Assembly: GCA_002787355.1 (NCBI GenBank)
Contig: PCWN01000011.1
Location: 58,429-121,070 of the forward strand
Source of the DNA: Candidatus Magasanikbacteria bacterium CG11_big_fil_rev_8_21_14_0_20_39_34
GTDB lineage: Bacteria > Patescibacteriota > Patescibacteriia > Magasanikbacterales > UBA922
Length of the DNA stretch: 62,642 bases
Direction: 5' to 3'
Within the stretch, counting starts at the first letter, position 1. Every line of letters starts with the position of its first letter. A program made the position numbers and the translations under genes. Shown here one piece after another: positions 1 through 62,642 of the stretch. Below the pieces are notes generated by a model that was not told the origin of the DNA, did not search any database, and worked only from the letters and a program-made list of their open reading frames with translations.

Positions 1-1
1 A

Positions 2-1177
2 CGTAACAAGCCACACGTAAACGTTGGTACTATTGGTCACGTAGACCACGGTAAAACAACTACTACAGCTGCAATTCTTGCAGTTGCAGGTGCACATGGT
101 TTAATCTCACAGGATAAAAAGTTTGAGGACATCGACTCAGCTCCAGAAGAGCGTGAGCGTGGTATTACCATCGCAACCGCCCATGTTGAGTATGAGACTG
201 AGAAGAGACACTATGCACACGTAGATTGTCCAGGTCATGCTGATTATGTAAAAAACATGATCACAGGTGCTGCACAAATGGATGGTGCTATTCTTGTAGT
301 TTCAGCTGCGGATGGTCCAATGCCTCAGACTCGTGAGCACATCTTGCTTGCTCGTCAGGTAGGTGTACCTTACATCGTAGTTTTCCTCAACAAAGTTGAC
401 ATGGTATCTGATCCAGAACTTGTTGAATTGGTAGAAGAAGAAATTCGTGATCTTTTGAACAAATACGAATTCCCAGGAGACACTACTCCAATTATTCGTG
501 GTTCAGCTCTTAAGGCCCTTGAAAACCCTTCAGATGCAGATGCTTCAAAGCCTATCTTGGATCTTTTGAACACTCTTGATGAATACATCCCAGAGCCAGT
601 TCGTGATTTGGATAAAGAATTCCTCATGCCTATTGAAGACGTTTTCTCAATTGAAGGACGTGGTACAGTAGTAACAGGAAGAATTGACCGTGGTATTGTG
701 AAAGTTGGTGACGAAATCTCTATCGTTGGTATGGGAGCAGAAGTTATGAAAACAACTGTTACCGGAGTAGAGATGTTTAACAAATCACTTCCACAAGGTC
801 AGGCTGGAGATAACGCAGGTATCCTTTTGCGTGGTACAAAGAAAGACGAAGTACAACGTGGTCAGGTTCTTGCAAAGACAGGATCTATTACTCCACATAC
901 TGAATTTGAAGCAGAAGTATACGCTCTTACCAAAGAAGAAGGTGGACGTCATAAACCATTCTTTAAGGGATATAAACCTCAATTCTACATCAGAACTACT
1001 GATGTAACCGGTGAGGTAGAACTTCCTGAAGGAACAGAAATGATGATGCCAGGAGATACAAATAACTTGAAGATCAAGCTTATTGTTCCTGTAGCTCTCG
1101 AAGAAAAAATGCGTTTTGCTATCCGTGAAGGTGGTAGAACCGTTGGAGCTGGAGTTGTAACAAAAATTATTAACTAG
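2..1177 (+). CDS. tuf: Elongation factor Tu, 5'-truncated by window edge
   Basis: EF-Tu carries aminoacyl-tRNA to the ribosome as a GTP complex. The frame is open from base 2, so the first few codons (about 8 residues) lie outside the window; 391 residues are visible against a usual 394-400. Seen: the P-loop GHVDHGKTT near the start, the DCPGH switch motif, the NKVD guanine-specificity motif, then the two beta-barrel domains ending with [10 protein letters not shown]. It is followed within 10 bases by a GC-rich hairpin and then rpsJ, the common tuf-rpsJ arrangement at the head of the S10 cluster. Identification is secure. Confidence 0.98.
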
Positions 1178-1185
1178 ACGCATTG

Positions 1186-1220
1186 GAGCGGGAGCCATTT
1201 GGCTCCTGCTCTTTGTTCTT
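1186..1220 (+). terminator. Hairpin between tuf and rpsJ
   Basis: GAGCGGGAGCC (1186-1196) pairs with GGCTCCTGCTC (1201-1211) around an ATTT loop, with one G-T pair, followed by TTTGTTCTTT. It looks like a leaky intrinsic terminator that would lower rpsJ transcription relative to tuf. Confidence 0.7.
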
Positions 1221-1239
1221 TAATTGTTCTTTTAATACT

Positions 1240-1593
1240 ATGGCTAAGACACAAACCATGTTGGCAGATGACCAACAACAAACAGCAGGACCAAAGGTAC
1301 GTATCAAAATTCGTGCATTTGATCACAAGATTATCGATGACGCAACCAAGACGATAATGGATACCGCAGAACGTAATAATGCCCAGGTGATTGGTCCAGT
1401 ACCACTTCCAACGAGCAAACAAAAGTTCAGCGTAAATCGTTCAACCTTTATCCACAAAACAGCAGCTGAACAATTTGAAATGCGTACTCATAAGAGACTC
1501 ATTGATATTATCAGCCCAAATTCAAAAACGATTGATGCTCTGATGAACCTGAACCTTCCAAGTGGAGTAGACGTGGAAATAAAGATGAACTAG
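1240..1593 (+). CDS. rpsJ: Small ribosomal subunit protein uS10
   Basis: uS10, 117 residues, part of the 30S head and also a NusG/NusB contact in antitermination. Seen: VRIKIRAFDHKIID near the N-terminus, the GPVPLPT motif and the C-terminal LNLPSGVDVEIKM. The frame is open from 1183, but homology starts after the ATG at 1240, which I take as the start; a roughly 15-residue polar N-terminal extension (MAKTQTMLADDQQQT) remains. It lies between tuf and a 470-base non-coding region, so it is cut off from the rest of the S10 operon by a terminator. Confidence 0.97.
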   Translation: MAKTQTMLADDQQQTAGPKVRIKIRAFDHKIIDDATKTIMDTAERNNAQVIGPVPLPTSKQKFSVNRSTFIHKTAAEQFEMRTHKRLIDIISPNSKTIDALMNLNLPSGVDVEIKMN

Positions 1594-1695
1594 TTGGTTG
1601 TATACCATTTTTGTTCAGAAGAATATACGAAAAAATTAGCCAAAGTATTTATAGAAGAATATTCGGGAGGAGTTTATCCCCTTTATGTGGATAAG

Positions 1696-1733
1696 ATCTG
1701 AATAATGCCGCTTGACAGGATTCAGATTTTTTT
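1696..1733 (+). terminator. Rho-independent terminator of tuf-rpsJ
   Basis: ATCTGAAT (1696-1703) pairs with ATTCAGAT (1720-1727), loop of 16, followed by a run of T to 1733. It is the innermost arm of the larger inverted repeat. The loop contains the -35 box of the next promoter. Confidence 0.75.
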
Positions 1734-1740
1734 ATAAAAT
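1712..1740 (+). promoter_or_regulatory. Promoter for the rplC operon, inside the terminator
   Basis: TTGACA (1712-1717), 17-base spacer, TAAAAT (1735-1740). The perfect -35 box sits in the loop of the rpsJ terminator and the -10 follows its T-run. Start would be near 1747, giving a leader of about 315 bases before rplC. Confidence 0.7.
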
Positions 1741-1746
1741 ATCCGC

Positions 1747-2064
1747 ACTAAAGAAAAAGGGGATAAATTTCATTCTCTTTCTTCTGAAGTTTCTTATCTT
1801 AGCACTTTATCAAATAAGATCCGTAGGGAGGCCAATAAAATAGGCTCGCAGTGAGTTGAAAAGACATATCTTTTTTACACGCTGTGAGCCGGTTTATTTG
1901 GAAGCTCTAAGTTCGGAAAACATTTGAGGCAAGCAGGATAGGTTGAGAAAAGCTTTCTAGTAGCACGATGTGCAAGAGCTAGAAGTGGGCTTGAAACTCT
2001 ACCAGTCTTCCAGTTCGCTTCTAGCTTTTAATTTACAAAAAAATACACACGACGATTGATCACT
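1747..2064 (+). ncRNA. Structured 5' leader of rplC, possible r-protein attenuator
   Basis: No open frame of note. A long hairpin spans 1834-1898: AATAAA..GGCTCGCAG pairs with CTGTGAGCC..TTTATT, with an inner AAAAGA/TCTTTT stem. Further on, TTCTAG (about 1956-1961) can pair with CTAGAA (about 1980-1985) around a small GCAC-GAT-GTGC hairpin, or the same AGCTAGAAG segment (1978-1986) can pair with CTTCTAGCT (2017-2025), followed by TTTTAATTT. The two states exclude each other, as in an antiterminator/terminator switch. I do not recognise it as any Rfam r-protein leader, RNase P, tmRNA or SRP RNA. Confidence 0.55.
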
Positions 2065-2856
2065 ATGAAGTTTATTCTTGGAACAAAATTAGGAATGACA
2101 CAGGTGTTTAGACAGGACGGTACCGTAGTTCCCGTTACACGTGTTCAGGCTGGTCCGTGTGTTGTTACACAGGTAAAAACAGCCAAAAAGGATGGTGTTG
2201 GTTCAGTACAGGTAGGTTTCGGAAGCCAGAAGAAGTTTCGTCTCAACAAAGCAATGAGAGGTCATCTTAAAGACCTTTCAAGTGTTCGTTTTATTCGTGA
2301 ATTTAGAACAGATCTTACAGATACTGGGCTTGAACGTGGGGATACCTTTACCGTAAAAGTATTTGCACCTGGAGATAAGGTTCAAGTTGTTGGAAAGTCA
2401 AAGGGAAAAGGTTTTCAGGGAGTTGTAAAACGTCATGGTTTTGCTGGAAGTCCTGCAACTCATGGTCACAAAGATCAGTTGAGAATGCCTGGTAGTATTG
2501 GTGCCGGTGGAGTGCAAAGAGTTTTCAAAGGAAAACGCATGGCAGGACACATGGGAGATGCACGTATCACTGTAAAGAATTTAGAAATTGTGGAAGTACA
2601 TGAAGATGCAGGAGAACTCTTGATTAAAGGTGCCGTTCCAGGTGCTCGTGGTAGCTTGTTGATCATCAGTAGTGATGAAGGTACTATGGAAGTGCAAAAA
2701 GAAACAGAAGCACCAGCACAAGAGGAAGTACAGGCTGAGCCAGAAATGCCTGCAAACGAAGATCAAAAGGAAGAATCAACCGTTTCCACTGAAGAAACTT
2801 CTGAAGCACCTGCTGCAGAAGAAAAAACAGAGGAAGAAAATAAGGATGTTCAATAA
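2065..2856 (+). CDS. rplC: Large ribosomal subunit protein uL3 with acidic tail
   Basis: uL3, an early 50S assembly protein near the peptidyl-transferase centre. Core residues 1 to about 205 show MKFILGTKLGMTQVF, the GKGFQGVVKRHGF loop and GSIGAGGVQRVFKGKRMAGHMG. A Glu/Ala/Pro/Lys-rich tail of about 60 residues follows that standard uL3 (about 205-210) lacks. The frame opens with a TTG at 2056, but the ATG at 2065 matches the family start. No Shine-Dalgarno is visible. It begins the operon after the long structured leader and ends 3 bases before rplD. Confidence 0.97.
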   Translation: MKFILGTKLGMTQVFRQDGTVVPVTRVQAGPCVVTQVKTAKKDGVGSVQVGFGSQKKFRLNKAMRGHLKDLSSVRFIREFRTDLTDTGLERGDTFTVKVFAPGDKVQVVGKSKGKGFQGVVKRHGFAGSPATHGHKDQLRMPGSIGAGGVQRVFKGKRMAGHMGDARITVKNLEIVEVHEDAGELLIKGAVPGARGSLLIISSDEGTMEVQKETEAPAQEEVQAEPEMPANEDQKEESTVSTEETSEAPAAEEKTEEENKDVQ

Positions 2857-2859
2857 AGT

Positions 2860-3486
2860 ATGGCAAGCGTAGACCTATACAACTTAGAAGGAAAAAAGAA
2901 TGGAAAGCTAGAAGTAGCAGATAAGGTTTTTGCTGCAAAGCTTAATCCAGATTTGGTTCACCAAGTGTATGTTGCCCTTGAGGCAAATGCTCGTCAACCA
3001 TGGGCAGATACAAAGGATAAATCTGAAGTTCGTGGTGGTGGAAAGAAGCCTTGGAAGCAAAAAGGAACTGGACGTGCCCGTCACGGATCAAGTCGTTCAC
3101 CAATCTGGAAAGGTGGTGGAGTTACTTTTGGACCACTTTCAATTCGAAACTACAAGAAAAAAGTAAACAAAAAAATGAATCGCCAAGCTGTTTCTATGTG
3201 TCTTTCTGATAAATTGATGCAAGAGAAAATGTTTGTACTTGAACAGTTGGTATCAAATGGAAAAACAAAAGAAATGGTAAAAATGCGATCATCTTTCCCA
3301 GGAGCTGGTAAATCAACATTGGTTATCACTTCTCAGGCAGATGATAATGTGTTTCTATCAACAAGAAACATTCAGAACCTTCACTTACAAAGTGCACAGG
3401 ATCTCAATGTGGTTGACCTTTTGCATCATCAGTATGTGATTGCTACACAAGATGCACTCAAGGTTTTGGAAAAAAGACTGAGCTAA
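2860..3486 (+). CDS. rplD: Large ribosomal subunit protein uL4
   Basis: uL4, 208 residues; its loop lines the exit tunnel, and in E. coli it is the autogenous regulator of the S10 operon. Seen: the loop region VRGGGKKPWKQKGTGRARHG followed by SPIWKGGGVTFGP, and the C-terminal Rossmann-like part with VVDLLHHQYVIATQDAL. ATG lies 3 bases after the rplC stop, so translation is probably coupled. If the leader ahead of rplC is regulatory, uL4 is the natural candidate ligand; that is inference. Confidence 0.97.
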   Translation: MASVDLYNLEGKKNGKLEVADKVFAAKLNPDLVHQVYVALEANARQPWADTKDKSEVRGGGKKPWKQKGTGRARHGSSRSPIWKGGGVTFGPLSIRNYKKKVNKKMNRQAVSMCLSDKLMQEKMFVLEQLVSNGKTKEMVKMRSSFPGAGKSTLVITSQADDNVFLSTRNIQNLHLQSAQDLNVVDLLHHQYVIATQDALKVLEKRLS

Positions 3487-3494
3487 TATAACAT

Positions 3495-3917
3495 ATGGGT
3501 ATTTTGAAGAAATTGACAAAAAATGAAACTGAAGAAAAGGTACAGGCTGAACCTCAGATTAAGGCTGCTTCACCAAGCAAAAAGAGCCCTTCAGATAAGC
3601 AAACAAAGACCCGTAAGACCGCAATTGGGATAAATGAGGCATATAGAATTTTAGTTCGACCATTGGTAAGTGAAAAAACAAATACACAGGAATCACAAGG
3701 AAAATACACATTCATTATCAGTCCAACAGCAAGTAAGGTAGAGGTAAAGAAAGCAGTACAGGCAGTATACGGAGTACTTCCTTCACGTGTGAATATTTCA
3801 AATGTTGAAGGAAAAAAAGTTCGATCAGGGAGATTTACTGGAAGACGTAATGATTATAAAAAGGCAATTGTTTCCGTTAAAAAAGGTGAACGTCTAGATA
3901 TTCACGCTGGACTCTAA
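3495..3917 (+). CDS. rplW: Large ribosomal subunit protein uL23 with basic N-terminal extension
   Basis: uL23, 140 residues, at the tunnel exit where SRP and trigger factor dock. The core (about residues 50-140) shows RILVRPLVSEKTN, YTFIISPTASKVEVKKAV and NVEGKKVRSGRFTGRRNDYKKA. The first ~48 residues are a Lys/Ser/Thr/Glu-rich low-complexity extension, while typical bacterial uL23 is about 95-100 residues. It starts 8 bases after rplD. Confidence 0.96.
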   Translation: MGILKKLTKNETEEKVQAEPQIKAASPSKKSPSDKQTKTRKTAIGINEAYRILVRPLVSEKTNTQESQGKYTFIISPTASKVEVKKAVQAVYGVLPSRVNISNVEGKKVRSGRFTGRRNDYKKAIVSVKKGERLDIHAGL

Positions 3918-3931
3918 ACCAAGATAAAGGT

Positions 3932-4777
3932 ATGGCAGTAAAAGTTTACAAACCAACAACACCGGGAAGACGTAAAGCAAGCGTTCAGGATTTTTCTGAT
4001 ATCACAAAACAGAAACCGGAAAAATCTTTAACGAAAAGATTGAACAACCATTCTGGAAGAAATAATACTGGAAAGATTACTGTTCGTCATCGTGGTGGTG
4101 GGGTAAAGCGTCTTTATCGAGTAGTGGACTTTAAGCGTCAGAAGTTTGATGTTCAAGCGGAAGTTATTGCTGTTGAGTACGATCCAAATAGAGGACCACG
4201 TATTGCTCTTATTCAGTACGAAGATGGTGAAAAAGCATACATTCTTGGATATGCAGGAGTGCAGGTTGGAGATAAAGTAATGTCATCACAACAAAAGATT
4301 GAGCCAACCCCTGGTTCCCGTATGCCATTAAATGAAATTCCACTTGGTTTGTTTGTCTACAATGTAGAACTCCAACCAGGTAATGGTGGTCAGATGGTAC
4401 GCGGAGCGGGTGCAGGAGCCCAATTGATGGTAATTGAAGGAAAGTTTGCGCAATTGAAGCTTCCATCTGGAGAGGTACGCCTTGTTTCAAAGGATTGTCT
4501 TGCAACGGTTGGAAAAGTTGGAAATGCAGATTTTGCACTGGTACGTTTAGGAAAAGCTGGAAGAAGAAGAAAGCTAGGATGGAGACCAACTGTTCGTGGT
4601 AAAGTAATGAACCCAGTTGATCACCCTCACGGAGGTGGAGAAGGAGCTTCAACCATTGGTTTGAAAGGTGGTCCAAAAACTCCATGGGGAAAGAAAGCAT
4701 TGGGAGTAAAGACTAGAAAGAAAGGGAAAGCAAGTGATAAGTTCATTGTACAAAGAAGAAAGAAAAAACGTAAGTAA
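3932..4777 (+). CDS. rplB: Large ribosomal subunit protein uL2
   Basis: uL2, 281 residues, close to the usual length; needed for subunit joining and peptidyl-transferase structure. Seen: RNNTGKITVRHRGGGVKRLYR, the zinc-independent middle SH3-like domain, and the signature GKVMNPVDHPHGGGEG with the conserved His near residue 230, ending in a basic RRKKKRK tail. It follows rplW by 14 bases. Confidence 0.98.
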   Translation: MAVKVYKPTTPGRRKASVQDFSDITKQKPEKSLTKRLNNHSGRNNTGKITVRHRGGGVKRLYRVVDFKRQKFDVQAEVIAVEYDPNRGPRIALIQYEDGEKAYILGYAGVQVGDKVMSSQQKIEPTPGSRMPLNEIPLGLFVYNVELQPGNGGQMVRGAGAGAQLMVIEGKFAQLKLPSGEVRLVSKDCLATVGKVGNADFALVRLGKAGRRRKLGWRPTVRGKVMNPVDHPHGGGEGASTIGLKGGPKTPWGKKALGVKTRKKGKASDKFIVQRRKKKRK

Positions 4778-4807
4778 TTCATATACCAAGTTACCAAATA
4801 AAAAAGT

Positions 4808-5089
4808 ATGTCTAGAAGTTTAAAAAAAGGACCTTACGTTGATCCAAAGCTGAGTAAAAAGGTACAAAAGGCAAAGGATGAGGGATCAACCAGTAAACCT
4901 ATTAAAACATGGGCCAGAGCCTCTACAATTGTTCCTGAAATGGTAGGTATGAAGTTTTTGGTGCATAATGGAAAGACATTTATTGAGGTAATCGTAGATG
5001 AAAATAAAGTTGGTCATAAGCTTGGTGAATTTTCTCCAACAAAGAAATTTATAAATCATGGAGGAAAGATGGCCAAAGGACAAAAATAA
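4808..5089 (+). CDS. rpsS: Small ribosomal subunit protein uS19
   Basis: uS19, 93 residues, standard length, in the 30S head. Seen: the opening [14 protein letters not shown], the central [14 protein letters not shown] and the C-terminal [13 protein letters not shown] signature. It lies 30 bases after rplB in the same orientation and is followed by rplV after 27 bases. Nothing unusual. Confidence 0.98.
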
Positions 5090-5116
5090 TTATACGTCTG
5101 AAAAGAAATTTCACAT

Positions 5117-5614
5117 ATGAACAATAGTGCTACTGCAAAATTAAGGAATTTGCGAATGAGTCCAAGAAAGGTACGCCTGATTGCTGGTCTTATTCGTGGA
5201 CGCAAGGTAACCGATGCATTGGTGCAACTTCAGTTTAGCCCAAAGGCAGCGGCTCGCCCTGTAAAAAAATTGCTTGATTCTGCGATAGCAAACGCTATGC
5301 ACAATCATAGCCTTAATATGGACAGCCTTGTGGTGAAGGAAATACGAGTAGACGAAGGAAAGACCCTCTACCGATGGATGCCACGAGCACTTGGACGTGC
5401 GACACCTTTGCGAAAGCGAATGTCTCATATAAGTTTGACCATTGAGGGTGAAATAGATGAAAGCAAAAAGAAGGAAAAAGTAAAAAAAGAAACAAAGAAA
5501 AAGTCAGTTGATACTTCTGTTGAAGAGGTAAAGGGAGAAAAGATGCCTGAGGAATCTCCAAAGAAGGCAAAAAAAACACCAGCAAAGAAAAAAGTTGAAA
5601 AATCAGAAAAATAA
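5117..5614 (+). CDS. rplV: Large ribosomal subunit protein uL22 with Lys/Glu-rich tail
   Basis: uL22, 165 residues. The core (about 1-112) shows LRMSPRKVRLIAGLIRG, the KLLDSAIANAMHN helix and the tunnel beta-hairpin with RWMPRALGRATPLRKR. A Lys/Glu/Pro-rich tail of about 50 residues follows, absent from typical 110-residue uL22. Similar charged tails sit on uL3, uL23 (N-terminal) and uS5 in this operon. Confidence 0.97.
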   Translation: MNNSATAKLRNLRMSPRKVRLIAGLIRGRKVTDALVQLQFSPKAAARPVKKLLDSAIANAMHNHSLNMDSLVVKEIRVDEGKTLYRWMPRALGRATPLRKRMSHISLTIEGEIDESKKKEKVKKETKKKSVDTSVEEVKGEKMPEESPKKAKKTPAKKKVEKSEK

Positions 5615-5639
5615 TTAGAAATTAGAAACTAAGAAATCT

Positions 5640-6377
5640 ATGGGTCACAAAGTCAACCCAAAAATTCACAGAATGCAGGTTATCTACAGTTGGGATTCGA
5701 AATGGTTTTCCAAGAAGGACTACGCAAAGTTTGCGCAGCAAGATGTTCAGATACGTAGATATATAAAACAAAAGTTTAAAGATGCTCACATTGATGCTAT
5801 CTGTGTTGAACGTGGACCAAAGAACATGACCGTGACTATTCTTGCGGCAAAACCAGGATTTATTATTGGACGTGGTGGACAAGGATTAGAAACTTTGAGA
5901 AAAGATCTGGAAAGAAAGTTTTTGCAAATGTCTTTGAAAGTGAAATTGAATATCAAAGAAGTAAAGAATCCATCTCTTTCTGCAGCTGTTATTGCGCAGA
6001 CTGTGAGTTCAGATATTGAAAAACGTATTCCATTCCGTCGTGTGATGAAGCAGGCCATTGATAGAGTAATGAAGGCTGGAGCACAAGGAGTGAAGGTTTG
6101 TATGTCTGGATGTTTGAATGGAGTAGAAATTTCACGTTCTGAGACCCTTTCTGCAGGAAAAATTCCTTTGATTACATTACGAAGTGATGTAGATTATGGA
6201 TACGTTTGGGCACACACCATATATGGTAAGATTGGTATCAAGGTTTGGATTTATAAGGGAATTGTATTTGGCAGAAAAGATCCTTTCACAGAAGATGTTG
6301 TAGATACAAGTAAAAAGAAGAGTTTTGAGCACTCAAACAGAGGGCCAAAGAGAAAACCAGAAACCAAAGAATCATAA
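5640..6377 (+). CDS. rpsC: Small ribosomal subunit protein uS3
   Basis: uS3, 245 residues, with the KH domain at the mRNA entry. Seen: MGHKVNPKIHRMQ at the start, the KH-type GXXG loop in FIIGRGGQGLETL, and the C-terminal domain with QGVKVCMSGCLNGVEISR and GIKVWIYKG. A charged tail follows residue ~215. It is 25 bases after rplV and 3 bases before rplP. Confidence 0.97.
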   Translation: MGHKVNPKIHRMQVIYSWDSKWFSKKDYAKFAQQDVQIRRYIKQKFKDAHIDAICVERGPKNMTVTILAAKPGFIIGRGGQGLETLRKDLERKFLQMSLKVKLNIKEVKNPSLSAAVIAQTVSSDIEKRIPFRRVMKQAIDRVMKAGAQGVKVCMSGCLNGVEISRSETLSAGKIPLITLRSDVDYGYVWAHTIYGKIGIKVWIYKGIVFGRKDPFTEDVVDTSKKKSFEHSNRGPKRKPETKES

Positions 6378-6380
6378 AAT

Positions 6381-6797
6381 ATGCTTTTACCAAAAAAAGT
6401 AAAACACAGAAAGTGGCATAAGCCCCGAAGAGGGAACAAGGGTATTGCAACACGTATCAATACGGTAGCTTTTGGAAGTCATGGAGTCGTTGCACTTGGG
6501 CATACTTGGATTACCTCACGTCAGATTGAAGCTGCTCGTCGTGTGCTTACACGTTACGTTCGTCGTGGTGGAAAAGTATGGATTCGAATTTTTCCAGATA
6601 GACCAGTAACCAAAAAAGGTTCTGAAGTTCCTATGGGAAAAGGAAAAGGTGCACCGGATCATTATGTTTGTACTATAAAACCAGGTACCGTAATGTTTGA
6701 AATCGGAGGTATTCCTGAGGATAAGGCAGTAGAAGCATTGAATCTTGCCGGATATAAGTTGCCTACAAAGGTAAAAGTTGTAAAGAAACATCTCTAA
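6381..6797 (+). CDS. rplP: Large ribosomal subunit protein uL16
   Basis: uL16, 138 residues, standard length, organising the A-site side of the 50S. Seen: [14 protein letters not shown] at the start, [20 protein letters not shown], and [19 protein letters not shown], the family signature. Its ATG is 3 bases after the rpsC stop, so translation is likely coupled. Confidence 0.98.
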
Positions 6798-6805
6798 ATT
6801 ATTGT

Positions 6806-7024
6806 ATGGATTATACTGAAATCAGTCAAAAATCAACAGAACAACTTCATGATCTCCTCGCAGAACAACGAGAAGAGCTTCGTGAATTGAAGTTTAAGGT
6901 TGCAGAGAATCAACTTGCAGATGTTTCAAAGATTAAAAAAGTTAAAAAAACTATAGCACGAATTTTAACGGTGCTTAATAGTAAGGTTAGTCAGGGTACC
7001 TCTTCTGAGGAAGCTACTAACTAA
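6806..7024 (+). CDS. rpmC: Large ribosomal subunit protein uL29
   Basis: uL29, 72 residues, two helices near the tunnel exit beside uL23. Seen: the family pattern EQLHDLLAEQREELRELKFK and the second helix KIKKVKKTIARILTVLN. Position between rplP and rpsQ confirms the call. Confidence 0.95.
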   Translation: MDYTEISQKSTEQLHDLLAEQREELRELKFKVAENQLADVSKIKKVKKTIARILTVLNSKVSQGTSSEEATN

Positions 7025-7038
7025 GTGGAATACGAGAT

Positions 7039-7299
7039 ATGACCTCAAAAATGGAAACAACAAAACAACACAGACAGTTTGAAGGCGTGGTAGTCAGTGA
7101 TTCTGCGGAAAAAACTGTTAGTGTTCGTGTTGGTACAACAAAAATTCATCCAAAATACCGAAAGCAGTATCAGACCTACAGAAAATATGCTGTTCATGAT
7201 GAAAAGGGAGCTGCAAAGGTAGGAGATAAGGTGATTTTTGAGGAATGTCGACCAATAAGTAAAACAAAGCGTTGGAGACTTGTTAAAGTTGTTCAATAG
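7039..7299 (+). CDS. rpsQ: Small ribosomal subunit protein uS17
   Basis: uS17, 86 residues, OB-fold protein binding h11 of 16S rRNA. Seen: FEGVVVSDSAEKTVSV, the KYRKQYQTYRKYAVHDE region and VIFEECRPISKTKRWRLV. The ATG at 7039 is used here; a second ATG at 7051 is possible. It lies between rpmC and rplN with 14-base gaps. Confidence 0.96.
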   Translation: MTSKMETTKQHRQFEGVVVSDSAEKTVSVRVGTTKIHPKYRKQYQTYRKYAVHDEKGAAKVGDKVIFEECRPISKTKRWRLVKVVQ

Positions 7300-7312
7300 A
7301 AAATAAGACCAT

Positions 7313-7684
7313 ATGATTCAGCATTTGACCATCCTAAATGTAGCAGACAATAGTGGAGCGAAAAGCCTCAAGGTTATTCGTGTACTTGGTGGTTACAAAA
7401 AACGTTTTGCACGAATTGGTGATGTAATTACTTGTAGTGTGAAGGAAGCAGCCCCACGTGCAGGAGTGAAAAAAGGAGAGGTTGTTCATGCTGTTATTGT
7501 ACGTCAGAGAAAGGAGCTTCGTCGTCAGGATGGAACTTATATCCGTTTTGATGAGAATGCTGCCGTAGTAATAGATAAAAAATCAAAAGAACCGAAAGGA
7601 ACACGTATCTTTGGACCAATCGCTCGAGAACTTCGTGCAAAAGGATTCCAAAAAATTGTGAGCCTTGCACCGGAAGTATTGTAA
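7313..7684 (+). CDS. rplN: Large ribosomal subunit protein uL14
   Basis: uL14, 123 residues, standard length, forming an inter-subunit bridge. Seen: [20 protein letters not shown], the [20 protein letters not shown] segment and [11 protein letters not shown] near the end. It is followed by a 100-base gap that contains a strong hairpin rather than the usual short spacer to rplX. Confidence 0.98.
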
Positions 7685-7700
7685 ATAACTTGAAGGAAGT

Positions 7701-7752
7701 AGGTAGCGGGTGATAAAATAGACATAAATCTGTATTTTATCACCTGGGACCT
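7701..7752 (+). repeat. Hairpin between rplN and rplX
   Basis: GGTGATAAAATA (7709-7720) pairs perfectly with TATTTTATCACC (7733-7744); the outer AGGT/ACCT bases extend it. No T-run follows, so it is not a standard terminator. It may be a processing site or a relic of a palindromic element. Confidence 0.7.
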
Positions 7753-7784
7753 ATGACCTTAACACTAAGAACCTAAAAGAAGGT

Positions 7785-8105
7785 ATGAAAATTAAAACAG
7801 GTGACAAAGTAAAAGTTATCTCTGGAAAAGAGAAGGGAAAAACTGGAAAGGTGATTCAGGTTATTGTTCATGCTGAAAAAGGGAGAACATTTGTGATTGT
7901 TGAGGGTTTAAACATTATCAAGAGACATTTGAAAACAAGACGTGCAGGAGAGAAAGGGCAGATCTTGGAACTTGCAGGTCCTATGGATATTTCAAATGTT
8001 ATGCTTGTAGATCCTAAATCAAATAAATCAACTCGTGTTGGATATAAACATGAGGGGAAGACCAAAAAGCGTCTTGCCAAGGTAAACGGTGAACTGCTTG
8101 ACTAA
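7785..8105 (+). CDS. rplX: Large ribosomal subunit protein uL24
   Basis: uL24, 106 residues, an assembly initiator of the 50S. Seen: the KOW motif KIKTGDKVKVISGKEKGKTG at the N-terminus, NIIKRHLKTRRAGEKGQI and the DPKSNKSTRVGYKHEG segment. Start and length agree with the family. Confidence 0.97.
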   Translation: MKIKTGDKVKVISGKEKGKTGKVIQVIVHAEKGRTFVIVEGLNIIKRHLKTRRAGEKGQILELAGPMDISNVMLVDPKSNKSTRVGYKHEGKTKKRLAKVNGELLD

Positions 8106-8120
8106 GCTCAAAATCGAAAT

Positions 8121-8666
8121 ATGAGTCAATTACAAACACAATTCAAACAACAGGTAGTACCAGCTCTTAAAGAGAAGTTTGGGTATAAATCAGTTGCACA
8201 GGTACCGGCTCTCAAGAGTGTTACCGTTAATGTTGGTTATGGAAGACATAACAAGGATAAGGCCTACATTGATAACGTAGAGAATACTCTTCGTCGGATT
8301 ACTGGACAAAAGCCAGTTCACAACCTTGCAAGAAAATCTATTTCTAACTTCAAGATTCGTGAAAAGGCAGACATTGGAATGTCAGTGACACTTCGTGGAG
8401 AAATGATGTATGAGTTTTTGTATCGATTTGTTCACCTTGTTCTTCCACGTGTTCGTGACTTTCGTGGAATTTCAAAGAAAGCATTTGATAGACAAGGAAA
8501 TTATAGTCTTGGTATCAAAGAAAGTATTGCTTTCCCGGAAGTAAATGTAGATACGAGTGAAAAAATTCATGGATTACAGGTAGTTATTACTACAAGCGCA
8601 AAGAATAAAGAAGAAGGATTGGCGCTCTTGGAACTCCTGGGATTCCCATTTAAACAAGAATCATAA
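8121..8666 (+). CDS. rplE: Large ribosomal subunit protein uL5
   Basis: uL5, 181 residues, binding 5S rRNA. Seen: ITGQKPVHNLARKSISNFKI, the RGEMMYEFLYRFVHLVLPRV helix, RDFRGISKKAFDRQGNY and the C-terminal VVITTSAKNKEEGLALLELL. It begins 15 bases after rplX. Confidence 0.98.
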   Translation: MSQLQTQFKQQVVPALKEKFGYKSVAQVPALKSVTVNVGYGRHNKDKAYIDNVENTLRRITGQKPVHNLARKSISNFKIREKADIGMSVTLRGEMMYEFLYRFVHLVLPRVRDFRGISKKAFDRQGNYSLGIKESIAFPEVNVDTSEKIHGLQVVITTSAKNKEEGLALLELLGFPFKQES

Positions 8667-8693
8667 TCCGACAGACTTACAGATATTATACAT

Positions 8694-8879
8694 ATGGCAA
8701 CACAAGCACAAATTGCAAAATCAAATAGAAAGCCAAAGTTTACCACGAGACTCGTACGTCGTTGTTGGAAGTGTGGAAGAAAAAGAGGATACATGCGAAA
8801 GTTTAACCTTTGCAGAATCTGTTTCCGTGAACTTGCAAACGCTGGAAAGCTTCCCGGTGTAAGAAAGTCAAGTTGGTAA
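8694..8879 (+). CDS. rpsN: Small ribosomal subunit protein uS14, zinc type
   Basis: uS14 of the short, zinc-binding class, 61 residues. Seen: two CxxC pairs (CWKC and CRIC) holding one zinc, with the signature [14 protein letters not shown] and the C-terminal [10 protein letters not shown]. The zinc form makes its supply depend on zinc, which ties in with the znu operon at 34-37 kb, though no regulatory link is seen. A 110-base gap with a hairpin follows. Confidence 0.98.
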
Positions 8880-8884
8880 CATAG

Positions 8885-8941
8885 CTTAATCACCTTAGTA
8901 CTCATCGCAAAATTTTGTGATGCAGTTCTCAGGTGATTAAG
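8885..8941 (+). repeat. Long hairpin between rpsN and rpsH
   Basis: CTTAATCACCT (8885-8895) pairs perfectly with AGGTGATTAAG (8931-8941); inside, CATCGCAAAA pairs with TTTTGTGATG (one G-T pair). No T-run follows. This is the second large hairpin placed exactly in a gene junction of the spc cluster. Confidence 0.75.
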
Positions 8942-8992
8942 GAAAATGTAATTTATATATTCAATAATTTTGAAATAATTCTATAAAAAGGT

Positions 8993-9391
8993 ATGTTCTC
9001 AGACCCAATTGCAGACATGTTAACGAGAATAAGGAATGCCCAAATGGCCAGAAAGCCTTTTGTTGATGTACCATATTCTAAGTTCAAAAAGACCATTGTT
9101 GATATTCTTGAACGTGAGGGATATGTTGGGCAAGTTCGTTTTGAAGAAAAAAAGGATGGTGTTTGTGATATGTTGAATATTACCCTGAAATATCAGAGTG
9201 GAAAGCCGGCAATTCAGTTTATTAAGCGTGAAAGTAAGCCAGGACACCGAAAATATACCAAATCAGAGGAAATTCCAAAGGTTTTGAACGGTTTTGGTTT
9301 GGCAATTTTGTCAACATCAAAAGGAATCATGACCAATAAAGATGCAAGAGAGCAGGGAATTGGTGGAGAAATTATTTGTTCAGTATACTAA
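8993..9391 (+). CDS. rpsH: Small ribosomal subunit protein uS8
   Basis: uS8, 132 residues, a primary 16S-binding protein; in E. coli it represses the spc operon. Seen: DPIADMLTRIRNAQMARK, the VPYSKFKKTIVDILEREGY segment and the C-terminal STSKGIMTNKDAREQGIGGE. A 75-base gap with a hairpin follows it. Confidence 0.98.
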   Translation: MFSDPIADMLTRIRNAQMARKPFVDVPYSKFKKTIVDILEREGYVGQVRFEEKKDGVCDMLNITLKYQSGKPAIQFIKRESKPGHRKYTKSEEIPKVLNGFGLAILSTSKGIMTNKDAREQGIGGEIICSVY

Positions 9392-9392
9392 T

Positions 9393-9440
9393 AGGGTGTA
9401 GGTTTGAGTGTAGTGCAAACTACCCTGAAACCTATACCCT
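9393..9440 (+). repeat. Hairpin between rpsH and rplF
   Basis: AGGGTGTAGGTTT (9393-9405) pairs with AAACCTATACCCT (9428-9440) in 12 of 13 positions plus a wobble; inside, GTAGT (9410-9414) pairs with ACTAC (9419-9423). No T-run follows. Third junction hairpin of the cluster. Confidence 0.7.
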
Positions 9441-9465
9441 AAACCCTATAAATCAAAAGTAAGAT

Positions 9466-10008
9466 ATGTCAAGAATAGGAAAACAGACAATTCAAATTCC
9501 AACAGGCGTTTCTGCACAGGTGGATAACGGTGTTTTGACAGTAAAAGGGCCAAAGGGAGAACTTACACGATCTATTCATCCGCTGGTTACTATAAATATC
9601 CAAGATGGAGTTTTGACGGTAGATGTTGCAAAAAAGGAAGATAAGAAAGAAAGATCACTTTGGGGTGCTTTTGCATCACATGCAAAGAACATGGTTATTG
9701 GTGTAACGGAAGGGTACAAGAAGCAGTTGGAGATAAATGGTGTAGGTTATAAAGTAGCCCTACAGGGAAAAGATCTTAAATTGGATCTTGGTTTCTCTCA
9801 TCCAGTTGTATTTCCAGCGCCTGCAGGTATTGTATTTACAGCGGAAAAGAATATTATTACTATCGAAGGATTTGATAAGGAACTTGTTGGAAAGATTGCA
9901 TCAGAAGTTCGTGCTTTGAGAAAGCCAGAGCCATATAAAGGAAAAGGAATCAAATATATTGATGAGATTATTAGACGTAAAGCTGGTAAGACAGCCAAAA
10001 GTGGTTAA
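9466..10008 (+). CDS. rplF: Large ribosomal subunit protein uL6
   Basis: uL6, 180 residues, two alpha/beta repeats near the sarcin-ricin loop. Seen: MSRIGKQTIQIPTGV at the start, NMVIGVTEGYKKQLEINGVG in the middle, and the signature RKPEPYKGKGIKYIDEII. Normal length and start. Confidence 0.98.
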   Translation: MSRIGKQTIQIPTGVSAQVDNGVLTVKGPKGELTRSIHPLVTINIQDGVLTVDVAKKEDKKERSLWGAFASHAKNMVIGVTEGYKKQLEINGVGYKVALQGKDLKLDLGFSHPVVFPAPAGIVFTAEKNIITIEGFDKELVGKIASEVRALRKPEPYKGKGIKYIDEIIRRKAGKTAKSG

Positions 10009-10019
10009 TTAGTGCATAT

Positions 10020-10394
10020 ATGAATAGAAGTAAACTAACAAGAATTGAGTTACGTGCAAGAAGGCATGCGCGTGTTCGTGCGAAAGTGAATGGAACTTCA
10101 GAACGTCCTCGTCTTGCTGTACACAAAAGTCTTACCTCAATGTATGCACAGATTATTGATGATTCTCAAAAGAAAACGCTCGTAGGACTTCATAGTAAAA
10201 ATCATGGAAAAGATGGAGATGCAGGAGAGAGAAAAGGTAAAGTAGCTACCAGTTTCCTTCTTGGACTTGCAATTGCAAAAAAAGCAAAGGAAGCCGGAGT
10301 GAGCACTGTCGTTTTTGACAGAGGAGGATATCCATATCATGGACGTGTGAAGGCTTTTGCAGAAGGCGCTCGTGAAGGTGGACTTATATTTTAG
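10020..10394 (+). CDS. rplR: Large ribosomal subunit protein uL18
   Basis: uL18, 124 residues, a 5S rRNA binder. Seen: RRHARVRAKVNGTSERPRL, the KSLTSMYAQIIDD strand, and the C-terminal VVFDRGGYPYHGRVKAFAEG signature. It starts 12 bases after rplF. Confidence 0.97.
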   Translation: MNRSKLTRIELRARRHARVRAKVNGTSERPRLAVHKSLTSMYAQIIDDSQKKTLVGLHSKNHGKDGDAGERKGKVATSFLLGLAIAKKAKEAGVSTVVFDRGGYPYHGRVKAFAEGAREGGLIF

Positions 10395-10432
10395 TAAACA
10401 GTAACTCGAAAAAGAGTAATTTGTAAAAAAGT

Positions 10433-11017
10433 ATGGCTAAGGCTAGACCAAAATTCAAACAAAAGAAAGAGAAGCCAGAGTTTGATCAGATCATTGTGGA
10501 TCTTGCTCGTGTAACTCGTGTAACCAAAGGTGGTAAGCAGCTGAGTTTTCGTGCCTGTCTTATTATTGGAGATAGAAATGGACGAGTTGGATTTGGTGTT
10601 GAAAAAGGAAAGGATGTTCAAATTGCTGTGCAGAAAGCCTTTAACCAAGCAAAGAAGAATGTAATTTTAGTTCCGATTGTTCATCATACTATTCCACATA
10701 GCGTAGAGGCTAAGTTTAAAGCAGGAAAAGTTATGTTGAAACCTGCTCCACAGGGTTCTGGTATTATTGCTGGATCTGTTATTCGTACGGTTTTGGAAAT
10801 GGCAGGTGTGCCAAACGTTTCTGCAAAGATGTTGAGCAAAACAAATAATAAAATTACAAATGTAAAAGCAACCTTCAAGGCTCTTGAAAACTTTAAAATT
10901 AAGGCAAGAGTGAAAAAAGCAGTGATGCCAGAAGGTGAGAAGAAGGCCGAAGTTGAAAAAAAGAAACCAGCGGTAAAAAAAACATCAGCACCTAAGAAAC
11001 AAAAAGGTGAAAAATAG
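10433..11017 (+). CDS. rpsE: Small ribosomal subunit protein uS5 with basic tail
   Basis: uS5, 194 residues, part of the mRNA entry site. Seen: the double-stranded-RNA-binding-like N-terminal domain with RACLIIGDRNGRVGFGVEKG, then TIPHSVEAKFKAGKVML and VRTVLEMAGVPNVSAKMLS style motifs of the C-terminal domain. The last ~30 residues are Lys/Ala/Pro-rich low complexity. The next gene is uL15; the expected uL30 gene is absent. Confidence 0.97.
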   Translation: MAKARPKFKQKKEKPEFDQIIVDLARVTRVTKGGKQLSFRACLIIGDRNGRVGFGVEKGKDVQIAVQKAFNQAKKNVILVPIVHHTIPHSVEAKFKAGKVMLKPAPQGSGIIAGSVIRTVLEMAGVPNVSAKMLSKTNNKITNVKATFKALENFKIKARVKKAVMPEGEKKAEVEKKKPAVKKTSAPKKQKGEK

Positions 11018-11045
11018 CCAGTAATTGAACGTTTATCTAAACTCT

Positions 11046-11489
11046 ATGACTTTGTCAGCACATACAATTAAACCAAATAAAGGATCACAAAGACGTTCTA
11101 AGCGTGTTGGTCGTGGAAATGGTTCTGGAAAAGGAACAACTGCAGCACGTGGTATGAAGGGGCAAAGAGCTCGTTCTGGTGGAAAGAGTGGAAATGCTGC
11201 AAGAAGTTTCAAGCAATCACTTCAAAAAATTCCTAAACTTCATGGATTTAATAGTCTTGTACCTAAAAAGACTACTGTTTCTCTCTCTACACTTGAACGT
11301 GTATGTGAAAATGGAAGTAAAGTAACTCCATACTTCTTGGAAAAAGTGGGAGTAATTGCTCACGCAAGCACTGGTGTAAAAATTGTCGCCAATGGTGAAT
11401 TGAAAAAGAAGCTGGATATTGTTGGATGTTTTGCCAGCAAAGCAGCTATTGAAGCGATTGAAAAAGCAGGCGGAAAAATGACTTTTTAG
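11046..11489 (+). CDS. rplO: Large ribosomal subunit protein uL15
   Basis: uL15, 147 residues. Seen: the Arg/Gly-rich N-terminus RSKRVGRGNGSGKGTTAARG followed by GMKGQRARSGGKSGNAARSF, and the C-terminal domain with GVKIVANGELKKKLDIVG. A TTG at 11025 is in frame, but the ATG at 11046 fits the family start. It lies 28 bases after rpsE with no rpmD (uL30) between; loss of uL30 is a known CPR trait. Confidence 0.97.
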   Translation: MTLSAHTIKPNKGSQRRSKRVGRGNGSGKGTTAARGMKGQRARSGGKSGNAARSFKQSLQKIPKLHGFNSLVPKKTTVSLSTLERVCENGSKVTPYFLEKVGVIAHASTGVKIVANGELKKKLDIVGCFASKAAIEAIEKAGGKMTF

Positions 11490-11550
11490 TAATAGTGGCA
11501 TACGGATTGGTGTATTTCACGATTCGTAGACCATTCATAGATCCGTACGT

Positions 11551-12819
11551 ATGGAAAAATTCAGAAAAATTTGGAAAACAAAGAGTCTTAGAAATAGCGT
11601 CCTTTATGTAATAGGGATGCTTGTTATTTTTCGTGCGGCAGCTCATATTCCAGTTCCGGGGATTGATACTGAAATACTTGGAAGACTTTTATCTGAAAAT
11701 GAAGTTCTTGGTTTGTTGAATGTATTTTCGGGTGGAACCATAAAGAACTTTTCTCTTGTAATGCTTGGAGTTGCTCCATACATTACTGCATCTATCATTT
11801 TTCAGCTTTTGAATATGGTCGTTCCTTATTTTGAGGAACTTTCCAAAGAAGGTGAGATGGGACAGAGAAAATTGAACATGTATACTCGTATTACTTCTGT
11901 TCCTTTGGCTATGTTGCAGGCGTTTGGTTTGATCAAGCTTCTTTCACAGTCAAATGCAGGAATATTTGGAGATGGTTTGACAACATTTAGATTTGTTTCA
12001 ACAGTGATTACAGCAACAGTAGGTACTATATTTTTGATGTGGATTGGTGAACTTATAAGTGAGAAAAAAATTGGGAATGGTATTTCCATTCTTATTTTTG
12101 CTGGAATTATCGCTGCTCTCCCAGGAACACTGCAAAATTTGTTGGTAAATTACAACCCTTCAGAGATATATACGTACGTTATGTTTCTTGTCGTTGCTAT
12201 TGTTACTGTAGTTGCGGTTGTTTTCATTAGTGAGGGACAGCGTAACGTTCCCGTAAACTATGCTCGAAGCACTGGTGGAAGAGGTCAGGCCGCGCGTCAG
12301 TCTCACTTACCACTTCGTATCAATATGGCAGGAGTTATTCCTATTATCTTTGCTATTTCATTGGTACTCTTTCCACCAATGGTGGCGCAGTTTTTTATCA
12401 GACATACTGGGCTTTTGGGAAGGATGGCACGTTTAACAGTTGATTTGTTTAATAATCAACTTTTCTACGGAATATTGTATTTTGTCCTCGTATTCGGATT
12501 TACATATTTTTATACAGCGGTTATCTTCAAACCACAGGATATTGCAGAAAATCTTCAGAGACAGGGTGGTTTTATCCCTGGAATTCGTCCTGGTAAACAA
12601 ACGGAGGACTACTTGAATCACATTATGAGTCGCCTTGTTTTTTCAGGAGCTCTCTTTCTTGCTGTGATTGCAATTCTTCCATTGGTTTTGCAGGCTGCAA
12701 CTGGAACTCAATCACTTGCTCTTGGTGGGACAGGACTTCTTATCGTGGTAAGTGTAGCAATAGATATTACTCGACAGATTGATGCGCAAATTACAATGCA
12801 TGAGTACGATAGAGTCTAG
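11551..12819 (+). CDS. secY: Protein translocase subunit SecY
   Basis: SecY, 422 residues, the protein-conducting channel of the Sec translocon in the inner membrane. Seen: about ten hydrophobic segments, the plug-region start IPVPGID, the FSLVMLGVAPYITASI segment, the cytoplasmic loop RNVPVNYARS with the conserved basic tip, and GFIPGIRPGKQTEDYL near TM9. Position after rplO is canonical. A small inverted repeat (ACGGAT/ATCCGT) occupies the 60-base gap before it. Confidence 0.98.
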   Translation: MEKFRKIWKTKSLRNSVLYVIGMLVIFRAAAHIPVPGIDTEILGRLLSENEVLGLLNVFSGGTIKNFSLVMLGVAPYITASIIFQLLNMVVPYFEELSKEGEMGQRKLNMYTRITSVPLAMLQAFGLIKLLSQSNAGIFGDGLTTFRFVSTVITATVGTIFLMWIGELISEKKIGNGISILIFAGIIAALPGTLQNLLVNYNPSEIYTYVMFLVVAIVTVVAVVFISEGQRNVPVNYARSTGGRGQAARQSHLPLRINMAGVIPIIFAISLVLFPPMVAQFFIRHTGLLGRMARLTVDLFNNQLFYGILYFVLVFGFTYFYTAVIFKPQDIAENLQRQGGFIPGIRPGKQTEDYLNHIMSRLVFSGALFLAVIAILPLVLQAATGTQSLALGGTGLLIVVSVAIDITRQIDAQITMHEYDRV

Positions 12820-12850
12820 TTCGTTCTTTTTCTTTCATACGTTTTTTACT

Positions 12851-12893
12851 ACAAACACCCTCAATCGGGTGTTTGTGCAATTCATGGTATAAT
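12851..12893 (+). promoter_or_regulatory. Hairpin and -10 box after secY
   Basis: ACAAACACCC (12851-12860) pairs perfectly with GGGTGTTTGT (12867-12876) around TCAATC; no T-run follows. A TATAAT at 12888-12893 may start a transcript for the next two genes, but no convincing -35 is seen. Confidence 0.5.
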
Positions 12894-12918
12894 AATACTT
12901 ATTTCATGAGAAAAAAAT

Positions 12919-13218
12919 ATGTCATTGTTATCAAGTATTTTTGGTTCCAGCCATACCTATTCAAGAGAGTTACATTACATTTCTGAAGTAGAAATAAAAA
13001 AACTCATTTGTCATGAAAAAGAACGTACGTTGGATAGTATTGAAGAGACAAAAGTAGAGCAGGCACTTATTGCGGCAAGGGTAAATGGAAAACTATCTTT
13101 AGAGAAGATTTACCGAACACTTTTAAGCCTAAAAGAAAGACACAATATTAGTAAATACGATGTAGAAGGAGTTATGAAAATATGTCAGGAATATTTTCAA
13201 ACGCATTTTAATAAGTAG
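12919..13218 (+). CDS. Unknown 99-residue protein between secY and adk
   Basis: I do not recognise this protein. It is soluble, charged and probably all-helical, without signal peptide, membrane segment or cysteine motif apart from single Cys residues in ICHEKER and MKICQEYF. The ATG at 12919 follows an A-rich stretch without a Shine-Dalgarno. It ends 1 base before adk, so the two are almost certainly co-transcribed and translationally coupled. The frame quality (conserved-looking codon use, no low complexity) supports a real gene. Confidence 0.8.
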   Translation: MSLLSSIFGSSHTYSRELHYISEVEIKKLICHEKERTLDSIEETKVEQALIAARVNGKLSLEKIYRTLLSLKERHNISKYDVEGVMKICQEYFQTHFNK

Positions 13219-13219
13219 T

Positions 13220-13891
13220 ATGAAAAAGGTTATTATTTTATTGGGAGTACCAGGGAGTGGAAAAGGAACACAGGCAAGAATATTGGCAGAAGAGTTTGGA
13301 TATGTACAGATTTCAACAGGAGACCTCTTGCGTGAGCTTGAAGCAGATCCTCATGCGCCACAGGAGGATAAAGAGAAACTTCAAGTTATGAAGGCAGGTG
13401 GTTTGGTAGCAGATGATCTTATTTACCGTCTTGCTTTTGCAGCCATAGAAAAAAATCTTGAACTTGGTAATGTGGTTATGCTCGATGGTGCTATTCGCAA
13501 TGTCATTCAAGCAGAAGCATATGATACTTTTCTAAAGGATCATATAAATGAGGGAGAGGAAATTGCTATTGAATTTCGTTTGAGTGATGTAACGTCTTTC
13601 AGACGTCTTTCAAAAAGAAAAGTTTGTTCTGCTTGTGGGAATATTATCCCGTATTCAACCGATAATGCTGCCAAGACGGTATGTGAAAAGTGTGGTGGAG
13701 ATTTAGTAGTAAGGGGAGACGACAATGAAGAAACCATTAAAAAACGTATTGCAGCACAGGGAAATGAAAAGTTAGCACCTATAACGGATTACTATCGTAA
13801 ACGGGGTATTCTCTTTAGCGTAAATGGTGAGGGGGATATAAAAGATGTAGATACTGAAGTGAAAAACATTTTAGGAATCAAAAATACCTAA
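13220..13891 (+). CDS. adk: Adenylate kinase with zinc lid
   Basis: Adk, 223 residues, interconverts ATP, ADP and AMP. Seen: P-loop GVPGSGKGT at residues 9-17, the AMP-binding STGDLLREL, DGAIRNVIQAE in place of the usual DGFPR (Ala90-Ile for Phe-Pro), and a lid with four zinc cysteines C136, C139, C155, C158 as in Gram-positive enzymes. The altered DGFPR motif is a notable deviation. It starts 1 base after the small upstream gene and is followed by a bidirectional terminator. Confidence 0.95.
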   Translation: MKKVIILLGVPGSGKGTQARILAEEFGYVQISTGDLLRELEADPHAPQEDKEKLQVMKAGGLVADDLIYRLAFAAIEKNLELGNVVMLDGAIRNVIQAEAYDTFLKDHINEGEEIAIEFRLSDVTSFRRLSKRKVCSACGNIIPYSTDNAAKTVCEKCGGDLVVRGDDNEETIKKRIAAQGNEKLAPITDYYRKRGILFSVNGEGDIKDVDTEVKNILGIKNT

Positions 13892-13905
13892 GGAATATAT
13901 AAAAT

Positions 13906-13935
13906 AAAAAAGACCATGTGAAATGGTCTTTTTTT
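13906..13935. terminator. Bidirectional terminator between adk and the TrmB-type gene
   Basis: AAAAAGACCAT pairs with ATGGTCTTTTT around a short loop; A- and T-runs on both sides serve adk (+) and the converging regulator gene (-), whose last codons overlap it. Confidence 0.85.
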
Positions 13936-14677
13936 AATGGTGTTTGTCTTGAAGAGATTCTTTGATAATTTTACACATTATGCGGAGAGTATTGGCAAGG
14001 GGAGCATTCGTAAGAACGGTTCCAAAAATAGGTTCTTCGAGTGATATAAGAGCAATGTTATCATTCCAAATAAATATATCAGTAGAGATATCTTTGTACT
14101 TTTCGGGCAAAATGTCAACATCATAATACCCTTTCAAAACTTCTTTCGTTTTTTTCCCAACTCCTTTTCCTGATTCAGGTGTAAGAATATCATAGAGAAT
14201 AATACCTCGTTCTTTCAGCTGAAAGACAAATTTATGAAAAAAATCTTTATGAAGCTCATCGAGATGTTTGGTAGAACCTATGGCATAAATTTCCTTTGCA
14301 TTGAGTGCTTGCCAGTATATATTTTTCACTTGTGAAAATCCTTCATAAAAAGTAATTTTTGGTTTGTTCTTTTGTGTTACATGAAGAGCACGTAGGTCTG
14401 GAAGAAGTTTTTCCAAACTTCTTTTTTTATTATCGAGATTTTGTAAGAGTACTTCTGGATCGGAGGCAATATAGGCCTTTTGTTTCCCTTGTTTTTGAAC
14501 CTCAATAAGGCCTTTCAACCGGAGCCCTTCAAGAACATTATAGCAGTTGGTACGGGCAATTTTAGTTCCACGGGCAATTTGAGGGGGAGTTGAGAGGCCA
14601 TTTTCCAAAAGGTAGAGATATATTATGATCTCTGATTTGTGAAGTCCATAGTGATTGAGCTGCTCTTGTAATGTCAT
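13934..14677 (-). CDS. TrmB-family transcriptional regulator
   Basis: 247 residues. The N-terminal winged helix-turn-helix (about 1-75) has the TrmB pattern LNHYGLHKSEIIIYLYLLEN, IARGTKIARTNCYNVLEGL and LKGLIEVQKQG; a short coiled coil (80-100) and a PLD-like effector region (about 105-240) follow. TrmB proteins usually sense sugars or related metabolites. It is divergent from a substrate-binding lipoprotein gene, so it probably controls that gene. It has its own near-perfect promoter on the minus strand. Confidence 0.88.
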   Translation of the reverse strand: MTLQEQLNHYGLHKSEIIIYLYLLENGLSTPPQIARGTKIARTNCYNVLEGLRLKGLIEVQKQGKQKAYIASDPEVLLQNLDNKKRSLEKLLPDLRALHVTQKNKPKITFYEGFSQVKNIYWQALNAKEIYAIGSTKHLDELHKDFFHKFVFQLKERGIILYDILTPESGKGVGKKTKEVLKGYYDVDILPEKYKDISTDIFIWNDNIALISLEEPIFGTVLTNAPLANTLRIMCKIIKESLQDKHH

Positions 14678-14711
14678 AATAGAGGAGGATATAGTTTATT
14701 TGTCAATTACA

Positions 14712-14740
14712 ATTATATCATTTTTTATGCATAATGTCAA
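14712..14740 (-). promoter_or_regulatory. Promoter of the TrmB-type regulator
   Basis: Read on the minus strand: TTGACA (14740-14735), 17-base spacer, TATAAT (14717-14712). Both boxes are perfect. It lies about 35 bases before the regulator start. Confidence 0.85.
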
Positions 14741-14780
14741 TAAAAAATATAAAAATAGCTTAAATTAGGTATATTTTGTA

Positions 14781-14809
14781 TTGACATATATCTTTTTTTA
14801 TCATATAAT
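14781..14809 (+). promoter_or_regulatory. Promoter of the substrate-binding protein gene
   Basis: TTGACA (14781-14786), 17-base spacer, TATAAT (14804-14809). Just downstream, CTCATTGAG forms a small palindrome that could be an operator. Confidence 0.87.
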
Positions 14810-14852
14810 GCTACGTCTCATTGAGGCATATTATTCAATAACTTAAAAACAT

Positions 14853-15971
14853 ATGAATAGACGTAGGGTAATGCTTTTTGTTCTTCTCCTCTTGGCGGGA
14901 ATGGGATGTTCTCGACTTAATACACAAGATATTAAAGAAGACAGTTCCCAAGAAAAGGAAACCATTACTGTTGGCTATATTGGTCCACAAAGTGGTGACT
15001 CAGCGATTATCGGTGAGGCAAATGTAGCTGGTGTCAAGATTGCTTTTCAGAAGTTACAAGAAGATCTTGGAAAGGATCTGAATTTGAAGCTTATCATAGA
15101 AGATGATCAATTTGATGAAAGACAAAGTATCTCTGCTTACCAAAAGCTTGTTAATATAGATCATGCAGATTATATCTTAGATGCAACTTATGGTGCTGTG
15201 CTATCTCTAGCAGGTCAGGCACAAAACGATGGTGTACTTCTTATCAATCCGCTTGATAGTAGTGAAGAATTGTCAAACTTATCGGAGAATACTTTTTCCA
15301 TTGGCATCTATGATGAATCAATTGGTTTGAGTATTGCTGACTATCTTAATAATCAAGGTGCTAAAAATATTGGTGTTCTTGCTCTGTATGATCCATTTAC
15401 AGACTTAGTAAAGGGGGCTTTTAAAGAAAGAGTGCATGCTTCTGTGGAGGAAGAAGGTTATACTATAAATGACTCAGATTTTCGTACTACACTTCTTAAG
15501 TTTAAACAAAAGGATGCAATTGTCCTTTTGGGGTGGGAAGAATCTGGGAGAATCGTAAAGCAGGCTCGTGAGTTAGGCTTCACACAAGAAATAATTGGAA
15601 TTGATACCTTTGCAAGTGAGGACTTTCGAAAGAATACTCAAGGTTCATACAATGGTTTAAAATTTGCATTTTGGCAGGGCGCTTCAGAAAATGCGGAATA
15701 TACGAAGCTTCTTGATGCCTATCAAAAAACCTATGGAAAGGATCCTGAAAATATCTTGTTCACGGCGACAGGCTATGATGCTATGCGCGTAATGGGCCAG
15801 GCCATAAAAGAATGTGGAAAGGATACTGCTTGTGCGAGAAAAAATATACAGGAAACAAAGAATTTTCCTGGTGCTACGGGATTGATTACTGTAGACCATG
15901 ATAATGTAACCAGAAGCATACAGGAGACCATACATTACTATGATGGGGAACAGATACGCGAACTGAAATAA
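14853..15971 (+). CDS. Orphan branched-chain amino acid-type substrate-binding lipoprotein
   Basis: 372 residues, type I periplasmic-binding fold of the LivJ/Peripla_BP_6 kind. Seen: a signal peptide ending in LLLAGMGC (Cys19, an imperfect lipobox), an opening VGYIGPQSGDSAIIGEANVAG and IIEDDQFDE typical of the family, and a C-terminal GYDAMRVMGQAI. No permease or ATPase is near, so it may be a sensor or use transport genes elsewhere. It is divergent from the TrmB-type regulator and ends at its own terminator. The unit interrupts what would be adk-map linkage. Confidence 0.88.
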   Translation: MNRRRVMLFVLLLLAGMGCSRLNTQDIKEDSSQEKETITVGYIGPQSGDSAIIGEANVAGVKIAFQKLQEDLGKDLNLKLIIEDDQFDERQSISAYQKLVNIDHADYILDATYGAVLSLAGQAQNDGVLLINPLDSSEELSNLSENTFSIGIYDESIGLSIADYLNNQGAKNIGVLALYDPFTDLVKGAFKERVHASVEEEGYTINDSDFRTTLLKFKQKDAIVLLGWEESGRIVKQARELGFTQEIIGIDTFASEDFRKNTQGSYNGLKFAFWQGASENAEYTKLLDAYQKTYGKDPENILFTATGYDAMRVMGQAIKECGKDTACARKNIQETKNFPGATGLITVDHDNVTRSIQETIHYYDGEQIRELK

Positions 15972-15996
15972 AAGGATTTTATATTGAAAAATAGGG

Positions 15997-16026
15997 AAAA
16001 TGACCTCAAAAGAGGTCATTTTTTTA
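15997..16026 (+). terminator. Terminator after the binding-protein gene
   Basis: AAAATGACCTC pairs with GAGGTCATTTT around AAAA, followed by further T residues. Confidence 0.9.
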
Positions 16027-16089
16027 TCCTTGATTTTTCAGCCTTTTGCTGGTATATTGTAAAAGATTATTCAATGTTAAGTTATTGTC

Positions 16090-16935
16090 ATGTCTTATAT
16101 TAAGTCACAATCAGAGATAGAGAAGATTCTTGAGGGGGGAAGGCTTATGGGGGAGATACTGGAGAAGTTGGAAAAGATGGTCGCTGTAGGGGGAAATGCC
16201 AAGGAAATTGATACTGCTGCGGAGAAAATGATTCGAGAAGTTGGGGGAATACCTGCATTTAAAGGTTATAAACCAAGTCGGCATGCAACCCCATTTCCGT
16301 CCACGATTTGTGCAAGTTTGAATACAGAAATTGTTCATGGTATTGCAACGGAGGACAAGGTCTTCAAGGAAGGAGATATTTTTAGCATTGATATTGGGAT
16401 GCAGTGGCCGGCAAAATGTGGTGAAGGACAGGATGGTAACGGATTTTTTACTGATACTGCCATTACGGTACCAGTGGGCAAAATTGATGAAAAAACGCGA
16501 CAATTGATGAATGTAACAAAGAAATCCATGTACTTAGGGATAGAGCAGGTACGTGTTGGAAATTCAATTGCAGATATTGGGAAGAAAATACAGCACTACA
16601 TTGATCCACAAGGGTACGGCATCATTCGTGATTTAGTGGGTCATGGAGTGGGGCATAAGCTTCATGAAGATCCAAGAGTTCCCAACTACTATGATAAAGA
16701 GCTTGAAATGTGGGAAATACGTCCAGGGGTTGTCATTGCCATTGAGCCTATGATTACTCTGGGGGATTATGATATTACTACTGGAGAGGATGGTTGGGGA
16801 ATTTTTACAGCAGATGGAAGTCTCAGTGCACACTTTGAGCATACAATAGTGGTAACAGAGAATGGACCCATTGTGGCTACCAAAAGACCAAGTGAAAAAC
16901 TACCGGTAGAAATTGATAACTCTATAGGTATTTAG
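16090..16935 (+). CDS. map: Methionine aminopeptidase type I
   Basis: MAP, 281 residues, removes the initiator Met. Seen: the five metal ligands in DIGMQ..., FTDTAIT, GHGVGHKLHE, AIEPMI and FEHTIVV. Between the two Asp ligands there is an insert of about ten residues (WPAKCGEGQDGNG). It usually sits inside the ribosomal cluster beside adk; here a terminator and the binding-protein unit separate them. It ends 12 bases before ruvX. Confidence 0.96.
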   Translation: MSYIKSQSEIEKILEGGRLMGEILEKLEKMVAVGGNAKEIDTAAEKMIREVGGIPAFKGYKPSRHATPFPSTICASLNTEIVHGIATEDKVFKEGDIFSIDIGMQWPAKCGEGQDGNGFFTDTAITVPVGKIDEKTRQLMNVTKKSMYLGIEQVRVGNSIADIGKKIQHYIDPQGYGIIRDLVGHGVGHKLHEDPRVPNYYDKELEMWEIRPGVVIAIEPMITLGDYDITTGEDGWGIFTADGSLSAHFEHTIVVTENGPIVATKRPSEKLPVEIDNSIGI

Positions 16936-16947
16936 AAAAAATTTCTT

Positions 16948-17337
16948 ATGAATATTTTAGCGATAGATTTTGGAACCAAAAATCTTGGTCTTGCCTGGTG
17001 CAGTGAGGGATTAGATCTTATTCTTCCGTATGGAAGGATTCAAACGCAGAATCCGGAGCAAAGGGATCAAGAGTTGATTGCTTTGGTGAAAAATGAACGC
17101 ATTGAAAAAGTTGTTGTGGGACTTCCACTTGGAATGCAGGGAGAGGAAAATGTGAACACGGAGCGTATACGAAATTTTGTTGAGCATTTGAAGAAACAGT
17201 TAGACATAGAATTTGATTTTGTGGATGAAAGATTTACGACCCAGCAAGCAAGTAATACAGCGGGGGATATCAGCTCGGATGAAAAGTCCGCCATGATAAT
17301 ACTTGAAACATACCTTCAAAAAGCAAAAGATTCATAG
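16948..17337 (+). CDS. ruvX: Holliday junction resolvase-like protein RuvX (YqgF)
   Basis: 129 residues, RNase H fold, linked to 16S rRNA 5' maturation and junction resolution. Seen: ILAIDFGTKNLGLAW with the first catalytic Asp, VVGLPLGMQGEEN with the GLP motif, and DFVDERFTTQQA with the DER motif. It starts 12 bases after map and is followed at once by recO. Confidence 0.94.
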   Translation: MNILAIDFGTKNLGLAWCSEGLDLILPYGRIQTQNPEQRDQELIALVKNERIEKVVVGLPLGMQGEENVNTERIRNFVEHLKKQLDIEFDFVDERFTTQQASNTAGDISSDEKSAMIILETYLQKAKDS

Positions 17338-17352
17338 AACAGATATTTGCGT

Positions 17353-18108
17353 ATGTTTGCTATTGTTTTAAATCGTCGGGATTATCGAGAGTACGATCAG
17401 GTTATTACCCTCTATACACGGGAACATGGGAGAATGGATCTTCTCTCAAGAGGGGTAAAAAAAATTGTTAGCAAAAATACGGCTCACTTGGAGCCGTTTT
17501 CACTTATACAGGTAGAAAGTACACCTGGAAAGGAGTATGGATACATCACAAAAGTGTATAGTATTGAATATTTTTCGGGAATACGCTCTCACCTAGAAAA
17601 AAGTTTGGTGGCACAATATGTCGTGGGGGTACTTGTTCGACTTCTCCAACATAATGAGGCAGATGAACAAATTTTTGATTTAGTTCAAAATTTTCTTTTT
17701 TATCTAGAAAAAATGGATTCATCTGAACATGTAGCATTTTTTTTGGATATTTTCTTTTTGAAATTTTTTTCATTGCTTGGATTTGCACCAGTGACGGATA
17801 GATGCGTAGTATCAAATACGCTTTTTTCTGAATTTAAAAAAGATGAGGATTTTGGATTTTATTTTGCAGGAGGTGGAATTGTGACCAATTCCATTATGGA
17901 GGAAAAGAAAAAGGTTGGAGAACAGATTCTTCTCATGAATAGACCGCAACTCTTTTTATTGAAGCTTTTTTTAGAGAAGGGATTTTCTGCATTTGAGTTT
18001 GATTTTTTTGATTTAAAAGTTGCGACTACTTTGCATAAGACAGTTTACGAATATGTTCTCTACCACAATGAGTATGAACTGAGAGACTGGTCTCGATTGA
18101 ATTTTTAG
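17353..18108 (+). CDS. recO: DNA repair protein RecO
   Basis: About 251 residues. Seen: an N-terminal OB fold with IVLNRRDYREYDQVITLYTR and GRMDLLSRGVKK, then the helical part with SLVAQYVVGVLVRLL. The usual C-terminal zinc cysteines of some RecO proteins are missing. The frame opens with TTG at 17347; I prefer the ATG at 17353. It follows ruvX by 15 bases, probably the same operon, and loads RecA in recombinational repair. Confidence 0.88.
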   Translation: MFAIVLNRRDYREYDQVITLYTREHGRMDLLSRGVKKIVSKNTAHLEPFSLIQVESTPGKEYGYITKVYSIEYFSGIRSHLEKSLVAQYVVGVLVRLLQHNEADEQIFDLVQNFLFYLEKMDSSEHVAFFLDIFFLKFFSLLGFAPVTDRCVVSNTLFSEFKKDEDFGFYFAGGGIVTNSIMEEKKKVGEQILLMNRPQLFLLKLFLEKGFSAFEFDFFDLKVATTLHKTVYEYVLYHNEYELRDWSRLNF

Positions 18109-18184
18109 AGCCTACATGTTATGCTAATTCCATTCCAATATGGATATCTTTATTCCTCCCGTCCAGGGAACTAAGCGTTTTTTT

Positions 18185-19906
18185 ATGAAAAAAATAGCAT
18201 ATACATTACTTATATCTGGATTTTTATTTTTCGCTGGGGCGGTACATGCTCAGGAAAACTGTCCCGATCTTCAATCCTATGATGTATTTAGCCCACATGG
18301 GAGCAATGCCGTGTACATGTTGAATAAAAATAGCGAAATGGTTCCATTTCCCAATGATGACGTATATAAAAGTTGGTTTGATGATTATAGTATAGTCCAA
18401 GATGTGGACCCTACTTGCATTACCTATAAGTCTCCTCAAAGGGCACCATTTTTTGTAGATTATAGGTCCGGTTCTCGTATTTTGAAGCGACCTCTTTCTC
18501 CAAAGTTATATGTGATCAAGCAGGGTAACGTACTTGCGCCAGTGAATGATGGGAAAATTTTGGAAAACTGGTATGGAAAGGACTGGTCAAAACTCATTCG
18601 AGATGTCTCTGACGAACTTCTTACCAGCTATGAAAGGTCTTCTGATGTAATAGAAGATGGGAAGCCTTTTGACGGGATGTATATTGAAAAGGATGGTGTA
18701 GAGTACATTCTTTCTCAAGAAAAACTTCAAAAGATAGATAGAAAACTTCCACTTGGAATGAAAAATGCTCTCGTGCATATGGAAGGAGATGTTGTTTCAC
18801 TTCCACCTATTTCCATGGATGATCCAGCATCAATTTTGCCGCTTCGAGAGAAGATGATTGATCTTATTCCATACAGTAACGAAGAACTTGGTTTTCATTT
18901 GGAATATCCAAGCAACTTTGATTTAGTGGAGGGATCCATCTTGGGAGACAATATTATATCATTTGTATCTCCACAAGAAAGTCAGGGTGATTTATTTTAT
19001 GAGAGTTTCAGTGTCTTGGTAGATGATGCTACAGGAACTCTGGAAGAGTATAGTGATGATGTGGTATCACGACTAACAGATTATTTTACGGATTTTCAAC
19101 TTGTTGATTCAAAACTTTTAGAGCAAAAAGATGGTGTCCTTTATCCTACAAAAAAATTGGTATACAGTACAACACAATTTGGAAAGGAGATACGCACCAT
19201 TCAGTTTATTACTTTAAAAGACAACAAGGGATATCTATTAACTTTTGTAATGCCTGCAGAAATTTTTCCAAAATTTTCTGAAACGGTAAATTATGTGAGA
19301 AATTCATTTAGAATTGTAGAGGGGAGTACTATAAAAGAGGATGAGGAAGTTCCATCACAAGTTTTTGAGGGTATACAGTACAGACCAATGAGTAATACTC
19401 AGGATAATATTATTGGAAATCCTGACGCAAAAATTACCATTCTTGAGTATACAGATTTGGAATGTCCTTTTTGTGCATCATTTTATGAGACTACCAATAA
19501 GCTTTTGGATACCTATAAAGGGAAAGTACGATTGGTAGTGAGGCACTTTCCACTTTTTGAGCTTCATGAACATGCATTACCACTTGCAAATGGGGCACAG
19601 TGTGCTGCACAACAAGGAAAGTTTAAAGAGTACCTTGACGCCGTATTTGCTGACCAGTTGGAAGCTGTAACTGCAGGAAATATTTTTCTTGCTCAAAAAA
19701 TTGGATTGAATATGGTTCAATTTAACCTCTGTCTTCAAGATAAAAGAACGGAGGAAGATGTACTTTTAGATAGAGATGATGCTTTGAAAGCCGGTGCAGA
19801 TGGAACGCCATATTCTCTTTTAATTGGTCCAAATGGAGAAGTGCAGATCATTTTGGGGGCACAGCGTTATGAATCGGTCAGTGCTCTTATAGATAAAATG
19901 CTTTAG
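18185..19906 (+). CDS. Secreted fusion: CPR surface domain, PsbP/DcrB-like domain, DsbA-like thioredoxin
   Basis: 573 residues from the ATG at 18185 (the frame opens at 18140, but the signal peptide begins at 18185: KKIAYTLLISGFLFFAGAVHA). Residues ~25-215 resemble a domain I know from CPR envelope proteins (AVYMLNKNSEMVPFPND, then YKSWFDDY, GSRILKRP, WYGKDWSKLI). Residues ~235-380 resemble PsbP/DcrB (LGFHLEYPSNFDLVEG). The C-terminus is a DsbA/BdbD thiol oxidoreductase with C427-P-F-C430 and a cis-Pro-like GTPYSLL. It probably makes disulfides at the cell surface; the next plus-strand gene encodes a cysteine-paired surface protein. Confidence 0.85.
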   Translation: MKKIAYTLLISGFLFFAGAVHAQENCPDLQSYDVFSPHGSNAVYMLNKNSEMVPFPNDDVYKSWFDDYSIVQDVDPTCITYKSPQRAPFFVDYRSGSRILKRPLSPKLYVIKQGNVLAPVNDGKILENWYGKDWSKLIRDVSDELLTSYERSSDVIEDGKPFDGMYIEKDGVEYILSQEKLQKIDRKLPLGMKNALVHMEGDVVSLPPISMDDPASILPLREKMIDLIPYSNEELGFHLEYPSNFDLVEGSILGDNIISFVSPQESQGDLFYESFSVLVDDATGTLEEYSDDVVSRLTDYFTDFQLVDSKLLEQKDGVLYPTKKLVYSTTQFGKEIRTIQFITLKDNKGYLLTFVMPAEIFPKFSETVNYVRNSFRIVEGSTIKEDEEVPSQVFEGIQYRPMSNTQDNIIGNPDAKITILEYTDLECPFCASFYETTNKLLDTYKGKVRLVVRHFPLFELHEHALPLANGAQCAAQQGKFKEYLDAVFADQLEAVTAGNIFLAQKIGLNMVQFNLCLQDKRTEEDVLLDRDDALKAGADGTPYSLLIGPNGEVQIILGAQRYESVSALIDKML

Positions 19907-19922
19907 AATCGTTCTGAGAAAT

Positions 19923-19952
19923 AAAAAAATCCGGAATATACCGGATTTTTTT
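19923..19952 (+). terminator. Terminator after the DsbA fusion gene
   Basis: AAAAAATCCGG pairs with CCGGATTTTTT around AATATA, followed by T residues. Confidence 0.9.
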
Positions 19953-20038
19953 ATTTCAAACTGATTTTAATATTCTTCAAATCAATTTTTGATTTTTGGG
20001 AGCCTCTGGGTAGAAGGCTCCCTCTTTGGTAGGAAACG

Positions 20039-20362
20039 TCAGGCAATGCCGCCGCAAGAGGAAGGAAAGAAGATGAAGAGAAGGATGAGGAGGCCTACGA
20101 TGAGCCAGAAGAGACTCCAGATGAGGTTCCCACCATGCCAGAGCATGCGGGTCCACCTTCGCAGGTGGGCCACTCGCTTGCGTCTACTTGGAGGCGTCCA
20201 GTGGTCTCTTTCTTCTGCTTCTTCTTCGAGAGCATCTCCGAGCTGGTGGGCATGATACTCCACCTGAGCCCGCTTGGCTCCGAAGAATCGGAGGATGGAG
20301 ATGCCCAGCATGACAAGTACGATGATCAGTACGATGGATCCCCAACCAAAGAACACGCACAT
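20039..20362 (-). CDS. Small membrane protein with foreign-looking codon use
   Basis: 107 residues, not recognised. Topology: an N-terminal hydrophobic segment (about 6-26), a charged middle (about 30-80) and a second hydrophobic segment (about 82-101). Codons mostly end in C or G (ATC, CTC, TTC, GCC), unlike the AT-rich neighbours, and a GAGAGGG Shine-Dalgarno-like sequence lies just before the ATG, rare in this window. It runs against its neighbours, and its 3' side ends in a GGGAGCCT/AGGCTCCC hairpin (19998-20022). Composition suggests transfer or unusual selection. Confidence 0.75.
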   Translation of the reverse strand: MCVFFGWGSIVLIIVLVMLGISILRFFGAKRAQVEYHAHQLGDALEEEAEERDHWTPPSRRKRVAHLRRWTRMLWHGGNLIWSLFWLIVGLLILLFIFFPSSCGGIA

Positions 20363-20386
20363 GGTTCCCTCTCAAATTTGTCTGCG

Positions 20387-20421
20387 TTTATACAAAAAGC
20401 ATGATATGTTTTCTGTATAAA
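20387..20421 (-). repeat. Hairpin in the leader of the small membrane gene
   Basis: TTTATACA (20387-20394) pairs with TGTATAAA (20414-20421), with an inner AAAA/TTTT arm. It lies between the minus-strand promoter and the start at 20362. Confidence 0.55.
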
Positions 20422-20439
20422 TGAAGTCATGAATGGTTC

Positions 20440-20515
20440 AATGTAGCCTAAATTGAGCCATTTGTCAAGGAAGTTCGGCTTTAATTACCCTTGACAAAAT
20501 GCTCAATTTAGGCTA
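20440..20515. promoter_or_regulatory. Large palindrome carrying back-to-back promoters
   Basis: TAGCCTAAATTGAGC (20444-20458) pairs with GCTCAATTTAGGCTA (20501-20515), all 15 positions, and the inner ATTTGTCAAGG/CCTTGACAAAAT arms continue it around an 18-base centre. Each arm holds an outward-facing TTGACA. Minus strand: TTGACA 20468-20463, 17 bases, TACATT 20445-20440. Plus strand: TTGACA 20491-20496, 17 bases, a weak TAGGCT 20514-20519. It would drive the small membrane gene one way and the large surface protein gene the other. Confidence 0.65.
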
Positions 20516-20558
20516 GGCTAAGCAAAATACTTCTTTTTAAAGGTATACAAAAAGGTTT

Positions 20559-22958
20559 ATGAAATCAGTTTTTTCTTTTTTTCTTTTAATTACCAGCCTG
20601 TTACTTTTTCCTTCTTTGGTAAGAGCACAGACTGCAACCATCCCGGAGAGAGTATTGCTTTCTGTAGGGGCAAGCAGCAGCATCGCAGAACCTAGGCAAC
20701 AGGTATATTTTGTGGCCAAAACCCAAAATTTTCAGAACTTAAAAAAGATAGATCTCTACGTTGGGGACCAATTGGCAAACAGCTGCACAGATACCAATGT
20801 ATGCGGTTTCTTAGGTGGGCCCTATGATAATTATCCAGACAAAAATTTTACATATTATGCTGTTGGCTATGAGTATTCTGGTTTGATCAATGAAACGGGA
20901 AGAAAAACAATTAATATTCAAAAAGAAAAAATTCCAGAAGCTTCTTTGGATCTCTTTGCTATTGCTCAAAATGCTCCAAAGATTATTACACCTGGTAATA
21001 ATGAAATTTTAGAGGTTTCTCCTCGGGCTGTACGACTTTCTTGGAGACGAATAGAAAATGCAAATGGATATGAAGTTGAGCACGCCTATGCAAGCGGTGA
21101 AGATGTTCATTTTGCAAATCCAGTGTACTTTTCTGTAAATCAAAATAGCATTTATCTTCAGGATTATCTTTACGGGTATGGTGCATTCCGTTATAGAGTT
21201 CGTGCAATATTTCAAAATGGAACATTTGGGAACTGGTCTGGATATCAATACTATACTTTGCATTCACCATATTATGGAAAATCTTCTGAATCAAACATTA
21301 CTATTACACCAAGTACATTCACTCCTTTAGAAGGGGAGAGAATAAAGGTTGTGGCAAAGATAAAGAATAGAAAAATTGTTAACACGATTAAAATATATTT
21401 TAATGGAGAATTAAAAATGCATTGTGTAAATAGTGCAAATTGTGAGGCGGATATTGGACCCTTCTATGGAAATTCTGGAAGACAACTTAAAATATCTGCC
21501 GAATATTCTTCAGAAAAAGAATCAGGATCTGCTCAGAATGAAATATTGGTGGGTAAAACAATTGCAAAGTCTCCTGCTATCACATATCCAGAAAAGTATG
21601 GGCATGATTTTGCAAAAAATAGACCGAGTATTATGTGGGGATCGGTAAAACTTGCTTTGATGTATCAGTTGGATGTTGACTGTTTAAGTTGCAAGGGATT
21701 AGAAAAAAATGACTCCGATGCAGATTACTCCACAAAGGATACTACCATTACCCTTTCAAATGTATCTACTCAAAGAGAGTCATATCGCGTACGTATTCGT
21801 GCTGTATATCCTTCAGAAGATGGACGATCATATTACTCCCCTTGGTCAGATTTTGTATATTTTGTGTATGGGGATAATGGAGAGGTGAATCCACATAATG
21901 TTGATGCTCCATTTTTTCAACCATCTTTGAAACTTGTGGACGAAGAACGAAAGATTGCTATCACCTCAGACAAGCTGGTTGTAAAAGAAAATGGATATAT
22001 TACATTGACTGCAGAAACGGTAGATAAAAAACCCGCACAAAAAATTGTAATATCCGTAAATAAGAAGGCAGAAAAAACATGCACAAATTCGTCTATTTGT
22101 GTGTTAACATTGAAAGATTTTGAAAGTTTTTCAGATGAATATGTTCTATATAGTGCGCATTTATATACAGAGACGGGTTTCAATAATTGGACGGGATACA
22201 AAAAATTTAAAGTAGCATTTTCTTCTACTCATGCAGAAAAGTCTTCCTTTGGGAGTGAACAAGAATCAAAGCCTTCAACACTTACTTTACCTAATATTTT
22301 GCGACCAACAAATTATGACACATTAAAAAATTATCCTCGTGTTGTATATTTGGCATGGTCAGAAGTAGATGCGGCAAGTTCATATGAAGTAGAGGTTTAT
22401 TGCAAAACATGTAATCTTACTGAGTGGGATTGGAAAAAGAAATATTTTTCTCGAAGTGTAAATTTTTCTCTTCCAGCTTTAGAAAAAGATGATATGTATG
22501 CTGTGCGTGTTCGAGGAGTTTCAGCGGATCAAGTAGATCCTTGGTCTTCATTCTCATATTTTTACTACGAGACCAAAGTTGGGGGGAATGATGATAGGTT
22601 TGTCCTTCCGCGTGGTTCAGAAGTCAAAAAAGATATTACTCCCGTATTGGACGATACTCCATTGACTATTTCTCCCAAGTCTGATGAGGTACTCAAAGGA
22701 AAGAACTTGAAACCACAATTTGTGTGGGGACCCGTCTACAATGCGGTGAAGTATGAAATTTCCGTATTTTGTAAGAGTTGTACAAGCAATTTTGAGTTAG
22801 AATATAATACCTGGCATTTTTCATCGGAAGAGCCATATTTTTCTATGCCGGAACCATTACGAAAAAACGGAGTATATGTCATTCAAGTCAGGGCGGTTCT
22901 GAAAGATGGAGCATATTCTCCTTGGTCAAAACAAAGATTTTTTCAGTACGAAAATTAA
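20559..22958 (+). CDS. Large secreted Ig/FN3-like repeat protein
   Basis: 799 residues with a signal peptide (KSVFSFFLLITSLLLFPSLVRAQ). The rest alternates two beta-sandwich-like modules. Three modules carry a Cys-x5-Cys pair (CTDTNVC, CVNSANC, CTNSSIC) and look Ig-like; four look like fibronectin III (VRLSWRRIENANGYEVE, YRVRIRAVYP, YAVRVRGVS, YVIQVRAVL), three of them with CxxC (CLSC, CKTC, CKSC). There is no anchor motif that I can see. It is probably a surface adhesin or envelope protein stabilised by disulfides, and the DsbA-type fusion upstream is the obvious partner. Confidence 0.82.
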   Translation: MKSVFSFFLLITSLLLFPSLVRAQTATIPERVLLSVGASSSIAEPRQQVYFVAKTQNFQNLKKIDLYVGDQLANSCTDTNVCGFLGGPYDNYPDKNFTYYAVGYEYSGLINETGRKTINIQKEKIPEASLDLFAIAQNAPKIITPGNNEILEVSPRAVRLSWRRIENANGYEVEHAYASGEDVHFANPVYFSVNQNSIYLQDYLYGYGAFRYRVRAIFQNGTFGNWSGYQYYTLHSPYYGKSSESNITITPSTFTPLEGERIKVVAKIKNRKIVNTIKIYFNGELKMHCVNSANCEADIGPFYGNSGRQLKISAEYSSEKESGSAQNEILVGKTIAKSPAITYPEKYGHDFAKNRPSIMWGSVKLALMYQLDVDCLSCKGLEKNDSDADYSTKDTTITLSNVSTQRESYRVRIRAVYPSEDGRSYYSPWSDFVYFVYGDNGEVNPHNVDAPFFQPSLKLVDEERKIAITSDKLVVKENGYITLTAETVDKKPAQKIVISVNKKAEKTCTNSSICVLTLKDFESFSDEYVLYSAHLYTETGFNNWTGYKKFKVAFSSTHAEKSSFGSEQESKPSTLTLPNILRPTNYDTLKNYPRVVYLAWSEVDAASSYEVEVYCKTCNLTEWDWKKKYFSRSVNFSLPALEKDDMYAVRVRGVSADQVDPWSSFSYFYYETKVGGNDDRFVLPRGSEVKKDITPVLDDTPLTISPKSDEVLKGKNLKPQFVWGPVYNAVKYEISVFCKSCTSNFELEYNTWHFSSEEPYFSMPEPLRKNGVYVIQVRAVLKDGAYSPWSKQRFFQYEN

Positions 22959-22983
22959 CTAAATTTAGGTTAAATAGTAATAC

Positions 22984-23012
22984 TTGACGAAATTTTTTAA
23001 AATTGCTATAGT
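22984..23012 (+). promoter_or_regulatory. Promoter of the tRNA-Asn unit
   Basis: TTGACG (22984-22989), 17-base spacer, TATAGT (23007-23012). The start would fall at about 23019-23022, at or just before the ATG of the leader peptide, which would make that message leaderless or nearly so. Confidence 0.82.
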
Positions 23013-23021
23013 GAAAATACT

Positions 23022-23072
23022 ATGAAAAGCAGACATGCAAACAATAATAATGGTAATAATACACTCCGGTAG
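23022..23072 (+). CDS. Asn-rich leader peptide ahead of tRNA-Asn
   Basis: A 16-codon frame, MKSRHANNNNGNNTLR, then TAG at 23070-23072. Six of the sixteen codons are Asn (AAC, AAT, AAT, AAT, then GGT, AAT, AAT at 23041-23060). The stop codon lies in the loop between two pairing segments, as in the trp leader. It sits directly after a good promoter and before a terminator and a tRNA-Asn gene. The Asn match between leader codons and the downstream tRNA is the main argument for function. No protein evidence can be had from sequence alone. Confidence 0.65.
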   Translation: MKSRHANNNNGNNTLR

Positions 23073-23125
23073 GTCGGTGTAGGTTTTCATATATAAAACA
23101 TACTCCGGCGAAAGTCGGAGTTTTT
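23061..23125 (+). promoter_or_regulatory. Attenuator with competing hairpins before tRNA-Asn
   Basis: Segment 1 ACACT..CC (23061-23067), segment 2 GTCGGTGT (23073-23080), segment 3 ACTCCGGC (23102-23109), segment 4 GTCGGAGT (23114-23121). 3:4 is an 8-bp stem with a GAAA loop followed by TTTTT, an intrinsic terminator 3 bases before the tRNA. 2:3 pairs 7 of 8 with one mismatch (one G-T), an antiterminator. 1:2 pairs by ACACT/GGTGT plus CC/GG. A ribosome held at the later Asn codons would mask segment 1 and favour 2:3; one reaching the stop would cover segment 2 and favour 3:4. Confidence 0.65.
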
Positions 23126-23128
23126 CAT

Positions 23129-23200
23129 TCCCAGATAGTTCAGTGGTAGAACGCAGCGCTGTTAACGCTGATGTCCCTGGTTCGAATCCAGGTCTGGGAG
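23129..23200 (+). tRNA. tRNA-Asn (anticodon GTT)
   Basis: Full cloverleaf of 72 bases: acceptor TCCCAGA/TCTGGGA, D-arm with AGTGGTAGA, anticodon stem CAGCG/CGCTG with loop CTGTTAA (anticodon 23161-23163), T-arm with GGTTCGAATCC, discriminator G. CCA is not encoded. It is the only tRNA I find in the window, alone in its transcription unit behind an attenuator and before a terminator. Confidence 0.97.
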
Positions 23201-23207
23201 CCCCAAC

Positions 23208-23239
23208 AAAAGACACTTCAAATAAGGAGTGTCTTTTTC
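23208..23239 (+). terminator. Terminator after tRNA-Asn
   Basis: AAAAGACACT (23208-23217) pairs with AGTGTCTTTT (23228-23237) and a T-run follows, closing the tRNA unit. Confidence 0.88.
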
Positions 23240-23277
23240 TTGACTTATATTTTTTAATCCCTAATACTATAGAATAT

Positions 23278-23781
23278 ATGGATGATGTATATATTGGAAA
23301 AGGAAAACTTGCAGGAAAAGGCGTGTTTGCAGCACGGGATTTTGAGGTTGGTGAAGTAGTTAAATATTATGATTTGATTCCCCTTAGTGAAGGAGATTTT
23401 GTTGCATTACCAAAAAGTGAACATATGTTCGTCCATTCTTTTTGGGGAAAGATGTATTTATTTCCTGAACCATCTCGCTATACCAACCATAGTCCAAATC
23501 CAAATACCAGATCAGATTTAGAGCGGATGTGTGATATCGCGGTAAAGCCTATAAAAAAGGGAGAAATGATTACAATCAACGCCACAAATGAGATAAAAAA
23601 TGAATTGAAAACATTTATTGAAGTATACGAAGAGGGAAAGACTATTAACAATTTTGATTGGCTAAAAGGAGGGTACAGAAATGCGGTTGTAAGTTATAAG
23701 GCCGATGATATCAAGAAAAGGATTGATTTGAAGCGAGTGAATGGGAATTGGAAAATTTTGAATGAAGTATTGGGTCAATGA
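23278..23781 (+). CDS. SET-domain protein, putative lysine methyltransferase
   Basis: 167 residues from the ATG at 23278; the frame stays open back through the tRNA gene, which cannot be coding. Seen: GKGKLAGKGVFAARDFEVGE, the opening strand of SET domains, SRYTNHSPNPNTR matching the NHS..PN SAM-binding core, and a later KGEMITINATNE region. Bacterial stand-alone SET proteins methylate lysines on proteins, but the target here is unknown. It ends in TGA. It is separated from the tRNA unit by a terminator. Confidence 0.85.
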   Translation: MDDVYIGKGKLAGKGVFAARDFEVGEVVKYYDLIPLSEGDFVALPKSEHMFVHSFWGKMYLFPEPSRYTNHSPNPNTRSDLERMCDIAVKPIKKGEMITINATNEIKNELKTFIEVYEEGKTINNFDWLKGGYRNAVVSYKADDIKKRIDLKRVNGNWKILNEVLGQ

Positions 23782-23816
23782 AGCTAACAGTTCTAATATG
23801 TTCAGTAGGGGGAGCT

Positions 23817-23845
23817 TTGCAGTTCGTGGCTTTTTCATATATACT
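23817..23845 (+). promoter_or_regulatory. Promoter of the flavin-type oxidase gene
   Basis: TTGCAG (23817-23822), 17-base spacer, TATACT (23840-23845), about 25 bases before the ATG at 23870. Confidence 0.7.
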
Positions 23846-23869
23846 CATCACATATAAAAAGCATACTGT

Positions 23870-24313
23870 ATGATCATTTCATCTCATCAAAAAGAACAGC
23901 TTATAAAAGTTTTTGAGGCATGTCTATTTGGGGTTGTTTGCACCAATTCTCAAGATGGTTTATCGCCAGAATCAGCTGTTGTCGCCGTTTCATACACGGG
24001 CAATTTAGAAATAGTTTTTGGATCTTTTGATGTATCTCGAAAAAATAAAAATATACAAGCAAATCAGTACGTTTCATTGGTTATTGGATGGGACAACACA
24101 AATAAAACGACCGTACAGATTGAGGGCAAAGCGGTTCTTTTAGATGGAGAAGAACGAAAAAATTGTGAGAGGCGGCATTGTCAACGAAATCCTGAATCAG
24201 AAAAATTTTTATCTGATCCAAGACAACAGTATTTTAAAGTTATTCCACACTGGATTCGATATTCAAATTTTTCTGTGAATCCTCAGGAAGTATGGGAGAT
24301 TATTGATGATTGA
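23870..24313 (+). CDS. Pyridoxamine 5'-phosphate oxidase-like FMN-binding protein
   Basis: 147 residues with the split beta-barrel pattern of the PNPOx-like family: LIKVFEACLFGVVCTNSQDG at the start, SAVVAVSYTGNLEIVFGS, SRKNKNIQANQYVSLVIGWD and a final YFKVIPHWIRYSNF. Such short members bind FMN, F420 or heme, and substrate cannot be told from sequence. It is probably co-transcribed with the VOC gene 30 bases downstream. Confidence 0.8.
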   Translation: MIISSHQKEQLIKVFEACLFGVVCTNSQDGLSPESAVVAVSYTGNLEIVFGSFDVSRKNKNIQANQYVSLVIGWDNTNKTTVQIEGKAVLLDGEERKNCERRHCQRNPESEKFLSDPRQQYFKVIPHWIRYSNFSVNPQEVWEIIDD

Positions 24314-24342
24314 TATCAGTATTCACGTAATAACTATGTTAT

Positions 24343-24732
24343 ATGATTGATCATATTACCATCAAGGTATCTCATTTACAAAAAAGTATAAACTTTTATG
24401 AAAAAGCTTTAGCTCCTTTGGGGTATAAAAGATTTGAAGGAAATTTTGACGGAGCTGCTGGATTTGGTAAAGAGGGTACTGAGGATAGCTCAGGACATAT
24501 TTGGATGTTTGAAGAAGGGAATCTGAAAAACCTTTCTATGGTACATGTTGCTTTTACTGCAGAGGATGAAAATATGGTGAAGGCTTTTTATCTTGCGGCT
24601 TTATCCGCAGGTGGCAAAGATAATGGCTCTCCGGGATTGAGACCTGAATATGGAGAGAAATATTTTGGAGCATTTGTTTTGGACCCAGATGGAAATAATA
24701 TTGAAGCAACATCGAATAATTTTTTCGGATAG
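24343..24732 (+). CDS. Glyoxalase/VOC-family protein
   Basis: 129 residues, two beta-alpha-beta-beta-beta units. Seen: IDHITIKVSHLQKSINFYEK with a metal-type His, YKRFEGNFD, HVAFTAEDENMVKAFYLAAL and the C-terminal FVLDPDGNNIEATSN, where Glu is a typical metal ligand. It could act in resistance, as an isomerase or as a dioxygenase-type enzyme; no substrate can be inferred. Confidence 0.85.
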   Translation: MIDHITIKVSHLQKSINFYEKALAPLGYKRFEGNFDGAAGFGKEGTEDSSGHIWMFEEGNLKNLSMVHVAFTAEDENMVKAFYLAALSAGGKDNGSPGLRPEYGEKYFGAFVLDPDGNNIEATSNNFFG

Positions 24733-24919
24733 AGAGCAAAATACTATGCAGCATCGGGTTTTGAAGTCGGTGATGCCTCGATATACGTCACAGCATCACC
24801 GAAGCACGGTGATGTGATCATACGAGCCATTCGTAGGACTCTGCTATATATTTTATTGACGGTGAATTTTCCTCCAACAGGAGAATGCTCCAAATTTAAA
24901 AATAAATACACAGTGTTTC
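24733..24919. other. Structured non-coding stretch between converging genes
   Basis: TCGGTGATGC (24767-24776) pairs with GCATCACCGA (24793-24802); the second arm can instead pair with CGGTGATG (24807-24814), 8 of 8. TACGA/TCGTA (24821-24835) forms another hairpin, and a CTCC-GGAG-CTCC triplet lies further on. No T-run makes a standard terminator. It may be a bidirectional stop for the converging genes or a small RNA. Confidence 0.45.
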
Positions 24920-25870
24920 CTATTTAACCTTGGCAATTCGTTCGACAAATTTTTCCTTCATCGAATTTTCAATTGCTCTTCTAAGTGGAGTCATAATGGT
25001 TCCTGGCCTTGGTGATCGAGTCGAACTTCCTGATTGAAAATTTGATAATTTTATTTGAAATTGTTGCAACTCATCAGCAAAATGTGGTTGTGAAGTAACT
25101 TCAACTGGTAAACTTTGGATATATGTAAGAACCTGCTCACCTGACCAGGTATCGTATTCACCTCTCTCAGGAAAATTATTGAGAAGTTGAGATTCTTCAT
25201 ACTGTTGTAGGTTTTTTAATTCCGGATATACCTCTTCTAAAAAGGTACGGAGTACTAGCTGTCTCTCGAGGTCCGCTTTGCGCCCAGATTCATTGAGATG
25301 TCTCTCTTCACGTAAATCTTGAATGATTTTCGTTGCCTTTGCTTCGGGATCAGCCTGAATACGTTCTGCGGCCAAAAGAAAACTTTCTGTAACTGTTCGT
25401 CTTCCAACTCCATGTACAATGCTCTTGAGAGCATTCGCAACAGAAGAATGCGTCAATAGTTTATCTGCTATACCTGACTTTTCGTTGGCAGTAATAGTAG
25501 GATCGGCTGCAAATTTTTTTGCAGCTTCAATGAATTGGAGATCTCCTTCCGCATCTCTTTCATTGCGATATAATTTTTGAGGAAAAATATTCGGCCAATT
25601 TCCCAAATAATCAGCACTGCTTACCACATCCGCGGTAGCATATCCATTGTTATCTTGTTTCGTTGCTCCTTTGTAAAAATAAAAAATTCCTCCGGCTTCT
25701 TCTACATCCGAAACAGTCCGATCTCCTTCAGGAATCAAGTCAGCATATGTTTTCCCCATTTCGATTAATTTTGCTTTGGGAATTGGCTCATTGTCAGCAA
25801 AAAATTCTTGATTAGTTCCATCTTCCTCTTCCATCAATCCTTCGGCCAAAACCGAAACCACTTTATTCAT
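24920..25870 (-). CDS. Unknown soluble protein, internal start with ideal Shine-Dalgarno
   Basis: I do not recognise it. From 25870 the product is 316 residues; the frame extends upstream to 25966 (32 more residues, very hydrophilic). I prefer 25870 because AAAGGAGGTGA, an 11-base perfect match to the 16S tail, lies 7 bases before that ATG, while few genes here have any such site. The protein is mostly helical and charged, without signal peptide or membrane segment. It lies 36 bases after the next minus-strand gene and may form an operon with it. Confidence 0.7.
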   Translation of the reverse strand: MNKVVSVLAEGLMEEEDGTNQEFFADNEPIPKAKLIEMGKTYADLIPEGDRTVSDVEEAGGIFYFYKGATKQDNNGYATADVVSSADYLGNWPNIFPQKLYRNERDAEGDLQFIEAAKKFAADPTITANEKSGIADKLLTHSSVANALKSIVHGVGRRTVTESFLLAAERIQADPEAKATKIIQDLREERHLNESGRKADLERQLVLRTFLEEVYPELKNLQQYEESQLLNNFPERGEYDTWSGEQVLTYIQSLPVEVTSQPHFADELQQFQIKLSNFQSGSSTRSPRPGTIMTPLRRAIENSMKEKFVERIAKVK

Positions 25871-26002
25871 TGGGTGCTCACCTCCTTTAGTCCTATCATG
25901 AGGTTTTTTTTCGGCTGTTTCGACACCCCTCTGATGTAGATCTTCTCGTTTATTTGACATACGCATGGAATAAAAAATATTCTTTACTATAAAACATTAT
26001 GA

Positions 26003-26842
26003 CTAAATTTGCAAATGTTTGATGATATCTCTAATCAATGTTCCATCTGCGTAAGGCTTATACACTATGCCTTGAAATTGCTTAATTCCGGAATCTAAAA
26101 CCACATGTAACAACTGTATATTGTATACACTAAGCGCACTCACAATGGTAGGTACGTCATCGGTATCCATCGCCTGTTTAAAGTTAAGAAAAATTTTTAG
26201 GAGTTGATCTCTCAGAAGGGGATTACAAAAAGCATACACCACATCGTCCTGAAATGTCCGCATGAGTGATTCCAAACTGGGCAAGTTACCTGCAGATACA
26301 ATTATTCCATGCATAATGGCTTTACGTTGCTTGTGTACGGACGAAATTTTCAGTAATTCAATTTGTAACTGTAGGGTATACTCAAGTACGTAAAAAATAA
26401 TCCTATCTTTTACCATGTTTATGTCGTGAAGTTGTTGTGCATCCTGTGAAAGATGGGAACATGTTTCAGTTATAATGCGGGAGTGTTCATGGTGATGAAA
26501 GGCTCGATAGAAAAATATGTCCAAATATTTTTTCCATTCATCAAATTTTTCGATTTTTATACCTTCATTATTTTCCAAAAAAAATACGTATATTTCTTTT
26601 AAACGTGTCGCGATTTCTAATTCATTCACGGGAACTTGTTGAAGCAATGTGTGAAGGGAAAGAATTGACTGCCCTGCACGTGTTTGGAGTAAATCGTTGC
26701 CGGAGAGTTTTTCTTTGAGCTGTCTGACTACTTTTTGAAGTTTAGTAATGTGGAGTGTTTGATCTTCAACTGGGAGAAAGCAAAAAGGCATGTTTGAACA
26801 CACCTTACAAAAGTCAGTAAAGGCATCGAGGCGACGTGACAT
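26003..26842 (-). CDS. Unknown helical protein with N-terminal cysteine cluster
   Basis: 279 residues, not recognised. The start has CKVCSNMPFC, a possible metal site, followed by a helix-rich body (LQKVVRQLKEKLSG, ATRLKEIYVFFLENNEG) and a HHHEHSR segment near residue 116. No signal peptide. It is the promoter-proximal gene of a two-gene minus-strand unit with the preceding unknown gene. Confidence 0.7.
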   Translation of the reverse strand: MSRRLDAFTDFCKVCSNMPFCFLPVEDQTLHITKLQKVVRQLKEKLSGNDLLQTRAGQSILSLHTLLQQVPVNELEIATRLKEIYVFFLENNEGIKIEKFDEWKKYLDIFFYRAFHHHEHSRIITETCSHLSQDAQQLHDINMVKDRIIFYVLEYTLQLQIELLKISSVHKQRKAIMHGIIVSAGNLPSLESLMRTFQDDVVYAFCNPLLRDQLLKIFLNFKQAMDTDDVPTIVSALSVYNIQLLHVVLDSGIKQFQGIVYKPYADGTLIRDIIKHLQI

Positions 26843-27315
26843 AGTCCAAGAGATCTATTATTTTAAATATAAAGTAGTGATTTAAACAGAGGATTTTTTG
26901 GTGAACAATATAGGAGCAACAATTTTTGCGAGTTAAAACTCCTGGAGATTGAGATACTTTTTTTGGGTCCTTGACCCATAAACTAGGTACTCTATAATAC
27001 GCTTTATTATCAGTTTTATCCTATCATAGTTTAAGAAAGATATGCAACTTTTCTGGCATTTCCAAATTAGAGAGTCTTTAACGAAGAAACTATATTTTTT
27101 ATCTTAAATAAGGGGTTTTTTCTTTTGAATCTATGCTAGAGCCTTTAAGCACGTACTTATTATTTTTCTAAAAAGATGATATGATAAGGGCACATTCAGC
27201 AATAATATATGAGATGTTCTGTATTTTTTTTGTATTTCAAAAGGTATCATATCATAAAAAAATAGCGTATAACTTCATTTTTGCGAAATATATATTTTGG
27301 TGAAGCAAAAACATT
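26843..27315. other. Divergent intergenic region with an unassigned promoter
   Basis: 473 bases, very AT-rich, between divergent genes. A good plus-strand promoter is present: TTGACC (26971-26976), 16 bases, TATAAT (26993-26998). A 21-codon frame starts at 27042 (MQLFWHFQIRESLTKK...). ATGATATGATA (27176-27186) and TATCATATCAT (27245-27255) form an inverted repeat about 60 bases before the next gene. I see no tRNA or known RNA. Confidence 0.45.
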
Positions 27316-28182
27316 ATGAAAATTATTTCTAAAAGAAGGGAAACAATTTTGAGATACTTCTTGATGGTTTGTGCATTAGGTTTTCTTGCCATTAGATATT
27401 TATCTGTTCATCACTATCCTTGGTTTTTTTTATTTCCTCCCATTGCACTTTCGCTATGGTGGTATTTTTCATGTATTTTTATAATAGGTATCGCATATAC
27501 TCTTATTGTTCGGTCACAAAGGCAGGATTTGAAAAAAAATTTTAAATTTGCGTTAGGTTTATGTTTTCCTATAATTTTAAGTTTTTTAATATTTTCTCAA
27601 TTAAAATTTGTCTTTTTAGATCATCAAACGGGAAGGGTATACTATGTTGTTGATAGAATTGATTCCAGAACAAAGTCCTATACGTTTATGCGGAGTACGT
27701 TATATGAAAGGAAAGGTGTCTTTCTTGAGGAAATAGATTCCAAGTTGGATGATGGAAGAGGTACATTGCTAGAGGTGATCTTTGAAGATCAAAAGAGTGG
27801 ACAAAAATTTTTATTTAGTCGTGAATATTATCGATTTGGAGAAGTAGGTAGACCGGACATTGGACATTTGGGATTACTTGATGGAGTGTCTAATTATCGT
27901 GAATTGGATTCAGTTGGGTCTAAAAAATATATAGAGCTTAAAAAGAAAAAAAAAGCAGAAAATGAAGAAAAAAAAGCAAATATAAAATTCTCTCATGAAG
28001 AAAAAATTTCTCTTAAAAAAAGTGAATTAGAACAGGCTTACAAAAATATGATATTTGCGGAACATGAAAAAGCTACTTTGGGGAGGAGTCAAGTATTAGA
28101 TGAATATACAAAGAAGTATGAACTGCTTTTGGAAGAATTAAGTATTCTGGAATCTTCGAGTACAGAAAAAGAGTTAAAATAA
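27316..28182 (+). CDS. Unknown membrane protein with C-terminal coiled coil
   Basis: 288 residues, not recognised. Three or four hydrophobic segments lie in the first ~96 residues (about 12-29, 36-66, 78-95). A soluble region (about 100-210) follows, then a Lys/Glu-rich coiled coil from ~215 to the end (KYIELKKKKKAENEEKKANI). It may tether something to the membrane. It starts a run of plus-strand genes reaching 34.3 kb. Confidence 0.75.
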   Translation: MKIISKRRETILRYFLMVCALGFLAIRYLSVHHYPWFFLFPPIALSLWWYFSCIFIIGIAYTLIVRSQRQDLKKNFKFALGLCFPIILSFLIFSQLKFVFLDHQTGRVYYVVDRIDSRTKSYTFMRSTLYERKGVFLEEIDSKLDDGRGTLLEVIFEDQKSGQKFLFSREYYRFGEVGRPDIGHLGLLDGVSNYRELDSVGSKKYIELKKKKKAENEEKKANIKFSHEEKISLKKSELEQAYKNMIFAEHEKATLGRSQVLDEYTKKYELLLEELSILESSSTEKELK

Positions 28183-28232
28183 GTGGTTATTTTTTCATTA
28201 CTTTTTTAAAAACATTCACAAAATGCTAGTAT

Positions 28233-28997
28233 ATGTTTTCTTCAATTGCAAAAAAAAATTTAGAGAAGGATAGTCGGGTGTTGGGGAAGGCTTGGGAAGG
28301 AACCTATGGTGGGTATTTTTCAGATAAAAAAAATATTCAAAATTTTTTGGAACGAATTATACCATTTCTTCCGGAATATCCTTTGGATATCCTCTATGTT
28401 GCGTCCGCATCGGGGATACTTGGTGAGGCCATTATAAGATATCTGGGAAAGGGGAATCTTACTTTGGTAGATATTTCTCAAAAGCATTTGAATGCAAATA
28501 ATAACCCCAATACCAAGAAAATTTGTTGTGATCTTTTGAATTTGGACCTCAGAAAAAAATTTGACTTGGTTGTTATGAGAAGTTCTTTGGATTATTTTCC
28601 TACCCGAGAATCTCAAGTGAAAGTTTTAAAAATTATTAAAGATCATATAAAAAAGAATGGTCTTTTTATCAATCAACCTGCATATGTATCCAATATGAAG
28701 GATCGTGATATAATAAGTCATATCTATACTTCTGTAGAGAAAATTGGTGATAGACTCTTCCAATCAGAAGATCTGGAAGGGATATATATTGAAGCAGGAT
28801 ACAAACAATTCAAAAAGATAGGGGAGGGGGAAAAGTTGATCATTACTCAAGAGGATCATATAAAACGGTATAATCTTGGGGAGGACGATATAGCATATAT
28901 TCAAAGCATTATTACACAGAATTCATCATACGCAGAAAAAACAGAAGATGGATATATATTAAGGTTTGATTTTCCAATTTTTTTGGCAAATATATAA
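28233..28997 (+). CDS. Class I SAM-dependent methyltransferase
   Basis: 254 residues. The Rossmann core shows LDILYVASASGILGEAIIRY (motif I, with Ala-Ser-Gly rather than the usual Gly-rich loop), NLTLVDISQKHL (motif II Asp), KKICCDLLNL and KFDLVVMRSSLDYFP, then LKIIKDHIKKNGLFI. The substrate is unknown. It ends 5 bases before the RibD_C-type gene, so the two are probably co-expressed. Confidence 0.85.
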   Translation: MFSSIAKKNLEKDSRVLGKAWEGTYGGYFSDKKNIQNFLERIIPFLPEYPLDILYVASASGILGEAIIRYLGKGNLTLVDISQKHLNANNNPNTKKICCDLLNLDLRKKFDLVVMRSSLDYFPTRESQVKVLKIIKDHIKKNGLFINQPAYVSNMKDRDIISHIYTSVEKIGDRLFQSEDLEGIYIEAGYKQFKKIGEGEKLIITQEDHIKRYNLGEDDIAYIQSIITQNSSYAEKTEDGYILRFDFPIFLANI

Positions 28998-29002
28998 AAA
29001 AT

Positions 29003-29710
29003 ATGAAAAAAATTCCTCGAACCACACTTTTTATGATCACTTCCTTGGACGGGAAGATCTCCAGTGGAGACACGGATGTATTGGACGTTGATAAAGATTG
29101 GAAGGGTATTACCGGTGTAAAAGAAGGCTTGCAGCAGTATTATGATTTGGAAAAAAGAACGGATGTGTGCTCTTTTAATACCGGTAGGGTAATGGCCAAG
29201 ATAGGGATAAATAAAAAGAAGAATCCTTTGTCTCTCATACCAGTATCCTTTATCCTCGTTGATAATAAACCCCATTTACAAAAAAGTGGTGTAGAGTATC
29301 TTTCAAAGTGGTTGAAACATGTATATATTGTGACTACAAATAAAAATCATCCGGCAATATCACTCCAAAAAAATGTGAAAAATATAACTGTACTATTATA
29401 TTCCAAAAAGATTAATTTTCAAGATCTTTTTGAACGATTGAAAATGGAATTTAAAATAAATCGGGTTACTATCCAATCCGGTGGAGAAATGAATGCTACA
29501 CTCTTGAGAGCTGGACTTATTGATCGAGTATCACTTGTTCTTGCTCCGATTCTTGTAGGAGGTAGAACCACACCTACGTTAGTAGATGGAGAGTCCTTAC
29601 ACAAAGTAAGTGAACTGGCAAAACTTAGACCACTGAGGCTTGTCTCTATCAAAAAACTCAAAAACTCTTATATCCATCTCATATATAAAGTATTAGAAAG
29701 GGGAAAATAA
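29003..29710 (+). CDS. RibD C-terminal-type reductase
   Basis: 235 residues, dihydrofolate reductase-like fold of the RibD_C family. Seen: TTLFMITSLDGKISSGDTDV at the start, the middle KINFQDLFERL, RVTIQSGGEMNATLLRAGLI (the GG..N..LL motif), DRVSLVLAPILVGG and the final LKNSYIHLIYKV. No deaminase domain and no other rib genes are near, so a role in flavin synthesis is not certain; some homologues act on other pyrimidines or pterins. Confidence 0.85.
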   Translation: MKKIPRTTLFMITSLDGKISSGDTDVLDVDKDWKGITGVKEGLQQYYDLEKRTDVCSFNTGRVMAKIGINKKKNPLSLIPVSFILVDNKPHLQKSGVEYLSKWLKHVYIVTTNKNHPAISLQKNVKNITVLLYSKKINFQDLFERLKMEFKINRVTIQSGGEMNATLLRAGLIDRVSLVLAPILVGGRTTPTLVDGESLHKVSELAKLRPLRLVSIKKLKNSYIHLIYKVLERGK

Positions 29711-29719
29711 AAAAGCTCT

Positions 29720-30112
29720 ATGTCCTCAAACAGAGAAACAAAAGAAGAAAGATCAAGACGTATACTTGATGAACTCAAAAGGAGGTATCCAAATGCTAAA
29801 TCTTATGATCTGGATGGGCGTGGAGAACATTTTTTGGCGGAGGTTGAACCCGTTGATGAACATCCGGAATATGATAAGGCGATTGAGGTTATATTTTTGA
29901 GTCTTCCTCACAAACATTTAAAGATGACCCAAAGATATACTATTCTTTCTGGTGAACTTGAACTCTTTGTTGGAGATAAATTCCTTATTTTACACAAAGG
30001 AGATACGTATACTATTACACCAAATATTGTCCACTCTGCGAAGAGTATAGAATGTTGGGTAGAAATTTATTCCACACCAGGTTGGACGAAAGAAGATCAT
30101 ATTTTAGTATAA
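29720..30112 (+). CDS. Small cupin protein
   Basis: 130 residues, a single cupin barrel: HKHLKMTQRYTILSGELELF carries the first cupin motif (His, His, Gln/Glu), and YTITPNIVHSAKSIECWVEI the second (His). The first 40 residues are charged and helical (EERSRRILDELKRRYPNAKS). It may be a sugar isomerase-like or sensor cupin. It follows the reductase by 9 bases and precedes a GIDE-LemA gene by 23. Confidence 0.8.
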   Translation: MSSNRETKEERSRRILDELKRRYPNAKSYDLDGRGEHFLAEVEPVDEHPEYDKAIEVIFLSLPHKHLKMTQRYTILSGELELFVGDKFLILHKGDTYTITPNIVHSAKSIECWVEIYSTPGWTKEDHILV

Positions 30113-30135
30113 TAGATAGAAAGAATTTAAAAAAT

Positions 30136-31494
30136 ATGCAATCCATTACTACCAAATCTACCTTTGCTACCATATTCTTTTTTTGTGGAATGATCCTTGT
30201 GTTTTCTTCAAGAGATTGTGACATCTGCTATAGCAAGGATACTATGTTGCTGAAGCTTTTTATTTGTGGAATTATTACTATTTTTGTGGCGCTTTGGTTT
30301 ACCTATCGCTACTTGCGTTATGAACGTGTTGCCTTTGATATTGCCAACCAGCCACTTTTGGATACCAATGAGGCAGTGAGTGGTGTTTCATTCGCGGGAG
30401 AAGGCACCATTGCATCAGAAAATTTACTTGAGTCAGTGGCTGCAAAAACACCATGTGTATACTACCACTCTATTTTAGAAAAATATATTCCTCAGGGGAA
30501 AAATTCGTATTGGAAAATTGTTGATGAAAATATAAACTATATTCCTTTTAAACTCCTCGATAGAAGGGGGACTCTTTTGGTGGATGTTGCGCATGTGGAC
30601 TGTGATAATAGTGGACAAACCCTCAGTGTGGGAAAAAAAATTAAAGATAAACAAAAATTAAGTGAAATTGATTGTGAGATTGTTATGCAAAGGAAGAAAG
30701 TCCCTCCACCCGTGGGGATGAAAGGTAAATTTAGAAGAAGTGAATATGTTCTCAGGCCCGGTACGAAAGTATTTTTATATGGTTATGTTGATAAAAATGA
30801 AAAAGGGGAGTCGGTTGTCTGTGAGAGTGAAAACTACCCACTCATCGTTACGCGAAAAAGCCAAAAAGAATATATAGCACAATTTTTTAAAGGAAAGGGA
30901 CTCGTCTACTTTGTGTATCTTTTTATTCTTGGGGGTACTTTCATGATGCTCTTTGCTTTATTTGAAGGAAAAATTCTTCCTTTGGAGGCTGTTTCTGGGA
31001 TTTTTTTTATAATATTTGGAATTTCGGTTTTGCATGCATCAGTAACCTTGTACAATAGAATTGTGGTCTATAAAAATAGGGCTTTGAATGCATTGAGTAA
31101 TATAGAGGGAGAACTCAAACGAAGATTTGACCTTATTCCTAATGTTGTCGCTGCTCTGGAAGGGTATGTGCAACACGAACGTTCTCTCCAGGAGGTGGTT
31201 GCACTATTGCGTAGTGTGGGGCCTCAGGAGTCTATAGGACTTGTAGATACCAATTTGCACAATAAAATATTGGCTTCTATTGAGGCCTATCCTAATCTGA
31301 AAGCTTCCGAAGGATTTCAAAAACTTATGATTTTACTGACCGATACAGAAGAACGTATTGCGTATTCGAGATCATTTTATAACAAAACTGTTGAACAATA
31401 TAATACTGCTGTTCAGCAGTTTCCAACCAATATTCTTGCCAACTTAGCGCATTTATCTCCACTTCATTTTATAAACTATCAGGAAAATTTATAG
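30136..31494 (+). CDS. Membrane protein joining a GIDE-like domain to a LemA domain
   Basis: 452 residues from the ATG at 30136 (the frame opens at 30052, overlapping the cupin gene). Two hydrophobic segments near the N-terminus (about 9-24 and 38-58), a domain of about 200 residues resembling the GIDE domain of mitochondrial MUL1/MAPL (GEGTIASENLL, CVYYHSILEKY, YVLRPGTKVFLYGYV), two more membrane segments (about 265-316), then LemA (YNRIVVYKNRALNALSNIEG, FDLIPNVVAALEGYVQHE, YPNLKASEGFQKLM). No RING finger is present. LemA proteins are linked to envelope maintenance in bacteria. Confidence 0.85.
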   Translation: MQSITTKSTFATIFFFCGMILVFSSRDCDICYSKDTMLLKLFICGIITIFVALWFTYRYLRYERVAFDIANQPLLDTNEAVSGVSFAGEGTIASENLLESVAAKTPCVYYHSILEKYIPQGKNSYWKIVDENINYIPFKLLDRRGTLLVDVAHVDCDNSGQTLSVGKKIKDKQKLSEIDCEIVMQRKKVPPPVGMKGKFRRSEYVLRPGTKVFLYGYVDKNEKGESVVCESENYPLIVTRKSQKEYIAQFFKGKGLVYFVYLFILGGTFMMLFALFEGKILPLEAVSGIFFIIFGISVLHASVTLYNRIVVYKNRALNALSNIEGELKRRFDLIPNVVAALEGYVQHERSLQEVVALLRSVGPQESIGLVDTNLHNKILASIEAYPNLKASEGFQKLMILLTDTEERIAYSRSFYNKTVEQYNTAVQQFPTNILANLAHLSPLHFINYQENL

Positions 31495-31542
31495 AAATGA
31501 ATAAAATGTATACGCAATATAATAGAAATAAATTTGTTTGAT

Positions 31543-32271
31543 ATGAATGAAAAGCTTGGAAATGTATCAAAAAAAATGGAGTATCCTGGTCGGTTTATCA
31601 TGCTTGGAAAAATGGGGGGGAAGTATTGGACGGTATATGGTGTGACTGCGCGCAGTGAGTCAAGTAAGGCAAAACGATATATATGGGATGAAAAAAAGAA
31701 TCAAGTATGTGTTGAGCCTACGGATAAAGCAATTATGTCAGAGGGGGACTTAAGTCTCCTAGATTATATAGCCGTGAAAGTTTTTGAAAATGGTTTAATT
31801 GTAGGAAATGGTCAACAGGTGAATAGACAAGAAAAAATAGAAGGGGAAAGTGCTTTGTCATATTTGGAGCAAGCACTTTCTTTGGAAACATATGAACCCG
31901 ATAAATATTGTACACCAAGAATTACAGGGTGCTTTTTAAAGAGTGAAGGTATTTGGACTGCTGCCTTGCACTCCATTACTTCAGATCCAAATGGGGAAAC
32001 TTTGCATAATGGTTACCCAATCCCACTTGAAGAAAATATTTTTTACTTTCTCTCTACATATGCAGGACCAAATGTTCGTCCTACACCATCTTTTTGTGAA
32101 AAACCATTGCATATAGATATAAAAGATGGAACTTTACAGGAAATAGTTTTTGATATTTTTAATACGTGGAGTCCAAAAGAAAATCAAGAGGATCTGAGAG
32201 TAAGTGTAGTTGGTTTTTCATTTTGTGAGAATACTGAAAATAGAGATTATTTTATTAAAAATATGTTTTGA
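31543..32271 (+). CDS. IMP cyclohydrolase-like protein (PurO family)
   Basis: 242 residues. Seen: YPGRFIMLGKMGGKYWTVYG, VTARSESSKAKRYIW, VGNGQQVN, TPRITGCFLKSEG and a C-terminal VVGFSFCENTENRDYF, the pattern of archaeal-type PurO/IMP cyclohydrolase, which closes FAICAR to IMP. A TTG at 31534 is in frame; I take the ATG at 31543. A TATAAT at 31517-31522 may be its -10 box. No other purine genes are in the window, so a lone or altered role is possible. Confidence 0.78.
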   Translation: MNEKLGNVSKKMEYPGRFIMLGKMGGKYWTVYGVTARSESSKAKRYIWDEKKNQVCVEPTDKAIMSEGDLSLLDYIAVKVFENGLIVGNGQQVNRQEKIEGESALSYLEQALSLETYEPDKYCTPRITGCFLKSEGIWTAALHSITSDPNGETLHNGYPIPLEENIFYFLSTYAGPNVRPTPSFCEKPLHIDIKDGTLQEIVFDIFNTWSPKENQEDLRVSVVGFSFCENTENRDYFIKNMF

Positions 32272-32275
32272 TAGT

Positions 32276-33223
32276 ATGGAGAAAGAAATCAAAAATTATA
32301 TTACAAAAATTATAGAGAAACATTTTTTTTGTAAGCCCCAAAAAATAACCAGAATGAAAAGTGGTATTTGTAACGAGGTCTATAGTATAAAAATTACAGA
32401 TAGGGAAGTCATCATTCGTCTCAATAAAGAAAATGATGAGATGAAGGGATCAGAAAAATATATCCCCTTATTTCGTTCAAAGGGAATTAAGGTTCCGGAA
32501 ATTTTGGCGAGTGATTATTCAAAAAAATTTGTACCATACTATTATCAAATTCAAAGCAAATTGGAAGGAGACGATATAAATAGGGTTATTGCAACACTTT
32601 CATCAACCCAACTACGTGTTTTAGCCAATGAAATTGCAAATATCTTTAAAAAGCTTCTTGTTATCCCAACAAATGGCAAATTTGGTTTTGTCTACGGAAG
32701 TCACAAAAATTTAAAAAAAACATTAACCCTAGATATACGAAAAAATCTTAAAACGGCGATACAATGGGGGAATTCCACAGGTATATTGGATAGTGATATG
32801 GTTACAAAAATTTTGGGAATTTTTGAAGGAAATAAAAAATATTTTGATACTTGTGCATCAAGATTTTATTATGATGATATGAGTTCTAAAAACATTTTGG
32901 TATATAAAGGAAAATTTAATGGATTGGTAGATTTGGATGGAGTGGCCTATGGTGACTATTTGGAAACTGTTGGAAGAATAATGGCAAGTTGGTATGGTAC
33001 AAAATATGGAAAAATATATACGGATGCTGTAATGGAAAAACTTAAGCTTTCTCAAAAAAAACGGAAGATAGTTTTAGTGTATGCTATCTTGAATAGGTTT
33101 TTCTGGATGTGTGAAAATGGGATACAATTTAATCAAAATACCAAGGGAGTGATAAATAAGAAAAAAGCAAAACAAGATAGAAGGATAGTTCTGAACCTCA
33201 TTGGTGAGCTTGCTCACAAGTAG
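32276..33223 (+). CDS. Aminoglycoside/choline kinase-like protein
   Basis: 315 residues from the ATG at 32276, 4 bases after the previous stop. It has the APH fold: a nucleotide-binding lobe with SGICNEVYSIKITDREVIIR, then FYYDDMSSKNILVYKG for the catalytic loop and FNGLVDLDGVAYGD for the metal Asp. The usual His of the HxD loop is Tyr here. Substrate may be a sugar, choline or a small metabolite; I see no link to antibiotic resistance. Confidence 0.8.
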   Translation: MEKEIKNYITKIIEKHFFCKPQKITRMKSGICNEVYSIKITDREVIIRLNKENDEMKGSEKYIPLFRSKGIKVPEILASDYSKKFVPYYYQIQSKLEGDDINRVIATLSSTQLRVLANEIANIFKKLLVIPTNGKFGFVYGSHKNLKKTLTLDIRKNLKTAIQWGNSTGILDSDMVTKILGIFEGNKKYFDTCASRFYYDDMSSKNILVYKGKFNGLVDLDGVAYGDYLETVGRIMASWYGTKYGKIYTDAVMEKLKLSQKKRKIVLVYAILNRFFWMCENGIQFNQNTKGVINKKKAKQDRRIVLNLIGELAHK

Positions 33224-33276
33224 GCCTTTTCAAAAATGTTTTTTTGTGGTATAAGAGGGGGACTTATATAGTATAT

Positions 33277-34317
33277 ATGTATAAAAGCAGAGCAGAACAT
33301 ATAGTGGAGGTAGTGGGAGATATCCCGAGATTTCGCTTTGACCAAATTCATAAGGCACTTTTTGATGTTAGCCTAAATTCTTGGAATCAGGTGAGCACTT
33401 TGCCTCTCAATATGCGTGAAAGTTTGGAGCAAGAGGTTCCTTGGATGAGCGTTGTTTTGGTACAAATGTTTGAAAGTGCACAGAAGGACACGTACAAGGC
33501 GGTTTTGAAGACACTTGATGGAAAGAACTTTGAATCAGTTCTCATGGCAAATAGGCGTGGTCAGTGGACCATATGTGTATCCAGCCAAATAGGATGTGCT
33601 ATGAAATGTACTTTTTGCGCCACTGGGACTTTGGGGCTTAAGCGTAGTATGCACAGTGATGAAATTAGTGATCAATATAGATTTTGGAATACATTTTTGA
33701 AGAGTAAACCAGAACTTCCACAACGAATTTCCAATGTGGTATTCATGGGAATGGGAGAGCCTTTGGCAAATTATGAAAATGTAAAAAAGGCCATTCATAC
33801 ATGGCTGAAATATACGGACTTGGGACCAACAAAGATTATGGTTTCAACGGTAGGAATTCTTTCTCAAATGCAGAAGCTTTTGAGCGATCCCGATTGGCCA
33901 CCAGTGAGAATTGCTATATCATTGCATAGTGCAAACCAAAAAAAACGTGAAGAAATTGTTCCTACTACTGTTCCAGACTTTCTCAAGAGATTGGCCGTAT
34001 GGTCACATGATTACCAATCAACACTTGGAAATAGAACACACCATCTTACCTTTGAGTATACTCTTATATCTCATGTAAATGATACTCCAGAGCTTGCACG
34101 AGAGCTTGCCAGCTATATTATCAAGACAGCTGTTTCAAAAGTGAATGTTATCCCGTATAACCCCGTACATGGAAAAGATTTCACGCGTGCTGAAAGAAGT
34201 CGGATAGACACTTTCAAGGAAATTTTGTGTACTTACGGGGTAAATGTTACGGAACGAAAGACTATGGGAGATGATATTGATGCCGCGTGCGGACAACTCG
34301 CTCTGAGCAGTTCATAA
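33277..34317 (+). CDS. rlmN: 23S rRNA/tRNA adenine C2-methyltransferase RlmN
   Basis: 346 residues from the ATG at 33277. RlmN is a radical-SAM enzyme that methylates C2 of A2503 in 23S rRNA and A37 of some tRNAs. Seen: the cluster motif C107-AMK-C111-TF-C114, VVFMGMGEPLANYENV, STVGILSQM, IAISLHSANQ, and the C-terminal RKTMGDDIDAACGQL with the mechanistic Cys. The frame opens at 33244, but family homology begins after 33277. A strong terminator follows. Confidence 0.95.
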   Translation: MYKSRAEHIVEVVGDIPRFRFDQIHKALFDVSLNSWNQVSTLPLNMRESLEQEVPWMSVVLVQMFESAQKDTYKAVLKTLDGKNFESVLMANRRGQWTICVSSQIGCAMKCTFCATGTLGLKRSMHSDEISDQYRFWNTFLKSKPELPQRISNVVFMGMGEPLANYENVKKAIHTWLKYTDLGPTKIMVSTVGILSQMQKLLSDPDWPPVRIAISLHSANQKKREEIVPTTVPDFLKRLAVWSHDYQSTLGNRTHHLTFEYTLISHVNDTPELARELASYIIKTAVSKVNVIPYNPVHGKDFTRAERSRIDTFKEILCTYGVNVTERKTMGDDIDAACGQLALSSS

Positions 34318-34323
34318 TATTTG

Positions 34324-34352
34324 AAAAAGGCCTTTTTGTAAGGCCTTTTTTG
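34324..34352 (+). terminator. Terminator after rlmN
   Basis: AAAAAGGCCTT pairs with AAGGCCTTTTTT around TTTGT. Confidence 0.9.
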
Positions 34353-34368
34353 TATCAGAGGAACACAC

Positions 34369-34398
34369 TTGACAAATGCAACAGTGTTGCGTTATAAT
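34369..34398 (+). promoter_or_regulatory. Promoter of the zinc operon with an embedded palindrome
   Basis: TTGACA (34369-34374), 18-base spacer, TATAAT (34393-34398). The spacer contains GCAACAGTGTTGC (34378-34390), a perfect 6+1+6 palindrome, placed where a bound Fur-family protein would block RNA polymerase. It does not match the E. coli or mycobacterial Zur consensus that I know. Confidence 0.82.
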
Positions 34399-34406
34399 GC
34401 GGGCAT

Positions 34407-34838
34407 ATGAAGACACAAGAAGAGATTATTTTACAACTTAAGGAGAAAGGGTACCGTTCAAGTAATGCACGGAATATTCTTTTAGAAGCTGTTTATGAGA
34501 GTCGTGAGCCTTTGTCAGTTGCAGATTTTCAAAAAATATTTGCAAAAAGAAAGGTCAAAGTAAATCGAACTACCATATATCGTGAATTAAACCTTTTAAA
34601 GAAAGAATCTGTTCTCATAGAGCTTCAATTAAAAGATGGAAAACGAAGATATGAGTTGGAAGATAGAGCGCATCATCATCACATAGTATGTATTCGATGC
34701 CAAAAGGTTGAAGATGTCATGGTGTGTCATACTCGTACATTAATTGGAAAGGTATTGAAACAGGCAAAAAATTTTTCTGAAATTGTAAATCATACATCAG
34801 ATTTTTTTGGTCTTTGTAAAAAATGTGTGAAATCATAA
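34407..34838 (+). CDS. Fur-family regulator, probably Zur
   Basis: 143 residues. The winged helix shows YRSSNARNILLEAVYESREP and VNRTTIYRELNLLKKESV; the metal-binding part has RAHHHHIVCIRCQKVEDV and a final CKKC, i.e. the two structural CxxC pairs and the regulatory His cluster. It is the first gene of an operon with znuA, znuC and znuB, which makes zinc the likely ligand. It starts 9 bases after its -10 box, so the leader is very short or absent, and probably represses itself through the palindrome. Confidence 0.92.
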   Translation: MKTQEEIILQLKEKGYRSSNARNILLEAVYESREPLSVADFQKIFAKRKVKVNRTTIYRELNLLKKESVLIELQLKDGKRRYELEDRAHHHHIVCIRCQKVEDVMVCHTRTLIGKVLKQAKNFSEIVNHTSDFFGLCKKCVKS

Positions 34839-34839
34839 T

Positions 34840-35772
34840 ATGGTTCAAAAAAAGAAAACAATATATAAAATATCCGTGGCAGTAATAGTAGCTATTTTTG
34901 TTTGGGGTATTTGGTTTTTTTCATCTATCTCTGATTTACAAAAAAGTTCTGAAAATACTTTCCGCGTAGTTGCAAGTTTTTATCCATATGCCTATTTTGC
35001 ACAGCAAGTTGGGGGGGACTATGTGAAGGTAACCAATATAACTCCAGTAGGTTCGGAACCGCATGACTATGAGCTCACACCAAAAGATATCATAGAAATG
35101 GAAAACAGTAATCTCTTAATACTCAATGGGAGTTTAGAAGCTTGGGGAAAAAATATGAAGCAAAATCTTTCTTCAAAAAATACAGAAGTACTTGAAGTTG
35201 GGGAGAATATTATAGATCACTATATTGTAGAAGATGGAAAAAATGTTTTGGATCCACATATTTGGCTATCACCACAATATGCCAAAAAGATTGTAGACAA
35301 AATTTTTAATGCATATATTGAAATAGATCCATTGCATAAAGGTTATTACCAAGAGAATAGGGATCTTCTCCAACAGAAACTCAATAATTTGGATCAGAAT
35401 TATATTCAAAGCTTGGCAAACTGTAGACAAAAGGATATTATTACCTCGCATGCCGCATTTGGGTATATGGTTGGAACCTACGGTCTCACACAGGTTTCTA
35501 TAGCTGGATTATCCCCAGAAATTGAACCTTCTGCACAGGAACTTTCTTCAATTGTAGAATTTGCCAAAAGAAACAAGATAGAGTATATTTTTTTTGAAAG
35601 TTTAGCAAGTAATAAACTTTCAAACACACTTGCGCAGGAAGTTGGTGCACAAACTTTGGTGCTGAATCCACTGGAAGGGCTTACTAAGGATGAAATAAAT
35701 TCAGGAGAAGATTACTTTACCATAATGAAAAAAAATCTTGACCAACTTAAAATAGCACTCCAATGTCAGTAG
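34840..35772 (+). CDS. znuA: Zinc ABC transporter substrate-binding protein
   Basis: 310 residues, cluster A-I binding protein. Seen: an N-terminal uncleaved-looking hydrophobic anchor (about 8-27), VVASFYPYAYFAQQVGGDYV, metal ligands in GSEPHDYELTP, DPHIWLSP and TSHAAFGYMVG, and SPEIEPSAQELS. The His-rich flexible loop of many ZnuA proteins is missing. It starts 1 base after the regulator stop and overlaps znuC by 10 bases, so the operon is tight. Confidence 0.92.
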   Translation: MVQKKKTIYKISVAVIVAIFVWGIWFFSSISDLQKSSENTFRVVASFYPYAYFAQQVGGDYVKVTNITPVGSEPHDYELTPKDIIEMENSNLLILNGSLEAWGKNMKQNLSSKNTEVLEVGENIIDHYIVEDGKNVLDPHIWLSPQYAKKIVDKIFNAYIEIDPLHKGYYQENRDLLQQKLNNLDQNYIQSLANCRQKDIITSHAAFGYMVGTYGLTQVSIAGLSPEIEPSAQELSSIVEFAKRNKIEYIFFESLASNKLSNTLAQEVGAQTLVLNPLEGLTKDEINSGEDYFTIMKKNLDQLKIALQCQ

Positions 35773-36530
35773 CTCATACCAACAATATAGTGGAAGTGAA
35801 GAATGTAAGTTTTCGGTATAGAAATGAAGATGTATTAAAAAACATATCTCTTGAAGTTCATGAAGGGGATTATCTTGGTGTTGTTGGGCCAAACGGTGCT
35901 GGAAAAACTACATTAGTAAAAATTATTTTGGGTCTTATCACGCCAACCTCTGGTTCAGTATATTTGTTTGGAGAGGATATAAAAAAATTTAAAGCCTGGT
36001 CAAAAATAGGATATGTCCCGCAAAAGGCGACGCATTTTGATACAAACTTTCCCGTTACAGTAAAAGAGGTGGTTGCAATGGTTCGATATACCAAAAATGG
36101 GCATCTTTTGTCAAAAATAAAAGATGAGGATGAACATATCATTGAAAATGCATTACGAGAAGTAGAAATGTGGGAGCACAGAAATACACTTATTGGAGAT
36201 TTATCAGGGGGGCAGCAGCAAAGGGTATTTATAGCACGAGCACTCGCGGGTCAACCGGAAATTATCTTTTTTGATGAACCAACAGTTGGGGTAGATAAAA
36301 AAACGCAGGATGAATTTTATACTCTTATAAAGCAGTTAAATCAAAAATCTCATTTAACCGTGGTACTTATTTCTCATGATATAGAAAGAATTACAGAAGA
36401 AGCTATGCATATTGCGTGTGTAAATAAGACATTGGTATGCCATACCTCTGCAAAAGAGTTTTTTGAAGAAAGTGAATCATTAAATATACTTGGTCACAAA
36501 GTAAAAGTTATTCATCATCAGCATAATTAA
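35763..36530 (+). CDS. znuC: Zinc ABC transporter ATPase
   Basis: 255 residues. Seen: Walker A GPNGAGKTT, Q-loop VPQKATHFD, signature LSGGQQQR, Walker B IIFFDEPTVGVD and the H-loop ISHDIE. It overlaps the znuA end by 10 bases and abuts znuB directly, as expected for a coupled importer operon. Confidence 0.93.
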   Translation: MSVAHTNNIVEVKNVSFRYRNEDVLKNISLEVHEGDYLGVVGPNGAGKTTLVKIILGLITPTSGSVYLFGEDIKKFKAWSKIGYVPQKATHFDTNFPVTVKEVVAMVRYTKNGHLLSKIKDEDEHIIENALREVEMWEHRNTLIGDLSGGQQQRVFIARALAGQPEIIFFDEPTVGVDKKTQDEFYTLIKQLNQKSHLTVVLISHDIERITEEAMHIACVNKTLVCHTSAKEFFEESESLNILGHKVKVIHHQHN

Positions 36531-37331
36531 ATGTTTCTTAATATTTTTCAATACAGTTTTGTGGTAAGAGGGTTGGAAGCAGGCATTATTGTTGCAATTG
36601 TTGCTCCACTCATTGGTATTTTTTTAGTTTTGAGAAGATACTCCCTTATTGCCGATACGCTTGCGCATGTTTCTTTGGCAGGAATAGCTATTGGACTTCT
36701 TTTGGGGTTTAATCCAGTGTTTTCGGCTATTATTACTACATTGGCTGCTTCATTAGGGATAGAAAAGTTGCGCAATTCACGCAGGATATATGGTGAATCG
36801 GCTTTGGCACTTTTTTTGTCAGGAAGTTTAGCACTGTCTATTGTTTTATTGGGGATAGCCCATGGTTTTAATACCAATCTATTTAACTATTTATTTGGAA
36901 GTATTGTAACAGTTACACAAATGGACGTCTGGGTTATGTTGATTTTGGCCGTTGTTGTTATTTGCCTTTTGGCGCTTTTTTATAGACAACTCGTTTTTGT
37001 AAGCTTTGATGAAGATGCGGCAAAAGTAAATGGTATTTCTACAAAGTTCATGAATACATTACTTATTTTTTTGGCAGCCATCACAGTTTCTTTATCTATC
37101 CCCATTGTAGGGGTACTGCTGATTGCTGCACTTATTGTAGTACCTGTGGTAACTGCACTACAAATGCGAAAAAGTTTTTTGAAGACACTTTTATATGCAG
37201 AGATTATTTCTTTAGTATCAGTAATTTCTGGTATTGCTTTTTCTTTTTATTTCAATCTTTCCACCGGAGGAACAATTGTACTTATTATGCTTGCAATATT
37301 TATTGTAACTTTTTTTTCTAGAAGAAAATAA
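36531..37331 (+). CDS. znuB: Zinc ABC transporter permease
   Basis: 266 residues, ABC-3 family with about eight or nine hydrophobic segments. Seen: FVVRGLEAGIIVAIVAPLIG, RRYSLIADTLAHVSLAGIAI (the coupling motif), and GVLLIAALIVVPVVTALQM. The ATG directly follows the znuC stop. No terminator is obvious after it; the next 430 bases are non-coding. Confidence 0.93.
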   Translation: MFLNIFQYSFVVRGLEAGIIVAIVAPLIGIFLVLRRYSLIADTLAHVSLAGIAIGLLLGFNPVFSAIITTLAASLGIEKLRNSRRIYGESALALFLSGSLALSIVLLGIAHGFNTNLFNYLFGSIVTVTQMDVWVMLILAVVVICLLALFYRQLVFVSFDEDAAKVNGISTKFMNTLLIFLAAITVSLSIPIVGVLLIAALIVVPVVTALQMRKSFLKTLLYAEIISLVSVISGIAFSFYFNLSTGGTIVLIMLAIFIVTFFSRRK

Positions 37332-37521
37332 TTTTAGTTTTGGTACGTTTCTTCCAAAAGCATTTCGAGCCATGTGCCAATGATCAGGTGTGGAACCCAC
37401 GTGCCCACTTTTGGCGTCTTTTATCCATTTATTGTCGGACAAAGGTTTACATGAAAAAAAGGTTTTGTGTATGCTATTTTGATTTTTGCTTGTAGAAAGA
37501 GTAGATTTTTCCTTTTGGGGC

Positions 37522-37550
37522 TTTACATTTGGGAGAAAATATGGTACCCT
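37522..37550 (+). promoter_or_regulatory. Promoter of a candidate small RNA
   Basis: TTTACA (37522-37527), 17-base spacer, TACCCT (37545-37550). No coding frame of useful length follows. Confidence 0.55.
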
Positions 37551-37556
37551 CGCAGC

Positions 37557-37663
37557 ACAATAAAGACAGGTTGTAGAACAGCACAGAAAAGAACCTGTTG
37601 AATTACAAATTCCAATCTTGGATCATATACATAAAATGCCCCGGTTTGGGGTTTTCTTTATTG
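37557..37663 (+). ncRNA. Candidate ~105-base small RNA
   Basis: It starts after the promoter at 37522-37550 and ends at a CCCC-GGTTT-GGGG hairpin followed by TTTTCTTT (about 37638-37663). Inside, ACAGGTT (37566-37572) pairs with AACCTGT (37592-37598) and a small TCCAA/TTGGA hairpin follows. The rest of the 37332-37760 gap shows a -10-like TAGAAT near 37712, probably for the next gene, and nothing else I can name. Confidence 0.45.
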
Positions 37664-37760
37664 ATATAAAAGGATGTACACAAGACATCTTGGTCGATTT
37701 ATTATTGGAAATGTGCTAGAATTAAGTAAATTCTATTTAAATAAAATATAAACAAGAAGT

Positions 37761-38498
37761 ATGGGAAATTTTAAAAGAAATGGAAAGAGACCGGGAGGTG
37801 GTTTTGGTGGGGGTAATTCATATGGCGGAGGAAATTCCTATGGTGGAGGCCGATCTTTTGGTGGCGGAAGAGGTGCTGGGAAACCGACTATGCACAAAGC
37901 AACCTGTAGTGAATGTGGTGATTATTGTGAGGTACCTTTCAGACCAACTGGTGCCCGACCAATATTTTGTAGTGAATGTTTCAGCAATCAAGGTGATGGT
38001 GGTGGCCGATCAGATAAATTTGGAGGTGATAGAAGAGAAAAGAGGGGAAGAGACAGAGAAGATAGAGGAGATAGAGACCTTCGTTCCCACTTTGCAGATA
38101 AGCCAAAGTTTCGTGTAGTATGTGCTACTTGTGGAGACGATTCTGAGGTTCCATTTAAGCCAACTCCAGGAAAACCAGTATATTGTTCTGATTGCTTTAA
38201 GCAAGAAGGAAATGCAAATTCTGGGAAACAAAAAAATTCCGGAGAAATCATGGAGCAAATTCAAATGATAAATGGAAAGCTCGATAAACTTATGAAGATG
38301 CTTGCAGGGGAAGAGGTCGCAAAAAAGCCTGTGAAAGAAAAGGCAAAGAAGGAACCCATTGCAGAAGATGAAAAAAAGACAAAAAAGGTGGTTGCAAAAA
38401 AATCTGCTTCAACGACGAAAGCTAAAAAGGCTTCTGTCAAAAAAGAAGTTGTAAAAAAGGCACCAGCAAAAAAGGCCGTGGCAAAGAAGAAAAAATAA
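37761..38498 (+). CDS. Gly-rich double zinc-ribbon protein (CxxC-x16/17-CxxC)
   Basis: 245 residues in four parts: a Gly/Arg/Asn/Ser-rich N-terminus with repeated FGGG/YGGGNS blocks; a zinc ribbon with CSEC and CSEC around EVPFRPTGARPIF; an Arg/Asp/Glu linker (REKRGRDREDRGDRD); a second ribbon with CATC and CSDC around EVPFKPTPGKPVY; then a Lys/Ala-rich tail. The two ribbons are clear duplicates. Proteins like this are common in CPR genomes and probably bind RNA or DNA; it lies next to a DEAD-box helicase gene. Confidence 0.85.
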   Translation: MGNFKRNGKRPGGGFGGGNSYGGGNSYGGGRSFGGGRGAGKPTMHKATCSECGDYCEVPFRPTGARPIFCSECFSNQGDGGGRSDKFGGDRREKRGRDREDRGDRDLRSHFADKPKFRVVCATCGDDSEVPFKPTPGKPVYCSDCFKQEGNANSGKQKNSGEIMEQIQMINGKLDKLMKMLAGEEVAKKPVKEKAKKEPIAEDEKKTKKVVAKKSASTTKAKKASVKKEVVKKAPAKKAVAKKKK

Positions 38499-38515
38499 AC
38501 ACTGCACTTTTCATG

Positions 38516-38547
38516 AAAAAACCTCAGATTTGCCTCTGAGGTTTTTT
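38516..38547 (+). terminator. Terminator after the zinc-ribbon gene
   Basis: AAAAAACCTCAGA pairs with TCTGAGGTTTTTT around TTTGCC. Confidence 0.92.
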
Positions 38548-38639
38548 ATTTTCGAGAGCGACGCGTTCTTATTTAGAGAATAAATTTTATAAAAAAAAGC
38601 CTTTATTTTTTGAAAATTTGAGAGGAAAAGCCAGGGGAC

Positions 38640-38668
38640 TTGACAAAAGGATATTTTTTTGCTAGAAT
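38640..38668 (+). promoter_or_regulatory. Promoter of the DEAD-box helicase gene
   Basis: TTGACA (38640-38645), 17-base spacer, TAGAAT (38663-38668). The leader of about 93 bases contains a GCTTTGGG/CCCAAAAGC hairpin and a terminator. Confidence 0.85.
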
Positions 38669-38722
38669 ACCGTATTCATTATAAGCTTTGGGTATTCCCA
38701 AAAGCGGCTCGACGTCTTTTTT

Positions 38723-38767
38723 TGTCATTGTGTGACATCCAAGAATATCGGGTCACACATTTTTTTT
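38723..38767 (+). terminator. Terminator abutting the helicase start codon, with an alternative fold
   Basis: TGTGTGAC (38729-38736) pairs with GTCACACA (38752-38759), followed by eight T residues (38760-38767) that touch the ATG at 38768. The 5' arm can instead be held by TGTCA (38723-38727) pairing with TGACA (38733-38737). This is the layout of an attenuator controlling the helicase. Confidence 0.7.
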
Positions 38768-40069
38768 ATGACAAAAAAAGAACCACTTCAGGGTCATTTC
38801 GATGACCTTGGGATAGGAGAAAAATTTCTCTCTGTCCTGAAAGACAAAGGATTTCATAATCCAACCCCCATCCAGCACCAGGTAATTCCAGCGGCGCTTG
38901 AAGGGAAAGATATTGTAGGTGTTGCACAGACAGGCACCGGAAAAACTCTTGCCTTTGGGATACCGATGATTCAGCGCATTGCCCTCTACAAAGGGCAGGG
39001 TTTAGTATTAGTTCCTACGAGAGAACTTGCTATTCAAGTACAAGAATCTTTGAAACAGATTGGATCTTCTTTGGGGCTCCGATGTGTTGTTGTGATTGGG
39101 GGAGTTTCTCAGCATTCTCAAGTAAGAGATTTGAAAAATAATCCTCATATTGTGATTGCTACCCCTGGACGACTTGCGGATCTTATGGAGCAAGGGGTAT
39201 ACAAATTGGATAGGTTGAGTGTTATTACTTTGGATGAGGCAGACCGCATGTTAGATATGGGCTTTCTTCCACAAATTAAAGGAATTTTGCAAAAAGCACC
39301 AAAAGAGAGACAAACTATGCTTTTTTCTGCAACGATGCCAAAAACTATTTCTTCGCTTGCAAGTACTTTCATGAAAATTCCTCTGAGAATAGAAATTGCA
39401 CCGCAGGGAACTTCGTCAGAAAATATTGAACAAGAAATATTTGTAGTGAAAAAAAATGATAAGATGCGTCTTTTGGATTCTATACTTCAGCAATATGGAA
39501 AAGACAAAACACTTATTTTTTCTCGTACCAAACATGGTGCCAAGCGTATTGCACGAGATATTCGAAATATGGGACATACCTCTACTGAGATTCATGGGAA
39601 TCGTTCCCAGGCTCAAAGAAAACTTGCATTAGAAGGTTTTACACGAGACCGTTTTCGAGTTATGGTAGCTACAGATATTGCTGCACGTGGAATTGACGTG
39701 AAAGACATTTCTTTGGTTATTAACTTTGACCTCCCAGATAATTCAGAAGATTACGTACATCGTATTGGAAGAACGGGACGTGCGGGTCGTTTTGGAAAAG
39801 CAATTTCATTTGTAACTCCTTCGGAAAAGGCAGATATACGAAGAATTGAAGCTTTAATTCGAAAATCTTTGCCTATTCTTTCTCTCCCCGAACTTCCTCC
39901 TGAAAGAGAAAAGCCTTTGCAGGAAGAGGGGACACGTTTTTCTGGTCATGAAGAGTTCGGAGGAAGAAGACGTGGAGGAAATTTTTCTCATCCAAAAAGA
40001 AGAAAAGGTGGATTTGGGAAAAGAAAGCCTTCCAGTGGTGGACGTAACAGTGGTCGCAGACGTGGATAA
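38768..40069 (+). CDS. DEAD-box RNA helicase (RhlE-like)
   Basis: 434 residues from the ATG at 38768; an in-frame GTG at 38732 would run through the leader terminator and is rejected. Seen in order: Q motif with GFHNPTPIQ, AQTGTGKT (motif I), PTRELA (Ia), TPGR (Ib), DEAD (II), SAT (III), then HRIGRTGRAGR (VI). The tail of about 70 residues is Arg/Gly-rich (GRRRGGNFSH, GGRNSGRRRG), suited to RNA binding. Relatives act in cold adaptation and RNA turnover. Confidence 0.95.
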   Translation: MTKKEPLQGHFDDLGIGEKFLSVLKDKGFHNPTPIQHQVIPAALEGKDIVGVAQTGTGKTLAFGIPMIQRIALYKGQGLVLVPTRELAIQVQESLKQIGSSLGLRCVVVIGGVSQHSQVRDLKNNPHIVIATPGRLADLMEQGVYKLDRLSVITLDEADRMLDMGFLPQIKGILQKAPKERQTMLFSATMPKTISSLASTFMKIPLRIEIAPQGTSSENIEQEIFVVKKNDKMRLLDSILQQYGKDKTLIFSRTKHGAKRIARDIRNMGHTSTEIHGNRSQAQRKLALEGFTRDRFRVMVATDIAARGIDVKDISLVINFDLPDNSEDYVHRIGRTGRAGRFGKAISFVTPSEKADIRRIEALIRKSLPILSLPELPPEREKPLQEEGTRFSGHEEFGGRRRGGNFSHPKRRKGGFGKRKPSSGGRNSGRRRG

Positions 40070-40084
40070 TCATAATCTATCTAT

Positions 40085-40119
40085 AAAAAAGGATTAGCTC
40101 ATGAGCTAATCCTTTTTTT
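40085..40119. terminator. Terminator after the helicase gene
   Basis: A near-perfect palindrome, AAAAAAGGATTAGCTC followed by its complement and seven T residues. Confidence 0.93.
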
Positions 40120-40258
40120 ATACACAGACTACTTGAAATATTGTTGCCTTATGCTATTCTGAATATAAGGTACATAATGCAATTTTAATAGATTCTTACT
40201 CAAGGAGATCCAAATAGAGGAGTTATACTGCTTGATTGGTATCCACAAACGTAAACAT

Positions 40259-41275
40259 ATGAAAAATTTTTCAGACTATAATATCAAACCCAGCAATATC
40301 CTCAAAGTTATTGCCCTTGTTTTTGTGGGTGTTATTGTTTTAACATTTGCGGTGCGGATGTTTGGAACATCATTGAAATCATTGAATAGTGGAAGTGCTT
40401 TGTCTGCAAAGGTTTCTGGTGATGCATATTCTGTCCGTGATAGCGCGTATGGAATAGGGGGGAATGTTTCTGGACTTTCCCAAAGAAATGTTATGCCAGA
40501 GGCGGGAGAAGAAACTATGACTTCTGGAAATGATGCAGAAGCGTTTGAAGTTACCCAATATAATGCTTTTATTGAAACCAGAAAATTAAAAGATACCTGT
40601 ACAAAAATTTCAGATCTTAAAGCACAAAACGAGATTATTTTTGAAAATGCAAATGAATACGAACATGGTTGTGCTTATACCTTTAAAGTTGAAAAAGAAA
40701 AAACAAATGAAATTTTAGAATTGGTTCAGGGACTTCATCCTCGTGATCTTTCGGAAAATACCTATACGATAAAACAGGTGGTGGAGGACTATACTGGTCA
40801 GTTGGAAATTTTGCAAAAAAAACAGGAGACGATTGAAAAAACATTGTCTGAGGCTATTACGGCATATGATGAAATTACACAAGTTGCAAGAAGATCACAA
40901 AATGCAGACGCATTGGCAAGCATTGTAGATAGTAAGGTTCGTACACTTGAGCGTCTCACACAGGAACGTATTAATATTAGTGCACAGATTGATAGGCTCT
41001 CACGTGCAAAAGCGGAACAGTTGGATAGATTAAAGTATACCTATTTTTATGTAAATGTAAGTGAAATTCAGTATGTAGATGGAAACCAGGTTAAGGACTC
41101 TTGGAGAATTGCGGTACAAAATTTTGTTCGAGATATCAATGAAGTAGCACAGGATATTACGGTTGGTCTTATTGCTCTTATATTTGTTATTCTTCAATAC
41201 GTACTGTATCTTTTTCTCCTTCTATTTGTAGCAAAGTATTTTTGGAAGGTGGCAAAGGCTCTTTGGAAAAGATAA
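40259..41275 (+). CDS. DUF4349-type membrane protein
   Basis: 338 residues from the ATG at 40259 (the frame opens at 40232). One membrane segment near the start (about 16-34), an extracytoplasmic part with YNAFIETRKLKDTCTKISDL, a long coiled coil (about 180-265) and two hydrophobic stretches near the end (about 300-330). This matches DUF4349 proteins, lipoprotein-like or membrane-anchored, whose function is unknown. It is a single-gene unit with its own terminator. Confidence 0.78.
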   Translation: MKNFSDYNIKPSNILKVIALVFVGVIVLTFAVRMFGTSLKSLNSGSALSAKVSGDAYSVRDSAYGIGGNVSGLSQRNVMPEAGEETMTSGNDAEAFEVTQYNAFIETRKLKDTCTKISDLKAQNEIIFENANEYEHGCAYTFKVEKEKTNEILELVQGLHPRDLSENTYTIKQVVEDYTGQLEILQKKQETIEKTLSEAITAYDEITQVARRSQNADALASIVDSKVRTLERLTQERINISAQIDRLSRAKAEQLDRLKYTYFYVNVSEIQYVDGNQVKDSWRIAVQNFVRDINEVAQDITVGLIALIFVILQYVLYLFLLLFVAKYFWKVAKALWKR

Positions 41276-41290
41276 CTTTTTCTAATAAAT

Positions 41291-41322
41291 AAAAGTACCT
41301 GCTTGTAACAGGTACTTTTTTT
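41291..41322 (+). terminator. Terminator after the DUF4349 gene
   Basis: AAAAGTACCTG pairs with CAGGTACTTTT, then more T residues. Confidence 0.92.
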
Positions 41323-41385
41323 ATGCAGATTTTTTTGCCCGTGAAATATGGTGGAGTATTAACACGGGCCGGCGGGGGGTATATT

Positions 41386-41634
41386 TCAGCGATATTTTTT
41401 GGGGTATTTGACGTCGGCGTAGACTCCCAAGAGGAGTGCCGTTGCATAGAGAAGAAGCATGGGGAAAAGTCCAATGAGAAGCGTCCACTTCGTGATGCTT
41501 CCTTCACGGAGGCGAATGAAGTGGCGGCTTGCGACCAGTTCTCCAAATACCACGAGAAGGGTCAATGTGGCAGACCGGTGGGCCGTACGGATGCAGCCCC
41601 CCTGAAGAGCCCGAAGTTTTTCTCGGTTGAGCAT
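41386..41634 (-). CDS. Second small membrane protein with foreign-looking codon use
   Basis: 82 residues, not recognised. A basic N-terminus with a first hydrophobic stretch (about 22-36) and a second at about 51-70 (TLLIGLFPMLLLYATALLLG), ending in YADVKYPKKYR. Codons prefer C and G in third position, against the AT-rich surroundings, and AGGAG stands 5 bases before the ATG. It runs opposite to all neighbours and has its own strong promoter. A GCCCGTG/CACGGGC hairpin lies beyond its 3' end (about 41337-41369), like the other GC-rich gene at 20 kb. Confidence 0.75.
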   Translation of the reverse strand: MLNREKLRALQGGCIRTAHRSATLTLLVVFGELVASRHFIRLREGSITKWTLLIGLFPMLLLYATALLLGVYADVKYPKKYR

Positions 41635-41670
41635 GGAAACTCCTAAGGTACTGAAGGTGTACCCGTATCT

Positions 41671-41699
41671 ATCATATTTTTATATTAAAATTGTGTCAA
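41671..41699 (-). promoter_or_regulatory. Promoter of the second GC-rich small gene
   Basis: Minus strand: TTGACA (41699-41694), 17-base spacer, TATGAT (41676-41671). The leader has a short GGTAC/GTACC hairpin. Confidence 0.82.
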
Positions 41700-41874
41700 C
41701 TCATAAACAAATTTGACCATCGAGAGGACAAAGTGATAGTATTAAAAATAAAGTATAATCAGGTAGAAAATATTTATATGCTTCACAAAGTTATAAAGCA
41801 GATGAAAAAAGCAGGAAAGAATGTGGGAGAACCAAGCGGATCTGAAAGAAAAAGTTCAAAAAAGAATCCTTTAG

Positions 41875-42423
41875 ATGGCAGTGTTGGGTTTCATGCAAAA
41901 AAGAATAGTCTTGCAGGTGCTGCCAGACAACGAAGTATGGGAAATAGAAATACCAAGCCACCAAGATAGGAAGAAACTTATGCTCGAACACTACCTTTCA
42001 AAAAAGTTGGACTCATTTGCCTGCACGAGTGCTGTTATTGTAAAAGACAATGCGCTTCTACTTGGTTTGCGGCATTATACTCCAGATAAATGGAAGAATA
42101 TTTCTGTTTGGACAACTCCAGGTGGAAGGTGTGATGAAGGGGAGACCTTAGAGGAAACTCTGCGCCGTGAGACACAGGAAGAAGTAGGTATAAATGATCT
42201 CACCATTGTACATTTTATTGGAGAGACTCCTGGGGCCAAAGAAGGGGACACGGTATACATGTTCTTTTGTTCCACACTGCAAGATCCAGTACTCATGGAG
42301 CCAGAGAAATTTTCCGAGTGGAGATGGGTTCCCATGGGGCAGTATTTTGAAGAAGCAATTTGGAAAGAAATGAACCCTCCAGCACATAATCTTATCGTAA
42401 ATTATTTAAAAAATCTACAATAA
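41875..42423 (+). CDS. Nudix hydrolase
   Basis: 182 residues if the first ATG at 41875 is used. The Nudix box is complete: GGRCDEGETLEETLRRETQE followed by EVGI. N-terminal to it are VIVKDNALLLGLRHYTPD and a helical lead. It hydrolyses some nucleoside diphosphate derivative; the exact substrate cannot be read. Start is uncertain: ATG codons at 41893 and 41980 are alternatives. A 17-codon frame (41821-41874) runs in the same frame and ends in TAG directly against the 41875 ATG. Confidence 0.88.
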   Translation: MAVLGFMQKRIVLQVLPDNEVWEIEIPSHQDRKKLMLEHYLSKKLDSFACTSAVIVKDNALLLGLRHYTPDKWKNISVWTTPGGRCDEGETLEETLRRETQEEVGINDLTIVHFIGETPGAKEGDTVYMFFCSTLQDPVLMEPEKFSEWRWVPMGQYFEEAIWKEMNPPAHNLIVNYLKNLQ

Positions 42424-42453
42424 TGTCCATTGAAGATCTTTTGTCAGGTATCC

Positions 42454-42513
42454 TTGACTTTTTTTCCTTTTTTATATATAATAGGCGCACTTTTCCCCGA
42501 AGAGGGGATTTTT
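42454..42513 (+). promoter_or_regulatory. typA promoter and short leader hairpin
   Basis: TTGACT (42454-42459), 17-base spacer, TATAAT (42477-42482). TCCCC-GAAGA-GGGGA then TTTTT (about 42495-42513) forms a small terminator-like hairpin 12 bases before the typA ATG. Confidence 0.72.
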
Positions 42514-42524
42514 AATTGAAGACT

Positions 42525-44318
42525 ATGGAAATCAGAAATATCGCTATTATTGCCCATGTAGACCATGGAAAGACCTCACTTACGGACGCATTAATGCAGC
42601 AGACCGGTATGATTACCGATGAAGCTGTAAGTATGGATTCCAATGATCTGGAACGTGAACGTGGAATTACGATTTATTCAAAGAATACTTCGGTTTTTTA
42701 TAATGGTACAAAAATTAATATTGTAGATACCCCAGGACACGCTGACTTTGGAAGTGAAGTAGAACGTGTGTTGCGATCTATAGATAGCGTGCTTCTTGTG
42801 GTGGACGCCCAAGAGGGTCCTATGCCTCAGACAAAGTTTGTTTTGAAAAAATCTCTTGAACTGGGAATTAAGCCAATTGTTGTTATCAATAAGATTGATA
42901 AACCGGCTGCTCGTCCAGATTGGGTACACGAACAGGTATTGGAATTGTTTATGGATCTTGGTGCCAATGATGAACAGCTTGATTTTGAAACCGTTTATAC
43001 TATCGCAAAGCAAGGAATTGCAAAAATAAATTTGGAAGATGAGTCACAAGATTTGAAACCTCTTTTGGATATGGTTCTCAAGCATGTAGCTCCCGCTCGG
43101 GCAGATGTTGATGCCCCACTTGCGTTTCAACCATTTAATCTTGCCTATGACAATTATTTGGGAAGAATGGGAATTGGACGAGTGTACCAGGGAAAGGTTT
43201 CAGTGGGACAAAAAGTTTTTGTAAAAAAAATCACAGGTGAAATTATTCCTGGAACCGTATCTAAAATTTTTACTTTCGAAGGTATCACCAGAAAAGAAAC
43301 ATCCGAGGCGGTAGCAGGAGATATCATAATGCTTGCTGGTCTTCCGGATATATATATTAGTGATACTATTTGTATCGATGAGTCACAGGAGCTTTTGCCT
43401 GCCATAAAAATTGATGAGCCAACTATTTCTCTTGGCTTTTTGGTAAATAATTCCCCTTTTGCCGGAAAAGAAGGAAAGTTTGTAACCAGCCAACAAATTA
43501 AAAAGCGTCTGGAAAAGGAGTTAGAAGTAAATGTAGGACTAAAAATTGATTTTTCTACTGAAGATTTTTTTACCGTGTATGGAAGAGGAGAACTTCACAT
43601 TGCCGTTCTTTTGGAAAACATGCGTAGAGAAGGATTTGAGGTACAGGTATCTCAACCTCAAGTTATTATTAAAGAGGAAAATGGAGAAAAACTTGAGCCA
43701 TTTGAGCAGGTGACTGTGGATGTTCCTGAGGAATCAGCAGGAACGGTTATTGAAAAGCTTTCCAAGAGAAAGGGACAAATGATTGGTATGAGTCCTGAAC
43801 AAGATCATACTCGTCTTACCTTCAAAATTCCAACAAGAGGTCTTTTGGGTTATAGAAATGAGTTTGTGGTGGATACTCGTGGAGAAGGTATACTTTCAAG
43901 CGAGGTGATAGGTTTTGAACCCTACGTTGGAAAGATTGAGAAGCGAGATATTGGTTCTATGATTTCGGGAGAAACCGGAAAAGTATTGGGTTATTCTTTG
44001 GCAAACCTCCAGACACGCGGTGTCTTATATGTTGGCCCAAATGTGCAAGTATATGAGGGACAGGTTATTGGAAACACGGCGAAGGGACTTGATATGACCG
44101 TGAATCCTATTAAGGGAAAACAACTTACCAATATGCGATCTTCTGGGGCCGATGACGCCTTGAACTTAACTCCTCCAAGAGAAATAAATCTAGAGCTTGG
44201 TCTGGAAATAATGAATGAGGATGAATATTTGGAAGTAACGCCAGAAAGCGTTCGTTTACGAAAAAAGCAACTTAAAGAGGTTGACCGTATCCGAGTTTCA
44301 AGACAGAGTAAAAAATAG
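42525..44318 (+). CDS. typA: Ribosome-associated GTPase TypA/BipA
   Basis: 597 residues from the ATG at 42525; a TTG at 42516 is in frame. Seen: P-loop [23 protein letters not shown] switch [10 protein letters not shown] (G3), NKIDKP (G4), the EF-G-like domains III and V, and a C-terminal domain with [19 protein letters not shown]. BipA helps 50S assembly, above all in the cold and under stress. It ends at a terminator that overlaps the next promoter. Confidence 0.96.
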
Positions 44319-44343
44319 GAAAATTTTTTTGAAGATATCCACA

Positions 44344-44376
44344 AAGACACATGGAAACATGTTGTCTTCTTTTTTT
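44344..44376 (+). terminator. typA terminator overlapping the next promoter
   Basis: AAGACA-C-ATG (44344-44353) pairs with CAT-G-TGTCTT (44358-44368) around GAAA, one bulged base, then a T-run to 44376. The -35 box TTGTCT of the next gene lies in its 3' arm. Confidence 0.75.
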
Positions 44377-44389
44377 GTGGTGGTATAAT
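44362..44389 (+). promoter_or_regulatory. Promoter of the Cys-rich microprotein gene
   Basis: TTGTCT (44362-44367), 16-base spacer, TATAAT (44384-44389), about 40 bases before the ATG. Confidence 0.75.
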
Positions 44390-44431
44390 TTTTATACCCA
44401 ACACTGGGATATCAAATTAAAATTTTTTTAT

Positions 44432-44530
44432 ATGGAATGCTCATATTGTAATGCAGAAATTGAAGAACTTTCATGCGATGAGTGTCAGACATGTATGGAC
44501 TGTGGATGCATGTGTGACACCTACATGTAA
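44432..44530 (+). CDS. 32-residue cysteine-rich microprotein, metallothionein-like
   Basis: The frame starts at the ATG 44432 and ends in TAA at 44528-44530. It has eight cysteines in 32 residues, at 3, 6, 15, 18, 21, 24, 26 and 28: CxxC, then CDECQTCMDCGCMC near the C-terminus. Acidic residues fill the rest. It has its own promoter 40 bases upstream and a clear terminator 19 bases downstream, so the gene is a complete single unit. The layout suits binding of zinc, copper or an Fe-S cluster. I do not know a named family for it. Confidence 0.72.
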   Translation: MECSYCNAEIEELSCDECQTCMDCGCMCDTYM

Positions 44531-44550
44531 AGATTTTTAGGGAGGAAAAA

Positions 44551-44578
44551 AAAACGGAGAATCTTCTCCGTTTTATTT
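44551..44578 (+). terminator. Terminator after the Cys-rich microprotein gene
   Basis: AAAACGGAGA pairs with TCTCCGTTTT around ATCT, then ATTTTAT. Confidence 0.9.
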
Positions 44579-44618
44579 TATTCTCCCTCCATTTATGATA
44601 CCATAGAGAAAGTAACTC

Positions 44619-46094
44619 ATGGCTATGGACTCAGGAAGAAAAGAAAAACATCTTATCAATTGCATGCTTCTTGTTTTGGCGTTTCTTTTGGGCGTTTATA
44701 TTTTTGTAAAAGTTGAAAATACAAAGGATATTCAAGATGAGCAAAAGCTTCTTATGTATCGTCCAAGGGATAATTTTTTACAGGTCAACAACGGAATCTT
44801 TTTAAAAAATAAACGAGAACCTATTTATCTTACTGGGGTAAACTTGGGTCAGTGGTTGGAATTGGAGGGGTATCTCTGGGGTATGGGAGACCACAACAAG
44901 CAAACGTACCAAGTGAATTACTCACAGGATGATTTTGATAAAGCTTTTTCACAGATTCTTGATCCAAAGATCCTCTCTCAGGATCAATTTATACAGTCAT
45001 ATCGTGACAACTTTGTCACCGAAAAAGATTTTTTATACTTAAAAAATTTGGGGGTAAATATTGTCCGTATACCATTTTCTGCCGCAGATTTTAATTCTTT
45101 TTTTGAACGTCAGGAGCTTCGGGAAGAGGATTTTACTTATCTCGATAATGCACTCAGATGGTGTGCTCAATATCAAATATATTGTCTCTTTGATCTCCAT
45201 GCGGCAATATTGCCTCAAAGTACCTTTTCACATGCAAATTCACAAGGGGAGGCCACATTTTGGAAGAACAAAGATGCAGTGGAAAAGACCATACTTTTTT
45301 GGACGGCACTGGCCCATCGATATAATGACAGCGCATATCTTGCAGGTTTTGATCTACTCAACGAACCTCAAGCTCCAGATATTTCGGATTTACAAAAATT
45401 TTATGCAGATGCTGTTTTTTCACTTCGAAAGGTTGGATTTGAACATCTAATTTTTGTTCAACCAAACAATGTTTCCCTGGATATAGAGTCCATTCTTCTG
45501 AACGATAAAGGTATAGTATACGAGCCACATTATTATGGATTTGGTACGAAAGCTCGTTCTGAAAGTGAAGCTCTTTTTGCACAAAAAGAAAAATACCATG
45601 TTCCGGTTATGATTGGTGAAGTTGGAAATTGGGCCAACGATGCCTGGGCAAAAAATAGTGATATTTTTGTTTTGTATCGATTCCTACGAGAGGGAATTCC
45701 CATTGTATACTGGAACTATAAAGATATGATTGATGATAATTCAAAAAGTTTTGGTCTGGTTCGGGGAAATACTGGTTCACTGTATCAACATTTCATTCAA
45801 TCCCTTGAGTTGGGGGAAAAACTGGATGAACACTTTAATTGGGATATATTGTTTAAATCATTTCAAACGGAGTTCCCATCGGATAGACCATATGTAGAAG
45901 ACATTATTCGGGGCATTACTCCAACTTCGACTATAGATGTATTTGGCTCATTTGAGGAGGCGAAAGAGGCACTGATGGCACAGAGTAGCACAACACCCTA
46001 CAGGGAGAGATCTGCACAATACATATGGGATTTATCTCAAGAATTTTTAAATTGTAACGGAAAAACCATTCAAGATTGTTTTGGCTTGAAATAA
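44619..46094 (+). CDS. Membrane-anchored glycoside hydrolase family 5-like protein
   Basis: 491 residues. A signal anchor (about 13-30) precedes a TIM-barrel of GH5 type: PIYLTGVNLGQWLELEGYLW, NLGVNIVRIPFSAADF, DLHAAILPQ, the acid/base Glu249 in LLNEPQ, and the nucleophile Glu334 in VMIGEVGNW. GH5 covers endoglucanases, mannanases and related beta-glycosidases, so substrate is open. About 60 residues follow the barrel without a known module. It could cut host or environmental polysaccharide at the cell surface. Confidence 0.88.
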   Translation: MAMDSGRKEKHLINCMLLVLAFLLGVYIFVKVENTKDIQDEQKLLMYRPRDNFLQVNNGIFLKNKREPIYLTGVNLGQWLELEGYLWGMGDHNKQTYQVNYSQDDFDKAFSQILDPKILSQDQFIQSYRDNFVTEKDFLYLKNLGVNIVRIPFSAADFNSFFERQELREEDFTYLDNALRWCAQYQIYCLFDLHAAILPQSTFSHANSQGEATFWKNKDAVEKTILFWTALAHRYNDSAYLAGFDLLNEPQAPDISDLQKFYADAVFSLRKVGFEHLIFVQPNNVSLDIESILLNDKGIVYEPHYYGFGTKARSESEALFAQKEKYHVPVMIGEVGNWANDAWAKNSDIFVLYRFLREGIPIVYWNYKDMIDDNSKSFGLVRGNTGSLYQHFIQSLELGEKLDEHFNWDILFKSFQTEFPSDRPYVEDIIRGITPTSTIDVFGSFEEAKEALMAQSSTTPYRERSAQYIWDLSQEFLNCNGKTIQDCFGLK

Positions 46095-46099
46095 ATTTT

Positions 46100-46960
46100 C
46101 TAACCAAGAGCGATGAGAATTCCGCCAAAAGTAATAAGAAGAGCTGCAATATCTCTTCTTTTTTTTTGATGTTCATCAAAAAATTTTCCACCAAGGATAC
46201 TTATGATAAGAGTGTTCATCATAAAGCCGGCACTCACAATGCCGGCATTTTCTTGTGAGAGTGCAGTGTAGAGGCAGAGATCTGTCAGTACCAAGAAAAG
46301 AGCTGGAAAAAAAGAAAAAAGAAAAGATTTTCTTCTTTCAACTTTATAGACAGCATTTTTTCTTATCCCAAAAATAAGGAATATGACGCTTATCATGCTC
46401 CAAACAAAAAAAAGGTACGTAAATACGGATACAAAATTGGAGAGAATATATCTATCAAGCGTTATGGTAACTCCAAAAAGGACAACCGTGCCAAACGCTT
46501 GAAGATTGTAGGGAGATGAAAGGAGCTTTTGCCAGGGACCAAGGATACCAATTCCTTTTTTAACTTCGAGAATATAGGATCCAAAACATATGATAATAAT
46601 TCCAATCAGTTCAGTAATGGTGAGGCGTTCTTGGAGAAAAATAAATGAGAAAAGAGTTACAAAAAGAGGGCAGATACCAAACAGTGGTGTGACGTAGGAT
46701 ATCTCTAAATGTTTGAGGGCATTGTTGCGAAGATAATATCCCGCGGCGGCTAGTATTGCTACCAGGAACATGAGGGAGAATACCTGAAATGAAATACGAA
46801 AGTACACGAAAGGGATAAGGAGAACAAGAAAAAAGAGTATCCAAATACTCCTCATAAAAAGAAAATCACGTGCCGTAAGGCTTTTGAGAAGTTTCTTTTG
46901 AAGGATATCTTTGATCGTATTTGATGAAAGCGCCCCAATAATATAGAGAATTGTTGTCAT
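46100..46960 (-). CDS. EamA/DMT-superfamily transporter
   Basis: 286 residues, ten predicted membrane helices in two EamA-like halves. Seen: NALKHLEISYVTPLFGICPL and FIFLQERLTITELIGIIIIC in the first half, and LYTALSQENAGIVSAGF with FFDEHQKKRRDIAALLITFG in the second, the repeat pattern of drug/metabolite exporters. The substrate is unknown. It is convergent with the GH5 gene (5 bases apart) and divergent from the arginase-family gene. Confidence 0.85.
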   Translation of the reverse strand: MTTILYIIGALSSNTIKDILQKKLLKSLTARDFLFMRSIWILFFLVLLIPFVYFRISFQVFSLMFLVAILAAAGYYLRNNALKHLEISYVTPLFGICPLFVTLFSFIFLQERLTITELIGIIIICFGSYILEVKKGIGILGPWQKLLSSPYNLQAFGTVVLFGVTITLDRYILSNFVSVFTYLFFVWSMISVIFLIFGIRKNAVYKVERRKSFLFSFFPALFLVLTDLCLYTALSQENAGIVSAGFMMNTLIISILGGKFFDEHQKKRRDIAALLITFGGILIALG

Positions 46961-47008
46961 AATGTGGATAGGTTTCTTTTTTAGGTATTATAGCTATTTA
47001 GCACATAT

Positions 47009-47037
47009 TTGCAAATGGATTCGTTTTTTTGTACAAT
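47009..47037 (+). promoter_or_regulatory. Promoter of the arginase-family gene
   Basis: TTGCAA (47009-47014), 17-base spacer, TACAAT (47032-47037); start near 47044. Confidence 0.65.
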
Positions 47038-47049
47038 AGAAAAAACACT

Positions 47050-47094
47050 ATGAAATGGAAAAAGCATAAAAGTGATAAACAGGGAGAAGCATAG
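47050..47094 (+). CDS. Possible Lys-rich leader peptide
   Basis: A 14-codon frame, MKWKKHKSDKQGEA, then TAG (47092-47094), beginning a few bases after the predicted transcript start. Five of 14 codons are Lys. The stop codon directly abuts a terminator hairpin. The layout resembles the Asn leader at 23 kb but no competing antiterminator is evident, so this may be chance. Confidence 0.4.
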   Translation: MKWKKHKSDKQGEA

Positions 47095-47122
47095 AAATAT
47101 CGCCAGGGGGTGATATTTTTTT
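47095..47122 (+). terminator. Leader terminator before the arginase-family gene
   Basis: AAATATCGCC (47095-47104) pairs with GGTGATATTT (47109-47118), loop of four, followed by T residues to 47122, only 17 bases before the ATG at 47140. Confidence 0.75.
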
Positions 47123-47139
47123 ATAGAAAGAATATTACT

Positions 47140-48132
47140 ATGAAAAATTCGCTTGATTTTTACAGAAAAAATCCAACGCCCCAAAAAGTATCTTTTTTGG
47201 GAGCTCCAATTGATTTTGGAAAAAAGATTGTAGGAACAGCATCTGCCTTTCAGCATATGAAAGAACATGGGTTATTTGAGATATTTCAGGATTTGGGTAT
47301 AGAAACGCAAGATATGGGATCCATAGAGGTTAATATTGGAGAGACGTTAGGCAATGTTGATAGAATGGCACTGATTGGTAATAGCCTAGCTTCCCAAGTG
47401 TATCAAAGGGTGAGGAAAGGAGAGTTTTGTGTAACTATTGGAGGGGATCATAGTGTGGCCTTTGGGAGCGTGTCAGGTGCGTCAGTTGCTCTTTCTGGGG
47501 ATATGGGACTTGTATGGATAGATGCACATGCGGATGCCAATACTCATCACACCAGTCTTACGGGAAATTTGCATGGTATGCCTGCTGCGGCTCTTTTGGG
47601 ATATGGTCATGAGAGGCTGATAAATATTTTTCGTGGTGGGGTAAAAATAAAACCAGAAAATATGCTCTACATAGGGCTTAAAGATCTGGATACATCGGAA
47701 ATTGATTTTTTACAAAGCCTAGGGATAAAGACTATTACCATGTTTGATATATTAACCTATGGTATGGAGCCGGTTTTTTCTTCCCTTCAGTCGTTTCAAG
47801 AACGGGTTACATCTTTTTATGTGAGCCTAGATATTGATGCTATTGATAAAACATATGCACCAGCGAATTTTATGGCAACTCACGGTGGTCTTGATTACGT
47901 GCAAATGAGTAACTTAGCAAGTTTTATGGGCAAGATGGAAAAGCTTGTAGGGTTGGATATTGTAGAATTTGTTCCAAGTTTGGATATTGATAATAAAACT
48001 TTACATCTTTTATTTGAACTTTTGGCAAGATTTTTAGGGACAAACTATTCATGGTATGAACGGTACATGCAAAAAGAAAAAATAGAGAATTTGGTAATAA
48101 ATTCAGACGGTCAAAAAGTTCACGATAGATAA
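47140..48132 (+). CDS. Arginase/agmatinase-family ureohydrolase
   Basis: 330 residues from the ATG at 47140. Seen: the manganese motifs GGDHSVAFG, DAHADANTHHTS and SLDIDAIDKTYAPAN, followed by GLDIVEFVPSLD. This is the arginase fold; arginase, agmatinase or formiminoglutamase activity cannot be separated by eye, though the THHTSLTGNLHGMP segment recalls arginases. It would release urea plus ornithine or putrescine. It has its own terminator and a leader hairpin. Confidence 0.9.
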   Translation: MKNSLDFYRKNPTPQKVSFLGAPIDFGKKIVGTASAFQHMKEHGLFEIFQDLGIETQDMGSIEVNIGETLGNVDRMALIGNSLASQVYQRVRKGEFCVTIGGDHSVAFGSVSGASVALSGDMGLVWIDAHADANTHHTSLTGNLHGMPAAALLGYGHERLINIFRGGVKIKPENMLYIGLKDLDTSEIDFLQSLGIKTITMFDILTYGMEPVFSSLQSFQERVTSFYVSLDIDAIDKTYAPANFMATHGGLDYVQMSNLASFMGKMEKLVGLDIVEFVPSLDIDNKTLHLLFELLARFLGTNYSWYERYMQKEKIENLVINSDGQKVHDR

Positions 48133-48150
48133 TTTTCTTCAAAAGAAGAT

Positions 48151-48178
48151 AAGAACCACTTTGGTGGTTCTTTTTTTC
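48151..48178 (+). terminator. Terminator after the arginase-family gene
   Basis: AAGAACCAC pairs with GTGGTTCTT around TTTG, followed by T residues. Confidence 0.92.
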
Positions 48179-48213
48179 TACAATTTTTATTTGAGTTATG
48201 ATATAATGAAGCC

Positions 48214-50388
48214 ATGAATTCACAAAAATGTCTGTCAAATAAAAATATAAAAAGTTTTTTTGCACCGGAATCGATTGCAATTATTGGTGCTTCAAGAAAA
48301 AAAGGGAAGCTAGGAAATATCGTACTTCGGAATCTTCTTTCTTTTGGTTATAAAGGAAAAATTTTTGTGGTAAACCCTCGTGCGAGAGAAATAGAAGGAG
48401 TGACTTCTTTCCAAAGTTGCTCTGATCTCCCTCAAATTCCGGATCTTGTGATTATTTCCCTTCCAGCCACAACTGTACCGACGGTGTTAAAACAAGTTGC
48501 AGAAAAGGGTACAAAAAATGTTGTGATCCTTTCTGCAGGTTTTTCTGAAATAGGAAAAAGTGGTGCTGCATTGGAGAAAAAGATTAGAGATATATCCGAT
48601 AGGTATAAACTTCATATACTTGGACCCAATTGTCTTGGTTTTTTAGATACGGAAAATAATATAAACGCTACCTTTAGTTTAGTAGAAAAAGAAAAAGGGA
48701 ATATGCGTTTTTTGAGCCAATCGGGAGCTATTGCCAGTAGCCTTTTTGACTACGCTGCAGATGCTGGGATTGGTTTTTCACAATTTGTGACTCTTGGAAA
48801 TAAAACCATACTGAATGAAAACGACTTTCTTTCTTTTTGGGCGGATGAAAAAAAGACTCGCGACCAAAGGAAAAAAAATCATCAGAATGGCTTTTCAGAT
48901 GTATTTCCCGTGGGGATGTATTTGGAGTCTATATCACATGGGGAGGCTTTTGTGGATATTGTTTCAAATATTTCACAGGAGGACCCTGTTTTTGTTTTAA
49001 AGCCCGGACAATCTCATGCTGCACAAAAAGCGATGCTTTCACATACTGGATCTCTGGCAGGGGAAGATAAAATATTTGGAGCTGCACTGAGTGCTTCTGG
49101 AGCTCTGCGTGCGTATACCACAGAGGACTTATTTGACTACATGCGTGCTTTTTCTTGGGAAAAGGTACCTCAAGGCCCTCGGGTTGCTATTCTTTCAAAT
49201 GCTGGAGGCCCTGCCGTTATTTCAGCTGATGCTGTACAAGAAGCAGGTTTAGAACTTGCAAATTTTTCACAATCAGTAGAGAAAAAATTGTATAAGTATC
49301 TTCCTCGGGAAGCCAGTGTTCATAATCCTATAGACATTTTAGGGGATGCTTTGTCTGACCGATATGCAAAATCATTGGAACTTCTTTTGAAGCAAAAAAA
49401 TGTTGATGCTGTTGTTGTCATCCTTACGCCTCAAGTGATGACGGAAATACAGAATACCGCACGGGCCATTGTAAAACTTTCAAAAATCTATAAAAAAACG
49501 ATTCTATGTTCTTTTATGGGGGGAAGTCTTATTCATGCCGGGGAAGTGGTACTCCATAAGCATAGGATTCCATCATTTCGTTTTCCGGAAAGAGCAATTT
49601 CTGTTTTGGGGAAAATGTGGTCATGGCAAATGGAAAAAAAACGTATCCAGGGAGCACAACATACTCTTCCACCAAAAAATATAGACAAAACACATTTGAA
49701 ATGGATTCATGATCATATAGAGAGTCATCGTGGAAATACTTTTTCCAGTATTGATGCCAATGATATGCTTTCATATTCCGGGATAGATGTTCCAAAGAGT
49801 GGTCGTGTAGATAACTTTGTAGAAGTAGAAAAATTTTTGACGCACGCAAAATTTCCCCTGGTTCTAAAAATTTCTTCAGAAGAACTGCTCCATAAAAAGG
49901 ATATCGGTGGAGTTATTACCGGTATAGATAACGTAGGTCAGCTGAAGGAATCATTTGCTATTTTAAAAGAACGTTTAAAAAATCTTTCATTTTCAAATGC
50001 ACATATCCAGGTTCAAGAGGAGATAAAGGGTGGAGTAGAAGTGATGGTTGGGGCAAAACGGGATCCAAACTTTGGGACGGTTTTATTATTGGGTGCAGGA
50101 GGTACGTATACAGAACTTATGGGAGAACATCTTGTTCTTTTCCCACAGTGTGGTTTGAAAGAAATAAAAAGGCAGTTTGAAAATTTAAAAATAGGCAAGC
50201 TTCTCCTGGGTATGCGGGGAGAAAAAAGTTATGCTATAGAAAGTTTATATGAAATTGTTTTGCGTTTAATTGAGCTGATGAACACATTTACAACTTTAGA
50301 AGAAATTGAGATAAACCCAGTTATTGTAACACATCAATCAGCTTGGGCAGTGGATGGGAAGCTTAAGATAATTGAACATACCTTTTGA
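48214..50388 (+). CDS. ADP-forming acyl-CoA synthetase, alpha-beta fusion
   Basis: 724 residues. It converts acetyl-CoA (or another acyl-CoA), ADP and phosphate to acid, CoA and ATP. The alpha part (about 1-460) has a CoA-binding domain ESIAIIGASRKKGKLGNIVL, GPNCLGFLD, SQSGAIASSLFDYAAD and the phospho-His loop SHTGSLAGEDK (His277); the beta part is an ATP-grasp domain with KISSEELLHKKDIGGVITG and GVEVMVGAKRDPNFG. It ends just ahead of the oxidoreductase genes, giving a complete 2-oxoacid to ATP route. Confidence 0.94.
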   Translation: MNSQKCLSNKNIKSFFAPESIAIIGASRKKGKLGNIVLRNLLSFGYKGKIFVVNPRAREIEGVTSFQSCSDLPQIPDLVIISLPATTVPTVLKQVAEKGTKNVVILSAGFSEIGKSGAALEKKIRDISDRYKLHILGPNCLGFLDTENNINATFSLVEKEKGNMRFLSQSGAIASSLFDYAADAGIGFSQFVTLGNKTILNENDFLSFWADEKKTRDQRKKNHQNGFSDVFPVGMYLESISHGEAFVDIVSNISQEDPVFVLKPGQSHAAQKAMLSHTGSLAGEDKIFGAALSASGALRAYTTEDLFDYMRAFSWEKVPQGPRVAILSNAGGPAVISADAVQEAGLELANFSQSVEKKLYKYLPREASVHNPIDILGDALSDRYAKSLELLLKQKNVDAVVVILTPQVMTEIQNTARAIVKLSKIYKKTILCSFMGGSLIHAGEVVLHKHRIPSFRFPERAISVLGKMWSWQMEKKRIQGAQHTLPPKNIDKTHLKWIHDHIESHRGNTFSSIDANDMLSYSGIDVPKSGRVDNFVEVEKFLTHAKFPLVLKISSEELLHKKDIGGVITGIDNVGQLKESFAILKERLKNLSFSNAHIQVQEEIKGGVEVMVGAKRDPNFGTVLLLGAGGTYTELMGEHLVLFPQCGLKEIKRQFENLKIGKLLLGMRGEKSYAIESLYEIVLRLIELMNTFTTLEEIEINPVIVTHQSAWAVDGKLKIIEHTF

Positions 50389-50399
50389 TTTTTGTTTGT

Positions 50400-52112
50400 A
50401 TGAAACCCTTTGTATTGAAAATTGGTGGGGAAGCGGGCTATGGGATAATGTCTGCCGGTCTTGTAGTTGCAAAAATTGCAAGCAGAAGTGGTTATTATAC
50501 CTTTGACTACTCAGAATATCCATCACTTGTGCGTGGGGGACATAACGTTATGCAGGTTGCTATTTCAGAGGGACCTGTCTTGGCTCCCTATATGCATACA
50601 GATTTTTTGGTTGCGCTCAATCAGGATACTTTGCACCAACATCAGCACGAAGTTATAGGTGGCGGTTCCATTCTTTTTGATAGTGCTATGAACATGTCCG
50701 TAAAAAATGTCGCAAAGGGGGTTCATATATTTGATGTACCCATTCATGAGATTGCAACACGAGTGGGTGGGTCTTTAATTATGAAAAATACAGCCGCATT
50801 GGGAGCTGTATTATCAATACTTGGTGGTAGTATCGATGATCTGTGTAAGATGATAAAGGAAGAATTTCGAGATAAACATGAGAGTGTGAGTAAGCGAAAT
50901 ATTGCGGTTGCTCGTGCGGCTTACCAGTACGTCCAAGAACGCCACTTTGACAAACTGGATCCATTTTTGAAACAGAAAAGGGTACGAAAAGAAAAAATTG
51001 TAGTGACTGCAAATGAGGCAATTGCCTTGGGAAGTATTGCTGCGGGAATGCAGTTTGCGGCTATTTATCCCATGACTCCAACTTCTGCGATTCTGCATAC
51101 CCTCGCACCTCATCAAGAAAAGTTTGGTTACATCTATAAGCAACCTGAAGATGAAATTTCTGCGCTGAATATGGCAATTGGGGCTTCTTTTGCTGGGGTG
51201 AGAAGTCTTGTTGCCACATCTGGTGGAGGTTTCTGTCTTATGACTGAGGCCTATGGACTTGCGGGAATAACAGAAACCCCCGTGGTTATTATAGAGGGAA
51301 TGCGTGGAGCACCAGCCACAGGACTCCCAACTTGGACTGAACAGGGGGATTTACTCTTTACACTCTATGCTCATCAGGGGGACTTCCCAAGAATTATTTT
51401 AGCCCCAGGAGATGTGGAAGAGTCCTTTCATATGACTATGCAGGCCTTTAATTTAGCGGAGAAGTATCAAACACCAGTACTTCTTTTGGTGGATAAGCAT
51501 ATTTGTGAGTCTCATATGTCGGTAGAACCTTTTGAATACAAAAAGTATTCAATTGAAAGGGGAAACTTTGTAAAGACAAAGAGGGTCAACTACAAACGTT
51601 ACGCAGTAACGGCAAGTGGTATATCTCCAAGAAGTATTCCGGGAGTAGGGAATCATTTTGTTGTCAATTCAGATGAGCATGATGAAGTTGGATATTCAGA
51701 AGAATCCTCAGAAAATAGAATTGAACAAATGAATAAAAGAATGAGGAAACTACTTACCTGTGAAAAAGAAGATATGGAGAAACCAAGAGTCTATGGTTCT
51801 ACAAAGGCAGATATTACGATTATTTCCTGGGGAAGTAACAAAGGGGCTATACTTGAAGCATTGCAACATTGCAAAAATGTAAATTTTGTTCACGTTACCT
51901 GGATGAATCCTTTTCCAACTCGTGCACTCAATAATATATTAAAAAAAGCAAAAAAGGTTCTTCTGGTTGAGTGTAATTATTCGGGACAGTTTGGAAAACT
52001 CTTGAAAGAAAAAACAGGTTTTACTCCTCATGATACGCTTTTGAAATATGATGGAAGACCTATTTTTCCAGAAGAAATTATTCAAAAAATTCAGAGTCTC
52101 CTTGATTCATAG
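50400..52112 (+). CDS. 2-oxoacid:acceptor oxidoreductase, gamma-alpha fusion subunit
   Basis: 570 residues from the ATG at 50400; a TTG at 50385 overlaps the previous stop. The gamma domain (about 1-190) opens with VLKIGGEAGYGIMSAGLVVA and YPSLVRGGHNVMQVAIS; the alpha domain has AAIYPMTPTSAILHTLAPH, PEDEISALNMAIGASFAG, TSGGGFCLMTEAYGLAG and PTWTEQGDLLFTLYAHQGD. This is the KorA type, acting on 2-oxoglutarate or other 2-oxoacids. It pairs with the beta subunit gene 2 bases on. Confidence 0.93.
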   Translation: MKPFVLKIGGEAGYGIMSAGLVVAKIASRSGYYTFDYSEYPSLVRGGHNVMQVAISEGPVLAPYMHTDFLVALNQDTLHQHQHEVIGGGSILFDSAMNMSVKNVAKGVHIFDVPIHEIATRVGGSLIMKNTAALGAVLSILGGSIDDLCKMIKEEFRDKHESVSKRNIAVARAAYQYVQERHFDKLDPFLKQKRVRKEKIVVTANEAIALGSIAAGMQFAAIYPMTPTSAILHTLAPHQEKFGYIYKQPEDEISALNMAIGASFAGVRSLVATSGGGFCLMTEAYGLAGITETPVVIIEGMRGAPATGLPTWTEQGDLLFTLYAHQGDFPRIILAPGDVEESFHMTMQAFNLAEKYQTPVLLLVDKHICESHMSVEPFEYKKYSIERGNFVKTKRVNYKRYAVTASGISPRSIPGVGNHFVVNSDEHDEVGYSEESSENRIEQMNKRMRKLLTCEKEDMEKPRVYGSTKADITIISWGSNKGAILEALQHCKNVNFVHVTWMNPFPTRALNNILKKAKKVLLVECNYSGQFGKLLKEKTGFTPHDTLLKYDGRPIFPEEIIQKIQSLLDS

Positions 52113-52114
52113 AT

Positions 52115-53002
52115 ATGTCAAAGAAAAAATTACAACCCAAACAGTATCTTACAGGCGCTGCATTGAGTACTCCAAAGCCATGTACTTGGTGTCCGGGTTG
52201 TGGAGATTTTGGAATTTGGAGTGCTTTTCGTGCTGCCTGTATGCAAGAAAAGTGGGATAATAAGAATACCGCATTGGTTGCAGGTATTGGGTGTCATGGT
52301 CATATAATAAATTTTGTGAAGATAACGGCATTTGAAGGACTGCATGGACGTGCTCTCCCGGTTGCCTCCGGATTAAAAATGGCAAACCATGATTTAAATG
52401 TTTTTGTATTTACGGGGGATGGGGATTCTCTTTCTGAAGGTGGAAACCACTTCATTCACGCTGCACGGAGAAATCAAAACCTCACAGTTATTTTGCATGA
52501 TAATGCTCTCTATGCTTTGACTACCGGGCAGGCTTCGCCTCGAACCCCAAAGGGACAGGTAACAAAATCCACTCCAGGAGGAAATATCGATGATCCTCTC
52601 CATCCACTACGTCTTGCATTATCTGCTGGGGCTACATTTTTGGCCAGAGAGTATTCAGGGAATGTTGAATCTTTGAAAGAGATTATTATTGAAGCCAATA
52701 AGCATGAAGGATTTTCTGTCATACAAGTTATGCAACCATGTGTAAGTTTTAATAAAGTGTATACCCATAGATTTTTTCAAGAAAATATTTATAAACTTCC
52801 AGAAGATTACGATCCAACGGACACCTTTTCAGCTTATCAAAAAACATTTGAATGGGATTACAAAAAGATTCCTGTGGGGATTTTATACCAAGAAAAAAGA
52901 AAGAGTTATGAAGCGCAGCTTCCCGTAATTTCAAAGAAAACTTTGGTAAAGCAACCAGTAAAGAAGAAAACCATTACATCTTTGTATAAGAAATTTATAT
53001 GA
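52115..53002 (+). CDS. 2-oxoacid:acceptor oxidoreductase, beta subunit
   Basis: 295 residues. Seen: the 4Fe-4S cysteines in PCTWCPGCGDFGIW and IGCHGH with a later CVSFNKVYT, and the thiamine diphosphate motif GDGDSLSEGGNHFIHAARRN with LTVILHDNALYALTTGQASP. The C-terminal ~35 residues are Lys-rich. It overlaps the flavodoxin gene by 4 bases, so the three proteins are made together, and the flavodoxin is the likely electron acceptor. Confidence 0.94.
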   Translation: MSKKKLQPKQYLTGAALSTPKPCTWCPGCGDFGIWSAFRAACMQEKWDNKNTALVAGIGCHGHIINFVKITAFEGLHGRALPVASGLKMANHDLNVFVFTGDGDSLSEGGNHFIHAARRNQNLTVILHDNALYALTTGQASPRTPKGQVTKSTPGGNIDDPLHPLRLALSAGATFLAREYSGNVESLKEIIIEANKHEGFSVIQVMQPCVSFNKVYTHRFFQENIYKLPEDYDPTDTFSAYQKTFEWDYKKIPVGILYQEKRKSYEAQLPVISKKTLVKQPVKKKTITSLYKKFI

Positions 53003-53451
53003 ATGTATTGATTCTATACGCCTCCAACTCGGGTTCAAATTACCATAGTGCTGTAACCATTGCAGATATTTTGGCACAAAAACATCGTGTGGTCATAAAA
53101 AATGCATCGGAAGTACAAATTTCCGATATTGAAAAAGCAAAATTGATTGTCATGGGAAGTCCAAGTTGGATGGTAAATGGGGAAGAGGGAATGCCCCATG
53201 AGGATGTTTTGCATATTATGGATGCCCTACAGAGTACACGTTATTCTCAAAAAAAGTTTGCATTGTTTGGTTGTGGAGATAAACGATATACATTTTTTTG
53301 TGGAGCTGTGGACCATATGGAAAATTTTGTAAAAAAAATTCAGGCAAAAGAGGTCATATCACCATTAAAAATCGATGGTTTTTATTTTCAACTAGATGAA
53401 AGTATCAAACAAATTGAATCTTGGTCAAAAAAACTTTTGAAAGCTTTATAA
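52999..53451 (+). CDS. Flavodoxin
   Basis: 150 residues. Seen: the FMN phosphate loop LILYASNSGSNYHSA, the isoalloxazine loop GSPSWMVNGEEGMPHE with Trp, and GCGDKRYTFFCGAVDHME. It overlaps the oxidoreductase beta gene by 4 bases (ATGA type), a strong sign that it takes electrons from that enzyme, replacing ferredoxin. No ferredoxin gene is nearby. Confidence 0.92.
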   Translation: MNVLILYASNSGSNYHSAVTIADILAQKHRVVIKNASEVQISDIEKAKLIVMGSPSWMVNGEEGMPHEDVLHIMDALQSTRYSQKKFALFGCGDKRYTFFCGAVDHMENFVKKIQAKEVISPLKIDGFYFQLDESIKQIESWSKKLLKAL

Positions 53452-53530
53452 GGAAGCTTCCTGGAAAGAGAAAAAGAGAGGAGATAGCTGCGTTTGACGG
53501 CTATTTTTTATGGCGGTACAATGCCTTTAT

Positions 53531-54088
53531 ATGAAAAGTGCATTTATCATTCATGGAACGGGAGGGAGCCCAGAGGGGAATTGGTTTCCTTGGCTTGAGC
53601 AAAAACTTGAACAACAGGGGTACGAGGTTTTTGTACCTCGTTTTCCTACACCAGAAGGTCAGAGTCTCGATGCTTGGATGCAAGTTTTAGAAACCTATCG
53701 AGACCAGATTACGGAGGATACGATTTTTATTGCGCATTCTCTGGGGCCAGCGCTTGTTCTTGCTTTTTTGGAAACGGTTCAGGTACCGGTATATGCCTGT
53801 TTTTTTGTATCTTCTTTTTTGAATTTTCTGGAAGATGATTTTTTTGATTCATTGAACAAAACATTTGTTCAAAAGGAATATGATTTTCAAACCATACAAA
53901 CTTCATGTAGACATTTTGTACTCATCAGTGCACAGGATGATCCATATGTCCCCATACAGTATGGAAGAAGCCTTGCAAAAAAGTTGAATACATCACTTAT
54001 AGAACTGAAAACTGGGGGTCATTTAAATACTGAATTTGGTTATAGTGAATTTCCTTTTTTGTGGGAAAAAATTCAGGAAATACTTTAA
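53531..54088 (+). CDS. RBBP9/YdeN-family serine hydrolase
   Basis: 185 residues from the ATG at 53531 (the frame opens at 53510). Alpha/beta-hydrolase of the small RBBP9 kind: FIIHGTGGSPEGNWFPWLE, the nucleophile in IFIAHSLGPALVLAFL, the Asp in SAQDDPYVP and the His in GGHLNTEFGY. The substrate is unknown. The 3' end runs into the rarA frame with a 26-base gap to its preferred start. Confidence 0.87.
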   Translation: MKSAFIIHGTGGSPEGNWFPWLEQKLEQQGYEVFVPRFPTPEGQSLDAWMQVLETYRDQITEDTIFIAHSLGPALVLAFLETVQVPVYACFFVSSFLNFLEDDFFDSLNKTFVQKEYDFQTIQTSCRHFVLISAQDDPYVPIQYGRSLAKKLNTSLIELKTGGHLNTEFGYSEFPFLWEKIQEIL

Positions 54089-54114
54089 AAAGAGAAGAAA
54101 ACATAGATATTTTT

Positions 54115-55245
54115 ATGCAACCACTTGCAGACATTTTACGGCCAAAAAGTTTCGATGAATTTGTAGGACAAAGTCATCTTGTTGGTATTGGAAAACCCTT
54201 GCGTATGGCAGTAGAAAATAAACATCTTTTTTCTTTTCTTCTTTGGGGACCTCCTGGGGTCGGCAAGACCACACTGGCAAAAATTTATGCACAAGCGTTT
54301 GACGTTGAATTTTTTGAACTTTCCGCTGTCTCTGCAAAAAAGGATGATATACGGAAAATTGTGGAAAAAACGTTTGATCGACCAAAGGTTCTTTTTTTAG
54401 ATGAAATTCATCGTTTTTCAAAGTCACAACAGGATTACCTTCTTCCTTTTGTTGAATCTGGGAATATTGTGCTTATTGGGGCCACAACAGAAAATCCAAG
54501 TTTTGAAGTTATCCCGGCGTTGCTTTCTCGATGTCGTGTATTTGTCTTGGAATCTCACACTGCAGAAGGCATGGAAAAAATTCTTGAGCATGTTGGTTAT
54601 GAAATGGATAAAGAAGCAAAGGATTGGTTGATTGCAATGGCAGACGGTGACGCCCGTCAGGCTATTGCCATGTTGGAAAATACAAAAAAGCTTTATGATG
54701 TTATTACCATCAAATCTCTTAAAGATACCCTACAGTCAAAGCACTTGCGTTATGATAAAAAAGGGGAAGAACATTATAATACCATTTCTGCTTTCATTAA
54801 ATCTATGCGTGCCTCACAGGTAGATGCGGCTTTGTACTATCTTTCCCGTATGATTGATTCCGGAGAAGATCCAAAGTTTATTGCAAGACGTATGGTTGTG
54901 TTTGCCAGTGAAGATATTGGTGTTGCCTTGCCTACGGCACTTGTCGTTGCAAATGCTGTATTTCGTGCTGTTGAGACCATTGGATATCCAGAGTGTTCCA
55001 TTAATTTGGCGCAAGGTGTCGTGTATCTCTGTCAGTGTCCGAAAGATAGAAGTGCCTATGATGGTTTACAAAATGCTCTCCTTGATGTAAAAAAATTTGG
55101 GAATTTACCCATACCACTTTCTGTTCGTAATGCTCCCACAAAACTTATGAAAGATTTGGGTTATGGAAAAGGATACACAAAATATACACAAGAAAGCTAT
55201 TTGCCAGATAAACTTCAAAAGAAAAAGTATTATAAAAAAACTTAA
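54115..55245 (+). CDS. rarA: Replication-associated recombination protein RarA (MgsA)
   Basis: 376 residues from the ATG at 54115 (the frame opens at 54061). AAA+ ATPase that acts at stalled forks. Seen: [20 protein letters not shown], Walker [14 protein letters not shown], Walker [16 protein letters not shown], sensor [21 protein letters not shown], and the C-terminal MGSA domain with [18 protein letters not shown] and [17 protein letters not shown]. Standard apart from a short N-terminus. Confidence 0.95.
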
Positions 55246-55253
55246 AGTGCGCT

Positions 55254-55796
55254 ATGGAACCACAAACATTTTATTCCAAATCAGGAAAAGAGATAACACT
55301 ACGTGTGCAGACAAATAATGATGCTCCGGCTCTTTTGGAATATATAAATAATCTTATTGATGAAGATATAGATATTTTGATAAATCGAAAACTTACTCTC
55401 TCGGAGGAAGAAAACTATGTTCGAGAATGTAGTGAATCTATGGAGAAGGGAGAGTCTTTGCACGTTACTGCCTGGGATGGTGATATTCTTATTGGAAAAT
55501 CACAAATAAAGTTTGGAGACTTCAAAGAACGACATATAGCGGGTTTTGGCATATCATTAAAAAATGGGTATCGTTCTGATGGAATAGGAAAAAAGTTAGC
55601 CGATGTTGTTTTGGATTGGGCAAAGAACCAAAAAGAAATAGAGAAAGTATATTTAACTGTGTTTGGAAGGAATGAACGAGCCATTAGCCTTTATCACAAG
55701 CTTGGTTTTGTGGAATTTGGACGTCTTCCCGATGGGGTAAAATCTGGTAACATTTATGTGGATACCATCTATATGTATTTAAATACACATTCCTAA
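55254..55796 (+). CDS. GNAT-family acetyltransferase
   Basis: 180 residues. The acetyl-CoA site is seen in FGISLKNGYRSDGIGKKLA (R/Q-x-x-G-x-G/A pattern) followed by DVVLDWAKNQ, with NERAISLYHKLGFVEFGR near the C-terminus. The target may be an amine on a protein or small molecule. It lies 8 bases after rarA and ends in a strong terminator. Confidence 0.9.
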   Translation: MEPQTFYSKSGKEITLRVQTNNDAPALLEYINNLIDEDIDILINRKLTLSEEENYVRECSESMEKGESLHVTAWDGDILIGKSQIKFGDFKERHIAGFGISLKNGYRSDGIGKKLADVVLDWAKNQKEIEKVYLTVFGRNERAISLYHKLGFVEFGRLPDGVKSGNIYVDTIYMYLNTHS

Positions 55797-55800
55797 ATAC

Positions 55801-55828
55801 AAAAACCCCACATATGTGGGGTTTTCAT
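55801..55828. terminator. Terminator after the GNAT gene
   Basis: AAAAACCCCACA pairs with TGTGGGGTTTT, near-perfect palindrome, usable in both directions. Confidence 0.92.
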
Positions 55829-55881
55829 TTGCCATACTTCTTTGCATTGCTGTGATGTACAGTCACAGGGTGCATATAAAA

Positions 55882-56370
55882 TTAAAGTTCAGTTTCTTCA
55901 TCTTGAGTTTCCATTTCTTCTGTATTGTGCAAAGTCTTCCAGTTTTCATGAAGTTGCTTGAGGATTTGCTTTGCTTCGTCTGTTTTTCCTTCATCCTTTA
56001 GCTTTTTGACCTGAACAATTTGGTTAAAACGGCTCTCTGATATGTTTTGCCATGGATTGTGTTGGGTCTGCTTGAGGGCTGCTTTAAAGGCATTGTAATC
56101 TTGTGAGGCAATAGCCTGCTGTATTTGTTCATGCATTCCCAATTCTTGTGGATGCATAATTCTATGAAACCGGTGGTTGGTATTTTTATGGCTTTTTTTG
56201 TGAAAATTTTCTCCATAAGTCTTTGTCCATGGGATTTTTTCTCCAAAAGACTCCTGAATTTGGGCGGCTTCATTTGATGGAGCAATTTCCATTGTAAAAG
56301 CAGTGCCCGCACCAGTGGTCAGTATAGTTGCCACAATGGCAAGCATGAGAAGTGCACGATTGATTTGCAT
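55882..56370 (-). CDS. Small secreted protein, unknown
   Basis: 162 residues, not recognised. A signal peptide (INRALLMLAIVATILTTGAG), then a basic, His/Asn-rich stretch (HKKSHKNTNHRFHRIMH, about 57-73) and two helical, charged segments with a repeated pattern around ASQDYNAFKAALKQ and GKTDEAKQILKQLHE. The C-terminus is acidic. Its upstream region carries the same 12-base element as the sigma-factor operon and a tract of eight G/C, so it may belong to that regulon. Confidence 0.72.
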   Translation of the reverse strand: MQINRALLMLAIVATILTTGAGTAFTMEIAPSNEAAQIQESFGEKIPWTKTYGENFHKKSHKNTNHRFHRIMHPQELGMHEQIQQAIASQDYNAFKAALKQTQHNPWQNISESRFNQIVQVKKLKDEGKTDEAKQILKQLHENWKTLHNTEEMETQDEETEL

Positions 56371-56392
56371 AGAAGATTAAAAATTGAATGAG

Positions 56393-56402
56393 TGCGTATT
56401 AC
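56393..56402. promoter_or_regulatory. Third copy of the sigma-region element, reversed
   Basis: TGCGTATTAC on the plus strand, 10 bases, an inverted copy of the start of the element at 56489-56500. The two could pair across about 90 bases of leader. Confidence 0.45.
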
Positions 56403-56449
56403 GAATAAACGATGTTTCAAGTACATTTATCATAATACTCTTTTGCTTT

Positions 56450-56457
56450 CCCCCCCC
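56450..56457 (-). repeat. Tract of eight C (G on the coding strand)
   Basis: A C8 run at 56450-56457 lies between the putative promoter element and the start of the secreted-protein gene. Such runs can slip in replication and change promoter spacing or leader length. Confidence 0.6.
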
Positions 56458-56488
56458 TTCAAAAATACGATAGGTAGGATATCCTATT

Positions 56489-56500
56489 GAGTAATACGCA
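56489..56500 (-). promoter_or_regulatory. Shared element ahead of the secreted-protein gene
   Basis: Minus strand TGCGTATTACTC, then A-T and an AGG-TAT-CTA-like stretch about 10 bases on, as upstream of the sigma gene. It may be the -35 part of an ECF promoter. Confidence 0.55.
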
Positions 56501-56517
56501 TATCAATTTTTTTTCTT

Positions 56518-57294
56518 TCATTTCGTATCCATTGAAGAAATTGGTGGGTGATCTTTAAGAAAGGTTTGTTCAAATTTTACTATACGTATCTGCCATTTGT
56601 GACGTGATGGGAGAATAGTTTTTGCTTCAAATTCTCCAGAATTGATTTCATGACCGAGTGCCTTTATCTTTTTTCCCTCACTAAAGAAGAGGAGTGTGGT
56701 CTCTGGAGTCGTACTCACCAGGTGTATGGTCCATATACGTTCTTGGGGGTCTTCAATAACAAACCGGATGGGATTTTCTATATGAAGTATTCTTCCCGAT
56801 AGATGTCCATGTTCTGGTTGTTCCCACATGTGGTGAGTAGGGTTTGCGTGTTTCCGGTAGAGCGCACTATTTTGTGCAAAGGTCTCATCTGTATATTCAG
56901 CAATTCCTAATGCATAGAGTCCGGTACCAACTAATATACTTACCAATACACTGCTTGTTACAATAACACCAAGTCTATAGCGATATCCATTTTTTGTATG
57001 AACAAAATTATAATATGCGGAAGTGATAAAAATGAAAAGAAAAAGAATCCAAAAGTAAGGAAGAGAAATGAGAATAAATTGGAATAAATTTTTATCAAAC
57101 TCAGTATGGAGTTCCCAGTTTTGGTTGAGAAGTGTATGAAGCGTCACGGCAAAAGCCATTGCTCCTATAATGAGAGATAAAAGTGCAAAACCCCAAATAA
57201 AAGAATCCTTCAAAACAAAGTTCCACTTAGGTTTGGGTGTAATATGTTTTTCTTCGATACACTCAAGAATTTTTTGACCAAGATTATTTTTCAT
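56518..57294 (-). CDS. Membrane protein, probable anti-sigma factor
   Basis: 258 residues. A short cytoplasmic N-terminus (1-30), three membrane helices (about 32-56, 70-93, 108-130) and an outer C-terminal domain (131-258) with GRILHIENPIRFVIEDP and IWTIHLVSTTPET. The gene starts 2 bases after the ECF sigma gene ends, the usual place for an anti-sigma. I see no zinc-anti-sigma motif (HxxxCxxC), so the function is inferred from position and topology. Confidence 0.68.
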   Translation of the reverse strand: MKNNLGQKILECIEEKHITPKPKWNFVLKDSFIWGFALLSLIIGAMAFAVTLHTLLNQNWELHTEFDKNLFQFILISLPYFWILFLFIFITSAYYNFVHTKNGYRYRLGVIVTSSVLVSILVGTGLYALGIAEYTDETFAQNSALYRKHANPTHHMWEQPEHGHLSGRILHIENPIRFVIEDPQERIWTIHLVSTTPETTLLFFSEGKKIKALGHEINSGEFEAKTILPSRHKWQIRIVKFEQTFLKDHPPISSMDTK

Positions 57295-57296
57295 AC

Positions 57297-57851
57297 TTAT
57301 AGAAAATGTTTTTGCATATGTTTTTTTGCTCTGTTGAGAAGTGTTGCAACGGTTCCCATCGGTTTTTGAAGAATATCTGAGATCTCCTCGTAACTTTTTT
57401 CTTCCAAATACTTGAGAATTAAAATTTCTGCATACTTTGGCTCCATTTTTGCAAGAGCTTTTTCTACGGCTTCTTTGAGTATCTTTTGGTCTATTTGATG
57501 CTCAATATTCAGATCAGATGCAATGTTTTCATACATTTCTGGTTCAAAATCTTTTTTCTCCGGTTGGGCTTTCTTTTTTCGAAATTGACTTATAACTTCA
57601 TTGTGAGTAATTCTATAAATCCATGAAGAAAATTTGAGGTTAGAGTCAAATCCATTAAGATTTTGATATACCTTTAAAAATACCTCCTGTAGAATATCTT
57701 CCGCCTCCTCATGGCCTACATTTGAGATACGTTTTATGTAACGGAGGAGCTTATCCTCATAACGTTGTATAATGAAGAGAAAATTTTCTTTATTATATAG
57801 CGTCAGCACCACGAGCTCCTGGTCGGTTTTCTTCGACTGTTGTTCATCCAT
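57297..57851 (-). CDS. ECF-type RNA polymerase sigma factor
   Basis: 184 residues with sigma regions 2 and 4. Seen: region 2 with RYEDKLLRYIKRIS, EEAEDILQEVFLKVYQNL and FSSWIYRITHNEVISQFRKK; region 4 with MEPKYAEILILKYLEEKSYE, EISDILQKPMGTVATLLNRA. It is co-transcribed with the membrane protein gene 2 bases downstream and probably regulates its own promoter through the TGCGTATTACTC element. It is divergent from a PAS-sigma fusion gene. Confidence 0.94.
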   Translation of the reverse strand: MDEQQSKKTDQELVVLTLYNKENFLFIIQRYEDKLLRYIKRISNVGHEEAEDILQEVFLKVYQNLNGFDSNLKFSSWIYRITHNEVISQFRKKKAQPEKKDFEPEMYENIASDLNIEHQIDQKILKEAVEKALAKMEPKYAEILILKYLEEKSYEEISDILQKPMGTVATLLNRAKKHMQKHFL

Positions 57852-57883
57852 ACCTAAAGATATGGTATAGTATACCTATCATA

Positions 57884-57895
57884 GAGTAATACGCA
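57884..57895 (-). promoter_or_regulatory. Shared element ahead of the ECF sigma gene
   Basis: Minus strand TGCGTATTACTC, identical over 12 bases to the copy at 56489-56500, followed by GGTATACTATACC about 10 bases on. It lies 33 bases before the sigma gene start and in the divergent region with the PAS-sigma gene. Confidence 0.6.
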
Positions 57896-57952
57896 AAGGG
57901 CGGTATTTTCTTTCACTCTTTAATTTTGAAAAATTGCTGTGTTGAGCAACAT

Positions 57953-59017
57953 ATGACAAGTAAAGAGCATGTAAATGAGGTATTTGAGCGCCTTCCGGGC
58001 GGTTTTTTGGTTACCAATACCACGGGAAGGGTTGTCTATGCCAATTATGCCCTCACGGAGTCTACGGGGTATGAGGTACCACAAATTGTGGGGAAAAAAC
58101 CTGGGGAACTTTGGGGCGGACATATGGAAGGAGCCTTTTATAGAAAAATGTGGAAGAAATTAAGTACCTGTTCGGAGCCATTTATGGGGACTGTTTGCAA
58201 TGTACATCGCAATAGGACACGTTTTTTTCAACGTTCATATTTGGCACCTTTGGAAAACAATGGACAAAAGTATTATCTTTCTCTTCAACCAAAATTTGGC
58301 TCCTTAGAGGATAGAAAACGTTTTGAAGAAGAATTTTTAAAGATTATGCATACACAAGATATGCCGGGGGATGATAAATTTCGTTGGATCCTTTCTTGGT
58401 TATCTTTGGATCAGAAAGCAGCAAGTTTGGATTTTGCAAAAGAAAAAAGTTTTGGTGTTTTGCTGGAAGATCTTCTTTTGGATTTTTTTCAAGAAAAATA
58501 TGCATCCCGTACCGAGGATAGAGATCTCATTTTTTTGGCACAAGAAACACCGGAAAAATTTTACCTGTTGTATGAGAAGTATCACATGGAAATTGAGAGT
58601 TATTTTTACCACCGAGTTGGAAAAGACAGGTTTCTTACCGATGAACTTACACAAGAAACTTTTTTGCGAGCATTCAAGCATGTATCTGATTTTTCCCCGA
58701 GCAATGCAACGTATTTGACATACCTGATTCGTATTGCTCATAATATTTTGGTAAACCACTATCGGAAAAAGACTTCATTATATATCGAAGATATGGAGGT
58801 TCCCTTGGAATATGGGGATACATCTTTGTTGCAGGTAGAGTTAAAAGAAGTATTTCGTCGTGCAAAGGAAGTACTCAATCCTCTCGAGCATAAAATATTT
58901 GTCATGCGATATGAACAGGGTTATAGTATTCGGGAGATTGCTACAGTACTTGGAAAAACAGAAAATGCGGTCAAGTTACATGTGAGTCGGGGGCGCTCAA
59001 AGATAAAGGGCTCTTAA
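57953..59017 (+). CDS. PAS domain fused to an ECF sigma factor
   Basis: 354 residues from the ATG at 57953 (TTG at 57926 also in frame). Residues ~10-125 form a PAS domain: FERLPGGFLVTNTTGRVVYA, NYALTESTGYEVPQIVGKKP and SYLAPLENNGQKYYLSLQP. A helical linker (~130-205) leads to sigma region 2 (DELTQETFLRAFKHVSDF, YLTYLIRIAHNILVNHYRKK) and region 4 (LNPLEHKIFVMRYEQGYSIR, EIATVLGKTENAVKLHVSRG). So ligand sensing and promoter recognition seem joined in one protein, needing no anti-sigma. It faces away from the other ECF gene. Confidence 0.88.
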   Translation: MTSKEHVNEVFERLPGGFLVTNTTGRVVYANYALTESTGYEVPQIVGKKPGELWGGHMEGAFYRKMWKKLSTCSEPFMGTVCNVHRNRTRFFQRSYLAPLENNGQKYYLSLQPKFGSLEDRKRFEEEFLKIMHTQDMPGDDKFRWILSWLSLDQKAASLDFAKEKSFGVLLEDLLLDFFQEKYASRTEDRDLIFLAQETPEKFYLLYEKYHMEIESYFYHRVGKDRFLTDELTQETFLRAFKHVSDFSPSNATYLTYLIRIAHNILVNHYRKKTSLYIEDMEVPLEYGDTSLLQVELKEVFRRAKEVLNPLEHKIFVMRYEQGYSIREIATVLGKTENAVKLHVSRGRSKIKGS

Positions 59018-59038
59018 TTTAGGTATATTATGGAATGG

Positions 59039-59064
59039 GGTGTCCAAAAATGACACCTTTTTTT
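59039..59064 (+). terminator. Terminator after the PAS-sigma gene
   Basis: GGTGTC pairs with GACACC around CAAAAAT, followed by TTTTTTT. Confidence 0.88.
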
Positions 59065-59129
59065 GTTTTGAGTGTTTAATATGGCACAGTCTATCAAATA
59101 CTTTTTAAAAGACTCTTTAATCATTTTCT

Positions 59130-61256
59130 ATGCCAGTTTATAAAATACAAAAGAGAAATGGAGCCATTGTAGATTTTGATATGAATAAGATTGCACGGGC
59201 CGTGCATAAAGCATTCAAGGCAACCAATGGAGAGGATCATGCAACTGCCTATACGGTTACAGTAGAAGTGGTACGAGAATGTGAAGAATTATTTGTAGAC
59301 AAAATTCCTGGAGTGGAAGACGTACAAGATATTGTGGAAAACGTTCTTATTCGTTTTGACTATGAGGATACGGCAAAGTCATATATTTTGTATCGTGAAC
59401 AAAGAAGGCGTGCGCGTGAGGACAAAAATGTTGTTATCGAGGTAGAAAAAACAATAGGTGAGTATCTAGAAAAATTGGACTGGCGTGTAAGTGCCAACTC
59501 CAACCAGGGGTATTCTCTTGGAGGAATGATTTTAAATACTTCCGGAAAGGTGACGGCAAATTATTGGCTTTCACATATTTATCCAAGAGCGGTAGGTGAT
59601 GCACACAGAAATGCAGATTTTCATATTCATGACTTGGATATGTTTTCAGGGTATTGTGCCGGATGGAGTTTGCGTGCGCTTTTAGAAGAAGGGTTCAATG
59701 GGGTGAATAATAAGATTGAATCTGATGCTCCAAAGCATCTCAGTTCTGCTGTTGCACAGATGGTAAACTTTTTGGGGACATTGCAAAACGAATGGGCTGG
59801 AGCGCAGGCATTTTCGAGCTTTGATACGTTCTTGGCACCTTTTGTAAAGAAGTATGAGATGGAGCTTCGTGAAGAGATGGTAGAACTGAAAGATACCATG
59901 GGAGCCGAAAAAAGAGAGGAAGAGTGGGAAAAGTATATTGAAAAAAAGGTATACGAGTATGTGTATCAGAATATGCAATCATTTGTTTTCAATTTGAATA
60001 TTCCCTCTCGTTGGGGAACACAAACACCATTTACCAACATTACTATGGATTGGGACTGTCCAGAAGATCTCAAAGAAAAAAATCTGATCTTGGGTGGAAA
60101 GGATTTTCCATACAAGTATGGTGAATTGGAAAAGGAAATGAAAATTATCAACCGTGCCTTCATTGAAGTTATGACAAAGGGAGATAGAAGAGGACGTACG
60201 TTTACCTTTCCTATTCCAACGTATAACATTGTTAAGGATTTTGATTGGGAAAGTGAGGAAAATCTACCGTTATTTGAAATGACTGCAAAGTATGGAACAC
60301 CATATTTCCAAAATTTTATTAATTCTGATATGAATCCAGGGGATGTGCGATCTATGTGTTGTCGGTTGCAACTTGATCTGCGTGAACTGAAAAAACGTGG
60401 TGGAGGGCTTTTTGGTTCAGCAGAGATGACCGGTTCTATTGGTGTAGTAACGATCAGTCTTCCAAGAATTGGTTACACACATCAGGGTGACAAAGATGCA
60501 TTTTTTGCTCGCGTGAAACATCTTATGGATTTGGCAAAAACTTCTTTGGAAATAAAACGAAAAGAAATTGAAAAGTGGATGGATAGAGGACTATTTCCTT
60601 ACACGAAAAGATATTTGGGGACACTACGAAGTCATTTTTCTACTATTGGGGTAAATGGTCTCAATGAAGCAATACGAAATTTTACTGGGGACAAAGAAAA
60701 TATTACGACAGAGTTTGGTCAGGAATTCGCGCAAGAGTTATTGAGTTATATGCGAAGTATCATACAAGGATACCAGGAGGATACAGGGCACATGTATAAT
60801 TTGGAAGCTACTCCCGCTGAGGGAACCACGTATCGCTTTGCAAAGGAAGATAAAAAGAGATTCCCAGATATTATTCAAGCAGGAACAGAGTCTGCACCAT
60901 ACTATACCAATTCTTCCCAACTTCCGGTTGGTTACACGGATGACCCCTTTGAGGCTTTGGATCTCCAGGACAAGTTGCAGACAAAATATACTGGTGGAAC
61001 CGTTTTGCATCTTTACATGTCAGAGCGAATAAGTGATGCGAAGGCCTGTAGAAATTTTGTACGGAAGGTTTTGGAAAATTATAGACTTCCCTATATTACC
61101 ATTACGCCAACATTCTCCATCTGTCCAAAGCATGGCTACCTCCCAGGAGAGTATGATTACTGTCCAAAGTGTGATGAAGACTTAGGATATATTGATGCCA
61201 ATGTATTTGATAATGGATATCGGGCAAATTATAAGGCAATAGAGGCATACAAATAA
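59130..61256 (+). CDS. nrdD: Anaerobic ribonucleotide reductase large subunit lacking the glycyl-radical loop
   Basis: 708 residues. Class III reductase, making deoxynucleotides without oxygen. An ATP-cone fills ~1-95 (VYKIQKRNGAIVDFDMNKIA). The barrel shows NADFHIHDLDMFSGYCAGWS, FNLNIPSRWGTQTPFTNITM and RSMCCRL with Cys410-Cys411. Near the end are SICPKHGY (Cys665) and CPKC (678-681), where a normal NrdD runs on into a Cys-rich turn and R-V-x-G-Y. Here the chain ends DANVFDNGYRANYKAIEAYK: Gly696-Tyr is there but the Arg-Val and the RPV...GK segment are not. The missing segment is in a separate gene at 62407. Confidence 0.93.
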   Translation: MPVYKIQKRNGAIVDFDMNKIARAVHKAFKATNGEDHATAYTVTVEVVRECEELFVDKIPGVEDVQDIVENVLIRFDYEDTAKSYILYREQRRRAREDKNVVIEVEKTIGEYLEKLDWRVSANSNQGYSLGGMILNTSGKVTANYWLSHIYPRAVGDAHRNADFHIHDLDMFSGYCAGWSLRALLEEGFNGVNNKIESDAPKHLSSAVAQMVNFLGTLQNEWAGAQAFSSFDTFLAPFVKKYEMELREEMVELKDTMGAEKREEEWEKYIEKKVYEYVYQNMQSFVFNLNIPSRWGTQTPFTNITMDWDCPEDLKEKNLILGGKDFPYKYGELEKEMKIINRAFIEVMTKGDRRGRTFTFPIPTYNIVKDFDWESEENLPLFEMTAKYGTPYFQNFINSDMNPGDVRSMCCRLQLDLRELKKRGGGLFGSAEMTGSIGVVTISLPRIGYTHQGDKDAFFARVKHLMDLAKTSLEIKRKEIEKWMDRGLFPYTKRYLGTLRSHFSTIGVNGLNEAIRNFTGDKENITTEFGQEFAQELLSYMRSIIQGYQEDTGHMYNLEATPAEGTTYRFAKEDKKRFPDIIQAGTESAPYYTNSSQLPVGYTDDPFEALDLQDKLQTKYTGGTVLHLYMSERISDAKACRNFVRKVLENYRLPYITITPTFSICPKHGYLPGEYDYCPKCDEDLGYIDANVFDNGYRANYKAIEAYK

Positions 61257-61267
61257 GTAATATTTCT

Positions 61268-62380
61268 ATGCTGATATTACTTGTGCACATACGAAATAAA
61301 TTTTTTGAGCTTTGTTATAAGATTCTATTGCGACCTGTTTTATTTCGTATTGATCCCGAAAAAGTACATGATGCTTTTATAGGTATTGGGGAATACATTG
61401 GAAGATATTCATTTTTTCGAAAAATTTTGCGATTGTGCTTTGGGTATTTTCACAAAAGTCTTGAGCAAAATTACTTTGGAATCATATTCAAAAATCCTAT
61501 TGGTTTGGCTGCGGGTTTTGACAAGAACGGCAATATTGTAAATATACTTGGAGAAATAGGGTTTGGATATGCAGAAGTAGGTTCTATTACTGCAATGCCG
61601 TGTGAAGGGAATCCACGTCCTCGGTTGTGGAGGATCCCCGAGAAAAAGTCGATACGTGTAAACTATGGTCTGAAAAATGATGGAGTAAAGGCGGTTGGTT
61701 ATCGTCTTGTACATTCTCGGTTGGATATTCCTTTGGGCGTAAGCATTGCAAAAACAAATTCAGAAAGTACGGTATCCACTCAAGAGGGTATCGATGACTA
61801 TGCGTATTCATTACAATTCCTTCAGAAAAATGATATTGGAGATTACTATACTATAAATGTGAGCTGTCCCAATACGTATGGTGGAAAACCATTTGAGGAC
61901 CCGGAGCGTCTGCACAAACTTCTCACACAATTACAGTCTATAAAAGGGGATCGGCCCGTGTTTCTCAAATTTTCACCAAATATGGAACAAAGTACTTTGG
62001 ATGAAATTCTAGATGTTTGTAAAAATTTTCATATTGCTGGGTACATCTGTACAAATCTTCATAAAGAAAAAGGAAAGGAAGAGAGTGAAAAAGGTGGACT
62101 TTCTGGAAAAGCGGTTGAACAACTTTCCAATGATCTCATCTCATATATTTATAAAAGAGAGCATGGGAGAGCTTTTATTATTGGTTTGGGTGGAATCTTT
62201 TCAGCAGAGGATGCTTACGAAAAAATTCGTTGTGGTGCCAGTCTCGTACAGCTTATTACAGGGATGATTTATGGTGGCCCGCAGACCGTATCGGAAATAA
62301 ACAGAGGATTGGTAGGTCTTTTAAAAAAAGATGGATATAAAAATATATCGGAGGCAATTGGTTCACATCATAAAATTTAA
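61268..62380 (+). CDS. pyrD: Dihydroorotate dehydrogenase, class 2-like
   Basis: 370 residues. Oxidises dihydroorotate in pyrimidine synthesis. It has the class 2 build: an N-terminal membrane-associating helix region (about 1-45), NPIGLAAGFDKNGNIVNILG, VGSITAMPCEGNPRPRLWRI, VNYGLKNDGVKAV and VFLKFSPNM. In the catalytic loop it reads NVSCPNTYGG, with Cys where class 2 enzymes carry Ser (NxSSPNTPG) and as class 1 has. It starts 12 bases after nrdD and lies between nrdD and its radical-domain gene. Confidence 0.9.
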   Translation: MLILLVHIRNKFFELCYKILLRPVLFRIDPEKVHDAFIGIGEYIGRYSFFRKILRLCFGYFHKSLEQNYFGIIFKNPIGLAAGFDKNGNIVNILGEIGFGYAEVGSITAMPCEGNPRPRLWRIPEKKSIRVNYGLKNDGVKAVGYRLVHSRLDIPLGVSIAKTNSESTVSTQEGIDDYAYSLQFLQKNDIGDYYTINVSCPNTYGGKPFEDPERLHKLLTQLQSIKGDRPVFLKFSPNMEQSTLDEILDVCKNFHIAGYICTNLHKEKGKEESEKGGLSGKAVEQLSNDLISYIYKREHGRAFIIGLGGIFSAEDAYEKIRCGASLVQLITGMIYGGPQTVSEINRGLVGLLKKDGYKNISEAIGSHHKI

Positions 62381-62406
62381 CTATTATTTATTTTTAATAA
62401 AATTAT

Positions 62407-62595
62407 ATGGACACTTTAACAATGCAACCTCAAGAACAAACGGAGAGAACTCGATGTGAAGTATGGACACGAGTTATGGGATACCACAGACCGGTCTCAC
62501 ATTTTAACACAGGGAAAAAAGCAGAACACTATTCTCGAAAGCATTTTATAGAATGTAAAGTTTCCAATCTTGATTTTTGCGAAAAATACGCTTAA
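62407..62595 (+). CDS. Free-standing glycyl-radical domain of anaerobic ribonucleotide reductase
   Basis: 62 residues. It matches the extreme C-terminus of normal NrdD: CEVWTRVMGYHRPVSHFNTG, then KKAEHYSRKHF, with the radical Gly at residue 25 inside R22-V-M-G-Y26 and a Cys at 17 at the place of the last zinc-knuckle Cys. The first 16 residues and the tail from ~48 (IECKVSNLDFCEKYA) are extra. It lies 5 bases before nrdG, the activase that would install the radical, so it probably serves as the radical-carrying partner of the truncated NrdD. The break falls just after the CPKC knuckle. Confidence 0.88.
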   Translation: MDTLTMQPQEQTERTRCEVWTRVMGYHRPVSHFNTGKKAEHYSRKHFIECKVSNLDFCEKYA

Positions 62596-62600
62596 GAAAT

Positions 62601-62642
62601 ATGCTTCTTTCTGCCATACAAAGTTTTACATTGCTTGACTAC
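62601..62642 (+). CDS. nrdG: Anaerobic ribonucleotide reductase activase, N-terminal fragment
   Basis: Only 14 codons are in the window: MLLSAIQSFTLLDY. This matches the typical opening of NrdG-type radical-SAM activases, which read xxIxxFxLxDYPGKxxxxxFxxGCNxRC; the cluster cysteines would lie just beyond the edge. ATG is 5 bases after the radical-domain gene. The call rests on the short match plus context. Confidence 0.75.
   Translation, partial: MLLSAIQSFTLLDY

Follow-up and report, generated by a model that had tools for sequence, protein, structure and literature searches.

The matching of tRNA supply to demand in bacteria is mostly attributed to gene dosage, to the strength of promoters and to the control of stable RNA by growth rate. 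The locus described here raises the question of whether the transcription of a single tRNA gene can be set by the ribosomes that read that tRNA's own codons. It lies in a stretch of 62,642 nucleotides, here called the window, from a Candidatus Magasanikbacteria genome.

The leader, its message and its asparagine codons

A sequence-only reading of this DNA had proposed an attenuator in front of tRNA-Asn, made up of a promoter, a frame of 16 codons of which six specify Asn, a terminator (3:4) with a GAAA loop and T-run, a tRNA-Asn(GTT) gene beginning 3 bases past that T-run, and a second terminator closing the unit. All of these elements were recovered (Table 1), and the tRNA, whose 3' CCA is not encoded, was called by both ARAGORN and Rfam. 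The leader folds better than each of 200 dinucleotide shuffles (200/200, z=-3.87), and terminator-like stems 3' of tRNA-Asn also occur in several relatives. Directly 3' of the tRNA unit, the window encodes a small SET-domain protein (PF00856; 23278-23781).

Table 1. Features of the leader and tRNA-Asn unit, in window coordinates
Feature	Position	Strand	Remarks
Sigma-70-type promoter, TTGACG-17 nt-TATAGT	22984..23012	+	17-nt spacing
Leader peptide frame, MKSRHANNNNGNNTLR and stop; six Asn codons in 16	23022..23072	+	start codon 9 nt past -10 box
Segment A (1), TATGAAAA, in the start-codon region, with complementarity to segment B	23021..23028	+	swap test
Segment B (2), GTCGGTGTAGGTTTTCATA	23073..23091	+	3' part pairs with A, 5' part with C
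Segment C (3), AAACATACTCCGGC	23096..23109	+	common to antiterminator B:C and terminator C:D
Intrinsic terminator C:D, 8-pair stem, GAAA loop, T-run	23102..23125	+	stem-loop ACTCCGGC-GAAA-GTCGGAGT at 23102-23121; T-run extends to 23125
tRNA-Asn(GTT), type II, TAGTTCAGTGGTAGAAC, presumed regulated gene	23129..23200	+	ARAGORN (23128-23203), Rfam (23129-23200)
Terminator-like stem AAGACACT/AGTGTCTT with T-run, closes unit	23210..23238	+	read from sequence

We searched the DNA of 39 genomes (the window's own and relatives), and pattern searches were then extended to the family, order and class. In relatives, the DNA upstream of tRNA-Asn mostly shares little sequence with the window but follows its plan: a promoter with an AUG immediately behind it, a short frame in which 3-9 codons specify Asn, a hairpin and T-run, and then tRNA-Asn. 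The tRNA-Asn gene follows the leader in 59 loci, plus one more that is partly masked (L390), so that the gene presumed to be regulated serves the supply or use of the amino acid that is read, as is typical of attenuators.

The window frame reads ATG AAA AGC AGA CAT GCA AAC AAT AAT AAT GGT AAT AAT ACA CTC CGG TAG, and a count of in-frame Asn codons this high arose in only 118 of 200,000 shuffles of the frame's own bases. Across the 59 leaders the predicted peptides are all distinct (59 different ones), and Asn accounts for 360 of the 956 residues that follow the initiator. Asn is usually first encountered at codon 7.

In 45/59 leaders, a promoter with a score of 10/12 or more (best over allowed spacings) lies just 5' of the start codon. 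Transcription usually starts 6-7 nt past the -10 box, and in 41/59 leaders the start codon lies 8 or 9 nt past this box; the start codon was chosen partly by promoter score, which favors such distances, but most frames offer a single AUG. This spacing would place the leader AUG at about +1 to +3 of the transcript, and in the window at about +2 to +3, i.e., on a nearly leaderless message. As the same distance recurs in most leaders, the message is probably leaderless across the relatives as well. Escherichia coli ribosomes do bind leaderless AUGs, according to literature cited in PMC4448216.

Competing pairings and the position of the ribosome

To assess the pairings of the proposed attenuator, we compared the duplex energy of each leader's own segments with that of segments exchanged between species (swap test, 42 leaders). 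The segments were A (start region), B (post-stop region), C (5' arm of the terminator) and D (its 3' arm), corresponding to segments 1 to 4. Own pairs were far more stable than foreign pairs for B:C (-15.9 versus -9.8 kcal/mol, z=-13.9) and C:D (-15.0 versus -8.7 kcal/mol, z=-15.3), with a smaller difference for A:B (-7.8 versus -5.9 kcal/mol, z=-5.4), and none of 20,000 permutations reached the own-pair value of any of the three. The results stand when near-duplicates are removed, which leaves 35 leaders. In 17 held-out leaders, B:C (z=-7.4) and C:D (z=-8.4) were again matched by 0/20,000 permutations, and A:B gave z=-2.6 (p about 0.008). Compositional likeness within a species could slightly inflate the swap test, a concern that composition-keeping shuffles answer: their mean z was -3.7 for B:C and, more weakly, -1.6 for A:B.

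Covariation of 2:3 and 3:4 in relatives had been set beforehand as a test, and the preference for own pairs in both leader sets is the outcome. The competing 2:3 pairing that had been proposed does exist; in the window sequence alone it is mildly above chance (3.7% of shuffles are as good), and its strength comes from the relatives. The mutually exclusive antiterminator (2:3) and intrinsic terminator (3:4) that characterize an attenuator are thus present in both sets, and a terminator-like hairpin lies 3' of the stop codon in 42/42 leaders. A:B, which as the 1:2 protector pairing of an attenuator would set termination as the default, is clear in only about half of the leaders, with at least 4 expected pairs in 19/42 full transcripts.

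One element of the original proposal did not survive. Segment 1 had been placed in the codons just before the stop, where own pairing is worse than foreign (z=+3.1, 42 leaders); in the held-out 17, too, it is no better than foreign, and we rejected this placement. Segment 1 appears to be the start-codon region, with the Asn codons lying between segments 1 and 2.

We then modeled the ribosome by masking, assuming the standard footprint of -15 to +15 around the P-site. When the A site is occupied by the first Asn codon, the stalled ribosome is modeled to span 0 to +30 relative to the start codon (medians), including the whole of segment A, and the stop codon, where segment B begins, lies at +51 (median), outside this footprint. 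With the stalled ribosome, B:C is predicted in 42/42 partial transcripts ending in the terminator loop and in 39/42 full-length transcripts; a ribosome placed at the stop codon instead gives a predicted C:D in 42/42 and the loss of B:C in 39. The full RNA without a ribosome is divided in silico between A:B with C:D, and B:C. The expected exchange of B:C and C:D with ribosome position, including the change of fold upon stalling at cognate codons, is therefore found in silico.

These observations suggest the following mechanism. RNA polymerase would start at or next to the AUG, and a ribosome would initiate on the nearly leaderless message. When charged tRNA-Asn is plentiful, the ribosome would run through the Asn codons to the stop and mask segment B, so that the C:D terminator forms and transcription yields only a short RNA (about 105 nt). 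Under scarcity of charged tRNA-Asn, it would instead stall on the first Asn codons, masking segment A and leaving B free for C; B:C would block the terminator and polymerase would continue into tRNA-Asn. Without a ribosome, A:B can form and the terminator is permitted, and so the default state would be off.

We consider it very likely that the leader is a ribosome-mediated transcription attenuator that makes the supply of tRNA-Asn control itself. The case is a comparative one, built on the promoter, frame, Asn codons, B:C, C:D, the tRNA target and, more weakly, A:B; what we infer is that ribosomes initiate on a leaderless AUG and stall, and in which direction the system responds. The feedback loop first suggested for this locus is accordingly supported: the leader and its 2:3 and 3:4 pairings recur in relatives, although segment 1 had to be moved, and an increase in tRNA upon scarcity would be the expected response.

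What the leader might sense

A shortage of free asparagine would not be relieved by more tRNA, so that a useful signal has to reflect too little tRNA or too little charging of it. A related possibility is that the leader senses the quality of tRNA-Asn rather than its quantity, e.g., unmodified anticodon arms that slow the reading of AAY codons. The his and leu attenuators respond to slowed decoding in tRNA modification mutants, a design based on stalling cannot separate slow decoding from scarce tRNA, and AAT and AAC both occur in the leaders. However, a leader whose presumed target is tRNA-Asn itself accords better with control of supply, and we regard the quality hypothesis as unlikely.

It is also conceivable that the leader senses Asn charging, i.e., AsnRS activity or asparagine supply, on behalf of an asnS regulon, and that an ancestral operon of leader, tRNA-Asn and asnS was reduced to its tRNA part in most genomes. 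Two genomes, G001 (locus L272) and G002 (L278), indeed carry asnS about 105-135 nt 3' of the leader and tRNA-Asn unit on the same strand. However, in the window, as in several relatives, a terminator-like stem lies 3' of the tRNA, and in the other genomes examined asnS is not preceded by such an Asn leader. An asnS regulon is therefore quite improbable. AsnRS itself scores above the curated cut-off in 28/29 genomes, and asparagine charging is thus probably direct.

A more trivial explanation would be that the AAT/AAC run is an unstructured A+T-rich spacer and the hairpins an ordinary promoter-proximal terminator. AATAAT repeats are simple and A+T-rich, as this would require. However, AAY codons in the 59 leaders number 360 in frame 0 versus 42 and 22 in the other frames, which contradicts chance A+T repeats, and AAR codons in frame 0 number 54. 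Third bases within the Asn run, which uses both AAT and AAC, are T or C and never A or G, and the run is interrupted by whole codons. Moreover, the frame begins right after the promoter and ends right before segment B. The confinement of AAY to frame 0 and the paucity of AAR imply that the run is maintained as codons rather than as A+T-rich DNA; this excess of one amino acid's codons, a typical property of attenuators, was seen in the 59 leaders in one frame only. We consider the spacer explanation very improbable.

A T-box or another RNA that binds tRNA-Asn directly, for which target and ligand would both be tRNA-Asn, is hardly credible, given that reading frame and terminator take up most of the leader's roughly 105 nt and that the Rfam search of the window matched the tRNA family alone, with no family for the leader and neither a stem I specifier nor a T-box bulge.

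Distribution, precedents and meaning for tRNA supply

Two types of tRNA-Asn(GTT) occur in these bacteria. Type I (TAGCTCAG..GGTAGAGC) was seen without the leader, and type II (TAGTTCAG..GGTAGAAC; TAGTT..GGTAGAAC) is the only type seen with it. In a class-wide sample, 248 genomes were searched for the tRNA alone, with no leader required, and 30 of them have type II. Whether relatives would keep the frame and its Asn codons together with the tRNA was another test set beforehand: the Asn-codon leader lies 5' of 29 of the 30 type-II genes (28 found directly, plus L390), the lone exception in this sample being in G145. In the window's family, the type-II gene of G018 lacks a leader and has its promoter directly upstream. 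An intact type-I gene is accompanied by a type-II tRNA-Asn and leader that have both decayed in G044 (L200, upstream of position 1500), where the regulated tRNA-Asn is apparently being lost. Counting all hits, the leader was found in 18 families.

Type II alone occurs in the window's genome and most of its family, type I alone was seen in G003, G009 and G045, and both types are present in G006, G007, G020 and G051. This distribution suggests that an unregulated tRNA-Asn gave way to the regulated one; where a genome has both types, we infer that the regulated copy would serve as a reserve. Loci L197, L198, L201, L203, L212, L223, L224 and L226, set beside the leader loci, illustrate that the two types coexist or replace each other within this family.

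A broken second tRNA-Asn surrounds or adjoins the tRNA-Asn that follows the leader at L196, L218, L003, L221, L016, L014, L008 and L265, and recurs in several families, including at L387, L388 and L396. A 5' half is found upstream, a 3' half downstream, or both, and the break falls in the anticodon arm or D-loop. The flanks of the inner tRNA are complementary, which extends its acceptor stem by about 5-12 pairs (e.g., ATAGC/GCTAT at L196, TCTGATATAAGC/GCTTATATCAGA at L221). Short G+C-rich palindromes, e.g., TCCGCCCAAGGCGGATCCGCATTGGGCGGA, lie between terminator and tRNA at L005, L012, L014, L016 and L210; they sit in the broken tRNA halves and resemble a small dispersed repeat.

Among the tRNA genes of three genomes, the leader appears to be particular to tRNA-Asn. 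By inspection, the other 39 tRNA genes of the window's genome have no such leader, and among 83 distinct tRNA upstream regions of G032 and G214, from two other families, only those of tRNA-Asn contain a short frame in which cognate codons form a run. A loose pattern scan of genome contigs returned mostly other tRNAs, e.g., tRNA-Gly, with no Asn leader among the matches listed, and served only for background. Phylum-wide scans outside the class, covering either tRNA type, found no leader, but within the window's family this pattern recovers only about one third of the known examples, and such absence is therefore weak evidence. Carriage of the cassette by phages was also considered and rejected; 14 viral contigs matched a near-identical pattern, and the leader was in none.

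Attenuators of amino-acid operons (trp, his, phe, leu, thr and ilv in Proteobacteria) and of pheST likewise use a short frame rich in one amino acid's codons, and those of the trp/his type oppose a 2:3 antiterminator to a 3:4 terminator through stalling at cognate codons, as we propose here. The present locus differs from those systems in that its presumed target is the very tRNA by which the codons are decoded, the frame appears to be nearly leaderless, and segment 1 is at the start codon, with the Asn codons between segments 1 and 2. The His leader peptides of hisS and hisZ in bacilli (PMC2965389) also control part of the translation machinery, namely an aminoacyl-tRNA synthetase or a paralogue of one; however, their target is a protein gene rather than a tRNA gene. 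T-box riboswitches (TBDB, PMC7778990) similarly choose between terminator and antiterminator according to tRNA charging, but they bind tRNA directly and need no translation, and there is no T-box match here. In 2010, leader-peptide attenuators were known only from Proteobacteria, Actinobacteria and, newly, bacilli (PMC2965389). Within the literature that we searched, mainly open-access papers, no leader-peptide attenuator on a tRNA gene was found. Judged by that literature, codon-reading attenuation of amino-acid genes is known, and such control of a tRNA gene would be new.

We think it likely that transcription of this tRNA gene is set by the speed of ribosomes on its own codons, an autogenous control of one tRNA's abundance, and that leader and tRNA-Asn form a cassette that took the place of an unregulated tRNA-Asn across many families of a single class, perhaps spreading between them. 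Codon-reading feedback on one tRNA gene would be a direct, testable way to set the amount of a tRNA, here in bacteria with small genomes, and it raises the question of why tRNA-Asn alone carries such a leader.
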